The notes under the pieces were generated by a model. The model worked only from the letters and a program-made list of their open reading frames with translations, did not search any database and had not been told where the DNA came from. The position numbers were made by a program, and so were the translations under genes. Positions 1-37,637 of a DNA stretch of 37,637 nt are shown here, one piece after another (the stretch's first letter is position 1; each line of letters opens with the position of its first letter). The DNA lies in IMG/VR virus record IMGVR_UViG_3300027309_000018, positions 1 through 37,637 of that record. One strand, written 5' to 3'. Origin of the DNA: a virus.

Positions 1-63
1 GTCTGGGCTCTCCGAGATAGAGATCGCTATGGTCTTCTGTCCTAGAATCTCTTGGTAGCTCAT
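1..63 (-). CDS. Start of a probable SLOG-domain protein (partial)
   Basis: Only the first 21 codons are in the window; the gene runs off the left edge. Its ATG overlaps the stop of the upstream TIR gene as ATGA, so the two are very likely translationally coupled. The visible peptide contains KTIAISISESPD. From memory this resembles the first strand and nucleotide-binding loop of SLOG/LSDAT proteins, which often start with a phrase like GKxIAxSISESPDL. SLOG domains bind nucleotides; in Thoeris ThsA, the SLOG domain senses the cyclic-ADP-ribose isomer made by the TIR protein. Sensor or effector partner of the TIR proteins is therefore an inference from 21 residues and context. The rest of the gene would show any fused effector domain. 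Confidence 0.5.
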   Translation of the reverse strand, partial: MSYQEILGQKTIAISISESPD

Positions 64-1250
64 CGCACAGCCCCCGCTTTCCATTCCGTCAGACTACGTA
101 GCTGAACCCGAGGTGATATCTCTGCAAATAGCCGCTCTTCCTCTGCACTGAGTGGTGGATCCGGATAAACAATCACCGGATTCGGTACATCCGCCTCGGG
201 TGGCAGGCTCGCAAGCGATATGAGTTCTGGGGGCCTAGGAACGAAAATGACTGAGGGATCGCGGTTCTCGTCGGATAGCTCAAGCGCAATACGGCAACGC
301 CACAGGAAGTCTTTCAGAACCTCGTCGAGCAGCCGGGCAATTACGAAGTCTATGCGATCGGCACCGTCTGGCTCCAGCCGGACCACCGGGACATTGCCCA
401 TATAGGGAAAGCCACGCTCATCGATGTCGCTAATACTATTGGCTACAACCAGAGGCACATGCCAGCGCTTTGCCTCAATAATCTCTTTGCGACACCATTC
501 ACGTGACGAGTAAGAATCAGTGTGAATGGCGACCATCGCGCTCACTCGAACATTGTGGATCAGTATTTTCTGAAAACGAAGACCGGCCGGAATATCATAG
601 ACATCGAAGAAGCTGTCCATTCCTGGCGTATTGTGGAGCCTACTTCGGACGTTTCTAGCAATATCTTCACCATGCCGGTCATGTTTTGAATGACTAAGGA
701 ATATTCGCACTTTCTTTAAATAAGCTTCAAGCGCTTCCTCTTCCTCTTCGGGACGTTTGAGGTGTTCTAGATAGTGGCGTAGCAAACGGCAAAATGCGTA
801 TGTCAATGCAGCAGTCAATCGACGACCACGTTCGGCAAGTTCACCCTCCCAGCGCGCCCAAAGCAAAGCTTGCTCATTAGTTCCTAGGCGCCCTAGCACA
901 CCGGCATCAATTTCTACGGGGAAGACCCTCGTTCCTAAGCCCGCCGCCTCAGTGCGACGGCAGAGTTCTTGGACGTAGGCCGTCCAGGCCGTATCGCCGA
1001 CGAGGTTGTTGTCCACGAGTACTACAATGGCAGAAGTGTCCGCGTCCGCGAGGTCAATTGGGAGAGGCTGGGTAGATTCCGGCGCCAAAACATATCTGTA
1101 TATGACGCTTAGCCCAGTCCCGCCTGCGATATTTTCGTACAGCTTTCTGCGAAAATGTTGCCGAAGGATTTCGGCGATGGCAAGGCCGTCCGAAAAAGCC
1201 GGGTGCCATACGACGTACACTACTAGAAACGGGCGGGTTGAGTCAGTCAT
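60..1250 (-). CDS. Protein with two TIR-like domains
   Basis: This 396-residue protein has no signal peptide or membrane segment. Residues about 181-300 form a TIR domain: VRIFLSHSKHD strand, the DVYDIPAG region, and EWCRKEI carrying the probable catalytic glutamate E256. Residues about 7-135 look like a second, diverged Rossmann/TIR-like fold (FLVVYVVWHPAF, IVVLVDNNLV, RVFPVEID). A linker with an acidic run (EEEEEE, about 168-173) joins them. The C-terminal tail (about 335-396) has a YPDPPL motif. Bacterial TIR domains with this glutamate hydrolyse or cyclise NAD+. The gene starts 6 bases after the ThsB-like gene and its stop overlaps the start of the SLOG-like gene, so the three form one transcription unit. 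Whether both halves are active cannot be read from sequence. Confidence 0.8.
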   Translation of the reverse strand: MTDSTRPFLVVYVVWHPAFSDGLAIAEILRQHFRRKLYENIAGGTGLSVIYRYVLAPESTQPLPIDLADADTSAIVVLVDNNLVGDTAWTAYVQELCRRTEAAGLGTRVFPVEIDAGVLGRLGTNEQALLWARWEGELAERGRRLTAALTYAFCRLLRHYLEHLKRPEEEEEALEAYLKKVRIFLSHSKHDRHGEDIARNVRSRLHNTPGMDSFFDVYDIPAGLRFQKILIHNVRVSAMVAIHTDSYSSREWCRKEIIEAKRWHVPLVVANSISDIDERGFPYMGNVPVVRLEPDGADRIDFVIARLLDEVLKDFLWRCRIALELSDENRDPSVIFVPRPPELISLASLPPEADVPNPVIVYPDPPLSAEEERLFAEISPRVQLRSLTEWKAGAVR

Positions 1251-1256
1251 ATGCGC

Positions 1257-1799
1257 TCATCCGTTACGAAGACGGCGTGGCCTAGTGTTATCGATTTTTG
1301 AAGCACTTCGGCTCTTTGCCTCTGCAATGTACTCACCAAGCTTGGTTGTGTTAGCTGTGATTTGCCCCCACGTAAGCCATAACGCGAAGCCGGATTTTAC
1401 ATTATCAAAGAGCCGACCAGGGACAAAGACACGCTGATTATCAGGGGTTAATCTAGCAGTGGGCAACTGTACGCCAATAAGCGCGTGTTTTTTTTCAAGT
1501 GTCGCCGAAATTTCCCAATCGATGTACTTCCGCGTCGGGCTTTCCGCCCCAACAAGAATGATCGTACAAGAGGTACCTGTGATGTGGTTTTCCCGAATAC
1601 GCCGCATCACGTAATCGACGTTATCGCTATCGATGCTGCGTTCAAGGGAGTTGTCGTAGACCACGTTGTAGGTATCGTGAAATGCTTTTGTAAAACTATC
1701 GTAGTAGTCTTGGTCCCCCTTGTGGTGATAGCTCACGAATATTTTGTGCCTCACCAGTGCCTGGGGGCGAGAAGCGCCACCGAAAATCCCATAATTCAT
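1257..1799 (-). CDS. ThsB-like TIR domain protein (DUF1863 type)
   Basis: This 180-residue protein matches the ThsB/DUF1863 TIR-like fold: KIFVSYHHKGDQDYYD first strand and loop, a central IRRIR-like helix, CTIILVGAES strand, then KYIDWEI with the probable catalytic E96. ThsB proteins in Thoeris sense phage infection and convert NAD+ into a cyclic ADP-ribose isomer that activates ThsA. An AAGGA ribosome-binding site precedes the ATG. It is first in a three-gene minus-strand unit. Base composition is visibly lower in GC than in the phage structural genes, which suggests separate acquisition. The TIR identity is well supported. The Thoeris-type role is inferred from family and neighbours, since no SIR2-SLOG ThsA is visible here. 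Confidence 0.85.
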   Translation of the reverse strand: MNYGIFGGASRPQALVRHKIFVSYHHKGDQDYYDSFTKAFHDTYNVVYDNSLERSIDSDNVDYVMRRIRENHITGTSCTIILVGAESPTRKYIDWEISATLEKKHALIGVQLPTARLTPDNQRVFVPGRLFDNVKSGFALWLTWGQITANTTKLGEYIAEAKSRSASKIDNTRPRRLRNG

Positions 1800-1830
1800 C
1801 AGCTTTCCTTCAAAATTGCCGTCGATGATG

Positions 1831-1847
1831 AAGTGCTATTTGCACTT
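1831..1847. promoter_or_regulatory. Inverted repeat upstream of the TIR operon
   Basis: AAGTGC-N5-GCACTT is a perfect 6-bp dyad 32-48 bases upstream of the ThsB-like start codon, in the expected promoter region. It could be an operator or a leader hairpin. No clear -35/-10 pair stands out beside it. Confidence 0.4.
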
Positions 1848-2098
1848 TATTGGCTCGTGCTCAGGTTTTCCTGCATGAAAAGTTCACGTCTTGGATGATT
1901 AGGTGAATCCGCCTCAGTAACGTAATCATCGAATGGCTGCCTCTTCGCCGGTTGTGCCTCATTGGTGAGCAGCTACTCTTGGCTGAGCCAAAGCCGCCGC
2001 CTGAGAGAGTACATTTAAAGGCCGCACTTAGCCGATTGTGCCTTATGGGCGGGCGGCAGCTCGGCCACTACTACACGTGCAGCAGGAACACACACCTG
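1848..2098. other. Gap between TIR operon and lysis genes
   Basis: About 250 bases without a convincing gene, terminator or tRNA end. This is where the left phage boundary, or a moron insertion point, would be expected. I see no repeat that can be matched to the right end. Confidence 0.5.
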
Positions 2099-2608
2099 TC
2101 AGCGTGAGACCTTCGGCCACGCATCCCGCATCAGCGCGGCATCAGCGGCGTGGCCATCAGCCGCTCGCGCGATGTCTGCACCGCGCTCTGCCATCCGTCC
2201 ACCTCGCTCTGCCAGCTCTTGGAGTACGGCTGTGCAGGTTGAGGCGTACTTAGCGAGGGCGGGCTGGGCAGCTCCAGCGATGCGCTCGGGGAGGCCGGCA
2301 AAGTCGCCCCGCATGCCTGCAGTAGCAGTGCGCAAATCGCGCAAGCTGCGGTCGAGATCCTGCTGAGCCGCGGCGTTGCGCTGGCCAGCGGCCTGGAAAT
2401 TGGCGAGTGCATCGTTCATTCCTTTCTGAAATCCGGCCATGTCGCGCACGGCCTGCTTTGTGCTAGCCAATTCGGTGCTGGTCTGTAGGTGGCGCAGCTG
2501 CTCCAGCTGCAGGCCGTAGCGCTGGCCCTGAGCCCACCAGGCACCGCCGGCACCAATCGCAAGCGACGCAGTGCTCGCAGCTAAATAAGTTGAGAGTGGG
2601 CTGATCAT
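2099..2608 (-). CDS. Rz: Rz-like i-spanin
   Basis: A 169-residue protein with an N-terminal hydrophobic segment (about residues 5-26, LSTYLAASTASLAIGAGGAWW) followed by a long charged, Gln/Ala-rich helical region that would form a periplasmic coiled coil. This is the form of an inner-membrane spanin subunit, which with Rz1 fuses inner and outer membranes in the last step of lysis. Its ATG overlaps the endolysin stop by ATGA, and a second reading frame inside it encodes an Rz1-like lipoprotein. Sequence similarity to lambda Rz is weak, so the call rests on position, topology and the embedded partner. Confidence 0.75.
   Translation of the reverse strand: MISPLSTYLAASTASLAIGAGGAWWAQGQRYGLQLEQLRHLQTSTELASTKQAVRDMAGFQKGMNDALANFQAAGQRNAAAQQDLDRSLRDLRTATAGMRGDFAGLPERIAGAAQPALAKYASTCTAVLQELAERGGRMAERGADIARAADGHAADAALMRDAWPKVSR
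2131..2412 (-). CDS. Rz1: Rz1-like o-spanin lipoprotein embedded in Rz
   Basis: This 93-residue frame lies wholly inside Rz in another reading frame. It starts with a basic stretch, then a hydrophobic segment ending in LLLQAC, a lipobox-like site with the acylated cysteine at C34. A proline- and serine-rich mature part follows (PASPSASLELPSPPSLSTPQP). Nested genes with a lipobox and proline-rich product are the hallmark of Rz1. The Q at -2 of the lipobox is unusual. The start codon is not certain, since no strong ribosome-binding site was seen. Confidence 0.65.
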   Translation of the reverse strand: MHSPISRPLASATPRLSRISTAACAICALLLQACGATLPASPSASLELPSPPSLSTPQPAQPYSKSWQSEVDGWQSAVQTSRERLMATPLMPR

Positions 2609-3216
2609 TGCGAAGCCCTCGCCAACAAGCCAGCACTGAAATGCCCATCCCTACCCCACTGCGCGCACAGCTCCCGCGTGGCGTCGCGGCGATCAACAAG
2701 GCCTGGCAGGCGTGTTGGCACACCGTTGACCGTCCCGTAGACCCATCGCGGCATCTGCTCGCATGCAGCATCCAGCTGCCCTGCGTTGGCCATTCGCATG
2801 ACCGTTGTGTCAGGTGCCAGCGCTGATGGCACGTTGTAGGCCATGTCGATAAAGCTGGCCTGCACCCACACGTTGTAGGTGTCCCAGTGCCGCAGCGCGC
2901 GACGCGCCTGGCGCTCGGCCTCGTGGTATTTGGGTCGCTCCAGGCGCTCGCAGTCCTCGGGCGTGTAGTAGCGCCCTGCCACCACCTCAGGGCCAGTCAC
3001 GCCCGCGCAGACGGTCAGCGGCTGTCCCTTGCCCAGGCGGTCGATATAGGGCGTGCCGATGTGCCGGCCGCTGCTCTCGTAATGCAGCCCGATCTCACGG
3101 GCCAGCGTCACAGCAGGGCTGGGTCCGGCGTCCTGGGTCACGACATAGCCGCCGGCAGCGGTGACAGCCAGGGCAGCGGCCGTAGCCAGCAGTCGATTGC
3201 GCAGGGCCTCTTTCAT
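2605..3216 (-). CDS. Phage endolysin (lysozyme-like muramidase) with SAR-type N-terminus
   Basis: This 203-residue protein should cleave peptidoglycan at lysis. Residues about 8-26 are a weakly hydrophobic Ala/Gly-rich segment (LLATAAALAVTAAGGYVV), as in signal-anchor-release endolysins that reach the periplasm without a classic holin hole. The catalytic region reads HYESSGR (E47), YIDRLGKGQ (D59) and LTVCAGVTG (T68), the Glu/Asp/Thr layout of GH24-type phage lysozymes, though E-to-D spacing is wider than in T4 lysozyme. The start overlaps the stop of the holin-like gene by ATGA. Confidence 0.85.
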   Translation of the reverse strand: MKEALRNRLLATAAALAVTAAGGYVVTQDAGPSPAVTLAREIGLHYESSGRHIGTPYIDRLGKGQPLTVCAGVTGPEVVAGRYYTPEDCERLERPKYHEAERQARRALRHWDTYNVWVQASFIDMAYNVPSALAPDTTVMRMANAGQLDAACEQMPRWVYGTVNGVPTRLPGLVDRRDATRELCAQWGRDGHFSAGLLARASQ

Positions 3217-3515
3217 CGCCCACCTCCGCCGACCATCAAAGCCTTCCAGAACGCGATGCCGGCCGTGCCCAGCATCACGATGTAGGTGATGGGTTTTGCC
3301 GCCTTGCCGATCCAGTTGAGCACTTTGAAGGCCCCTTGTGCCGCCGCAAAAAACTCCACCATTTCAGCCGTATTCACACGCACTTTTTCAGTGGCCTCTG
3401 TGTTTGCACGCAGATCCGCTTCGATGCGCGTCATGCGAGCGTCACCCTCGTCTAGCCGCGCATTGATGGTGCGCGCTGTGTTCACGCTGATAGCGTTGCC
3501 GTAGTCGTCTTGCAT
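3213..3515 (-). CDS. Holin-like / XhlA-like one-TM protein
   Basis: About 100 residues from the preferred ATG (MQDDYGNAIS). The N-terminal two thirds is a charged coiled-coil-like region (RLDEGDARMTRIEADLRANTEATEKV); the C-terminus has one membrane helix (ITYIVMLGTAGIAFWKALMV) and a GGGGR tail. This resembles the XhlA family of lysis-associated proteins. It lies immediately before the endolysin, overlapping by ATGA, as holins and their accessories do. A longer upstream start is possible but adds a basic, phage-atypical peptide. Whether it forms the lesion itself or helps an SAR endolysin is not decidable here. Confidence 0.6.
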   Translation of the reverse strand: MQDDYGNAISVNTARTINARLDEGDARMTRIEADLRANTEATEKVRVNTAEMVEFFAAAQGAFKVLNWIGKAAKPITYIVMLGTAGIAFWKALMVGGGGR

Positions 3516-3522
3516 AGGCACC

Positions 3523-3957
3523 TCAGGGCAGTTCGCTCGGCTGGATCGGGGCGTCAAGGATGGCGGCCGGGTCAATCGCATGACCTGCAGCCTGCAGGAT
3601 GGCCAGCCCTGCCGGAAGATCAGCGTTGTCCAGGTCGATGTACTTGCGCACGCTCGCGTCCTGGATCACCGCCTTGCATTGGTCACTTCCATCGGCCAGG
3701 ATCTGCCATTTACCGGGGCCGAACCTGTCAAAAAATGCTCCCACGCTGATGTGACGCACGGGCATATGCTGCGGCCCAGGTTCGGGCACAGCGGGCGCTG
3801 CGAATGCTTGGCCATCCCATGACCAGCCAATCCCGACACCTTCGGGCGCCGGCTCTACGTGGTCCCACTGCGCGCGGACCGCGTCCGCAAAATCTGCGTC
3901 AGCAACGATGACTTGCTCGACGCAGCCGCTTTTGATGAGTGCGTAGTTTTTGATCAT
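3523..3957 (-). CDS. Putative tail-fibre assembly or tail-associated protein
   Basis: 144 residues starting MIKNYALIKSG, chosen because its ATG overlaps the upstream stop as ATGA; an in-frame start three codons earlier is less likely. The N-terminal pattern (a short ALIKSGCVEQVIVAD beta segment followed by a GWSWDG motif) is typical of small proteins encoded after phage tail fibres, often annotated as fibre assembly chaperones. The rest is helical with no membrane segment. Function is inferred from position between the adhesin and the lysis cassette. Confidence 0.5.
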   Translation of the reverse strand: MIKNYALIKSGCVEQVIVADADFADAVRAQWDHVEPAPEGVGIGWSWDGQAFAAPAVPEPGPQHMPVRHISVGAFFDRFGPGKWQILADGSDQCKAVIQDASVRKYIDLDNADLPAGLAILQAAGHAIDPAAILDAPIQPSELP

Positions 3958-4721
3958 TCGTACCACCAGATCCTCACAAAGCCAGAGCCACCGGCGCCGC
4001 CAACGGCGTTGTAAGCGCCACCACCACCGCCACCACCACGATTTGCCGCACCACCGCTACCAGGCGCGCCAGGGTTGCCTTCGGCGCCGCCACTACCGCC
4101 GCCAGACATACCCAGTCCGGGACCGTTGGTGGCTGAATCCCCACCTCCTCCCCCACCCCCGCCATAGCCGTTGATGCCCAAACCACCAACGCCACCACTG
4201 CCGGAGCCCCCGGCGCCCCCACCGCCGCCCCAGATGCCCTCACCGCCACGTGCCGAGCTGGCTCCTCCATTGACACTGTTGTTGCCGGGGCCACCGGCAC
4301 CACCACCACCGCCTCCCGTACTTGCCCCGCTGCCACCGCCGCCTGCCCCCCCGTTGCCACCTCGCTGGTATCCAGACAAACCGCCAGAGCCATACCCGCC
4401 ACCGGGCACAGACGCAGATCCAACCGCCGTGGCTCCACCCGCAGTGCCGTTGCCAACGCCCGATGCAGTCCCGCCAGCACCACCCGCACCGATAGTGACT
4501 ACAACAGGCCCGGTAAACGTCATCGGCAATGTCAAGACACCACCGCCGCCGCCGCCCCGCGAGCAACCGCCACCGCCACCACCACCGACCAGCAAGACCC
4601 AGCCCTGGCCGCCACTCGCCAAAAGTGCGGCAGGAGGGGTAAACGTCCCAGACGCCAAGAACTCTTGGTAGCGCAGTTTTCCCCCGCCACCACCGCCAAA
4701 GTAATCCGAATAAAAGCTCAT
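3954..4721 (-). CDS. Glycine-rich tail-tip adhesin-like protein
   Basis: 255 residues. A short N-terminal segment (about 1-60) leads into a very long glycine-rich region with runs of G and GGxGG motifs, ending in GGSGFVRIWWYE. This aromatic C-terminal strand after a poly-Gly array is typical of phage glycine-rich adhesins, in which polyglycine type II helices pack into a tip that binds the host receptor (as in T-even gp38 adhesins). The start MSFYSDYFGG is fixed by an ATGA overlap with the upstream fibre gene. The opposite strand shows a proline-rich open frame that is only a shadow. Confidence 0.7.
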   Translation of the reverse strand: MSFYSDYFGGGGGGKLRYQEFLASGTFTPPAALLASGGQGWVLLVGGGGGGGCSRGGGGGGVLTLPMTFTGPVVVTIGAGGAGGTASGVGNGTAGGATAVGSASVPGGGYGSGGLSGYQRGGNGGAGGGGSGASTGGGGGGAGGPGNNSVNGGASSARGGEGIWGGGGGAGGSGSGGVGGLGINGYGGGGGGGGDSATNGPGLGMSGGGSGGAEGNPGAPGSGGAANRGGGGGGGAYNAVGGAGGSGFVRIWWYE

Positions 4722-5740
4722 GCTGCCTCCATAAATCCATCCGTTGCATTGACCCAGCGGCATACCGCTGAATCGTTTTGGGACAGCAGTTGCATCACGC
4801 CAGGACTGCGGCCCTTGAGCTTGTTTGACTGCCAGTCGATGTTTGCGGCCCAGATGCTGCGCGACATCCCAAAACCAAAGGCCTGGCCTGCAGCGAAATT
4901 GTTTGGCACCGTCAGCGTGATTCCGGCAGCCGCCAGAACGTAGAACACCCCCGGCACAGCGACCGCAGATGCAGTGATGACTTGCGTTGTCATCCAGGCT
5001 GAAGCACCTGGCGCAGCCACCCCGATCACCCAGTCCGCTTTTGCTGCAGTCCCCGCGAACGTGTCAACTCCAATGACTAGAGCGCCGGTGCCTGGGTTGT
5101 AGCTCTGGACGTAGCCGCTCATCCGTGTACCAGGGTCGCTTGCGGACGTGGCCACAAGGTACATGCCCGCCACAAACGAGCGCGATGCTTCCATGCCGAA
5201 GGTCTTCGCGCCGGCGCCAGGTGTGACGCTGGTTGTGCTGCTGCCCTGTAGCTGAGCAGACGCGAATACTTCAGCTTGGTCGCGGTAGGCCTTGGATGCG
5301 TCGCGGGCAACAACGCTCGCATCTCGTGCGGACTCAGATGCAACACGAGCGGAGTTCGACAGTCCCGCTTGCGTCGCGGCGATGCCTGCTTGTGTCGCGG
5401 CAGCGTTCGCGCTTCCAGCTGCTGCGGCGGCTGAGCCGGATGCTGCAGACGCTGAGCCCGACGCTGCCAAAGCGCTGCCTTGTGCCTCGCCCGCTTTCGT
5501 TGTCGCCGTGGCTGCAGCTGTCTCAGCCTGCTGCCGGGAACCGTCCCCCGACAGGGCATATGCACGCGACGCCAGGGCGCATTCGCGAGCGGCCGCAGCA
5601 ATGGCGTTGATTCCTGAGACGACGCTAGGCATACCGACACCTACCGCGTATGCCATCTGATTGAAATTTGGCGCCCCCAGCGCGGGATATGGCGGAACAG
5701 CCGGTGCTGCCGGAATATCAGGTATATAAATTTCGTTCAC
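4718..5740 (-). CDS. Putative tail fibre protein with Ala-rich collar
   Basis: 340 residues. A proline-rich start (IPDIPAAPAVPPYPALGAP) is followed by an Ala/Ser/Gly-rich helical repeat (about 70-165, with AASGSA and ATQAG units) that looks like a trimeric coiled-coil stalk. A C-terminal beta-rich part follows (about 165-340, including GYVQSYNPGTGALVIGVDTFAGT). This is the usual form of a tail fibre or side-fibre protein that leads to a separate adhesin. It overlaps both neighbours by ATGA, so fibre, adhesin and following gene are co-translated. Confidence 0.65.
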   Translation of the reverse strand: MNEIYIPDIPAAPAVPPYPALGAPNFNQMAYAVGVGMPSVVSGINAIAAAARECALASRAYALSGDGSRQQAETAAATATTKAGEAQGSALAASGSASAASGSAAAAAGSANAAATQAGIAATQAGLSNSARVASESARDASVVARDASKAYRDQAEVFASAQLQGSSTTSVTPGAGAKTFGMEASRSFVAGMYLVATSASDPGTRMSGYVQSYNPGTGALVIGVDTFAGTAAKADWVIGVAAPGASAWMTTQVITASAVAVPGVFYVLAAAGITLTVPNNFAAGQAFGFGMSRSIWAANIDWQSNKLKGRSPGVMQLLSQNDSAVCRWVNATDGFMEAA

Positions 5741-6687
5741 ACATTCCCCTTTATCTGCAAATCAACCTGCGCCTCATTCCATTCAGTGGAACGAACTGTC
5801 CCCGTCACTTTTCCCACTGTCGCAAGATGCCCATAACGGGGCAAATCACTCACTTCAACCGCAACTGCTTTTCCCAGAATCTGATCCAACAATGATTTAG
5901 CTTCGGGCGCCTGAACTGCATCAATCACACAAGATAGATTAAAGTTTGTGGCTAATCTTCCTGACACCTCCAAATAAGTTCCGTCTTTTTTATCTTCAAC
6001 ATAAGAATAATCTCTGGTACTCGCTTCCACACCGTATAGAGCAGCCCCCATTTTATCCACCCCTGGAAATAGAAGTCGTTTCCAGTTGCCAACACTGATA
6101 TATCCAACAGCCGCCTCTACATTAGGATCATTGCGTCCTACGGTAATCTCCACTTCTATATCCGGGTGAATTGGAAGGTTCTTTAGGGTGTAGTAGGTTC
6201 CTCGCTGCAACTCGCCGAAGAGATACTCCCACTCACCGAATGCTTGCTGCCAAAGATCAACGTCTATAGGCGGCAAAAGATCCACACCACCAGCGCGCAC
6301 CTTCACCTTTAAAAAATCGGCCTCTACACCATATATGGCCACACCGTTGATGAATCCTGGCTTGAGCGCAAATGTGAACGAGCCCTTACGCTTTGCTCGT
6401 GTAAATAGATATTTATCAAAAGGCGCCATCCTATTACTCGGCGCATTTTCATCCTTCTCCCAATATCCAGCCGCCGCCGCACTTCCAGGCTCAACAGTAT
6501 TAACCGGCGTCCCCGAAATAGTCTTAACACATTCATAGGTATATCCGTTCCAGACCCGACGATCCTTGACCACATAATCAGTACCTGAAACCCACGCAAT
6601 CTCCCCCACTTCTGCATCAACATCTGGAATCGTTGTTCCAGCACCAAACATGCTAGACGTTATTGTTTTTGGCAAAAGGATATTCAT
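5737..6687 (-). CDS. Tail-tip protein of unknown family
   Basis: 316 residues, no membrane segment, mostly beta-rich. It begins MNILLPKTITSSMFGAGTTIPDVD and contains IAWVSGTDYVVKDRRVWNGYTYECV, a carbohydrate-binding-like module seen near the start of several tail proteins. It lies directly after the tape measure (ATGA overlap), where distal tail or hub proteins sit. I do not recognise the family. Its base composition is lower in GC than the upstream head and tail genes, suggesting a recent module exchange. It may perform the job of several lambda tail-tip proteins that are missing here. Confidence 0.55.
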   Translation of the reverse strand: MNILLPKTITSSMFGAGTTIPDVDAEVGEIAWVSGTDYVVKDRRVWNGYTYECVKTISGTPVNTVEPGSAAAAGYWEKDENAPSNRMAPFDKYLFTRAKRKGSFTFALKPGFINGVAIYGVEADFLKVKVRAGGVDLLPPIDVDLWQQAFGEWEYLFGELQRGTYYTLKNLPIHPDIEVEITVGRNDPNVEAAVGYISVGNWKRLLFPGVDKMGAALYGVEASTRDYSYVEDKKDGTYLEVSGRLATNFNLSCVIDAVQAPEAKSLLDQILGKAVAVEVSDLPRYGHLATVGKVTGTVRSTEWNEAQVDLQIKGNV

Positions 6688-9600
6688 TGTTTGATCACTC
6701 CACCAGTGCGCATAATCTGACCTCCACCTGTCACGCTGTCAAACTGTTCGGCGAATTCAGGTAGTTTTGCAGTATTGTTTGCAGTCCTTGCCATCTGCAT
6801 TTCCAGACGCTCCAGTCTCCGCTCAAGCCTGTCAATGGACGCCGCAAACAACCCATAATCAACGCCAGCGTCACTGCCAGCCATGACCCTTCCAAGCTGC
6901 TCTTGATTCCAGTAACGCGCCGGACCGGTTGCTTCAATCTCCCACCCACGTTCACCCACAAGACGTAAGCCACCGGCATGCAAACCGCCGTCTTCGAATC
7001 GAGGAATCCCGTTCCTATCCATTGCTGCAAGAACGTCGCTCTCACTGAAGCCATATAAAAATGCGAGATCACTAGCAGTCCCACCAGCATTGCGGATTGC
7101 ATTGGAAAGACCTACAAAGTCTCCAGTTCCGTCATAGGAATGAAAAATACCGGATAGTCCATCCAGCTTTTTTTCCTGCTCCGAATTTGCGTTCTCGTAA
7201 AGAACCGTGCCGCCCGAGAGAATTGCGGTAGGCTTCTTGTACTTTGAATCGACCGTTGCAAATCCACCGCCACCGCTGCCCCAACTGGGCACAACACCAC
7301 CACCTTTCCCGCCGCCGGGCTTGGTTGAGTCATCGGATTTGAAAAGCCCCGCAATCAAGCGCTCAAAATACGCCTGCACGGTGTCGGTAAGCTCCACCGT
7401 GCCGTTCACAAGTTCTTCCGCTCGCTTGTTCAGCGTGTCCAATCCCTCAATCTGCGCCTGCAGGGCCTTGAGGGATCGCTCCTCGATACTCAGCTGAGAC
7501 TCGCCGAGCTCTCCCAGCTCAGAGAACTTGCCAGCCCACACCAGGGCATCGCGGCGGCGCTCAAAGTCGGTGGCGTAGACGCCGGATGCGAGACCGGCCC
7601 GGGCTGCCTGCACGGCCCCGCCGATGTCGGTGTATTCGGAAAGCTTACGCCCCGACCTCACGCCATCCAGAGCCTGCTCGATGTAGACCATGCCCCGGGC
7701 GGCAGCGAGCTGCGCCGTGGAATCGACGGTGCCGTAAAGCTCCTCGGCTGCACTCTTGAGCACGCCAACCGATGAGGCAATGGCATTGATGGTCTCCTGC
7801 ACCACAGAAACGCGCTGCTGCAGCGCTTCCCGGTCACGGTCCACAGCGCGGCGGAACAGGTCATATGCAGCGGCCTGGGCGGCCTTCTCGTCCTCGATGG
7901 CCCAGATGCGTTCCTGCAGGGCGCGATTGCTCGGGTCCAGGGCAGCCAGCTCGCGGCGGCGCAGCTCGGCCGTGTTGCCCTGCAGTTCCAGCAGCTTGCG
8001 CTCCAGATCCGTGCGCTGGTCCAGGCGCGCGATTTCTTCGCGCAGCGCCTGGTTGTAGTCCCAGGCGGCGCGCTCAGCTTCGCTCATGCCCTCGGTCGCC
8101 AGGCGGCGCAGGGCCTCGCGGTACTTGTCGGTCTGGCCCGTGGCGCGCAGGTACTCGGCTTCCAGCTGCCGGCGGTCGTTCTTGAGCGTGTCCAGCACCT
8201 GGCCGGCAGCATCGGCCACGGCGCCGAATTCCTTGGCCAGCGGGATGAGCTTGGCCAGAAGCTCCACGTCGCCGGCCGCCATGGCGTCCTCGATGAGCTT
8301 GCGAAACTTGGCCTTGGCGTCCTGGCCCATGCGGGGATCGATGTCGATCTTGAGATCCTTCAGCGCCTTGTCCACGGCCTTGGCCGCGTTCTCGATGCGC
8401 TCGCGCTCACTGTAGAAGCTGGTGTAGAACGCATCCATGCCCGCGATCAGGTCCTGGATGCCGCCCGCGCTCTTGATGAGCTTGGCAATGGCTTCGTCAC
8501 CCAGCTTGCCGAAATTGGTGATGTTGCGGGTCCAGCCCTCAATGGCCGCGCCCGTCAGCTCCACGGTCTGCATAGCAGCGTTGAAGCTCTCCAGCGTGAT
8601 GTCTTCGCCCATGTCATCGAAGACATTGCGCATCCAGCTGGGGATATCAGCCTTTTTCAACTGCTCGATCAGGGCACCGCCCATGTCCGCAATGAACTGG
8701 GCATAGGCCTTGGTGGGGTCCGTGCCAAGCGCGCCATCGCGCTTGGTGTAGCTGCTCAGGACCTCGCCGGTCACCTTGTCGATCAGCTTGAAGTAGCCGT
8801 AGGAATCCTCGTCGTCGTACTTGGGATTCGACGCAAAGCCCGCGACGATATCGATCTGCTTGGCGCTGTCACCGGCATATCGCGCGAGACGCTTGTAGAC
8901 ATCGGACAGCGAATCCACGGTCTTGCCAAGTTGCTTCTCAAGATCAGCGTTATGGCGCTTGGTCAGGTCGTCATACCAGTCACCGCCCGCACGATCGAAC
9001 AGCATCTCGGCGGCCTTGTCATTGCCCGCGCCCGTTGTGCTGTAGGCCGCGCCAACGTGGTTGGCACCGCGCGAACCAAATAATCCGCCCTTGAGCAGCG
9101 AGAAAATGGCGATGGCACCCGCAATCCAGGGCATCGCAGCGCCGATGCCAGACATCAGCGAGCCGAAGCTGCTGCCGACACCGGCCCAGCTGCCATTGCC
9201 TGCGATCAAGGCACCGAGGGCATCACCGCCAACCATGCCAACGGCATTGGCACCAGCAAGGCTGGCAGCCGAGGCGCCCGGCAGGAAGCCCCACATTGCC
9301 TGGGCACCTGCACCCAGCGCGCCGAGGTTGTTGAGCATGCCCATGCCTGCACCACCACTCTGGCCAGCAGCAGCGGGTGCGCCAAACAAACTGCCCAGGG
9401 CACCGCCAGCGATCTGGACCGTGGCCTGGATCAACGGCTTGAACACCAGCGTGCGCGCCAGATTCTTCAGGTATTGACCGAATGATTGACCGCCCTGCAT
9501 CAACTGGTCAGCCAGGCTCTGCCCGATCTGGTCCACACCCTTCTGCCACTCCGAGGTGCTGGCCTTGGCAGCTTCTGCCGAGGCTTCGCGTGAGGCCTTC

Positions 9601-11615
9601 ACAGAGGTCAGGCCCAGGCGCTCGCGCAGCAGCTCGATTTCCTGCTGAAGCAGCGCGTGCTCCATGGTCATGGTGCCGGTGAGCGCGGCGGCGCGCTCCA
9701 TCTCGGCCAACTGCTGCTCCTTGCTCAGGATGATGGCCATCTGTCGCTGCTCGATGACCACGCGCTGCTGCTCGGCGCTGAGGCCGATCAGCTCGATCTC
9801 ATCGCGCAGCGCCTGGTTGCTGGCCGTCAGCTCCTCGACTGTCTTGCCCTGGGTGGTCATCCACTCCTGGCGGTACTTGCGTTCCTCCTCGGCCAGCTTC
9901 AGGGCCTTCTGCCTGGCCTCGTTTTCCTTCTCCAGCGTCTTGAGGGTCTTGAGCTTGGCTTCGATGTTGGCGCGCTCTCCCGCATTGAGCCCCTTGAGCG
10001 AGCCCAGCAGATCCTGCGAATACTTGATGCGCAGCTTGTCGGCCTCGCCCAGCTTCTCGCCGCCGGAGATCTCCAGGCGCTGGGCGGCAATCTTTTCCTC
10101 GATGGAATCGACCAGGTTGCCATAGGCCGTGTGCAGCTGCTTGGCCGAGCTGGCACGGGCCTTGGACGATTCGTCCTCCTTGTAGTTTTCCTTGGCCAGC
10201 TTGCTGACCAGGTCCACATATGTCGCCTCTGTGATGCGGCCGTCCTGGCGCAGCTCGTTGAGTTTTTGCAGCTGCGGCAGGTAGTCCTTGTTGACGCCGT
10301 AGAGCTTCTGGCGGATCTCCAGCAGAGCCTGCTCCGCGTCCGCATCCTCCTGGGCCTTTTTCGCGGCAGCCTCTGCAGCGGTGGGCGGATTGATGGACCC
10401 ACGCCCGCCGCCAGCGCCCTTGCTGCTGGCGTTGAGCATGTCCAGCTCGGCCCGCAGCTTGGCAATCTGGTCCTTGCGTGCCTCAATGGTCTTGGCGATG
10501 TTGTCCGCGCCAGCCGTGCGGCCACCCGCCACGGCGCGCGCCATGGCAGCCTCGGAACGCTCGTTCTCGACGCGCAAGGTGGCAATCGCGTCCTCGATGC
10601 CCGCAGCCGTCTTGGCGTACATGCTGACCGCCGCCACGCCGGCACCAGCCACCACGCCAACACCCAGCAGCGCAAGCGTCACCGGATTCGCGGCCAGCAC
10701 AGCCGCCAGCGTGACGATGGCGCCCTTGACCACGCCGATGGCCCCACCCACAGCTACCAGGCCCGCCGCTGCGGCTGCGCCGCCAGCAGCACCCAGGAAG
10801 GTCATCACCACGCCCTGGTGGTTCTCGACCATCTTGCCCAGCCCATCGATGGCGTCTGTGACCAGGCGCACGCCGCCGGCGGCCTTCTCGGAGAACCCCG
10901 TGCTCTCGTTGATCGTGCGGAACAGTTCGTCCCAGGAGTCACCCAGGGCAGCAATGGCGCCGTCCAGGGTCTTGGCACGCTGCTCCATGGCACCGCCGAA
11001 GGCGGTATTGCCAATGTTTTCCAGGTAGTCGGTGATGTCCTTGGCCGAGTTCTTCACCCGGGTCGTGACACCCTGGAACGTGAACGCCACCATGTCGCCC
11101 TGCTTGGACGCCTTGATGCCAAATTCCTTCAGGCGCTCGAATTCGCCCGTGGCCGCATCCGCCACGGCCTCGATCATCTGCATGAGGCTCTTGCCCATGC
11201 CAGCGGCCGTATTGCCGAAGCTGGTGAGCTTGGCCTGGGTGGGATCAAGGCCCAAGGCCTTCATCTTCACGAAAGCCTCGGTGGCCTGGGCCAGCCCATA
11301 GGGCGTGTCCTTGGCAAAGGTCTTGATCCATGCCATTTCCCGGCCAGCGGCCTGGGCACTGCCCGTGACCGTGACCAGCGAGCTGTTGAGCACGTCGAAT
11401 TCGCGCTGCACCGATACCAGCTTGCCGACGAACGCCGTGACCGACACGCCAGCAAACACGCCGCCGAGGATCGTGCCCAGGCGCCCCAGCGAGCCGGCCA
11501 TGCCATCGACCATGCCCGTGACGGTGCGCTTGGACTTCTCGACCTCGGCCTGCAGCTGCGAGCTGTCGCCCGTGATCAGGAACCGCAGGTAATTGATGTT
11601 GCCGGAGCCGATCAT
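6684..11615 (-). CDS. Tail tape measure protein
   Basis: 1643 residues, by far the longest gene. The N-terminal part (about 1-270) matches tape-measure domains: SVTAFVGKLVSVQREFDVLNSS, PYGLAQATEAFVKMKALGLDP. Hydrophobic Gly/Ala segments follow at about 265-330 and in the 770-860 region. Long coiled coils fill the middle, and FEDGGLHAGGLRLVGERGWE near the C-terminus is typical of tape measures. Such proteins set tail length and pass into the host membrane during DNA entry. At roughly 1.5 angstrom per residue the tail would be near 245 nm (inference). The 3' end (below about 7350) is poorer in GC than the rest, so the gene looks mosaic. Confidence 0.93.
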   Translation of the reverse strand: MIGSGNINYLRFLITGDSSQLQAEVEKSKRTVTGMVDGMAGSLGRLGTILGGVFAGVSVTAFVGKLVSVQREFDVLNSSLVTVTGSAQAAGREMAWIKTFAKDTPYGLAQATEAFVKMKALGLDPTQAKLTSFGNTAAGMGKSLMQMIEAVADAATGEFERLKEFGIKASKQGDMVAFTFQGVTTRVKNSAKDITDYLENIGNTAFGGAMEQRAKTLDGAIAALGDSWDELFRTINESTGFSEKAAGGVRLVTDAIDGLGKMVENHQGVVMTFLGAAGGAAAAAGLVAVGGAIGVVKGAIVTLAAVLAANPVTLALLGVGVVAGAGVAAVSMYAKTAAGIEDAIATLRVENERSEAAMARAVAGGRTAGADNIAKTIEARKDQIAKLRAELDMLNASSKGAGGGRGSINPPTAAEAAAKKAQEDADAEQALLEIRQKLYGVNKDYLPQLQKLNELRQDGRITEATYVDLVSKLAKENYKEDESSKARASSAKQLHTAYGNLVDSIEEKIAAQRLEISGGEKLGEADKLRIKYSQDLLGSLKGLNAGERANIEAKLKTLKTLEKENEARQKALKLAEEERKYRQEWMTTQGKTVEELTASNQALRDEIELIGLSAEQQRVVIEQRQMAIILSKEQQLAEMERAAALTGTMTMEHALLQQEIELLRERLGLTSVKASREASAEAAKASTSEWQKGVDQIGQSLADQLMQGGQSFGQYLKNLARTLVFKPLIQATVQIAGGALGSLFGAPAAAGQSGGAGMGMLNNLGALGAGAQAMWGFLPGASAASLAGANAVGMVGGDALGALIAGNGSWAGVGSSFGSLMSGIGAAMPWIAGAIAIFSLLKGGLFGSRGANHVGAAYSTTGAGNDKAAEMLFDRAGGDWYDDLTKRHNADLEKQLGKTVDSLSDVYKRLARYAGDSAKQIDIVAGFASNPKYDDEDSYGYFKLIDKVTGEVLSSYTKRDGALGTDPTKAYAQFIADMGGALIEQLKKADIPSWMRNVFDDMGEDITLESFNAAMQTVELTGAAIEGWTRNITNFGKLGDEAIAKLIKSAGGIQDLIAGMDAFYTSFYSERERIENAAKAVDKALKDLKIDIDPRMGQDAKAKFRKLIEDAMAAGDVELLAKLIPLAKEFGAVADAAGQVLDTLKNDRRQLEAEYLRATGQTDKYREALRRLATEGMSEAERAAWDYNQALREEIARLDQRTDLERKLLELQGNTAELRRRELAALDPSNRALQERIWAIEDEKAAQAAAYDLFRRAVDRDREALQQRVSVVQETINAIASSVGVLKSAAEELYGTVDSTAQLAAARGMVYIEQALDGVRSGRKLSEYTDIGGAVQAARAGLASGVYATDFERRRDALVWAGKFSELGELGESQLSIEERSLKALQAQIEGLDTLNKRAEELVNGTVELTDTVQAYFERLIAGLFKSDDSTKPGGGKGGGVVPSWGSGGGGFATVDSKYKKPTAILSGGTVLYENANSEQEKKLDGLSGIFHSYDGTGDFVGLSNAIRNAGGTASDLAFLYGFSESDVLAAMDRNGIPRFEDGGLHAGGLRLVGERGWEIEATGPARYWNQEQLGRVMAGSDAGVDYGLFAASIDRLERRLERLEMQMARTANNTAKLPEFAEQFDSVTGGGQIMRTGGVIKQ

Positions 11616-11630
11616 GCAGCCCCCTGCAGG

Positions 11631-12086
11631 TCACTTCGGCGCACGCCGGAACGAGCGCAGCATGTCGCCCAGACCGCTGGACACACGCTCGCGCCGCTCC
11701 TCGGCTTGCTCAGGTGACTCATCGACACTGCCTGGCCGAGGGGCGCCAGGGTCCTTGGCAGCGTCCTTGGCGACCAGCCATGCGATGGACAGGTCGCAGA
11801 GCGTTTTGCCCTCCCAGGGCGTGAGCTGCACGCCATGAATGGACTGCCACGCCACCAGCTGCTCGTAGCCGATGGGCGTTTCGCCCATGGGCGATTGCAG
11901 CGATGGCCCCAGGTCGAAGAACACTTCAAGGAGATAGCCGGCCGGCCCAGGGTCGGGCATGTCAGGCTCACGGCCTTCTGCCTTGAATTCCTCGATGCGT
12001 GTGATCCTGGGTTCGTCATCTTGCTGCTGGGTCTTTTTTCCGTTCTTGGGCTTGAGCGGGGCGTTGAGCCACGCCCATGTGCGCAC
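11631..12086 (-). CDS. Tail assembly chaperone, T-part of gpGT (frameshift product)
   Basis: The displayed frame starts at a GTG with no clear ribosome-binding site and encodes about 151 residues. The frame is open further upstream. It joins the gpG-like gene by a -1 shift at a slippery heptamer (12119-12125), giving a junction that reads NF then FQECAEGLSLYVRTWAW. As in lambda, gpG and gpGT would coat the tape measure and recruit tail tube subunits. It lies between gpG and the tape measure, the invariant position for this gene. I think it is made mainly or only as the fusion, covering 12517 to 11631. Confidence 0.75.
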   Translation of the reverse strand: MRTWAWLNAPLKPKNGKKTQQQDDEPRITRIEEFKAEGREPDMPDPGPAGYLLEVFFDLGPSLQSPMGETPIGYEQLVAWQSIHGVQLTPWEGKTLCDLSIAWLVAKDAAKDPGAPRPGSVDESPEQAEERRERVSSGLGDMLRSFRRAPK

Positions 12087-12094
12087 GTAGAGGC

Positions 12095-12517
12095 TCAGTC
12101 CTTCGGCGCACTCTTGGAAAAATTTGCCCAGTCCGCCGCGAAGGCGTTGACCTGGTCAGCCACCCAGCCGGCTGCAGGGTCCGCGTATAGGGCCTGCATG
12201 CCCTCGCGCACGGGACGGCCCTCCAGGTCCAGGCCTTCAACGGAATGCGTGATGTCCGCCAGCAGCGCTGCGGTGTCGGCAGTGCGCTCCTCCAGCGCGC
12301 GGCGGTTTTTCTTGACCAGCGCCATGACGCGGCGCTGGGCGCCCAGCTGGGCCTTGCGGTAGGGCTCCGAGCCAGGTCCGTACACATGGATCAGCACGGG
12401 CTGATCCACAGCCGCATCACCTTGAGCGGGGTCCTTGAAGTACAGGAGTTCGCCAGAGGCATCCTTCAGATGCAGGGCAGCGGTGTCGGCAACGCGGAGT
12501 TGAGAAAGCTTGAGCAT
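12095..12517 (-). CDS. Tail assembly chaperone gpG-like
   Basis: 140 residues from MLKLSQLRVADTAAL; a start 11 codons upstream (MPLSLSFIATT) is also open, and neither has a strong ribosome-binding site. Beta-rich N-terminus (LHLKDASGELLYFKD) and a helical C-terminus (LLADITHSVEGLDLEG, WVADQVNAFAADWANF). Size, order (tail tube, this gene, frameshifted partner, tape measure) and the slippery site 22 bases before its stop identify it as the lambda gpG equivalent, a chaperone absent from the finished virion. Confidence 0.8.
   Translation of the reverse strand: MLKLSQLRVADTAALHLKDASGELLYFKDPAQGDAAVDQPVLIHVYGPGSEPYRKAQLGAQRRVMALVKKNRRALEERTADTAALLADITHSVEGLDLEGRPVREGMQALYADPAAGWVADQVNAFAADWANFSKSAPKD
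12119..12125 (-). promoter_or_regulatory. -1 ribosomal frameshift site (A AAT TTT)
   Basis: Read on the minus strand in the gpG frame, codons GCA AAT TTT TCC contain the heptamer A AAT TTT, an X XXY YYZ slippery sequence in the right phase. After a -1 slip, translation continues without a stop into the downstream frame. The gpG stop follows within nine codons. Confidence 0.82.
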
Positions 12518-12554
12518 GGTGGTGGCGATGAAAGAGAGACTGAGGGGCATGCCA

Positions 12555-12570
12555 CCCGGCCGCAGCCGGG
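12555..12570. terminator. Hairpin between tail tube and chaperone genes
   Basis: CCCGGC-CGCA-GCCGGG forms a perfect 6-bp stem with a 4-base loop just after the tail tube stop. There is no T-run, so it is more likely an mRNA stability element or attenuator that keeps tail tube expression above its downstream genes than a full terminator. Confidence 0.45.
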
Positions 12571-12585
12571 CATGGCAGCGGCGAA

Positions 12586-13254
12586 TTACTCGGGGATGAA
12601 GGTGGCCTGCACCGCCAGATTGGCGAGCACGTTGGCATCGGAGCGCGGGTTCTCCGTGCTGTCGTCGCTCCACTTCTCGAAGTCGAAGCCGGCGGCGGCC
12701 TGCGCGAACACAGGCTTGCCCGTGGCGCCCTGCAGCACGGTCTGGCTTGCGACGCCCACGATGGAGCCATTGGCGCCGGCCGTGTAGGCGAGGGTGAACG
12801 AGATGGCGGGGACTTCGATGATGTCGTTGTCGATTTCCAGCTGTGCCGTGTGCGCCGTGATGGAATCGACGCTGCCCACGTTGAGCTTGAAGCTCATGCA
12901 CTGCGCCGTGAAGTAATGGCTCGAACCGTCCTGCAGGCGGATGCAGTAGCTGTAGCTGTCGTCGGACATGGAGGCGGCCTTCAGCAGAACCTGGCCCTCG
13001 TCGTTCATGTCGCGGGCCATGGGCACGGACAGGCTGCCATCATTGAAGCTGCCTTTGCGCTTGACGATGCGGCGGGTTGCCAGGGGCGAATGCGTGGCCT
13101 GGTTGTATTCCCGGCCCAGTTCGGCCAGGTCGGTGATCTCTGCGATCTCTTTGAAGGCCAGGGCCTGGAAGCCGGCCGCATCGTAGGATGCTGGCCGGGC
13201 GGCGCAGATCAGCAGCTTGCTGCCGGCCGAGGTACGAACGTTTTGGATTGCCAT
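12586..13254 (-). CDS. Major tail tube protein with C-terminal InlB-type repeat domain
   Basis: 222 residues. Residues about 1-150 form a tail tube module (ITDLAELGREYNQATHSPLATRRIVKRKGSFNDGS, SYSYCIRLQDGSSHYFTAQCMSFKLNVG). Residues about 153-222 (YTAGANGSIVG, AAAGFDFEKWSDDSTENPR, NLAVQATF) match a divergent InlB B-repeat/Listeria-Bacteroides repeat. Such an Ig-like add-on would decorate the outside of the tail, as the C-terminal domain of lambda gpV does. It follows the tail terminator gene and precedes gpG. Confidence 0.85.
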   Translation of the reverse strand: MAIQNVRTSAGSKLLICAARPASYDAAGFQALAFKEIAEITDLAELGREYNQATHSPLATRRIVKRKGSFNDGSLSVPMARDMNDEGQVLLKAASMSDDSYSYCIRLQDGSSHYFTAQCMSFKLNVGSVDSITAHTAQLEIDNDIIEVPAISFTLAYTAGANGSIVGVASQTVLQGATGKPVFAQAAAGFDFEKWSDDSTENPRSDANVLANLAVQATFIPE

Positions 13255-13266
13255 GGTCGTTTCCTT

Positions 13267-13737
13267 TCAAGGATGGGATGCCGGGCCGCGCGGGGCGCCC
13301 TCGGCGGTGAGGTATCGGCACAGCCACATGCCGCGCACGATGTAGATGGGTTGGGTAGCGGCGTCGTCCCACTGCCCACGGATGCCGCGCAGACGCGGTG
13401 GGGCGATCAGTAGGCCGCCCAGCACGCCGTCCGCAGCAGGCCCCATGCGCTCCTCGATCTGCGCATGCAGCTCCATGGCCTGCTCGCGCGCCTGGTCGCC
13501 TGTGGCGATGCTGGTGACATCGACCAGGAATTCCCGGTGCAGCGTGGCCAGGCCACCGCGCCCGCCCGAGAGGAGTTCGATGCCCTCGTCTGCCGCGCTG
13601 ATATCAATGGCTGGCAGGGCACTTACCGGGTATGCGTTGCGACCTTCGACGCGGACCTTGTCGCCAGCCAGGGTGGCCGCGAGCACAAGATCCACCCGCC
13701 AGGCGGCCATGATCTGCTGTTGCATGTGCTGCGCCAT
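13267..13737 (-). CDS. Tail terminator (gpU-like) protein
   Basis: 156 residues from MAQHMQQQIMAAWRVD, which starts one base after the stop of the upstream gene. It contains RVEGRNAYPVSALPAIDISAADE and REFLVDVTSIATG, a pattern shared by tail terminator/minor tail U proteins that cap the tail tube and form the surface that meets the head. Position before the tail tube gene fits. A tail completion role is the alternative. Confidence 0.65.
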   Translation of the reverse strand: MAQHMQQQIMAAWRVDLVLAATLAGDKVRVEGRNAYPVSALPAIDISAADEGIELLSGGRGGLATLHREFLVDVTSIATGDQAREQAMELHAQIEERMGPAADGVLGGLLIAPPRLRGIRGQWDDAATQPIYIVRGMWLCRYLTAEGAPRGPASHP

Positions 13738-13738
13738 G

Positions 13739-14047
13739 TCAGGCCACCTCCAGCTGCAGCAGCAGCCAGCCGGACTCGTCGGGCTGGGGCGGCTCGGCGA
13801 TCCTGTAGGTGACCTGGTCGATCTCGATGGGCTCGTCCTGGGCGATGCCCGGCACCATGTCTGCGGGCAGCCGGCAGGCCAGGACATAGGCGCCCACCAT
13901 GCCCAGGGCCTCGCGCGGGCCGCGCCGCAGGATGACGCCGAAGGGCTCGCCGCCCTGCCAGACAGCCACCGCATTGGCGTGGTGCCGCTGCTGGGCCGAG
14001 CGCACGCGCCCTGCCCGCTCAGCGCCTGGGACGAGGAGGGATGTCAT
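13739..14047 (-). CDS. Head-tail joining protein (FII-like)
   Basis: 102 residues from MTSLLVPGAERAG. The C-terminal half (IEIDQVTYRIAEPPQPDESGWLLLQLEVA) resembles small beta-barrel head-tail attachment proteins of the lambda FII type. It lies between the capsid decoration gene and the tail terminator, the usual connector position. Identity to a named family is weak, so this rests on size, order and the C-terminal pattern. Confidence 0.55.
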   Translation of the reverse strand: MTSLLVPGAERAGRVRSAQQRHHANAVAVWQGGEPFGVILRRGPREALGMVGAYVLACRLPADMVPGIAQDEPIEIDQVTYRIAEPPQPDESGWLLLQLEVA

Positions 14048-14064
14048 GCCAGTGCCCGCTCCGC

Positions 14065-14424
14065 TCAGCCCGCGACCGTGCCGATGACGCCGGGCAGGCA
14101 GACGGCGCCCTGCGTGGACGCGCTGTCGGCCGCCTCGAAGGCGAACGCCGCCCCCGTCACGTCGCCGGCCGTGGCCGCGCCGCCCACTGCGAATGCGCCG
14201 GTTTCGACATCCCAGCGCAGGGGCTGGCCCTGCGTCCACGCGGTGCCTGCCGCCTTGGGCAGGACAAATACGCCCACGCGCTCGGCGTTGTAGGACTCGC
14301 CGACCTGGGCCGGGCTATTGGCCACGGCAAGGATGGCACCGATGGCCACGGGCTGGCCTGCTGCCACTGCGGCGGCAGCTGCCGGGACCTCGATGACGTG
14401 GCCGCGCTGTTGGTAGTTTTTCAT
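14065..14424 (-). CDS. Capsid cement/decoration protein (DUF2190)
   Basis: 119 residues starting MKNYQQRGHVIEV. The start is set by an AGGAG 8 bases upstream; an in-frame GTG three codons earlier would sit on the ribosome-binding site. Features of DUF2190 are clear: AAVAAGQPVAIGAILAVANS, ERVGVFVLPKAAGTAWTQGQPLRWD, and a final IGTVAG. These proteins stabilise the expanded capsid lattice. It directly follows the capsid gene in transcription order. Confidence 0.82.
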   Translation of the reverse strand: MKNYQQRGHVIEVPAAAAAVAAGQPVAIGAILAVANSPAQVGESYNAERVGVFVLPKAAGTAWTQGQPLRWDVETGAFAVGGAATAGDVTGAAFAFEAADSASTQGAVCLPGVIGTVAG

Positions 14425-14465
14425 GGGTTGCACTCCTGAAAGCGTGTGTGTGGATGGCGGCGCGT

Positions 14466-16547
14466 TCAGGCGCCGTTGCTCTTGGCCAGGCCGTGCCAGT
14501 CCAGGCTCTTGGCCGCAAAGTCCAGGCTGGCGCGCAGCTTCACGCCGTCCACGTCTTCGCTGGAAAAGGTCTCGGTGCGCAGACCCTCGTAGCCGTCCAC
14601 GTAGGCGTACTCGACGGTGTCGATCTGGCCGGCGCGGGCCGCCAGGTAGAACGCGGTGGTAGACACGTCATCCAGCAGCGGTTCCACGATGGGCTCCAGC
14701 GCAGTGCGGCCGCCTGTACGGAACTCGTTGATGTCGCCGGACTTGGTGGGCTGGTAGTTGGGGCTGGTGTACTGGTAGGCCAGGGTTTCCAGGTCGGAGG
14801 GGACCAGCAGATAGGCCGGAGCGATGTTCAGCGTCTCCTCGTCCCGGCCCTTTTGCTTGCGCATCAGCGTGCGAAGGCTGGACAGCGCTTCCAGCGAGAA
14901 CTTGGAGCCTGTGCCGGTCAGCAGGTTCTTGTGCTCGGCACCGAACAGAGGCTCCCCATCCGACATGACCGGGTTACCCAGGATCTGTGCATAGACCAGA
15001 CGGTTTTCGAGGCTCCGCGCTGCGGCGGCAAATTTGGTCCCTGTGCGTGTCAGCGAGTCCAGATCGTCATTGACGATCATCTGGCGGGTGATTGCCAGCG
15101 AGCGGCCGAAGGTGAAGGCGCGGTAGCCCGTGACATCTTCGGACAGGCTGCCGTAGGTGTACTCGCCGTGCTCGTTGAGCTTCTTGAGCTCGACATCACC
15201 GCCCACGCCGATGGCCTGGCGGATACGGAAGTCCGGCAGGTTGGAGGCGCGGCGCGCCCACAGTTGGTAGGTGCTGGGCGCCTCGTCATAGGCAGCACGC
15301 AGCACGCGCTGGCCCACGCCACCGAGCAGCGCAGGGAAGTCGCCCGTGCCCAACATGCCGGAGCGCACGCGCAGCGCCACGTTGACGATCTCGGCACGGC
15401 TCATGCCGCGTGTCCTGTGGCCCAAGCCCTCGACCACCTCGCGCGCCATCTCCACCATGGTCATGGCGCGGTACTGGCGGCCGTTGTCATCCAGCTGGGC
15501 GCCGGGGTTCAGGCGGTGCATGAGCGCGTTTTCGATGCCGCGCATGCGGTTCTCGTGCTCATCGCCTACGGTGCGAATGGAGGTCGTGGGGCCAGTGGCC
15601 TGCTCCTGGCTGCGCTGGTCCAGCGCGGTCAGCACGGCGGCGCGGGCCTGGTCCATGGTGGACTGGTTGCGCAGCAGCTCGGCCTGCAGATCGGCCAGGT
15701 TGTGGCGCTGGCACAGCGCAACGATGTCGGCGGCCCGCTGGCCATCGAACGCGCCAGCAGGCGCGGGCTGCGGCGCGCCCTCGGTCTGGCGGTTCTGCGG
15801 GACCTGAGAGACGTTGGCGGGCGCGGCGCCTGGGGTGGTGTTGGCGGTCTGGCCGCCTTCACCGGCTTGGTTTGCTTGGGGCATACGTTGGTGCTCCTGG
15901 GTGGTGGGTTGGGCGGCTGCCCGTTGGAAGAACTCGCACGGCATGCCGCCCTGGGGCGCTGCACCGGACAGGGCCTGGGAAGTGGGTGCGCTGCGCGTGC
16001 CGGCGTTGGGGTCGGCGGGCACAGTGACGAAAGAGATTTCCTGCGGGGTCCAGGCGACTGCGCGGTAGAGATCGACGTTGATGCCGTCCGTGCGGTCCTG
16101 GGCGCGGGTGATTTCGTAGCGCTGGACGCTGTAGCCGAAGCTGATGGCACGGATGATTCCGGCGCGGATGTCGGCCACGATGCCGGCCAGCTCGGGACGC
16201 TGGCTCAGCCGGATCACGGCCCGGCCTTCACCACCTTCGATCCAGCCGCGCTCGGCAATGCCGAGGATGGCAGCCACGCCGCCATAGGCGCGGTGACCGT
16301 CCAGCACCTGGACAGTGCCGGCGTCAAAACGGGCCATGTCCACGGCTTCGGGGGTGATCTGCAGGTCCTCGTCGTAGGGACGATCGTTCCACCAGTCGTA
16401 GCGGCGCACCATGGCGCCCGTGGTCCAGACCACCTCGACCGTGCTGTCGGCGTCGTTGTAGGTGTCGGGAACCAGGCTTGCGGCGCGCGTCTGCACCGGC
16501 AAATCGTGGATCTGGGGCGCGGAAGATTGGGCGTTGGCTTGTGGCAT
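14466..16547 (-). CDS. Prohead protease fused to scaffold and major capsid protein
   Basis: 693 residues. Residues about 25-185 are an HK97-type (U35) prohead protease: VLDGHRAYGG with H85, AGIIRAISFGYS with S136, and the terminal ISFVTVPADPNA. A low-complexity Gln/Ala/Pro linker and helical scaffold-like stretch follow (about 190-390). Residues about 390-693 form the HK97-fold capsid (FTFGRSLAITRQMIVNDDL, LFGAEHKN, LYQYTSPNYQP-like region, KLRASLDFAAKSLDWHG). In HK97 these are separate genes. Here one frame would give protease, delta domain and shell protein as one chain. An internal start at 15884 with its own AGGAG could also give capsid without protease. Confidence 0.9.
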   Translation of the reverse strand: MPQANAQSSAPQIHDLPVQTRAASLVPDTYNDADSTVEVVWTTGAMVRRYDWWNDRPYDEDLQITPEAVDMARFDAGTVQVLDGHRAYGGVAAILGIAERGWIEGGEGRAVIRLSQRPELAGIVADIRAGIIRAISFGYSVQRYEITRAQDRTDGINVDLYRAVAWTPQEISFVTVPADPNAGTRSAPTSQALSGAAPQGGMPCEFFQRAAAQPTTQEHQRMPQANQAGEGGQTANTTPGAAPANVSQVPQNRQTEGAPQPAPAGAFDGQRAADIVALCQRHNLADLQAELLRNQSTMDQARAAVLTALDQRSQEQATGPTTSIRTVGDEHENRMRGIENALMHRLNPGAQLDDNGRQYRAMTMVEMAREVVEGLGHRTRGMSRAEIVNVALRVRSGMLGTGDFPALLGGVGQRVLRAAYDEAPSTYQLWARRASNLPDFRIRQAIGVGGDVELKKLNEHGEYTYGSLSEDVTGYRAFTFGRSLAITRQMIVNDDLDSLTRTGTKFAAAARSLENRLVYAQILGNPVMSDGEPLFGAEHKNLLTGTGSKFSLEALSSLRTLMRKQKGRDEETLNIAPAYLLVPSDLETLAYQYTSPNYQPTKSGDINEFRTGGRTALEPIVEPLLDDVSTTAFYLAARAGQIDTVEYAYVDGYEGLRTETFSSEDVDGVKLRASLDFAAKSLDWHGLAKSNGA
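15882..15898 (-). promoter_or_regulatory. Internal ribosome-binding site and ATG inside the protease-capsid gene
   Basis: AGGAG (15894-15898) lies 9 bases before an in-frame ATG (codon 222), much stronger than the site at the annotated gene start, where only a weak GGAAA is visible. Initiation here would yield a 472-residue scaffold-capsid protein starting MPQANQAG. The full protein also starts MPQANAQS, so the two N-termini resemble each other. Confidence 0.65.
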
Positions 16548-16571
16548 GGCGCTCAGTTTTCCGGTTTGACT

Positions 16572-16596
16572 GTCTCAAATCCCGGAAAACTGAGAC
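16572..16596. promoter_or_regulatory. 25-bp dyad, copy 1 (upstream of protease-capsid gene)
   Basis: GTCTCA-N13-TGAGAC with a core of TCCCGGA. It lies in the 53-base gap between the portal stop and the protease-capsid start. A near-identical copy with the same 13-base spacer is at 18361-18385. Possible operator for the Mor-like regulator, or a processing hairpin. Confidence 0.6.
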
Positions 16597-16600
16597 GATT

Positions 16601-18103
16601 TCACTTCTGCCCCTGCCCCTCCATCTGGGCCACTAAGTCAATGGGGTTCTGCGCGCCCCACAGCGCAGCCAGCAGGGGCAGGATGCCGCGATCACGCAGC
16701 TGCACCAGGTCGCCCTCAAGCTCGCTGAAAACGGCCTCAGGGTCATAGCCCCGGCGCCGGATCACCTCGCTGATGCTCTGCATGCCGCCCTTGACGGCAC
16801 TCAGGTCGCTGGCCACGTCCTGCACGGGGTTCGGGCTGGCCCAGCGGGGCGTGCTCCAGTCCGGCGCAGCCACATCGACCGGCACCGTGGCAACCAGATC
16901 CACGGCCGCCACGAACCACCGCGCAATGGGCGCGCACAGGCGCGGCACGGTGACGCGCCACTGCTCGGATTCGACCTCGGCCCGGAACTGGTTCATGCTC
17001 ATGCGCGAGGTGCTGAAATTCACCTCGGTCAGGTCGCCCGTCATCAGCTCGTAGGGACAGCGGTAGCCGGCGGCCACCTCCTTCCACCCTCCCTTCATGT
17101 AGTCGCCAAAGCCGGGCACGGCCTTCGGTTCGATGAAGGTGGGATTGGTCATGCCCGGCGGCAGGCCCACGATGCCGCCGCCAGCGAGGTCGCCCAGGTC
17201 CATCAGGCCGGGCTTTTGCCCCCCGGCCTCCTCGGGCAGCGGCGGCAGCATGCCTCCGGCCCCTTCCATCTCGGCCAGCACCCCCATGCGCGATTCCAGC
17301 TGCTTGCGCTGCAGCTCGGAGTCACCATAGGTGTGCAGGTCGCGCACCTTGGCGATGATGGGCGCCAGGCGCGTGATGCCGTCCTGCTGGCCAGCGCGCT
17401 CGGCGTCGAAGAAGTGGATGATTTCATCGGCCGGCACACGCTGGCTGGTGCCGCTGCGGCCCAGGGTCCACATGCCGGCATCACCGGGGTGGCGGTCGAA
17501 CAGGTAGTAGGCCAGGCGCTGGCCGCGCTTGTCGTACTCGATGCCCCGGATGATCTCGCGACCGCCGACGAGCACGCCGTTGCGCTCCACGTCCAGGAAA
17601 TCGATCTCCAGCAGCTGCAGCTTGAGCGGCACCGTCGAGCCCATGCGCTGGATGTGCTTGCGGATGAGCACGGCGCCGTCCACGTCGCGCGTGCGCTCGG
17701 CCTTGTACTGCAGGCCGTAGAAGTCCAGCAGGCCGTCGTAGTCGGCATGGGGCACCCATTCGCGCCAGCGCTTGGCCAGGCCCTCGTCGGCCCAAACAGG
17801 CACGATGCCCTGGCCCACGCGCATGGCGAGCACGGCATTGATGGCGCGCACGATGTTCGGCACGTTCTGGGCAAGTGAGCGCGCACGCATGCGCAGTTCG
17901 CGCGCATCGGCGGCGTGGTCTGCCGTGGGGCTGGCCCCCGAGCGCTTGACGCGCCAGCCATCGGCGCGGCTGGCGCCCTCGTAGGCGCGCACCAGCATTT
18001 CCCGGGCGACCTGGCGGCGCACGCCCTGCGCGGGCGAGAAATAGCCGACAACACGATCGACCAGCGTGGGGGAGGCCCTGCGGGGCACGGTACGGCGCTG
18101 CAT
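16601..18103 (-). CDS. Lambda-family portal protein
   Basis: 500 residues matching the lambda gpB-type portal: REMLVRAYEGASRADGWR near the start, ELRMRARSLAQNVPNIVRAINAV, DFYGLQYKAERTRDVDGAVLIRKH, YDKRGQRLAYYLFDRHPGD, RVPADEIIHFFDAERAGQQDGITRL and NFSTSRMSMNQFRAEVESEQW. The portal forms the dodecameric ring through which DNA is packaged and ejected. It lies 2 bases after the gpW-like stop. The C-terminal part after about 470 is short and basic/hydrophobic, with nothing unusual. Confidence 0.93.
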   Translation of the reverse strand: MQRRTVPRRASPTLVDRVVGYFSPAQGVRRQVAREMLVRAYEGASRADGWRVKRSGASPTADHAADARELRMRARSLAQNVPNIVRAINAVLAMRVGQGIVPVWADEGLAKRWREWVPHADYDGLLDFYGLQYKAERTRDVDGAVLIRKHIQRMGSTVPLKLQLLEIDFLDVERNGVLVGGREIIRGIEYDKRGQRLAYYLFDRHPGDAGMWTLGRSGTSQRVPADEIIHFFDAERAGQQDGITRLAPIIAKVRDLHTYGDSELQRKQLESRMGVLAEMEGAGGMLPPLPEEAGGQKPGLMDLGDLAGGGIVGLPPGMTNPTFIEPKAVPGFGDYMKGGWKEVAAGYRCPYELMTGDLTEVNFSTSRMSMNQFRAEVESEQWRVTVPRLCAPIARWFVAAVDLVATVPVDVAAPDWSTPRWASPNPVQDVASDLSAVKGGMQSISEVIRRRGYDPEAVFSELEGDLVQLRDRGILPLLAALWGAQNPIDLVAQMEGQGQK

Positions 18104-18105
18104 GA

Positions 18106-18336
18106 TCAGCGGTCCCGCAGGCCGGCGAAGCGAAAGCGCGCCACCAGGGCGCGCGGCTGGCCGGTTCCGGCCACGGCCGCGATCTGCGTGTGCAGATCCC
18201 GGCGCGCGGCCTTCATCTCATCCAGGCTGCGATAGGTGACCGAGGCGCCATCCTCTGTCGTGATGGTGCGCTCGCCACTGTGGATGGCGGCATTGATGCG
18301 CGCGAGGCGCATCTGGAGGTCTTGGAGCGTGCTCAT
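18106..18336 (-). CDS. gpW-like head-tail joining protein
   Basis: 76 residues from MSTLQDLQMRLARINAAIHSGERTI; a GTG three codons upstream is an alternative and neither has a strong ribosome-binding site. The pattern (N-terminal helix, TTEDGASVTYRSLDEMKAARRDLHTQIA) is the gpW fold, a 60-80 residue protein that plugs the packaged head and forms the binding surface for the next connector. It is placed directly before the portal as in other gpA/gpB phages. Confidence 0.85.
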   Translation of the reverse strand: MSTLQDLQMRLARINAAIHSGERTITTEDGASVTYRSLDEMKAARRDLHTQIAAVAGTGQPRALVARFRFAGLRDR

Positions 18337-18360
18337 ATGCCGCACGCTACCGGGGCAACT

Positions 18361-18385
18361 GTCTCATTTCCCGGAAACCTGAGAC
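18361..18385. promoter_or_regulatory. 25-bp dyad, copy 2 (upstream of gpW gene)
   Basis: GTCTCA-N13-TGAGAC with an inner dyad TTTCC-C-GGAAA almost on the same centre. It lies between the Mor-like gene stop and the gpW start, 25 bases ahead of the latter. Flanks also match copy 1 (ACT before, TTTCA after). Confidence 0.6.
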
Positions 18386-18389
18386 GGTT

Positions 18390-18743
18390 TCAGCCGGGCT
18401 GCTTCAGGTGCCGGTACACGGTGGCACGGCTGATGCCCAGCGTGCGCGCCACGGCCGTGGCATTGCGCCCATTCCACAGCCGCAGCACCTGCCGACGCTC
18501 CTCGGCCTTGTCCACCGAGGACCTGGCAGGGATGTAGGCATCCTGGCCGGCGAACTCCCGGCGCAGCTGAAGCTGGACACGCTCCATCGCGGCAGGGCTG
18601 CCGCGCAGCTCGGGCAGCAGCTCCACAAGATAGTCAAACATGCGATCCACCAGATCGGGCGCGAAATCGGCCTCTGGCATGGCGGAACTCTTGGCCGCAT
18701 CGGGGGCCATGTGGGGTGCTGGGGCGTTGATCTTTGGGGTCAT
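18390..18743 (-). CDS. Mor-family transcription activator-like protein
   Basis: 117 residues from MTPKINAPAPHMAPD. Residues about 30-75 (LVDRMFDYLVELLPELR, LRREFAGQDAYIPA) and 80-115 (ERRQVLRLWNGRNATAVARTLGISRATVYRHLK) match the Mor dimerisation region and its C-terminal helix-turn-helix. Mor proteins activate the middle promoter of phage Mu by binding a dyad. A Mor-type gene between TerL and gpW in a lambda-type late operon is unusual. A 25-bp dyad lies immediately downstream and a second 1.8 kb further on, so it may tune head gene expression (inference). Confidence 0.8.
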   Translation of the reverse strand: MTPKINAPAPHMAPDAAKSSAMPEADFAPDLVDRMFDYLVELLPELRGSPAAMERVQLQLRREFAGQDAYIPARSSVDKAEERRQVLRLWNGRNATAVARTLGISRATVYRHLKQPG

Positions 18744-18747
18744 GGGG

Positions 18748-20844
18748 CTACCAGGAACGGGAGAAACCGCCGTTGCGGCGAACGGGTGCCGCACGGCGCG
18801 GCGCGGGGGCCGGCGCACGGGGCGCGGTGGAGGCGGAAACGGGTGGCGCGTCCGAAGTGAGCGCAGCCGTGGGAGCCGGTGGCGCCACGCTGGCAGGCGC
18901 TTCGAGTGGGCTGAAGAGGTCGCGGGCTGGCTGCACCATCTGCTCGACCTGCGACCAGCGCGCATCGGTGTACTTGTGCAGGCCCTGGGCCATGGCTGCG
19001 TGGATGGCATAGTTTCGGCAGTCCAGGTCCTCATTGCGCTGGCGGCGCTTGACCCAGCGGTAGGCCTCGCGGCCCTGGACCTTGGCCAGGATGCGCTGCT
19101 CTGCGGTCAGCTGCTCGAAGAACTCGCGCGGCAGGTCCTCGCTGAAATGCACGCACCCCGGGCCGGCGTCCGTGATCGCCAGCTGGCCCAGCAGCAGATC
19201 CTTGGCGTTGTCCACGCCAACCAGCCAGAGCTTGATGCCCTGCTTGATCTTCTGGCCGCGCCAGTCCAGGTCCTGCATGCTGGCCGGACCCACGATGGGC
19301 CGGTTGTCGTTGTTGTCGCCCTTGATGGCGCGCAGGTTGGGCAGCATGTGCTGGTGCGTGCGGACGTAGTTGTAGACCGCCTGCGTCTGGTCCGACGAGT
19401 CGATGCTGATGGCGCTCAGTCCCAGGCTGCCACCGTGCCAGGCCTGGCGGTAGCGGCGCTGCAGGTAAGCGGTCACGGGCGCCCAGTCGCCTTCGCTGGA
19501 AGGATTCCCCTCGATGATGTGGCGGTCCACGATCCAGCTTTCCATGCCACGGCCCCATGCCCAGACGTTGATCTGCCACCAGGTGCGCTGCACGTCCACG
19601 CCAGCCGCCAGCACCAGGCCACCCACGGGCACCGTGCCCAGGGCGTAGGGCTCGGCGCGGGCCTGCAGCACATGGTCGTCGGTGCCCTCCCCTTTCAGTT
19701 CCCAGGCCTGGCCCAGCGTCTCGTTGGTGAACGAGGTCATGGGTCCTGCATCGCCCTCCTGCAGAGCGCGGTGGGCCTTCTCGAACTCGTCCACGATGGA
19801 CGCCCAGGTGCGCTGCGGGCTGTAGGCAGCCCAGATGTGCACGCCCAGCGTGCGCGGGGGCCTGCAGGGCGTGCCATCGGCAGTGCGCCAGATGCGGTCG
19901 GCGCCGAAGCGGCGGCCAGAACGCCGGCACACCCAGGCGCCCGTCAGCGGCCAGCCGCCGGGCAGGTATTCAGCCTGGCTGATGGACTCCCGGCAGTGTG
20001 GGCACATGTGGCGCACGGTCTGGGGCTTACCGGCCTCCCATTTGAAGCCGTGCATGGCTTCCTTGCCGCCCCAGGTGAGCGGGTGCTCTGCTTCGCAGCG
20101 CGGGCACTCGATCAGGTAATCGACCTCGTCCTCGGAATCCTCGCAGGCGCGGCTGACGTGGCACAGGCCCTTGATGCCGGGCGTGCTGCCGCCGATGAAC
20201 TTGGGATATGGCGCGCCCTCCAACCGGCCCTTGGCCAAGGTGCCGGGCGAGCCTGCGGACTTGTCCTTGCTGCCCCCGATGGTCTGATCGAACGCCGTCC
20301 ATTCGTCCAGGATGGCCACGGCCACCGTGATCCGGCGGTAGGCCCGCGCCGCCTTGCCGCCCAGCAGGTGCAGCACGCTGTCGCGGAAAGGCTTGTACTT
20401 GATGGTCTCCTCGACCCGGCTGCCCTGCTTGCGGGCCGCGATCACCGAAGGCACGCCGTCCTTGCTGTCCAGCAGCGGCTCGATCTCGGTCTTGACGAAG
20501 CTGTCACGGTCGTCGTCCGTGGGCTGCCACAGCGCCTGCTTGCGGCGGCGGTGCGCGATGTTGTAGCAGACGAAGGCCGTGATCATCTTCGAGTAGCCGA
20601 CGCGCTTGGACTTCTTGACGGCCAGTTCCTCGATGCGGTCATCGGACATGAAGTCCAAGATACCGATCTGAAACGGCCATGCCACCCAACCGCCCTTCTG
20701 GTGGCTGGACTCGCCGGCCAGCAGGAAGTGGTCGGCTGCCCATTCGGACAGTGTTTGCGGCGCGTCGGCCCGCAGGCTGGACAGGCCCAGCTGCGCGGCG
20801 GCCTGGATGGCGGAAATCGCCTCTCTCGACAGGGGTACGCTCAA
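18748..20844 (-). CDS. Terminase large subunit, lambda gpA family
   Basis: 698 residues. The N-terminal ATPase has an adenine-binding/Walker A-like region near KKSKRVGYSKM (about 77-87), Walker B AILDEW, and the downstream GGSTPG motif. A zinc-binding-like pair CPRC/CPHC (about 253-300) is typical of gpA. The C-terminal nuclease includes LAAGVDVQRTWWQINVWAWG and SIDSSDQTQAVYNYVR. gpA-type enzymes cut at cos sites and pump DNA into the prohead. The last 70 residues are Ala/Pro-rich and end GGFSRSW, perhaps a portal-binding tail. It overlaps TerS by ATGA. Confidence 0.95.
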   Translation of the reverse strand: MSVPLSREAISAIQAAAQLGLSSLRADAPQTLSEWAADHFLLAGESSHQKGGWVAWPFQIGILDFMSDDRIEELAVKKSKRVGYSKMITAFVCYNIAHRRRKQALWQPTDDDRDSFVKTEIEPLLDSKDGVPSVIAARKQGSRVEETIKYKPFRDSVLHLLGGKAARAYRRITVAVAILDEWTAFDQTIGGSKDKSAGSPGTLAKGRLEGAPYPKFIGGSTPGIKGLCHVSRACEDSEDEVDYLIECPRCEAEHPLTWGGKEAMHGFKWEAGKPQTVRHMCPHCRESISQAEYLPGGWPLTGAWVCRRSGRRFGADRIWRTADGTPCRPPRTLGVHIWAAYSPQRTWASIVDEFEKAHRALQEGDAGPMTSFTNETLGQAWELKGEGTDDHVLQARAEPYALGTVPVGGLVLAAGVDVQRTWWQINVWAWGRGMESWIVDRHIIEGNPSSEGDWAPVTAYLQRRYRQAWHGGSLGLSAISIDSSDQTQAVYNYVRTHQHMLPNLRAIKGDNNDNRPIVGPASMQDLDWRGQKIKQGIKLWLVGVDNAKDLLLGQLAITDAGPGCVHFSEDLPREFFEQLTAEQRILAKVQGREAYRWVKRRQRNEDLDCRNYAIHAAMAQGLHKYTDARWSQVEQMVQPARDLFSPLEAPASVAPPAPTAALTSDAPPVSASTAPRAPAPAPRRAAPVRRNGGFSRSW

Positions 20845-21383
20845 GATGCAGCCTCCTCGTCCAGCTCATCCTCGTCGGGCGCCTCGGCCATGGCCGCCAC
20901 GCGCTCGCCGATCAGCTTGGATGTGACACGAATCCACTCGTTTCGCGCATCTGCCAGCACGCGCAGCACTGTGACACGGGCATCCTCGGGCAAATCGGGG
21001 CAGGCCTTGCGCAACTGGCCTTCGATCTGGTCCATGCGGTCCACAACGGCCGAGCTGGCCAGACCCAACACGTCCGCCAGAGCACCGATGGGCGCGAATT
21101 CGCCACTGGAGACAGCGTTTTTCAGGTCCTGGGCCACACGTTGCGAACGCGCCAGCGCCGCACGTTCCTGGACCAGGTCCAGGCCACCCAAACCGGCCGA
21201 GGCACGCCCCGCCGCCTGGTCGCGCAGGCGCTCGCAGTAGGCGAGCAGCCATTCGTGGCCCGAATCGCCCCGGACGATCGCGCCTTCGCTCACCAGCTGG
21301 CTCACGCGGGCCTCGCTGACACCGATCAAAGCCGCAAATTCTGCTTGCGAAATAGGAGCATCAAAGTAAGGCAGGACCTTCAC
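20841..21383 (-). CDS. Terminase small subunit, Nu1-like
   Basis: 180 residues from a GTG start whose G-T-G-A overlaps the stop of the upstream small ORF. The N-terminus (ISQAEFAALIGVSEARVSQLVSEGAIVR, about 12-40) is a winged helix-turn-helix as in Nu1, which binds the cos region. A coiled-coil middle (LVQERAALARSQRVAQDLKNAVSSGEFAPIGAL) and an acidic C-terminus (DEDELDEEAAS) for contact with TerL follow. Confidence 0.88.
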   Translation of the reverse strand: MKVLPYFDAPISQAEFAALIGVSEARVSQLVSEGAIVRGDSGHEWLLAYCERLRDQAAGRASAGLGGLDLVQERAALARSQRVAQDLKNAVSSGEFAPIGALADVLGLASSAVVDRMDQIEGQLRKACPDLPEDARVTVLRVLADARNEWIRVTSKLIGERVAAMAEAPDEDELDEEAAS

Positions 21384-21532
21384 TTAACCCCCTTAGGAAG
21401 GTTGCGCAACAGTCCGAGAGCGCGGCTCGAATTACCCGCTTCCAAGGGGGCCAAAAAGGACCCGCGATTCTGCCTATTTTTTAAGCACATCGAGAGGGGC
21501 GCCGCCGCGCCGATGAGGGTGCGCACCGTCAT
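21380..21532 (-). CDS. Possible 50-residue ORF over a cos-like region
   Basis: It starts MTVRTLIGAAAPLSM at an ATG that overlaps the upstream stop (ATGA) and ends at a TGA overlapping the TerS start codon (GTGA). Coupling at both ends argues for real translation. I recognise no family. The same DNA is where cos should be, just before terS. On the minus strand it includes CGCGGGTCCTTTTTGGCC (about 21448-21465), similar in kind to known cosN segments, and a GGCGCC-rich stretch at about 21497-21512. Either a small gene, the packaging site, or both. Confidence 0.4.
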   Translation of the reverse strand: MTVRTLIGAAAPLSMCLKNRQNRGSFLAPLEAGNSSRALGLLRNLPKGVK

Positions 21533-22599
21533 GCCGACACCCCCTGACGCTCGCCCAGCAGCGCATGCACTGCCGCCTCGTAGTCCGCGAACGCCCGCCG
21601 CAGGCCTTGCCCCGCTCGCGCATCGCACCAGTCGTCGTAGCCCGGCATGCCCAGGCTGGCCGCCATGCCCTCGACGCCGCTGCGCGTGTCTGCCCAGTTG
21701 TCAGGCTGCTGCCCCTCGCCTGCCGCAGATGCCAGCATCACCACGTCCTTCCAACGCTGCTCACGCACCCAGCGCAGCAGGCTGGGGCAGGCCTTGCCAT
21801 CCTTCGCCGCCAGCAGTCCACGCTGCTGCTCAGCGGCAGCCAGCAGTTCCTCGGCCGTCACGTCGCCACGGGCGATGGCATCGGCCACGGCGTCGGCCAC
21901 GTCCACCAACCGGGTGCGCCGATGCTCCGGGAAGCTGCCTGCAAGCGCTGTGGCGATAGCCAATCCACCGTTCGCCCCCCCTGCAGGGGGGTTGGGGGGT
22001 ATGTATTGGTTTTGGTTCTGGTTCTGGTTACCCGTGTCATCGCCGTGACGAGGCGTGACACCACCCGTGTCATCACCGTGACGCGGCGTGACATCGCCCG
22101 TATCACCACCAAGCCAGTCCGTGCCATTGAGCGTGACACTGGTATCAGTCACGACGATCCCATGCTGACGGCACAGGGCCATCAGCTCTGCCGCCTTGGT
22201 CTTGGCAGCGGGCACAACACCCAGAGTACGAAGAGCAGAAAAGATAGCACTACGCCTAGCCCTGCTGCGCCTTTGCCGCAGATGTTCGTTGCTCTTGACC
22301 TCTTCGCGCCCCTCCTGCTGCTGGCGGAACTGGGCCACGATCTGCTCGCATTCGTCGTTCTGATATCGGCCATCGGGCAGCAGCGTGAAAAACTCGGCCA
22401 ACACAAACTGCAGGGCATCGATCTCTTCCGGCGACCGGCACAGCAGGCGCCGCGCCAACAGATCGAAGCTGGAGCCGTCCAACGCTGCCTCGGTGTCACA
22501 GTACATGTCACGCATGTCACGGTAGATGGCACGCTCCAGCCGTGACAAGTGCCGTGTCGCGGTGTTGAAGTCGCCGATGTGGTGGGGGTAGTGATTCAT
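21529..22599 (-). CDS. DUF1376 (YdaU-like) replication-module protein
   Basis: 356 residues. The N-terminus (HHIGDFNTATRHLSRLERAIYRDMRDMYCDTEAALD) is the DUF1376/YdaU domain, found in phage replication initiator-like proteins. Basic SNEHLRQRRSRARRSAIF follows. A low-complexity linker (about 165-200) has 11-residue repeats GDVTPRHGDDT and alternating NQ. The C-terminal half (about 205-356) is a helical domain that may contact a helicase or the loader. Likely the origin-binding or helicase-loading protein of the early arm. The origin may lie inside the repeat region, as in lambda O (inference). Confidence 0.78.
   Translation of the reverse strand: MNHYPHHIGDFNTATRHLSRLERAIYRDMRDMYCDTEAALDGSSFDLLARRLLCRSPEEIDALQFVLAEFFTLLPDGRYQNDECEQIVAQFRQQQEGREEVKSNEHLRQRRSRARRSAIFSALRTLGVVPAAKTKAAELMALCRQHGIVVTDTSVTLNGTDWLGGDTGDVTPRHGDDTGGVTPRHGDDTGNQNQNQNQYIPPNPPAGGANGGLAIATALAGSFPEHRRTRLVDVADAVADAIARGDVTAEELLAAAEQQRGLLAAKDGKACPSLLRWVREQRWKDVVMLASAAGEGQQPDNWADTRSGVEGMAASLGMPGYDDWCDARAGQGLRRAFADYEAAVHALLGERQGVSA
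22031..22110. repeat. 33-bp direct repeats inside the DUF1376 gene
   Basis: Two 33-bp units (22031-22063 and 22064-22096), each starting CCCGTGTCATC, and a partial third at 22097-22110. They are in frame and encode the linker. Iterons in a replication gene are a feature of lambdoid origins. Confidence 0.6.
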
Positions 22600-22623
22600 G
22601 CCTGCTCAACCTTCGATATCAAT

Positions 22624-22965
22624 TCAGTCCGTCAACATCGCCTGCTGCAGGCGGCAGCGCACAGGCTTGACCAGGCGATGCGGCGGCAGGGAGCAGGCCC
22701 GCGCCGCCACCTCTTCCACGCGCTTGGCCGCCACCAGCGCATTGACCGTGCTGGCCACGCTGGAGATCTCCAGCCATTCGCCGGTGCACTCGTTGTGGAA
22801 GTCCCGCAGCTCGCGCCGGCTCAGGGCGGGCTGCCCCCGGCGGTGGGCCTCGGCCAGGCTGCTGTACAGCCGTTCGTTGAGGCGCACCCGCGTGGCATTG
22901 CCAATGGCAGAGAACGAATCCGCCTTGGTGTCATGCGAGGTCACCTGATGGGTGGTGTGTTGCAT
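22624..22965 (-). CDS. Hypothetical early-arm protein with winged-helix-like segment
   Basis: 113 residues. The middle part (LSRRELRDFHNECTGEWLEISSVASTVNALVAAKRVEEVA) looks like a small helix-turn-helix or winged-helix unit. The C-terminus is basic (HRLVKPVRCRLQQAM). An AGGAGA ribosome-binding site precedes the ATG at about 22972-22977. It is 24 bases upstream of the DUF1376 gene, so a helper of replication or a regulator is plausible. I do not recognise the family. Confidence 0.6.
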   Translation of the reverse strand: MQHTTHQVTSHDTKADSFSAIGNATRVRLNERLYSSLAEAHRRGQPALSRRELRDFHNECTGEWLEISSVASTVNALVAAKRVEEVAARACSLPPHRLVKPVRCRLQQAMLTD

Positions 22966-22994
22966 GTCTATCTCTCCTGATATCAGCCGGGCCG

Positions 22995-23840
22995 TCAGCC
23001 CTGACTGGCTTTCCTGAATGCGTCATAGACGCGGCCACGGACCCAGCGGGGAACCAGCTCATCGATGCCCGAGCGCTTGCGCACCCCGTCCAGGCTGATG
23101 CGGGGCTTGTAGTTGCCGCCGCGCACGAACATCAGCACCGGCCGAACGTCTGCGCCGCCGGTGCCGGTCACCGCCCAGATGCCAGGCGGCAGATTGGATG
23201 CCCGCTTGTCGTACTCGCCACGCGCGGTGGCCCGCGCACCGTCGCGCAGACGGCCATAGGCCACGATGTAGCGGATGCCCTTCACCGGCCCCATGAAGCG
23301 CGCACCCTTGCCACCACGCTGGTGCAATGCCTGCATGCGCCGCTCGGTCATGTTGAATCGATAGCCGTGCGTACCAAATGCCTGGAAATAGGCAATCAGT
23401 TGCACCAGGGTTGAGCCCTTGAGATTCCCGCGTCCGTCATCGCTGCCTGGATACGGCGTGGCGGGGATCGCGGTCTGGTAGCCGATGGGCAGGATGCCGG
23501 CCGTGCGCAAGGCCTTCTCGCTGCGCTTGTCACGCCGCCGACCGCCGACCTCCTGCGCGGCCAGGATCTGCTGCGGGTCAACCCCTTTTCTGCCCATGTA
23601 CGTTGGAACGACAACGGCATTGAGATTCGTCGGCGTGGCCTTCTCAACCTGGATCGACTGCAGGATGTAGTTTGTGGGCCGATCAAAGACGCTCTGCATT
23701 TCAGCGCGCATCGCATTTTTCACACGACCCAGCGCCATGTTGATGGACTCCGCTGTAGCCTGAGCAATCTGCCCGCTGTTGAGTCCCTGCAAGGCACGCT
23801 TGTATCGATCACCACCTGCAGGCTTGATATCAACCCGCAT
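22995..23840 (-). CDS. gpZ-like minor tail protein in the early region
   Basis: 281 residues from MRVDIKPAGGDRY, an ATG 8 codons before... the CII-like stop overlap (11 bases). The content (ATAESINMALGRVKNAMRAEMQSVFDRPTNYILQSIQVEKATPTNL, ILAAQEVGGRRRDKRSEKAL) resembles lambda gpZ-type or related phage structural proteins with a DRPT motif. Such proteins normally sit beside tail genes, yet this one is between the CII-like and replication genes. It may be a misplaced structural gene or an early protein that only shares this fold. Function not assigned. Confidence 0.55.
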   Translation of the reverse strand: MRVDIKPAGGDRYKRALQGLNSGQIAQATAESINMALGRVKNAMRAEMQSVFDRPTNYILQSIQVEKATPTNLNAVVVPTYMGRKGVDPQQILAAQEVGGRRRDKRSEKALRTAGILPIGYQTAIPATPYPGSDDGRGNLKGSTLVQLIAYFQAFGTHGYRFNMTERRMQALHQRGGKGARFMGPVKGIRYIVAYGRLRDGARATARGEYDKRASNLPPGIWAVTGTGGADVRPVLMFVRGGNYKPRISLDGVRKRSGIDELVPRWVRGRVYDAFRKASQG

Positions 23841-24360
23841 GGCAAGGCCCTCCAGATGCAGGCAAACGTCGCGCTGCAGCACCCGCCAGATGCTGGGCCA
23901 CAACAATCAGTTCTTGCACCTGCCGGTCAAGGCGCCGCACGGCATTGCGCGAGGGGAGAAGGTGGGCATCGGCAGCCGCACGCGTGACCTCGGCCACTTC
24001 AGTCTGAAAGCGCATAAAGGCCTCCACCGGATCACCGCCCGACTGGTCAGGAACCGTGCGGCGAACCTCGCACCCCAGTTGATGGGCCATCGCGTGGAGG
24101 ATCGAGAAATTGCCCGTGACAGCCTGCAGCCTGACGGCCTCGAGCAGCGTTAGCTGATGGGTTTCATTGTTGGGATTGAGCTTGTGCTGCAGGGTGCCGG
24201 ACTTGACGCCCATATCACGCGCCAACGTCGCAACGCCGCCTGGATGCGCTTGAGCTGTGAGGTACGCGGCATTGACAACATCCATGCCGCGCGCAATGTC
24301 GAATTGACCCCCAGATTCGACATAGCCAGGTTCGACCCCAACTGAGAAAGTAAAGGCCAT
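23830..24360 (-). CDS. CII-like regulator (phage CP76 family)
   Basis: 176 residues. Residues about 27-85 (DVVNAAYLTAQAHPGGVATLARDMGVKSGTLQHKLNPNNETHQLTL) are the defining CP76/phage regulatory CII pattern with a helix-turn-helix. The C-terminal helices likely oligomerise. The start at 24360 is preferred for its GAGGTG site; an internal ATG at 24285 would remove 25 residues but has no ribosome-binding site. In lambda-like phages this gene tips the choice towards lysogeny by activating cI and int. Two plus-strand genes separate it from Cro, so it probably has its own promoter. Confidence 0.82.
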   Translation of the reverse strand: MAFTFSVGVEPGYVESGGQFDIARGMDVVNAAYLTAQAHPGGVATLARDMGVKSGTLQHKLNPNNETHQLTLLEAVRLQAVTGNFSILHAMAHQLGCEVRRTVPDQSGGDPVEAFMRFQTEVAEVTRAAADAHLLPSRNAVRRLDRQVQELIVVAQHLAGAAARRLPASGGPCHAG

Positions 24361-24387
24361 CAGCACCCCACCTCGGAAAAAGACGAA

Positions 24388-24630
24388 ATGGAAACAGACG
24401 CCAACACGAGCCACGTGGCAGCCCATGGCAGCATTGAATGGGCGCAGGCCTTGGAGCTGTTCCTGGGCCAGATTCTCGAAGTCTTGGAGGGCGAAGGCAG
24501 AGCCGGATTCAGCGCGGCCGCGCTGGCACGGTGGAGCGAACTGTGCTGCCAGCGCATGCAGGAGACAGATAGCGCAACGCCGGAGGTGATTTCGCAGCTG
24601 CGCAGTATGGCTGCGAGGCTTGTGGCATGA
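24388..24630 (+). CDS. Hypothetical plus-strand small protein
   Basis: 80 residues, mainly helical (EWAQALELFLGQILEVLEGEG). Codon third positions are GC-rich as in neighbouring real genes, which supports coding. The ribosome-binding site is weak (GGAAAAAG). It is divergent from the CII-like gene with only 27 bases between starts, which leaves no room for two separate promoters. No family recognised. Confidence 0.5.
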   Translation: METDANTSHVAAHGSIEWAQALELFLGQILEVLEGEGRAGFSAAALARWSELCCQRMQETDSATPEVISQLRSMAARLVA

Positions 24631-24708
24631 GAGCGCACAGAGGTGCCCGCCCCTGCCTTGAGTACGATGGAAGCTCTCACACAACCTACGACGCCAAGGA
24701 GGGCGGAC

Positions 24709-24939
24709 ATGAGCGAACAAGACAACAAGCCCGAGAAGTTCCTACTGCAGGCACCTGCCTCTGCACAAGACATCGAATTCTTTCTCTGGAACAACTTGAA
24801 TACCGGGCCCATCCTGGTGGGCGACACCATTCGGGACGAAAAATCTGGGAAGTCCTTCCGTGTTGCCGAACGCATCTGGAACAACGGGAAAGATGTGAAG
24901 GCCATGCTGACTATTCGCCTAGAAGAGTCACCGGAATAG
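24709..24939 (+). CDS. Hypothetical plus-strand small protein with strong ribosome-binding site
   Basis: 76 residues starting MSEQDNKPEKFLL. AAGGAGG lies 6 bases before the ATG, one of the best sites in the window. Content (AQDIEFFLWNNLNTGPILVGDTIRDEKSGKSFRVAERIWNNGKDVKAML) looks like a small beta-rich domain. It runs against the Cro-CII direction and its end overlaps the convergent gene at 24911. Function unknown; an anti-host or regulatory role would be a guess. Confidence 0.68.
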   Translation: MSEQDNKPEKFLLQAPASAQDIEFFLWNNLNTGPILVGDTIRDEKSGKSFRVAERIWNNGKDVKAMLTIRLEESPE

Positions 24940-25228
24940 CATTCCCGCCGCAGACCATCTGGCACAAGTCGCCACCCGAGCGCAGTTCCTCGATCGCCCT
25001 ACCCTTGTTTAGCAGGCGCAGTAAGCAGCTCTCACACGGGCTGGACATCTGGGACCCCAGCGGGCCGACGAAGCCGACCAAATGCCGGACTTCATCCACG
25101 GGCAGGCGCAGCCGAACCAACTGCCCTGCCTGGCTGAACGACATACAGATCCAGCCGTCTTTGACAGCTGTCACGCCCCGCAACGAGGCCGGTGCGTAGT
25201 GATCGAGATGGGAGCGGATTTCAGCCAT
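24911..25228 (-). CDS. Hypothetical protein following Cro
   Basis: 105 residues from MAEIRSHLDHYAPASL, whose ATG overlaps the Cro stop by 8 bases, so it is co-translated with Cro. Cysteines at SSPCESCLL and GDLCQMVCGG might bind a metal. It follows Cro as lambda-type early genes do. No family recognised. Its 3' end overlaps the plus-strand gene at 24709-24939 by 29 bases. Confidence 0.6.
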   Translation of the reverse strand: MAEIRSHLDHYAPASLRGVTAVKDGWICMSFSQAGQLVRLRLPVDEVRHLVGFVGPLGSQMSSPCESCLLRLLNKGRAIEELRSGGDLCQMVCGGNAIPVTLLGE

Positions 25229-25469
25229 GGGCGACCTCCTCAACCTGAGTTGCGGGCTGCGCCTTCCCTTCAGTTGGCTCCATGGCTTGACACCCACCAA
25301 GCGGATCGGCGGCGCGTTGAGCTCGCCAAAGTGCGGCCTCGACACGATCAACTACGCGGCGAGACAAACGCTCCGGCCACTGGTTCACTGCTTGGTACGT
25401 TACCCCGACAGCCTTGGCGGCTGCTGCGACGGAGCCGCCCAGCTGTTGGATTGCTTCGGTCTTGTTCAT
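25221..25469 (-). CDS. cro: Cro-like repressor
   Basis: 82 residues from MNKTEAIQQLGGSVAAAAKAVGVTYQAVNQWPERLSRRV, a Cro/YdaS-type helix-turn-helix of about 60 residues plus a short tail. It is divergent from CI, with operator-like palindromes in the 70-base gap. It should repress CI and early transcription and favour lytic growth. Confidence 0.88.
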   Translation of the reverse strand: MNKTEAIQQLGGSVAAAAKAVGVTYQAVNQWPERLSRRVVDRVEAALWRAQRAADPLGGCQAMEPTEGKAQPATQVEEVAHG

Positions 25470-25478
25470 AGCAATCAT

Positions 25479-25547
25479 TGAATCATGATTCAGCACACAA
25501 AGCAATCACAATTCACTCGCGCCGACGCACATTTGAACCATGGTTGA
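25479..25547. promoter_or_regulatory. CI/Cro operators, right cluster (OR-like)
   Basis: Three related 14-bp dyads: TGAATCATGATTCA (25479-25492, perfect), GCAATCACAATTCA (25502-25515, four mismatches to the first) and TGAACCATGGTTGA (25534-25547, spans the CI start codon). The first two are 23 bases apart, the last 32. A site over its own start codon suggests CI autorepression. The perfect site recurs at 27289-27302. Confidence 0.8.
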
Positions 25548-26214
25548 ATTTTCTGCACGCCTTAGGCAGGCGATAGATGCGCGCGGCGTGACCGTGACTG
25601 AACTGGCTCGCGGCATGGGTGTTACCTACCAAGCCGTAAAACGCGTACTTGATGGTCTCTCGAAGTCCTTCAGCGCGGAGAACAATGCCAAGGCTGCGGC
25701 CTTCCTGCGCGTCAGCCCAGACTGGCTCGCTACAGGGTTAGGTTCTATGGAGCTTTCCAGGTCAGAACCGGCCGAGATCGATTTAGAGAACAACCCCGAT
25801 TACCCAGCAATTCGGCGCGTACGGTTCAAACTTTCAGCTGGCGTAACCGGCTTCGGCGTCGATCTCTCAGATGAATCGGGAAATCCATTGGCTTTCCGGA
25901 AGGACTGGTACGAACAGCGTGGATACAGGCCCAGTGATTTATTAGCAACCACGATTGTTAATGGAAGTATGGAGCCGGGTCTGTATCACGGGGATACCGT
26001 AATCGTAAACACCGCTCAGACTCAGCCAAAAGATGGCGTAGTTTTTGCAGTGAATTATGAAGGAGAAATGGTCGTCAAGCGCCTTATTCGTGATGATGGC
26101 CAATGGTGGCTTTCATCGGACAATCCAGACCAAAGGAGATATCCCCGAAAGGTATGCCATGAGGATGTCAAGTTAATTGGTGAAATCGTTCACAAACAGA
26201 GTGAACGCATCTAG
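25540..26214 (+). CDS. cI: CI-type repressor, S24 family
   Basis: 224 residues. Residues about 5-65 form the helix-turn-helix (VTVTELARGMGVTYQAVKRVLDGL). The C-terminal peptidase domain shows NGSMEPGLYHGDTV with S143 and EMVVKRL with K180, and a cleavage site A100-G101 (SAGVTG). This is a self-cleaving repressor inactivated by RecA during the SOS response. Its start codon lies within an operator, and a secreted protein gene follows in the same direction. Confidence 0.95.
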   Translation: MVEFSARLRQAIDARGVTVTELARGMGVTYQAVKRVLDGLSKSFSAENNAKAAAFLRVSPDWLATGLGSMELSRSEPAEIDLENNPDYPAIRRVRFKLSAGVTGFGVDLSDESGNPLAFRKDWYEQRGYRPSDLLATTIVNGSMEPGLYHGDTVIVNTAQTQPKDGVVFAVNYEGEMVVKRLIRDDGQWWLSSDNPDQRRYPRKVCHEDVKLIGEIVHKQSERI

Positions 26215-26239
26215 CGCAAATTTCCAACAAGGCACTCTA

Positions 26240-27085
26240 ATGCGAACCTGCTATTTTATTGCTGCACTGATTTCATATCCATTGATTGCACTATCTCAGC
26301 CTTCTGAAATTTTAATTGAGGCATGCAACGCGTTTCCTGATGCAGCCAAGAGACTAGAATGTCTAAAATCTGCGATGGCGAAGGGACAATCCAGCTCGGA
26401 GAATCTGGCGTCATCACTGAAAAAATCATTCGTTGATATGAGAGCGGGACTAAGCGCGGGCATTTCCTACAATGGTTACCAATCTTCCATTATTGAGCTG
26501 TCAAAATCAATTGAAAACTTCAAACAAAACGTTCTGATAAAGAATCCAGAATCTTTTCTTGCCCTAGATAATTCTCTAAGAGCCTACAAGGATGCTGGGA
26601 TATTGTGGTTAAGATCGATTGAATTTTTCACAAAGAATGGGAATTCAACAACTTATAGAGGCGCGCTTCCGATTAGATTAACAGATTCACAATGGATTGT
26701 TGACAGATATAATCTAGCAACGGTAAAAGCAGATGTCTGGGGCATAGAAACCGGAATAGACGCTGACGCAGCACGCGAAAAAATACTAGCACTTGCAAAA
26801 AACTACGAAGACTCAGCATTTGATTACTTAGATAATCGGTCTTCTGTCACTAAAGCTGAGAACGACCTAGCTCCACAAAGTGCCAGTTCGACATACATGG
26901 AGTTTTCCGGATCAGCACTGAGGACTGCGGTCACCAATGTTGCAAGAAGCGAGCAGTGCCATCCAAAATCAGGCATATCTCCAGAACAGATCAAGAAGAA
27001 TTTCGCCTTGTATGTACTTGAATGCCAAGATGGCACAATTTTGAAAATATCGTGCTCCGATGGAGCATGTAGAGCATCTAGGTGA
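26240..27085 (+). CDS. Secreted protein of unknown function in the lysogeny operon
   Basis: 281 residues from MRTCYFIAALISYPLIALSQ, a clear signal peptide with likely cleavage near residue 19-20. AAGG lies 8 bases before the ATG. The mature part is helical with several Cys (EACNAFPDAAKRLECL, SEQCHPKSG, VLECQDGTILKISCSDGAC). It starts 25 bases after CI and is followed by a terminator, so it should be made in the lysogen. The site is that of lambda rexAB, and the low GC fits a moron. Periplasmic superinfection exclusion or a host-modifying role are guesses. Confidence 0.7.
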   Translation: MRTCYFIAALISYPLIALSQPSEILIEACNAFPDAAKRLECLKSAMAKGQSSSENLASSLKKSFVDMRAGLSAGISYNGYQSSIIELSKSIENFKQNVLIKNPESFLALDNSLRAYKDAGILWLRSIEFFTKNGNSTTYRGALPIRLTDSQWIVDRYNLATVKADVWGIETGIDADAAREKILALAKNYEDSAFDYLDNRSSVTKAENDLAPQSASSTYMEFSGSALRTAVTNVARSEQCHPKSGISPEQIKKNFALYVLECQDGTILKISCSDGACRASR

Positions 27086-27173
27086 TAGTTAGCGTCAGTC
27101 CAACGAGACTCTGACAAGGCACCACTACGCGCCGTCGGCACAGGCCTCCGCCGTCCCTCGCTCCTCAGCCCGA

Positions 27174-27196
27174 GCCCGCCAAGCGCGGGCTTCTTT
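27174..27196 (+). terminator. Terminator of the CI operon
   Basis: GCCCGC-CAAGC-GCGGGC followed by TTCTTT. It lies 88 bases after the secreted protein stop and would end leftover CI transcription before the second operator cluster. Confidence 0.72.
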
Positions 27197-27222
27197 GCGC
27201 TCAAGGCACCACCCTCGGAACC

Positions 27223-27239
27223 TTGCCACAAAGTGGCAA
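27223..27239. promoter_or_regulatory. Inverted repeat beside the OL-like cluster
   Basis: TTGCCAC-AAA-GTGGCAA is a perfect 7-bp dyad just before the first operator. It could be a further protein site or a hairpin. No T-run follows. Confidence 0.4.
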
Positions 27240-27242
27240 AAG

Positions 27243-27302
27243 TGAACATTAGTTCAAAAAAATACTGAAGCATGATTGACCAAAGAAGTGAATCATGATT
27301 CA
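27243..27302. promoter_or_regulatory. CI operators, left cluster (OL-like)
   Basis: Three 14-bp sites at exactly 23-bp steps: TGAACATTAGTTCA (27243-27256, TGAAC/GTTCA arms), TGAAGCATGATTGA (27266-27279) and TGAATCATGATTCA (27289-27302). The last is identical to the first CI/Cro site 1.8 kb away. A weak plus-strand promoter fits inside: TTGACC (27276) and TTCAAT (27299) with 17 bases between. Together with the right cluster this gives the lambda order OR-cI-rex-OL. Confidence 0.78.
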
Positions 27303-27513
27303 ATCAATCCCGACGTCCTCCACCGCTTCCGCAGCACGGAGGGGAAGTTGGGCACCACGGCATCGACCGGGCCAGCCCCGGTCCTTAACAAGAGAGTGGA
27401 TAGAAAAGGGAAGGCCTCTGCCCTCAGAGCTGGTCTGTCAGTCAGCACTGCCAAGAGTGACGCCTATCGAAAAAGTCATTGCTCCCCCACCCCGACCAGG
27501 AACGATGATGTAG
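27295..27513 (+). CDS. Possible N-position ORF (Arg-rich)
   Basis: 72 residues. The ATG lies in the middle of the last OL-like site, as the CI start does in its own operator. The N-terminal half is Arg-rich (ASAARRGSWAPRHRPGQPRSLTREW), which would suit an RNA-binding antiterminator. It is the first plus-strand frame after OL. Against it: no good ribosome-binding site, the weak promoter noted at OL would start downstream of this ATG, and its end overlaps the HNH gene on the other strand. Confidence 0.33.
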   Translation: MIQSIPTSSTASAARRGSWAPRHRPGQPRSLTREWIEKGRPLPSELVCQSALPRVTPIEKVIAPPPRPGTMM

Positions 27514-27995
27514 TCTGGATGGTCGGGATCGTTCAAGAGCTGCTCAGCTAACTCAGCAGGCACGCCCAAGCTGACCAAGTAGTCGAGCGGACGATTCTCA
27601 AAGGCTTCCCCATCAAACTGGAAGTCAAAGAGTGCGGCTTGTCGATCAAGGATGGGCTGCAGCAGGGCCAATTGCTCTTCCGAGTAAAAGGCCGAGGGAT
27701 GGCGATCCAGCTTTTCCTCGTTGCACCGTCTACAAAGCGCCACCATATTCCCCGGCGCAAGGCGGCCACCAAGCGCCATCGGCACATGGTGATCCATGCA
27801 CAGGATTGGCGGCTCTCCCGCCAGCACCTTCGGACGCTCCTGCCGACCGCAGCGAAAGCATCGATGCTCGAAGAGAGCGTAAAACTTGCGCTTCACTGCA
27901 TCCTCCACACATGGATATCGAAACGGATGGAAGAGCTTTCGCTTTTCTTGCCTTCGCTGCCCTGGATAAGCTTCACTGCTATGAGTTTTGACCAT
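27438..27995 (-). CDS. HNH endonuclease, antisense to the left arm
   Basis: 185 residues; GGGGAG site before the ATG. CFRCG (C46, C49) and CRRC (C88, C91) flank MDHHVPMALGGRLAPGNMVAL with H69-H70 and N83: a zinc-stabilised HNH nuclease. The C-terminal part (about 100-185) is helical. Phage HNH enzymes may assist packaging, act as homing enzymes or attack competing DNA. This one faces against the left arm and is not beside the terminase, so a moron or homing role is more likely. Confidence 0.82.
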   Translation of the reverse strand: MVKTHSSEAYPGQRRQEKRKLFHPFRYPCVEDAVKRKFYALFEHRCFRCGRQERPKVLAGEPPILCMDHHVPMALGGRLAPGNMVALCRRCNEEKLDRHPSAFYSEEQLALLQPILDRQAALFDFQFDGEAFENRPLDYLVSLGVPAELAEQLLNDPDHPDYIIVPGRGGGAMTFSIGVTLGSAD

Positions 27996-28565
27996 TCAGG
28001 CTCCCCGATAGGTTTTTGCGGAACACCATCTTCGCAAATTCGCTCTCGCACCCTATCCACTCTCGCCCTGCGAAATAAACAAGACCAGCTCCCCACGCTG
28101 TGAAGCATGGGGCTGCCTTCGGAGCCCTGCTTTCGCCCAGGCCGGCAGGCGCCCACTCCAATCACTGGAGCTGCGGCGCGAAGACCTGAAAACCCCCTTG
28201 CGGCCCAGCGTGGCCGATTTCACTGAGCGCGTGACGACGACCGCCAGGGGATGACCTCGTTCATCGAGGCGCCCACACACCGCAGCCATGGCGGGTAATG
28301 GCTGAAGCACTGCCGGCTGTCGGGCTGACCGCCAGCAGCGCGCCCGCCCTGCGAAACGCAGGGCAAACCCAAGCGTCTTGGGTTGCAGGGCGCTTCGGTT
28401 TGATGCCGCGCATCCACCTCCTCTCAAGCACTTCGCATTTGAATGCACATGCGGCCTTCTTTTTCGCCGGGCCTGGGTTTCTCGCTTCGCAACCACCAGC
28501 CATCTCGCCCACGCAGCCGCCACGCGGCACCGGCCCTTTTCTTCGTCCACCACTGGAGATCTGCC
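27996..28565. other. 570-base gap with structured leader
   Basis: No convincing gene. The HNH gene promoter must lie at its left end. It contains an imperfect hairpin at 28093-28114 (CCCCA and TGGGG arms), the nested hairpins at 28345-28392, and a 15-codon frame starting at 28251 with no usable ribosome-binding site. Open frames on the minus strand here look like shadows. Confidence 0.5.
28345..28392 (+). ncRNA. Two tandem hairpins with an alternative pairing (leader element)
   Basis: Stem A is GCCCTGCG-AAA-CGCAGGGC (28346-28364), stem B is AACCCAAG-CGT-CTTGGGTT (28366-28384), both perfect 8-bp stems with 3-base loops. Directly after B comes GCAGGGCG (28385-28392), which pairs perfectly with the left arm of A (28345-28352). 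The left arm can thus choose between two partners. This lies 174 bases before the first gene of the accessory operon and could be an attenuator or antitermination (put-like) RNA. Confidence 0.5.
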
Positions 28566-28907
28566 ATGGCAAATGCCATCCCACCGCGCCGCCCTCCACG
28601 CAAGCCAAGGGCTGAGCATCTGAGCATGCCCTACCCGGAATTGCCTGGCTCACATCACCCAGCTTTCTGGCTCGCCGCCTATTTCCGGGATCTGGCGGAA
28701 ACCGCAGCCTTGGATCAGCTCTGCAAACGCAGCCACGCAAAGCGTGGCCCCGGCACGGACAACGTTACCCAACTTGCTCTCTATGGAGCGCGCACCAAGC
28801 AGACAGATGAAACGAGTGCGTCTGCAGCACGAACCCGGGATGACGGCATGCTGCTCTACGCCTGGCCCGGCACCACGTTTTTCGACGCGGCCACGCAGCA
28901 CCAATGA
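28566..28907 (+). CDS. Hypothetical protein, first of a paralogous pair
   Basis: 113 residues from MANAIPPRRPPRKPRAE, GGAG 7 bases before the ATG. It contains FWLAAYFRDLAETAALD and ends DDGMLLYAWPGTTFFDAATQHQ. The next gene has the same two blocks, so they arose by tandem duplication. No family recognised; soluble. Confidence 0.65.
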   Translation: MANAIPPRRPPRKPRAEHLSMPYPELPGSHHPAFWLAAYFRDLAETAALDQLCKRSHAKRGPGTDNVTQLALYGARTKQTDETSASAARTRDDGMLLYAWPGTTFFDAATQHQ

Positions 28908-29155
28908 GCCCGCCGTACCCCGAGACACCGTCGCCGACGCCACCTGGCCCGTTCTGGCTGGCCACCTACTTCCGCGACCTGGCCGAAGGCACCGTGATGG
29001 AGCGCGAAGGCGCCGGCGCCCCCCTGATCTGGAGCGCATGCGCGCTGCTGAGCGACGCGGGATATGCGGCGCTGGACGAGGCCAGGCACAGCGGAATGCT
29101 GCTCTACGCCTGGTGCGGCACCACCTTCTTTGACCAACCAACGGCCCGCCACTGA
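28904..29155 (+). CDS. Hypothetical protein, second of a paralogous pair
   Basis: 83 residues, ATGA overlap with the previous gene. Shared blocks are FWLATYFRDLAEGTVME and SGMLLYAWCGTTFFDQPTARH. It lacks the basic N-terminal extension of its neighbour. Function unknown. Confidence 0.65.
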   Translation: MSPPYPETPSPTPPGPFWLATYFRDLAEGTVMEREGAGAPLIWSACALLSDAGYAALDEARHSGMLLYAWCGTTFFDQPTARH

Positions 29156-29183
29156 GTGGGCCGTACTCATTCAGGACAGCCGC

Positions 29184-29417
29184 ATGCAGCTTGCCCGCAT
29201 CACCCGCCCCTCCACGCCGATCACCGATCAGGCCTTTGTCTACCGCCGCAGCGAACACACCAACGTGGCCCAGACCTTCGCCAGGGCGCGCGAGCAGCTG
29301 GCGAGCGCTGCGGCGGCGGCCACTGCACCCAAGCGCCGCAGCCGCAAAGCCAGCGCCGCAGATGCGCCCGCAGCAACCAAGCTCCAGCAGATCCCGCTGG
29401 AACTGCCATCCCTCTGA
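29184..29417 (+). CDS. Small basic hypothetical protein
   Basis: 77 residues from MQLARITRPSTPITDQAFVYRRSEHTNVAQTFARAR, with an Ala- and Arg/Lys-rich tail (APKRRSRKAS) that may bind nucleic acid. Part of the run of tightly packed plus-strand accessory genes. No family recognised. Confidence 0.58.
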   Translation: MQLARITRPSTPITDQAFVYRRSEHTNVAQTFARAREQLASAAAAATAPKRRSRKASAADAPAATKLQQIPLELPSL

Positions 29418-29430
29418 TTACTGGAGTCAC

Positions 29431-29559
29431 ATGCGCACCTTCACCATCAAATGCGGCTGCACGCAGCAGCAATTCGTCGGCGCCTGCACGCAAGACGCAT
29501 GCGCCTGGGCGCTGGAGCAATTCGGAGACCGGCCCTATGTCGTCATCTGCCACCGCTGA
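29431..29559 (+). CDS. 42-residue Cys-containing protein
   Basis: MRTFTIKCGCTQQQFVGACTQDACAW and a CHR end: five cysteines and one histidine suggest a small metal-binding fold. GGAG lies 4 bases before the ATG. It overlaps the start of the next gene by 23 bases. Confidence 0.5.
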   Translation: MRTFTIKCGCTQQQFVGACTQDACAWALEQFGDRPYVVICHR

Positions 29560-29752
29560 CCGCGGCCACCACTGGGCCAGCGATTGGCACTACGCGCTGC
29601 GCCACGCCTTCGCGCTGGCCGACGCCCACTCCCTTGCCGCTCGGCAGGCACGTCGCCCGCTCATCACCCAACGCGCCGCGTGGGCTGTCCAGTTCGACCG
29701 CTCGCGCGACCAGATCCACCGCCTTCTGCACCTTGACGGCACCCCGTCCTGA
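29537..29752 (+). CDS. Small hypothetical protein
   Basis: 71 residues from MSSSATADRGHHWASDWHYALRHAFALADAHSLAARQARR. Helical, His/Arg-rich. Its start lies inside the previous gene in another frame. No family recognised. Confidence 0.5.
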   Translation: MSSSATADRGHHWASDWHYALRHAFALADAHSLAARQARRPLITQRAAWAVQFDRSRDQIHRLLHLDGTPS

Positions 29753-29777
29753 CCCCGCCACTTCACAGGAGACCACC

Positions 29778-30107
29778 ATGGCCCGCCAAATCATCATTGC
29801 CATTTCCGCCGACGACGAGGGCCGCGTTGCCCTGACCACCAACCTGCCGCGCCCGGTGCCGGGGCGCGGCCTGCACACCGAGGACGCGGCCGCCCTGGAG
29901 CTGCTGCGCATGGCCCAGCACCTGCCCAACCTCGAAACCACCACCTACGACGCTAGCCACCTGGCGCCTGATGCGGCCGAGGCCTTCGACCTGATCCGCG
30001 AGCTGATCAACCCTGATGGCTACGGCTACTCGGTCACCGCCGAGGTCGGCAACGCCGCGCGCCGCGTGCTGCAGATCAAGGGGCAGCAGGTCGGTCTCCC
30101 GCTATGA
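29778..30107 (+). CDS. Hypothetical protein
   Basis: 109 residues from MARQIIIAISADDEGRVALTTNLPRPVPGR; AGGAGA about 9 bases before the ATG. Alternating strands and helices (AAALELLRMAQHLPNL, VGNAARRVLQIKGQQVG). It overlaps the HNH gene start by ATGA, so both are co-translated. Confidence 0.68.
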   Translation: MARQIIIAISADDEGRVALTTNLPRPVPGRGLHTEDAAALELLRMAQHLPNLETTTYDASHLAPDAAEAFDLIRELINPDGYGYSVTAEVGNAARRVLQIKGQQVGLPL

Positions 30108-30943
30108 GCAAGAACACGCCATGGCGTGCCGAGGATGACGCCTACCTGCGGGCGCACTACCCCACCCAGCCCACAGCCGCCGTCGCCGCGCACCTGCAGC
30201 GCTCGGCCAGGCATGTGCAGCAGCGCGCCTATGACCTGGGCGTGAAAAAGGTACCCGGCGCCAAGACCCTGCGCACCGGCCGCTGGACGGATCTCGATGA
30301 CTTGCTGCAGTTGCTGTATGCCGACATGCTCAACGAGGACCTGTGCGAGCTGCTAGGCATGCCCATGCAGGACATCGCCACAAGGGCCAGCCGCCTGGGC
30401 CTGCACAAGTCCCCTGCGGTGCTGACCCAGACCTACCGCGCTTCCATGCTGCGCCAGGGCCAGAGGCAGGGACAGTTCACCGCAGGGTTCAAGCCGTGGA
30501 ACAAGGGGAAGCACGGATACAGCGTGGAGCAGCGAAAAAGCCATTTCAAGGCCGGAAACAGGCCTCCGACCTGGGTGCCCGTGGGCACCGAGCGCTGGAC
30601 CACGCCGCCACGCGCGCTGCCACATGCAGCCCGCTACCTCAAGCGCAAGGTGGCCGAGCCAAACCGATGGGCGCTGGTGCACCGCATCGTGTGGGAGCAG
30701 CACCACGGCCCTATTCCGGAGGGACATGCCGTCATCTTCCATGACGGCGACACCTCAAATTTCGACATCAACAACCTGCGCTGCATCCCACGCGCAGAGC
30801 TGTCCCGCAGCAACGGGGCCGCCGTCCCCATCGACCTACTGCCCGTGTGGGAACTCACACGCCAGCTGGACCAAGAGATCAAGGAAATTGAGAAAGCCGA
30901 GCATGACCACCACCACAACCGACACCCAGCCCACGCCGACTGA
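30104..30943 (+). CDS. HNH endonuclease with two Myb/SANT-like DNA-binding units
   Basis: 279 residues. Residues 4-48 (WRAEDDAYLRAHYPTQPTAAVAAHLQRSARHVQQRAYDLGV) and 61-104 (WTDLDDLLQLLYADMLNEDLCELLGMPMQDIATRASRLGL) are two GcrA/SANT-like helix units. Residues about 186-230 form an HNH_3 nuclease: VHRIVWEQHHG (H193, H200-H201), IFHDGDTSNFDINNLR (N219, N223). This build is common in phage homing-type endonucleases. It sits inside an operon rather than in an intron. Confidence 0.85.
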   Translation: MSKNTPWRAEDDAYLRAHYPTQPTAAVAAHLQRSARHVQQRAYDLGVKKVPGAKTLRTGRWTDLDDLLQLLYADMLNEDLCELLGMPMQDIATRASRLGLHKSPAVLTQTYRASMLRQGQRQGQFTAGFKPWNKGKHGYSVEQRKSHFKAGNRPPTWVPVGTERWTTPPRALPHAARYLKRKVAEPNRWALVHRIVWEQHHGPIPEGHAVIFHDGDTSNFDINNLRCIPRAELSRSNGAAVPIDLLPVWELTRQLDQEIKEIEKAEHDHHHNRHPAHAD

Positions 30944-31256
30944 AACCAGCGGCATGGGCCAGCTTCAAGCGCTGCTGCTCCAGACCATCAAGGATCTGCG
31001 CAACGGCTCCACCACGCCCCAGATCGCCCGCGCCATCACCGACATCGGCCAGACCCTGGTGGCCAGCTCCCGCGCAGAGATCGAGTTTGCGCGGATCACC
31101 AAGGCTTCGCGCGTCGGCTTCCTGGACTCGCCAACGCTGCAAGCTGCATTGCCCAAACCCACGGCAGACGGGTCTGGCCAAACCACGCCACTGCCACCGG
31201 GCCAGCACTGGCAAGGCCTGGTCCACCGCACCAGCGACGAGGAGCCCACGCGATGA
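30903..31256 (+). CDS. Small helical hypothetical protein
   Basis: 117 residues; start overlaps the HNH gene by 41 bases. A Thr-rich N-terminus is followed by GQLQALLLQTIKDLRNGSTTPQIARAITDIGQTLVASSRAEIEFARITK, a helical bundle, and FLDSPTLQAAL. Resembles small proteins of Burkholderiales prophages with unknown role. Confidence 0.62.
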   Translation: MTTTTTDTQPTPTETSGMGQLQALLLQTIKDLRNGSTTPQIARAITDIGQTLVASSRAEIEFARITKASRVGFLDSPTLQAALPKPTADGSGQTTPLPPGQHWQGLVHRTSDEEPTR

Positions 31257-31391
31257 CTCAACATCAGCCCAAAGGCTCCATGTGCCAGACCTGCTGCGGC
31301 GGCAGCCGCGCCTGCGCCGCACTGCCTGAGCTGCGGCGCTGTAGCCCCCGTCCAGTTGGATGAAGGTGACGCCCTGCCGTGTGGCCATTGA
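31253..31391 (+). pseudogene. Zinc-ribbon protein split by a frameshift
   Basis: An ATGA-coupled frame starts MTQHQPKGSMCQTCCGGSR but soon leaves sense, ending at 31363. Another frame carries PHCLSCGAVAPVQLDEGDALPCGH and ends at 31391. Joined, they make one small protein with CxxCC, CxxC and CGH metal ligands, which fits a zinc ribbon. The break is near 31300-31315 in a GC-rich repeat. It may be a real mutation, a sequencing error or programmed. Confidence 0.5.
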
Positions 31392-31531
31392 AAACCCTTT
31401 GCACTGGCTTAATTGAGGAAGTTGTCGGAACAGACTGCAGGCGACTACAGCAAAAGACTGCGATATGTATAGAGCGGATGTGCTTATCTCGGAGAGTTTC
31501 AATCTCTCAACATCAAATAAAAAATCTACCG
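31392..31531. other. Gap before the tRNA-like RNA
   Basis: No gene seen. A short hairpin GAGAG-N7-CTCTC lies at about 31492-31508 in an A/T-rich context; composition shifts here from GC-rich to AT-rich. Confidence 0.4.
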
Positions 31532-31560
31532 TTGACAACCACAAACCCGTTTGTTATAAT
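31532..31560 (+). promoter_or_regulatory. Consensus sigma-70 promoter with operator in spacer
   Basis: TTGACA, 17 bases, TATAAT: both hexamers match consensus. The spacer holds the perfect dyad ACAAAC-CC-GTTTGT (31541-31554), placed where a bound repressor would block polymerase. It is not the CI operator sequence. Transcription should start near 31567, at the 5' end of the structure below. Confidence 0.85.
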
Positions 31561-31566
31561 TTTCAA

Positions 31567-31667
31567 ACAGTCATCTGGCGACGATTAATTAAAAGCAACA
31601 TTAATTAATCGGGTGGGTTCGAATCCCTCCTGACTAAAACACATTCTGGGAGTGTTTTTTAGTCAGG
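31567..31667 (+). ncRNA. tRNA-like small RNA followed by a hairpin
   Basis: Elements in order: AGTCA (31569-31573); an 8-base single strand; a perfect 11-bp stem CGATTAATTAA / TTAATTAATCG (31581-31591 and 31600-31610 or close) with an 8-base loop AAGCAACA; a T-arm-like hairpin GTGGG-TTCGAAT-CCCTC (31613-31629) with a canonical T-loop; then TGACT (31631-31635), which closes on AGTCA. No D stem and no normal anticodon arm. It is followed by CCTGACTAAAACAC / GTGTTTTTTAGTCAGG (31629-31667), whose left arm reuses TGACT. This could be a terminator or an alternative fold. A remnant of a tRNA att site is the other reading. Confidence 0.55.
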
Positions 31668-32574
31668 GGCGCCTTCGCTCTCTTCCCAAGAGCTCTGGTT
31701 TTCTAGCTCTTATTTCGTCTTCCAAAGATGCGTCAAGCCTTGCGTATTTTAGGCTTTTGCACGCTAGCAGCTGTTCTACAGTTAATTCAATAGACTGCCG
31801 AAGATCGGCACGTTCCATGTTGCATCCCTTAAGTGATGCTTCTTTGAAATTGCAATTTTTAAACCGCGTCGAATGAAAGTCGGAGTCATCCAATTCCGCC
31901 TTGAAAAAATCCACGCCGTCCAAATTGCCAGCTCTCATCTTTCCTTTATTAAACTTAAAATACCTCATGGGACAATTTTCAATACTCACATTATTGAAAT
32001 TTGCTCCAATTGCAAAAGCTCCACGAAAGCTTGTGTTAGAGAATATTGATCCTTCAAAATTTGAACCATTCAAAACTGCGCCCATAGCCTGCGAGTTTGA
32101 CAAATTCAATTTCTTGGGCTTTGTTTTTATTAAAGCACATTTTGATATATCGATTGAATAAATTTTAAGATCCTGCAAGCGACGTATATTTGCATAATTT
32201 TTAAATGATGCTTCTGCCGAAAACCAGAATCTAGTATCGTCAATATTTTCTTTGTATTTTCTAATAAGCCCCAATCTTTCATGCTTGGTCATCACAAAAT
32301 ACAAACCAATGCTAAAAACAAGGAAGTCGATAGCACTGCTATGCATATTGGTGACAAGCCCTGCATAAAAAGAATCCTGCCCCCAAAGAGAATATTTCAC
32401 ATAAATTGGGAGTCTTTCGTACAATATTGTAGCGATTATTATTGCAATCAAGAAAACAATAAAGACCCTAAATAACGATATTACTCGACCATCTTTCGCC
32501 AGAAATTCGATGATTTTTGCAAACACATTTTTATTTTCTTCTTCTGTATAATTTTGATTTCTCATATTTATCAT
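31663..32574 (-). CDS. Two-TM pentapeptide-repeat protein (moron)
   Basis: About 303 residues. Two membrane helices at about 36-55 (FRVFIVFLIAIIIATILY) and 79-98 (AIDFLVFSIGLYFVM). Cytoplasmic pentapeptide-like repeats from about 150 to 260: LNLSNSQAMGAVLNGSNFEGS, SFRGAFAIGANFNNV, NLDGVDFFKAELDDSDF, ASLKGCNMERADLRQ. Strongly AT-rich, unlike the phage core, and antisense to the left arm. Membrane pentapeptide proteins occur in exclusion or abortive systems; no role is proven. ATG at 32574 chosen; another at 32565 is possible; neither has a clear ribosome-binding site. Confidence 0.75.
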   Translation of the reverse strand: MINMRNQNYTEEENKNVFAKIIEFLAKDGRVISLFRVFIVFLIAIIIATILYERLPIYVKYSLWGQDSFYAGLVTNMHSSAIDFLVFSIGLYFVMTKHERLGLIRKYKENIDDTRFWFSAEASFKNYANIRRLQDLKIYSIDISKCALIKTKPKKLNLSNSQAMGAVLNGSNFEGSIFSNTSFRGAFAIGANFNNVSIENCPMRYFKFNKGKMRAGNLDGVDFFKAELDDSDFHSTRFKNCNFKEASLKGCNMERADLRQSIELTVEQLLACKSLKYARLDASLEDEIRARKPELLGRERRRP

Positions 32575-32617
32575 CAAACTCGAATTTCGAAGTTATTTCT
32601 TAGCAATTTCAAGCAAC

Positions 32618-32632
32618 ATACTCAATGAGTAT
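32618..32632. promoter_or_regulatory. Palindrome upstream of the pentapeptide gene
   Basis: ATACTCA-A-TGAGTAT is a perfect 15-base palindrome 44-58 bases before the start. On the minus strand it contains TATACT, a possible -10, so it may be an operator. Confidence 0.5.
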
Positions 32633-32711
32633 AGCAATTTAATTCCACAAAATAAATGGTCAATATAATATTCTCATATTCATTATGAAATTAGACACTC
32701 AGTAGCAAATC

Positions 32712-32755
32712 CTAACCTCTAGAAGCCCGTTTGGCAGTCGTCAATCGGGCTTTTT
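32712..32755. repeat. Moron boundary element, copy 1 (terminator/promoter)
   Basis: CTAACCTCT then AAGCCCG-N16-CGGGCTT and a T-run: a plus-strand terminator. On the minus strand CTGCCA, 17 bases, TAGGAT make a weak promoter overlapping it, directed at the pentapeptide gene. The loop TTTGGCAGTCG is conserved in copy 2 (34279-34323). Confidence 0.7.
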
Positions 32756-32769
32756 GCATGAAACCCACA

Positions 32770-33060
32770 ATGTCGGAGAACAGCAAGATCGAATGAACTG
32801 ATCACCCGTTAACCCATTGAAAGGCGGCCAGAAGATCGACCCAGGCTGCAACCATTGCTACGCCGAGCTCCGCAATGCGCGGTTCGCAGGCGGCCAAGCG
32901 GTGATCTTTGGTTCGCGCTCGCCGCACCATCCCTGCCATGTGATCATGCCGCGCCTCAGGCCGCCAGCTCGACGACGACACCTGGAACGAAACGCCCGCC
33001 AGCTACCTCCGCAACCATCCCCCGAAGCCGCCCGACACTGTCGCGAGCAGTCTTCCTCAT
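32770..33060 (+). pseudogene. Remnant of a Gp37/Gp68 (DUF5131) family gene
   Basis: MSENSKIE followed by an in-frame TGA where the family has W (SKIEWTDHT). A shifted frame then carries KIDPGCNHCYAE, the radical-SAM-like cysteine motif of DUF5131 phage proteins. It breaks off early, and a further frame gives a C-terminal-like piece (LDDDTWNETPASYLRN). Length is about a third of the intact family, so there is a large internal deletion plus stops. Not functional. Confidence 0.7.
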
Positions 33061-33119
33061 CTTCACACAATTCCCCGCCAACCTAGGATGCTCGCGCTGC
33101 GCCACACCAGAAACCAACC

Positions 33120-33413
33120 ATGACCGCATACAAAGAACTGCTGGCCCGCAAGGCTGAAATCGATGCCCAGATCGCATCTGCTCAGACAGAGGTCAAAGCG
33201 AAGGCCGTGACCGAGGCCCGCGCGCTGATCGCAGAGCACGGCCTAACCGCTGTCGATGTCTTTCCGGCCCCGGGCAAGAAGGCCACCAGCGTGGGAGCGC
33301 CGAAGTACCGCGACCCCGCCACCGGCGTGACCTGGACAGGCCGGGGAAAGCCGCCGAATTGGATCAACGGTAAGGACCGCGAGCAATTCCTGATCGAAAC
33401 GGCCAAAAGTTAG
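33120..33413 (+). CDS. H-NS-like nucleoid protein
   Basis: 97 residues. N-terminal coiled coil (ELLARKAEIDAQIASAQTEVKAKAVTEARALIAEHGL) for dimerisation; C-terminal YRDPATGVTWTGRGKPPNWI, the AT-DNA-binding motif of Burkholderiales H-NS proteins. It would bind AT-rich DNA, and AT-rich genes lie on both sides (31663-32574 and 33630-34250), so it may silence the morons in the lysogen or offset host H-NS (inference). Confidence 0.9.
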   Translation: MTAYKELLARKAEIDAQIASAQTEVKAKAVTEARALIAEHGLTAVDVFPAPGKKATSVGAPKYRDPATGVTWTGRGKPPNWINGKDREQFLIETAKS

Positions 33414-33463
33414 GCAACCGGCTGCCGATACACCAAGCAAGGAGGTGCGCGCCAAGTCTAGGC

Positions 33464-33503
33464 GGCGCCTCAAGCACCTGGGTGTGCGCGCCAGGGTTTT
33501 TTC
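33464..33503 (+). terminator. Probable terminator after the H-NS gene
   Basis: GGCGC and GCGCC outer arms, GCAC and GTGC inner arms, with a 5-base bulge, then AGGGTTTTTT. About 50 bases after the stop codon. Confidence 0.55.
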
Positions 33504-33629
33504 TTTCAACACATTCTCGTGATATTGATCGCAGGCAAGAGTCAGGGAGCTAATAGCAAGCCTGCAAAAATACAGATCTGGCTATAACCATCATCACAGA
33601 AGCCATGCAAACCAATAAAATACCATTAA

Positions 33630-34250
33630 TTAGCTTTTCTGCGTCACTGAGACCCCTTCACCCTCAACAAAATTAGTTAACGATGAGCATGCATCACAAA
33701 GATTATTTATATAATAATCTGTATATACCAGCAATGGGTTAAAAACCCCCTTGACGAAATTAAATTTCTGATCTTTACACCTTTCCAGATGTGGTTTCAA
33801 TTGGCGCAATGACTCTAGTGCGATGGCCATTGACTTAGCGAAATCATCATCTACATGTACCATCCTGAGACAAAACTCTTGATCCGGTATTCCACCAATT
33901 TTCAGAATATTGCTTAGCTCTGTAACAAATTGACCATTTGTTCCCACGGGGATATCATCATATTTTCCCCTGAATTTTACTAATGCATCGACAGCAGACT
34001 TCAAATTAGACAGAAGGGAAACACCAATAATCGCCGCCTCTGCACGCTGAGCTTTTTCCTTTCGTTTATGCTCATACTTAATAGGGCGCATTGAAGCCCA
34101 AGCAGCACCAAAAATTGCCGCAATAGAACCAAATGCCTGGACCCAGCTGGCCCATTCTGATTTTGTCAAGCACGGAAAAATGCAGCCGTTCTGAGACTCG
34201 GCTAGAGCCACCGCAGCGCCAATACCTTTAATCAACTGATCCACTTCCAT
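33630..34250 (-). CDS. One-TM protein of unknown function (moron)
   Basis: 206 residues. One membrane helix at about 34-54 (ASWVQAFGSIAAIFGAAWASM), then a helical cytoplasmic domain with basic juxtamembrane residues (KYEHKRKEKAQR) and Cys/Asp/Phe-rich C-terminus (VYTDYYINNLCDACSSLTNF). AAGGAG 7 bases before the ATG. AT-rich and antisense to the left arm. Its leader (GGAGAGGGC-ATG) matches that of the EVE-like-HNH gene. No family recognised; exclusion or defence would fit its topology but is a guess. Confidence 0.65.
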   Translation of the reverse strand: MEVDQLIKGIGAAVALAESQNGCIFPCLTKSEWASWVQAFGSIAAIFGAAWASMRPIKYEHKRKEKAQRAEAAIIGVSLLSNLKSAVDALVKFRGKYDDIPVGTNGQFVTELSNILKIGGIPDQEFCLRMVHVDDDFAKSMAIALESLRQLKPHLERCKDQKFNFVKGVFNPLLVYTDYYINNLCDACSSLTNFVEGEGVSVTQKS

Positions 34251-34278
34251 CGCCCTCTCCTTTCATGAGCGGCGAATA

Positions 34279-34323
34279 CTAACCTCTCAAAGCCCGTTTG
34301 GCAGTCGCCTTTCGGGCTTTTTT
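34279..34323. repeat. Moron boundary element, copy 2 (terminator/promoter)
   Basis: CTAACCTCT, AAGCCCG-N16-CGGGCTT and six T: plus-strand terminator with the same loop length and loop start (TTTGGCAGTCG) as copy 1. On the minus strand CTGCCA, 17 bases, TAGTAT point at the one-TM gene 40 bases away. Confidence 0.72.
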
Positions 34324-34343
34324 CCGTTTTGAGGCCTCAATCC

Positions 34344-35300
34344 ATGGCGACAAAGCACGTCATTTCTGTGAGCGGCGGCAAGGACAGCACAGCCGTGCTG
34401 CTGCTCGCCCTGGAACGCTGTCCGCCCGGCAGCGTGGTTCCGATCTTCTGCGACACGGGCAACGAGCACCAGGCCGTCTATGACTACTTGGCCTATCTGG
34501 AGCAGGCCCTGGGCGTGACCATCCACCGGCTGCGCGCGGACTTCAGCCGCCAGCTGCTGGCCAAGCGCATGTTTATCGCCCGTGACGTGCGCACGGGGCG
34601 CGACAAGGCCGGCCGCCGCCTGCGCTGGTCGAACAAGGCCAAGCGTCGCGCCCTGGCCGTGATGCACCCGAGCGGCAACCCGTTCCTAGATCTGTGCATG
34701 TGGAAGGGCCGTTTCCCGTCTCGCATGGCCCAGTTCTGTACCGAGGAATTGAAGCGCAACATGGCCGTAGGCTTCCAGATGGATCTAATGGACGCCGGCT
34801 ATTGCGTCATCAGCTGGCAGGGCGTGCGCCGCGACGAATCCCAGCGCCGCCGCAATGCCAAGAAGGCCGAGCGCGTGGCGCCGCGGCTGCGCATCCTCCG
34901 GCCCATCGTGGACTGGACAGCCGCCCAGGTATTCGACCTGGCCGCCTCGCGGCGCGTGCAGCCGAATCCCCTCTATCTGCAGGGCATGGGCCGCGTCGGC
35001 TGCATGCCCTGCATCAACTGCGGCAAAGACGAGCTGCGCCAGATCGCCGTACGTTGGCCCGAGCACATCGAACGCATCGCCGAATGGGAGCGAATCGTCA
35101 GCGCGTGCTCGAAGCGAGGTGGATCAACCTTCATGACTGACACCCACCTCGGGCAGGACCGGCGCCAGGTCTTCGCAGATCTGCACATCTGGTCACGCAT
35201 CGAGTGGGCCAAGACAACGCGCGGCGGCCGGCAGTACGACCTGCTGGTCGGCCTGGACGAACCAACCGCATGCTCATCAGTCTACGGCCTGTGCGAGTAG
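34344..35300 (+). CDS. PAPS-reductase-family PP-loop protein
   Basis: 318 residues from MATKHVISVSGGKDSTA. The PP-loop SGGKDS (10-15) binds and activates with ATP. C132 (AQFCTEELK) and C220, C223, C226 (GCMPCINCGKDEL) form a likely [4Fe-4S] site, as in DndC and related enzymes; GVRRDES (160-166) is conserved. Classic PAPS reductases lack this cysteine set, so sulfate reduction is unlikely. Possible roles are DNA or tRNA modification, perhaps thiolation. Phages carry many such genes without proven function. No dnd partners are seen here. Confidence 0.8.
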   Translation: MATKHVISVSGGKDSTAVLLLALERCPPGSVVPIFCDTGNEHQAVYDYLAYLEQALGVTIHRLRADFSRQLLAKRMFIARDVRTGRDKAGRRLRWSNKAKRRALAVMHPSGNPFLDLCMWKGRFPSRMAQFCTEELKRNMAVGFQMDLMDAGYCVISWQGVRRDESQRRRNAKKAERVAPRLRILRPIVDWTAAQVFDLAASRRVQPNPLYLQGMGRVGCMPCINCGKDELRQIAVRWPEHIERIAEWERIVSACSKRGGSTFMTDTHLGQDRRQVFADLHIWSRIEWAKTTRGGRQYDLLVGLDEPTACSSVYGLCE

Positions 35301-35304
35301 CTGT

Positions 35305-36240
35305 TCAGTGGGGAAGCTTCGCTATCCTGGCCCGATGGAGCGCTAAATATGCCTTCTGCTGGGCAAGGAAGGGGCCGACATTCATTTGTAGATCCAGCCC
35401 CCAGGCGATCATTGCCTTCACCACCCATGCCCCGGCAGTGATGATCTGCCCCTCATCCGTAAAGCTGATCAGGTGTCGATCAAACAGGCGGTCAACGTGA
35501 GGTGACAGCAGCAGCCCATTGTGTCCATCCAGCCGCTCTTCGTTCGTGGAATCCTTCCAAGGCTTGATGTGGCTGGCCACCAGAAGCCGGGAGTCTGAAA
35601 CTCCAGTGAGGCGGCAGCGCTTTTCAATCTGCATGAGGTTGGTGCGATAGATGCCCTGGCCACGGCGCGCTTTCACCAACTGCTCGATCTCTGTGGATGA
35701 AAGCGTGGGGGATGCGCTGAGCTCCTGCTGAACCTGGTCTTCTTCCAGTTCCACCAGCTGCTCATCGTATAACTCCAGCGCTGCGTCATTGGCCTTGCCA
35801 GCCAGGTCCAAGATCTTCTCGCCCAGTGCCTGAGACACCGAGGCAAGGTACACGCCCTGGTTGCCGTCTCCGTTAGCACGGATGGGCGAGTACTTCTCTG
35901 GCAGATCGCTGGCCAACACGCCCATGTGGTGCTTGGGCCGAACTGGGCTTTCGAGCCGTTCCCATGCGACGGGCACCAGCCAACCATCAGCGTGCCACGC
36001 ATCGCCAGCCTTGCCGAAATCGTCGGGCTTGCCCTCGTCTCGGTATCCGGACGTAGCTACGCCAATCGCTTTGACCTGGCCGTCTGCATACGAGATCACC
36101 GTGTCGCCCTTCTTCACCAGGCGCAGATTTTCATAGGTCTGGTTGTACCCGCCATTGGCCTTGCGCTGAGGGCTCCAGATGTACCCGCCTTCGATCTCGG
36201 ACTTGAAAGTCTGTTTGTGATTGACCCACCAATACGCCAT
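35305..36240 (-). CDS. EVE-like-HNH endonuclease, possible modification-dependent restriction enzyme
   Basis: 311 residues. Residues about 1-135 (YWWVNHKQTFKSEIEGGYIWSPQ, LVKKGDTVISYADGQVKAIGVA) resemble an EVE/PUA-like reader, which flips modified bases. Residues about 195-262 are an HNH_2 nuclease: ASHIKPW (H224), DGHNGLLLSPHVDRLFD (H240, N241, D250). EVE-HNH proteins such as VcaM4I cut DNA with modified cytosine. A type IV-like anti-phage role is likely. It ends 4 bases from the PAPS-reductase gene, antisense. A hairpin covers its ribosome-binding site. Confidence 0.85.
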   Translation of the reverse strand: MAYWWVNHKQTFKSEIEGGYIWSPQRKANGGYNQTYENLRLVKKGDTVISYADGQVKAIGVATSGYRDEGKPDDFGKAGDAWHADGWLVPVAWERLESPVRPKHHMGVLASDLPEKYSPIRANGDGNQGVYLASVSQALGEKILDLAGKANDAALELYDEQLVELEEDQVQQELSASPTLSSTEIEQLVKARRGQGIYRTNLMQIEKRCRLTGVSDSRLLVASHIKPWKDSTNEERLDGHNGLLLSPHVDRLFDRHLISFTDEGQIITAGAWVVKAMIAWGLDLQMNVGPFLAQQKAYLALHRARIAKLPH

Positions 36241-36242
36241 GG

Positions 36243-36266
36243 CCCTCTCCTTTTCGGCAGAGAGGG
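36243..36266 (-). promoter_or_regulatory. Hairpin over the EVE-like-HNH ribosome-binding site
   Basis: On the minus strand CCCTCTC-N10-GAGAGGG, a perfect 7-bp stem ending two bases before the ATG. The AAGGAG site lies in and next to the right arm, so folding would limit translation of a potentially toxic nuclease. Confidence 0.6.
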
Positions 36267-36287
36267 TAAGCCATTTGTCCTGACATC

Positions 36288-36308
36288 GCCCGCATTCGCG
36301 GGCTTTTT
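36288..36308 (+). terminator. Terminator before DUF4224
   Basis: GCCCGC-ATTC-GCGGGC then five T. It would stop plus-strand (antisense) transcripts before DUF4224 and integrase unless antitermination acts. Confidence 0.75.
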
Positions 36309-36381
36309 CATATCCACCCCATGAGCCCGACCCAACCCCAGTGCCAGCGCCCGATGGCCTTTATTTTGAAAGGTGCCCACC

Positions 36382-36612
36382 ATGAGCATCAGCCTGACCC
36401 TCTCTGAAGACGAAATCAGGGAGCTCACCCACTACCAATTTCCCTCCATGCAACTCAAGGCGCTGCACAAGCGCGGATTCTTCCGTGCACGGCTCAGCGA
36501 GCGCACGGGCAAAGTGCTGCTGGAGCGCGACCACTATCTGGCCGTCTGCGCTGGGCCAGCTCCGTCCACCGCGCCGCGCGTGCGGCCGCCGCAGATGCGG
36601 AGGCCAGCATGA
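36382..36612 (+). CDS. DUF4224 protein, possible excisionase-like partner
   Basis: 76 residues from MSISLTLSEDEIRELTHYQFPSMQLKALHKRGFF. The LTxxEI-LT-Q-ALxxxG pattern is DUF4224, a small helix-turn-helix-like family usually just upstream of phage integrases and often assumed to aid excision. AAAGGTG precedes the ATG. Its stop overlaps the integrase start (ATGA). Confidence 0.85.
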   Translation: MSISLTLSEDEIRELTHYQFPSMQLKALHKRGFFRARLSERTGKVLLERDHYLAVCAGPAPSTAPRVRPPQMRRPA

Positions 36613-37637
36613 GCAAGCGCCGCAGCGACCTACCGAAGCGTGTCTACGAAAAGGGGGGCGCCTATTGGCATGTCCGCGCCGAAGGGAAAAGGCGGATCTG
36701 GACGCGCCTATCCACCACCCGTGACGGCCTGCCTGCTCTATACCGCGCCCTGGCCGATATGGAGCAGGCAGACATGGCCCGGGACAGCATGCCCGCGCTG
36801 ATCGCGGACTGGCTCGCGGAGGTCGGTAGCCGGCACAGCGTGAAAACGCAGGCCAACGACGCCTACCAAACGCGCACTATCTCCGAATCGTTCCAGGAGT
36901 TTCGCGCGCAGGACGTCACCGCGCCAGCCATCGTGGAGTTCCTGAAACACTTCAGCGACAAGCCGCGCACCTACAACGCCTACCGCTCCATGCTGCGAGA
37001 GCTGATGCGGTTCGCCGAAGAGAAAGGCTACCGGCCGCCCGGCACTAACCCAGTGGACAGCCTCAAGACCATGTCCGTGAAGGCACGCACGCGGTACATC
37101 ACGGATTCCGAGGTGCGCCGCATCAAGGTGGCCGTGATGTACGGGGATGATGGCAAGCGCACGCGCTCCGGCCACACGATCTGTGCGCTGATCGACATGG
37201 CGTACCTGACCGGGCAGCGCATTGGCGACCTGCTGACCCTGCGGTGGAGCGATGTGGGTAAGCAGGGCATCACGTTCCAGCCAGCCAAAACCGAGGGCTC
37301 GACCGGCGCCCAGGTCCTGATCGCATGGACACGGCGCCTGCACGATGTTGTGGACCGCCTGCGGGCACTGCCCAACCAGAGCCCCGATTTCGTGTTCTGC
37401 ACGTTGCAGGGCCAGCCTTACACCTACTCGGGCGCATCAACCGCCTGGAAGCGGGCAGTGAAGCGGGCTGGCGTGAAGGACTGCCATTTCCATGACCTGC
37501 GCGGCAAGGCCTTGACCGATGTGGACCGAGGGCGCGGGATCATGGAGGCGCAGCGCATGGGCGCTCATTCCACCCAGTCCCAGACCGCCGACTATGTGCG
37601 CCACAAACGCGCGTTGAAGGTGGATGCGACACGCTGA
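36609..37637 (+). CDS. int: Tyrosine-family integrase
   Basis: 342 residues. N-terminal arm-binding domain (about 8-60, VYEKGGAYWHVRAEGKRRIWTRLSTTRDG), core-binding helices (about 65-145), catalytic domain with R204 (TGQRIGDLL), H295 and R298 (HFHDLRGKALT), H320 (MGAHSTQS) and the nucleophile Y329 (TADYVRHKR). It mediates site-specific integration and excision. It points outward and ends at the window edge, so attR must lie just beyond. Confidence 0.96.
   Translation: MSKRRSDLPKRVYEKGGAYWHVRAEGKRRIWTRLSTTRDGLPALYRALADMEQADMARDSMPALIADWLAEVGSRHSVKTQANDAYQTRTISESFQEFRAQDVTAPAIVEFLKHFSDKPRTYNAYRSMLRELMRFAEEKGYRPPGTNPVDSLKTMSVKARTRYITDSEVRRIKVAVMYGDDGKRTRSGHTICALIDMAYLTGQRIGDLLTLRWSDVGKQGITFQPAKTEGSTGAQVLIAWTRRLHDVVDRLRALPNQSPDFVFCTLQGQPYTYSGASTAWKRAVKRAGVKDCHFHDLRGKALTDVDRGRGIMEAQRMGAHSTQSQTADYVRHKRALKVDATR

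Follow-up and report, generated by a model that had tools for sequence, protein, structure and literature searches.

A predicted small RNA with a tRNA-derived T-arm in a Delftia-type prophage and a candidate family of tRNA-Ser-like pseudoknot RNAs in phages

A promoter and a predicted tRNA-like RNA in a variable prophage cassette

The window, by which we mean the whole stretch of DNA analyzed here, is a linear record of 37,637 bases (IMGVR_UViG_3300027309_000018). It is a Delftia-type prophage, with the integrase gene at the record end (36609–37637), a CI-like repressor at 25540, and head genes on the minus strand. Genes for a TIR-domain protein and a Thoeris ThsB-like protein lie at the left prophage end (60–1799, minus strand) and likely constitute a defense moron. 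The gene immediately upstream of the locus described below is common to 11 related viral contigs and also occurs in genomes of Delftia acidovorans and D. tsuruhatensis, and the cassette 3′ of this gene is variable, differing among the 11 relatives. At 33–40% GC, as compared with 63–70% in its surroundings, the cassette is AT-rich; the AT-rich moron and composition change reported in a reading made from the letters of this DNA (the sequence-only reading) correspond to a drop from 63% to 33–40% GC beside the RNA. The moron itself is an AT-rich gene encoding a pentapeptide-repeat protein (31663–32577, minus strand), for which we found no close relative in viral contigs and only weak matches, in phages and plasmids. 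A small H-NS C-terminal-domain protein is encoded at 33120–33413 (plus strand), and related phages carry apparent fragments or homologues of it at the same place.

A consensus sigma-70 promoter with an extended −10 TG, TTGACA-N17-TATAAT, occupies 31532–31560 (plus strand). It matches at 12 of 12 positions and is the sole 12/12 TTGACA/TATAAT pair in the window, with none arising in 100 simulated windows. Its spacer contains a 14-bp dyad, ACAAACccGTTTGT (31541–31554), as the sequence-only reading had described; such a dyad arises in 1.5% of shuffled spacers and may represent an operator. The further claim that the promoter is repressible was not upheld. The dyad is single-copy, our search (≤2 mismatches) having returned no second instance of it, and its sequence differs from that of the operator-like palindrome TGAATCATGATTCA near cI. 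This palindrome (25479–25492), upstream of cI, is a probable CI operator. Because ACAAACccGTTTGT differs from TGAATCATGATTCA, repression by CI has no support here, and by sequence the promoter shares no operator with the cI control region.

Downstream of the promoter we predict a small RNA of ~93 nt, termed W2 (31567–31660, plus strand), its start inferred from the −10 box and its end from the U-run. Close to its 5′ end W2 has AGTCA (31569–31573), the 5′ strand of a closing stem, followed by an AT-rich hairpin (31582–31611) with an 8-nt loop and 11 of 11 stem positions paired (31582–31592/31601–31611). A T-arm, GTGGG-TTCGAAT-CCCTC (31613–31629), comes next, and TGACT (31631–31635) provides the 3′ strand of the closing stem. 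The same TGACT is reused by an AU-rich hairpin at 31629–31667, which has 18-nt arms that are 89% complementary and a U-run on both strands. These elements all lie where they had been placed from the sequence, and we likewise found neither a D-arm nor an anticodon arm, an acceptor reduced to 5 pairs as compared with 7, and no encoded CCA. The folds contain no decodable anticodon arm, and ARAGORN calls no tRNA here.

The T-arm of W2 matches the host: positions 31615–31630 are identical, 16 of 16, to Delftia tRNA-Ser(GCT) and tRNA-Ser(CGA). It forms four of five pairs, with one U–U mismatch, and a T-arm of this kind is present in 0.2% of shuffles of the segment (P = 0.002). The weak part is the AGTCA/TGACT closing stem, as a 5-bp stem occurs in 10% of shuffled leaders. 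This stem is predicted with P 0.6–0.8 for an RNA ending at 31640–31660 and with P 0 for one reaching 31667; an RNA ending in the U-run (31655–31660) would therefore keep the tRNA-like fold. Two folds thus do compete through TGACT, as had been proposed, with the outcome set by the 3′ end (31660 vs 31667). Folding of 31567–31667, a check suggested along with that proposal, gave z = −5.4, mainly due to the hairpin. A strict terminator scan did not return the hairpin, presumably because it has few G–C pairs and its T-run lies inside a longer stem. Given the T-run on the other strand and its coverage of the stop codon of the convergent pentapeptide gene, the hairpin is probably a bidirectional terminator that ends both transcripts. 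Taken as anatomy, these features give good support to an independent RNA gene whose T-arm derives from a tRNA, and the interpretation in the sequence-only reading is supported in part.

Searches of viral, phage, and plasmid collections and of sampled Burkholderiales genomes turned up no homologue of W2. Exact and gapped W2 patterns had no match in viral contigs, BLAST of the locus had none against phages or against plasmids, and no Rfam family (tRNA, tmRNA, Y RNA, and others) scored above its curated threshold. Low-scoring Rfam matches to the region (snoRNA, miRNA) were dismissed as chance, as were CTACAGCAAAAG motif matches at L027 and L032–L036, which fall mostly within coding sequence.

A pseudoknotted arm in place of the anticodon arm across a tRNA-Ser-like RNA family

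W2 sits ~50 nt downstream of another element, W1 (31413–31521, plus strand), a neighbor outside the coordinates of the sequence-only reading and overlooked there. Over 67 nt, W1 shares 75% identity (BLAST E 5e-7) with a stretch of L010, a related Delftia phage. L010 carries a better-preserved copy of the RNA of which W1 is a decayed relative, and when 14 related Delftia-type phage records were compared together with the window, only L010 and the window proved to have a family RNA. The T-stem of W1 is kept (5/5 pairs), whereas the acceptor (3/7) and most of the pseudoknot helices S1 and S2 are lost, with S2 at −6.0 kcal as compared with a family mean of −17.3; we therefore regard W1 as a decayed copy. 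ARAGORN and the pair counts reject it as an intact tRNA.

A model built from W1 and L010 only (R1) picked up additional sequences in genomes belonging to the family of the host, together with one spurious match (L110). From the shared D-arm, GTGAC, and T-arm we derived a DNA pattern that matched 27 viral-contig stretches. In all, phages and prophages yielded about 25 distinct relatives, and 25 distinct sequences were aligned (family loci: L111–L136, L107, L108, L109, L010, and L164); resting on one strict pattern and sampled genomes, these counts are lower bounds. Because the letters of the D-loop, GTGAC, and the T-loop were fixed by the pattern, their conservation is no evidence; no such constraint applied to the acceptor, S1, S2, or most of the T-stem pairs. 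A strict pattern for the family matched none of 350 genomes across the class, and model R2, run over an order, mainly returned host tRNA-Ser. BLAST of the L010, L107, L109, and L111 RNAs against phages gave no match; the L129 RNA had one short, T-arm-sized match in Proteus phage 10.

Members share the order acceptor, TG, D-arm, GTGAC with the 5′ strand of S1, A-rich linker, S2, T-arm, acceptor. S2 is a long arm with the 3′ strand of S1 in its loop, creating a loop-back pseudoknot that replaces the anticodon arm. Covariation was assessed in 21 sequences, W1 and L010 excluded, over 31 pairs including the pseudoknot: 85.8% of cells are paired (66.3% when shuffled), 113 cells carry double changes (36.3 ± 4.9 in shuffles), and the covariation score is 0.50, whereas slid partners reach no more than 0.12. 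As some of the related viral contigs may have a common ancestry, we chose 14 representatives to reduce this effect in a strand-swap test. Swapping strands among them left acceptor pairing at 2.9 of 7, down from 6.1, and weakened both pseudoknot helices (S2, −17.3 to −11.0 kcal/mol; S1, −6.0 to −2.8 kcal/mol), with P 0.0002 for each of the three changes, the smallest value the test can give. Covariation thus shows a pseudoknotted arm in place of the anticodon arm across the family. A canonical 5-bp/7-nt anticodon arm was found in 0 of 25 members, by a search whose control recovered the arm at full strength in just two of the tRNAs tried.

ARAGORN calls no family member a tRNA, Rfam returned nothing for the members scanned (L010 and three others), and encoded CCA occurs in only a minority; the representatives average 6.1 of 7 acceptor pairs. 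Members score 66–116 bits with R2, Delftia tRNA-Ser 43–57, and tRNA-Leu 24–29; as tRNA-Ser outscores tRNA-Leu, the family is closest to tRNA-Ser. Family RNAs neighbor genes that include those for HNH endonucleases and terminase small subunits, with true tRNA genes in some of the phages, and a terminator-like hairpin lies just upstream in 8 of 25. Other odd tRNA-like sequences occur in these genomes. The phage of L122 carries a second such RNA (L122:11777–11867) with a 7-bp acceptor, a T-arm, and a middle arm CAGAG-11 nt-CTCTG, and directly after the family member of L124, on the minus strand, is another tRNA-like sequence with a class I D-arm, a T-arm, and an oversized middle region.

A further model, R3, was built with W1 and L010 held out. 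It scores L010 as a member at 73.4 bits and W1 at 15.7 bits (E 0.03), W1 being missed by a held-out sequence profile. W2 is matched by R3 in its T-arm only (12.2 bits) and falls outside the family as delimited by acceptor, D-arm, pseudoknot arm, and T-arm. Its parts follow the same succession as in the family (acceptor, long arm, T-arm), and W1 and W2 each have GGCGAC ahead of this arm, but these resemblances are only a hint of descent.

Possible origins and role of W2

We favor the reading that 31532–31667 is a small-RNA gene in a moron cassette, with W2 being a minimal tRNA mimic that lacks a D-arm or else what is left of one after stripping, and assign this a probability of roughly 0.45. 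Polymerase with the housekeeping sigma factor would start near 31567, 1–2 bases before the closing stem, and would halt in the U-run of the bidirectional hairpin to release the ~93-nt RNA. This is predicted to fold into the weak closing stem, the AT arm, and the tRNA-Ser-type T-arm stacked on the AT arm. Most likely, RNAs of this type would not decode but would occupy enzymes that recognize tRNA by its acceptor/T half.

The main rival, nearly as likely, holds that W2 is debris: at a moron hotspot, tRNA-like genes would have recombined and left a tRNA-derived T-arm caught between a promoter and the moron terminator, with no RNA function and any transcript a by-product. Such an origin fits the adjoining W1, which is clearly decayed (acceptor 3/7, S2 −6.0 vs −17.3 kcal, 15.7 bits), the uniqueness of W2 to this phage within a cassette variable among 11 relatives, and the U–U mismatch and missing CCA. 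It accounts less readily for the presence within 136 bp of a 12/12 promoter, a T-loop that is exact, and a matching end hairpin, which are unlikely to outlast drift together unless they arrived recently. We consider it improbable that the promoter instead serves the moron, its convergent transcript tuning the pentapeptide gene by transcriptional interference and the T-arm being incidental. The convergent orientation and the hairpin spanning the pentapeptide stop codon are compatible with this arrangement, and the L010 RNA likewise faces a minus-strand gene; however, the hairpin and U-run would end transcription short of the coding region, and the convergent protein at L010 matches nothing in Pfam and gives no indication of belonging to the pentapeptide proteins.

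An exact match of 31611–31637 to the 3′ end of a host tRNA gene, named in the sequence-only reading as grounds for abandoning its proposal, would have made W2 an old attachment-site scar, left by an element once integrated at a tRNA-Ser gene. Among 38 distinct Delftia tRNAs compared, tRNA-Ser(GCT) and tRNA-Ser(CGA) match only the 16 nt at 31615–31630. These 16 nt are present in most genomes of the genus sampled, which speaks for a scar, but they are simply the T-arm common to several tRNAs, and the match halts after one acceptor base. The integrase of L028 is 98% identical to that of the window and is directly followed by the 3′ part of tRNA-Pro(TGG), the attachment site of this integrase family (L028:7840–7908). 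W2 has no identity to the 3′ end of that tRNA and lies 5 kb away from int. With a T-arm-only match to tRNA-Ser and an integrase that uses tRNA-Pro, W2 is not the attachment site of this phage, and the scar explanation, largely refuted, is the least probable of all.

Relation to known tRNA-like RNAs

Both tmRNA and plant-virus tRNA-like structures join a tRNA-like acceptor/T domain with a pseudoknot, as does the family; its members differ in being ~100 nt long with the pseudoknot at the place of the anticodon arm, and an ARAGORN tmRNA search and Rfam were negative for them. Class II tRNAs (tRNA-Ser, with allo-tRNA and tRNA-Sec variants) have a D-loop, T-arm, and long arm like those of the family, but the family is without a canonical anticodon arm (0/25), and ARAGORN calls none of its members. 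Neither phages nor pseudoknots come up in a review on non-canonical tRNAs (PMC7609411). The same review describes type III mitochondrial tRNA-Ser(AGY), which is D-armless and consists of acceptor, connector, one long arm, and T-arm (PMC7609411). This is the part set of W2, although W2 is bacterial, has no anticodon-like loop, and has only a 5-bp closing stem. YrlA, a bacterial Y RNA with a tRNA-like domain, is bound by the Ro60 orthologue Rsr. It has been suggested that YrlA inhibits an anticodon nuclease by competition (PMC7790460). Like the RNAs here, it is a small noncoding bacterial RNA with a tRNA-like domain. The RNAs here differ in that W2, L010, and three family members have no relevant Rfam match, no TROVE/Ro60 gene is among the 20 ORFs scanned, and in the pseudoknot family the acceptor stem is closed and the neighboring genes are late phage genes.

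Our search of open-licence papers found no description of a tRNA-Ser-like pseudoknot family. Judged by that literature, by Rfam for the members scanned, and by ARAGORN, the family is a previously undescribed candidate class. That W2 and the family act as non-decoding tRNA mimics is speculative and drawn by analogy. We think it unlikely, if worth stating, that phages of Burkholderiales and other hosts carry a class of non-decoding tRNA-Ser-like RNAs engaging tRNA-recognizing host factors, from which W2 would descend as a D-armless acceptor/T-arm form. The covarying family is nevertheless a concrete candidate class of phage noncoding RNA, with the shape of tRNA-Ser and a pseudoknot swapped for the decoding arm. 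It makes it possible to ask whether tRNA mimics that do not decode serve phages against tRNA-targeting defenses or in engaging tRNA enzymes such as SerRS, RNase P, or EF-Tu, and W2, if transcribed, would be a natural minimal tRNA mimic under a consensus promoter.
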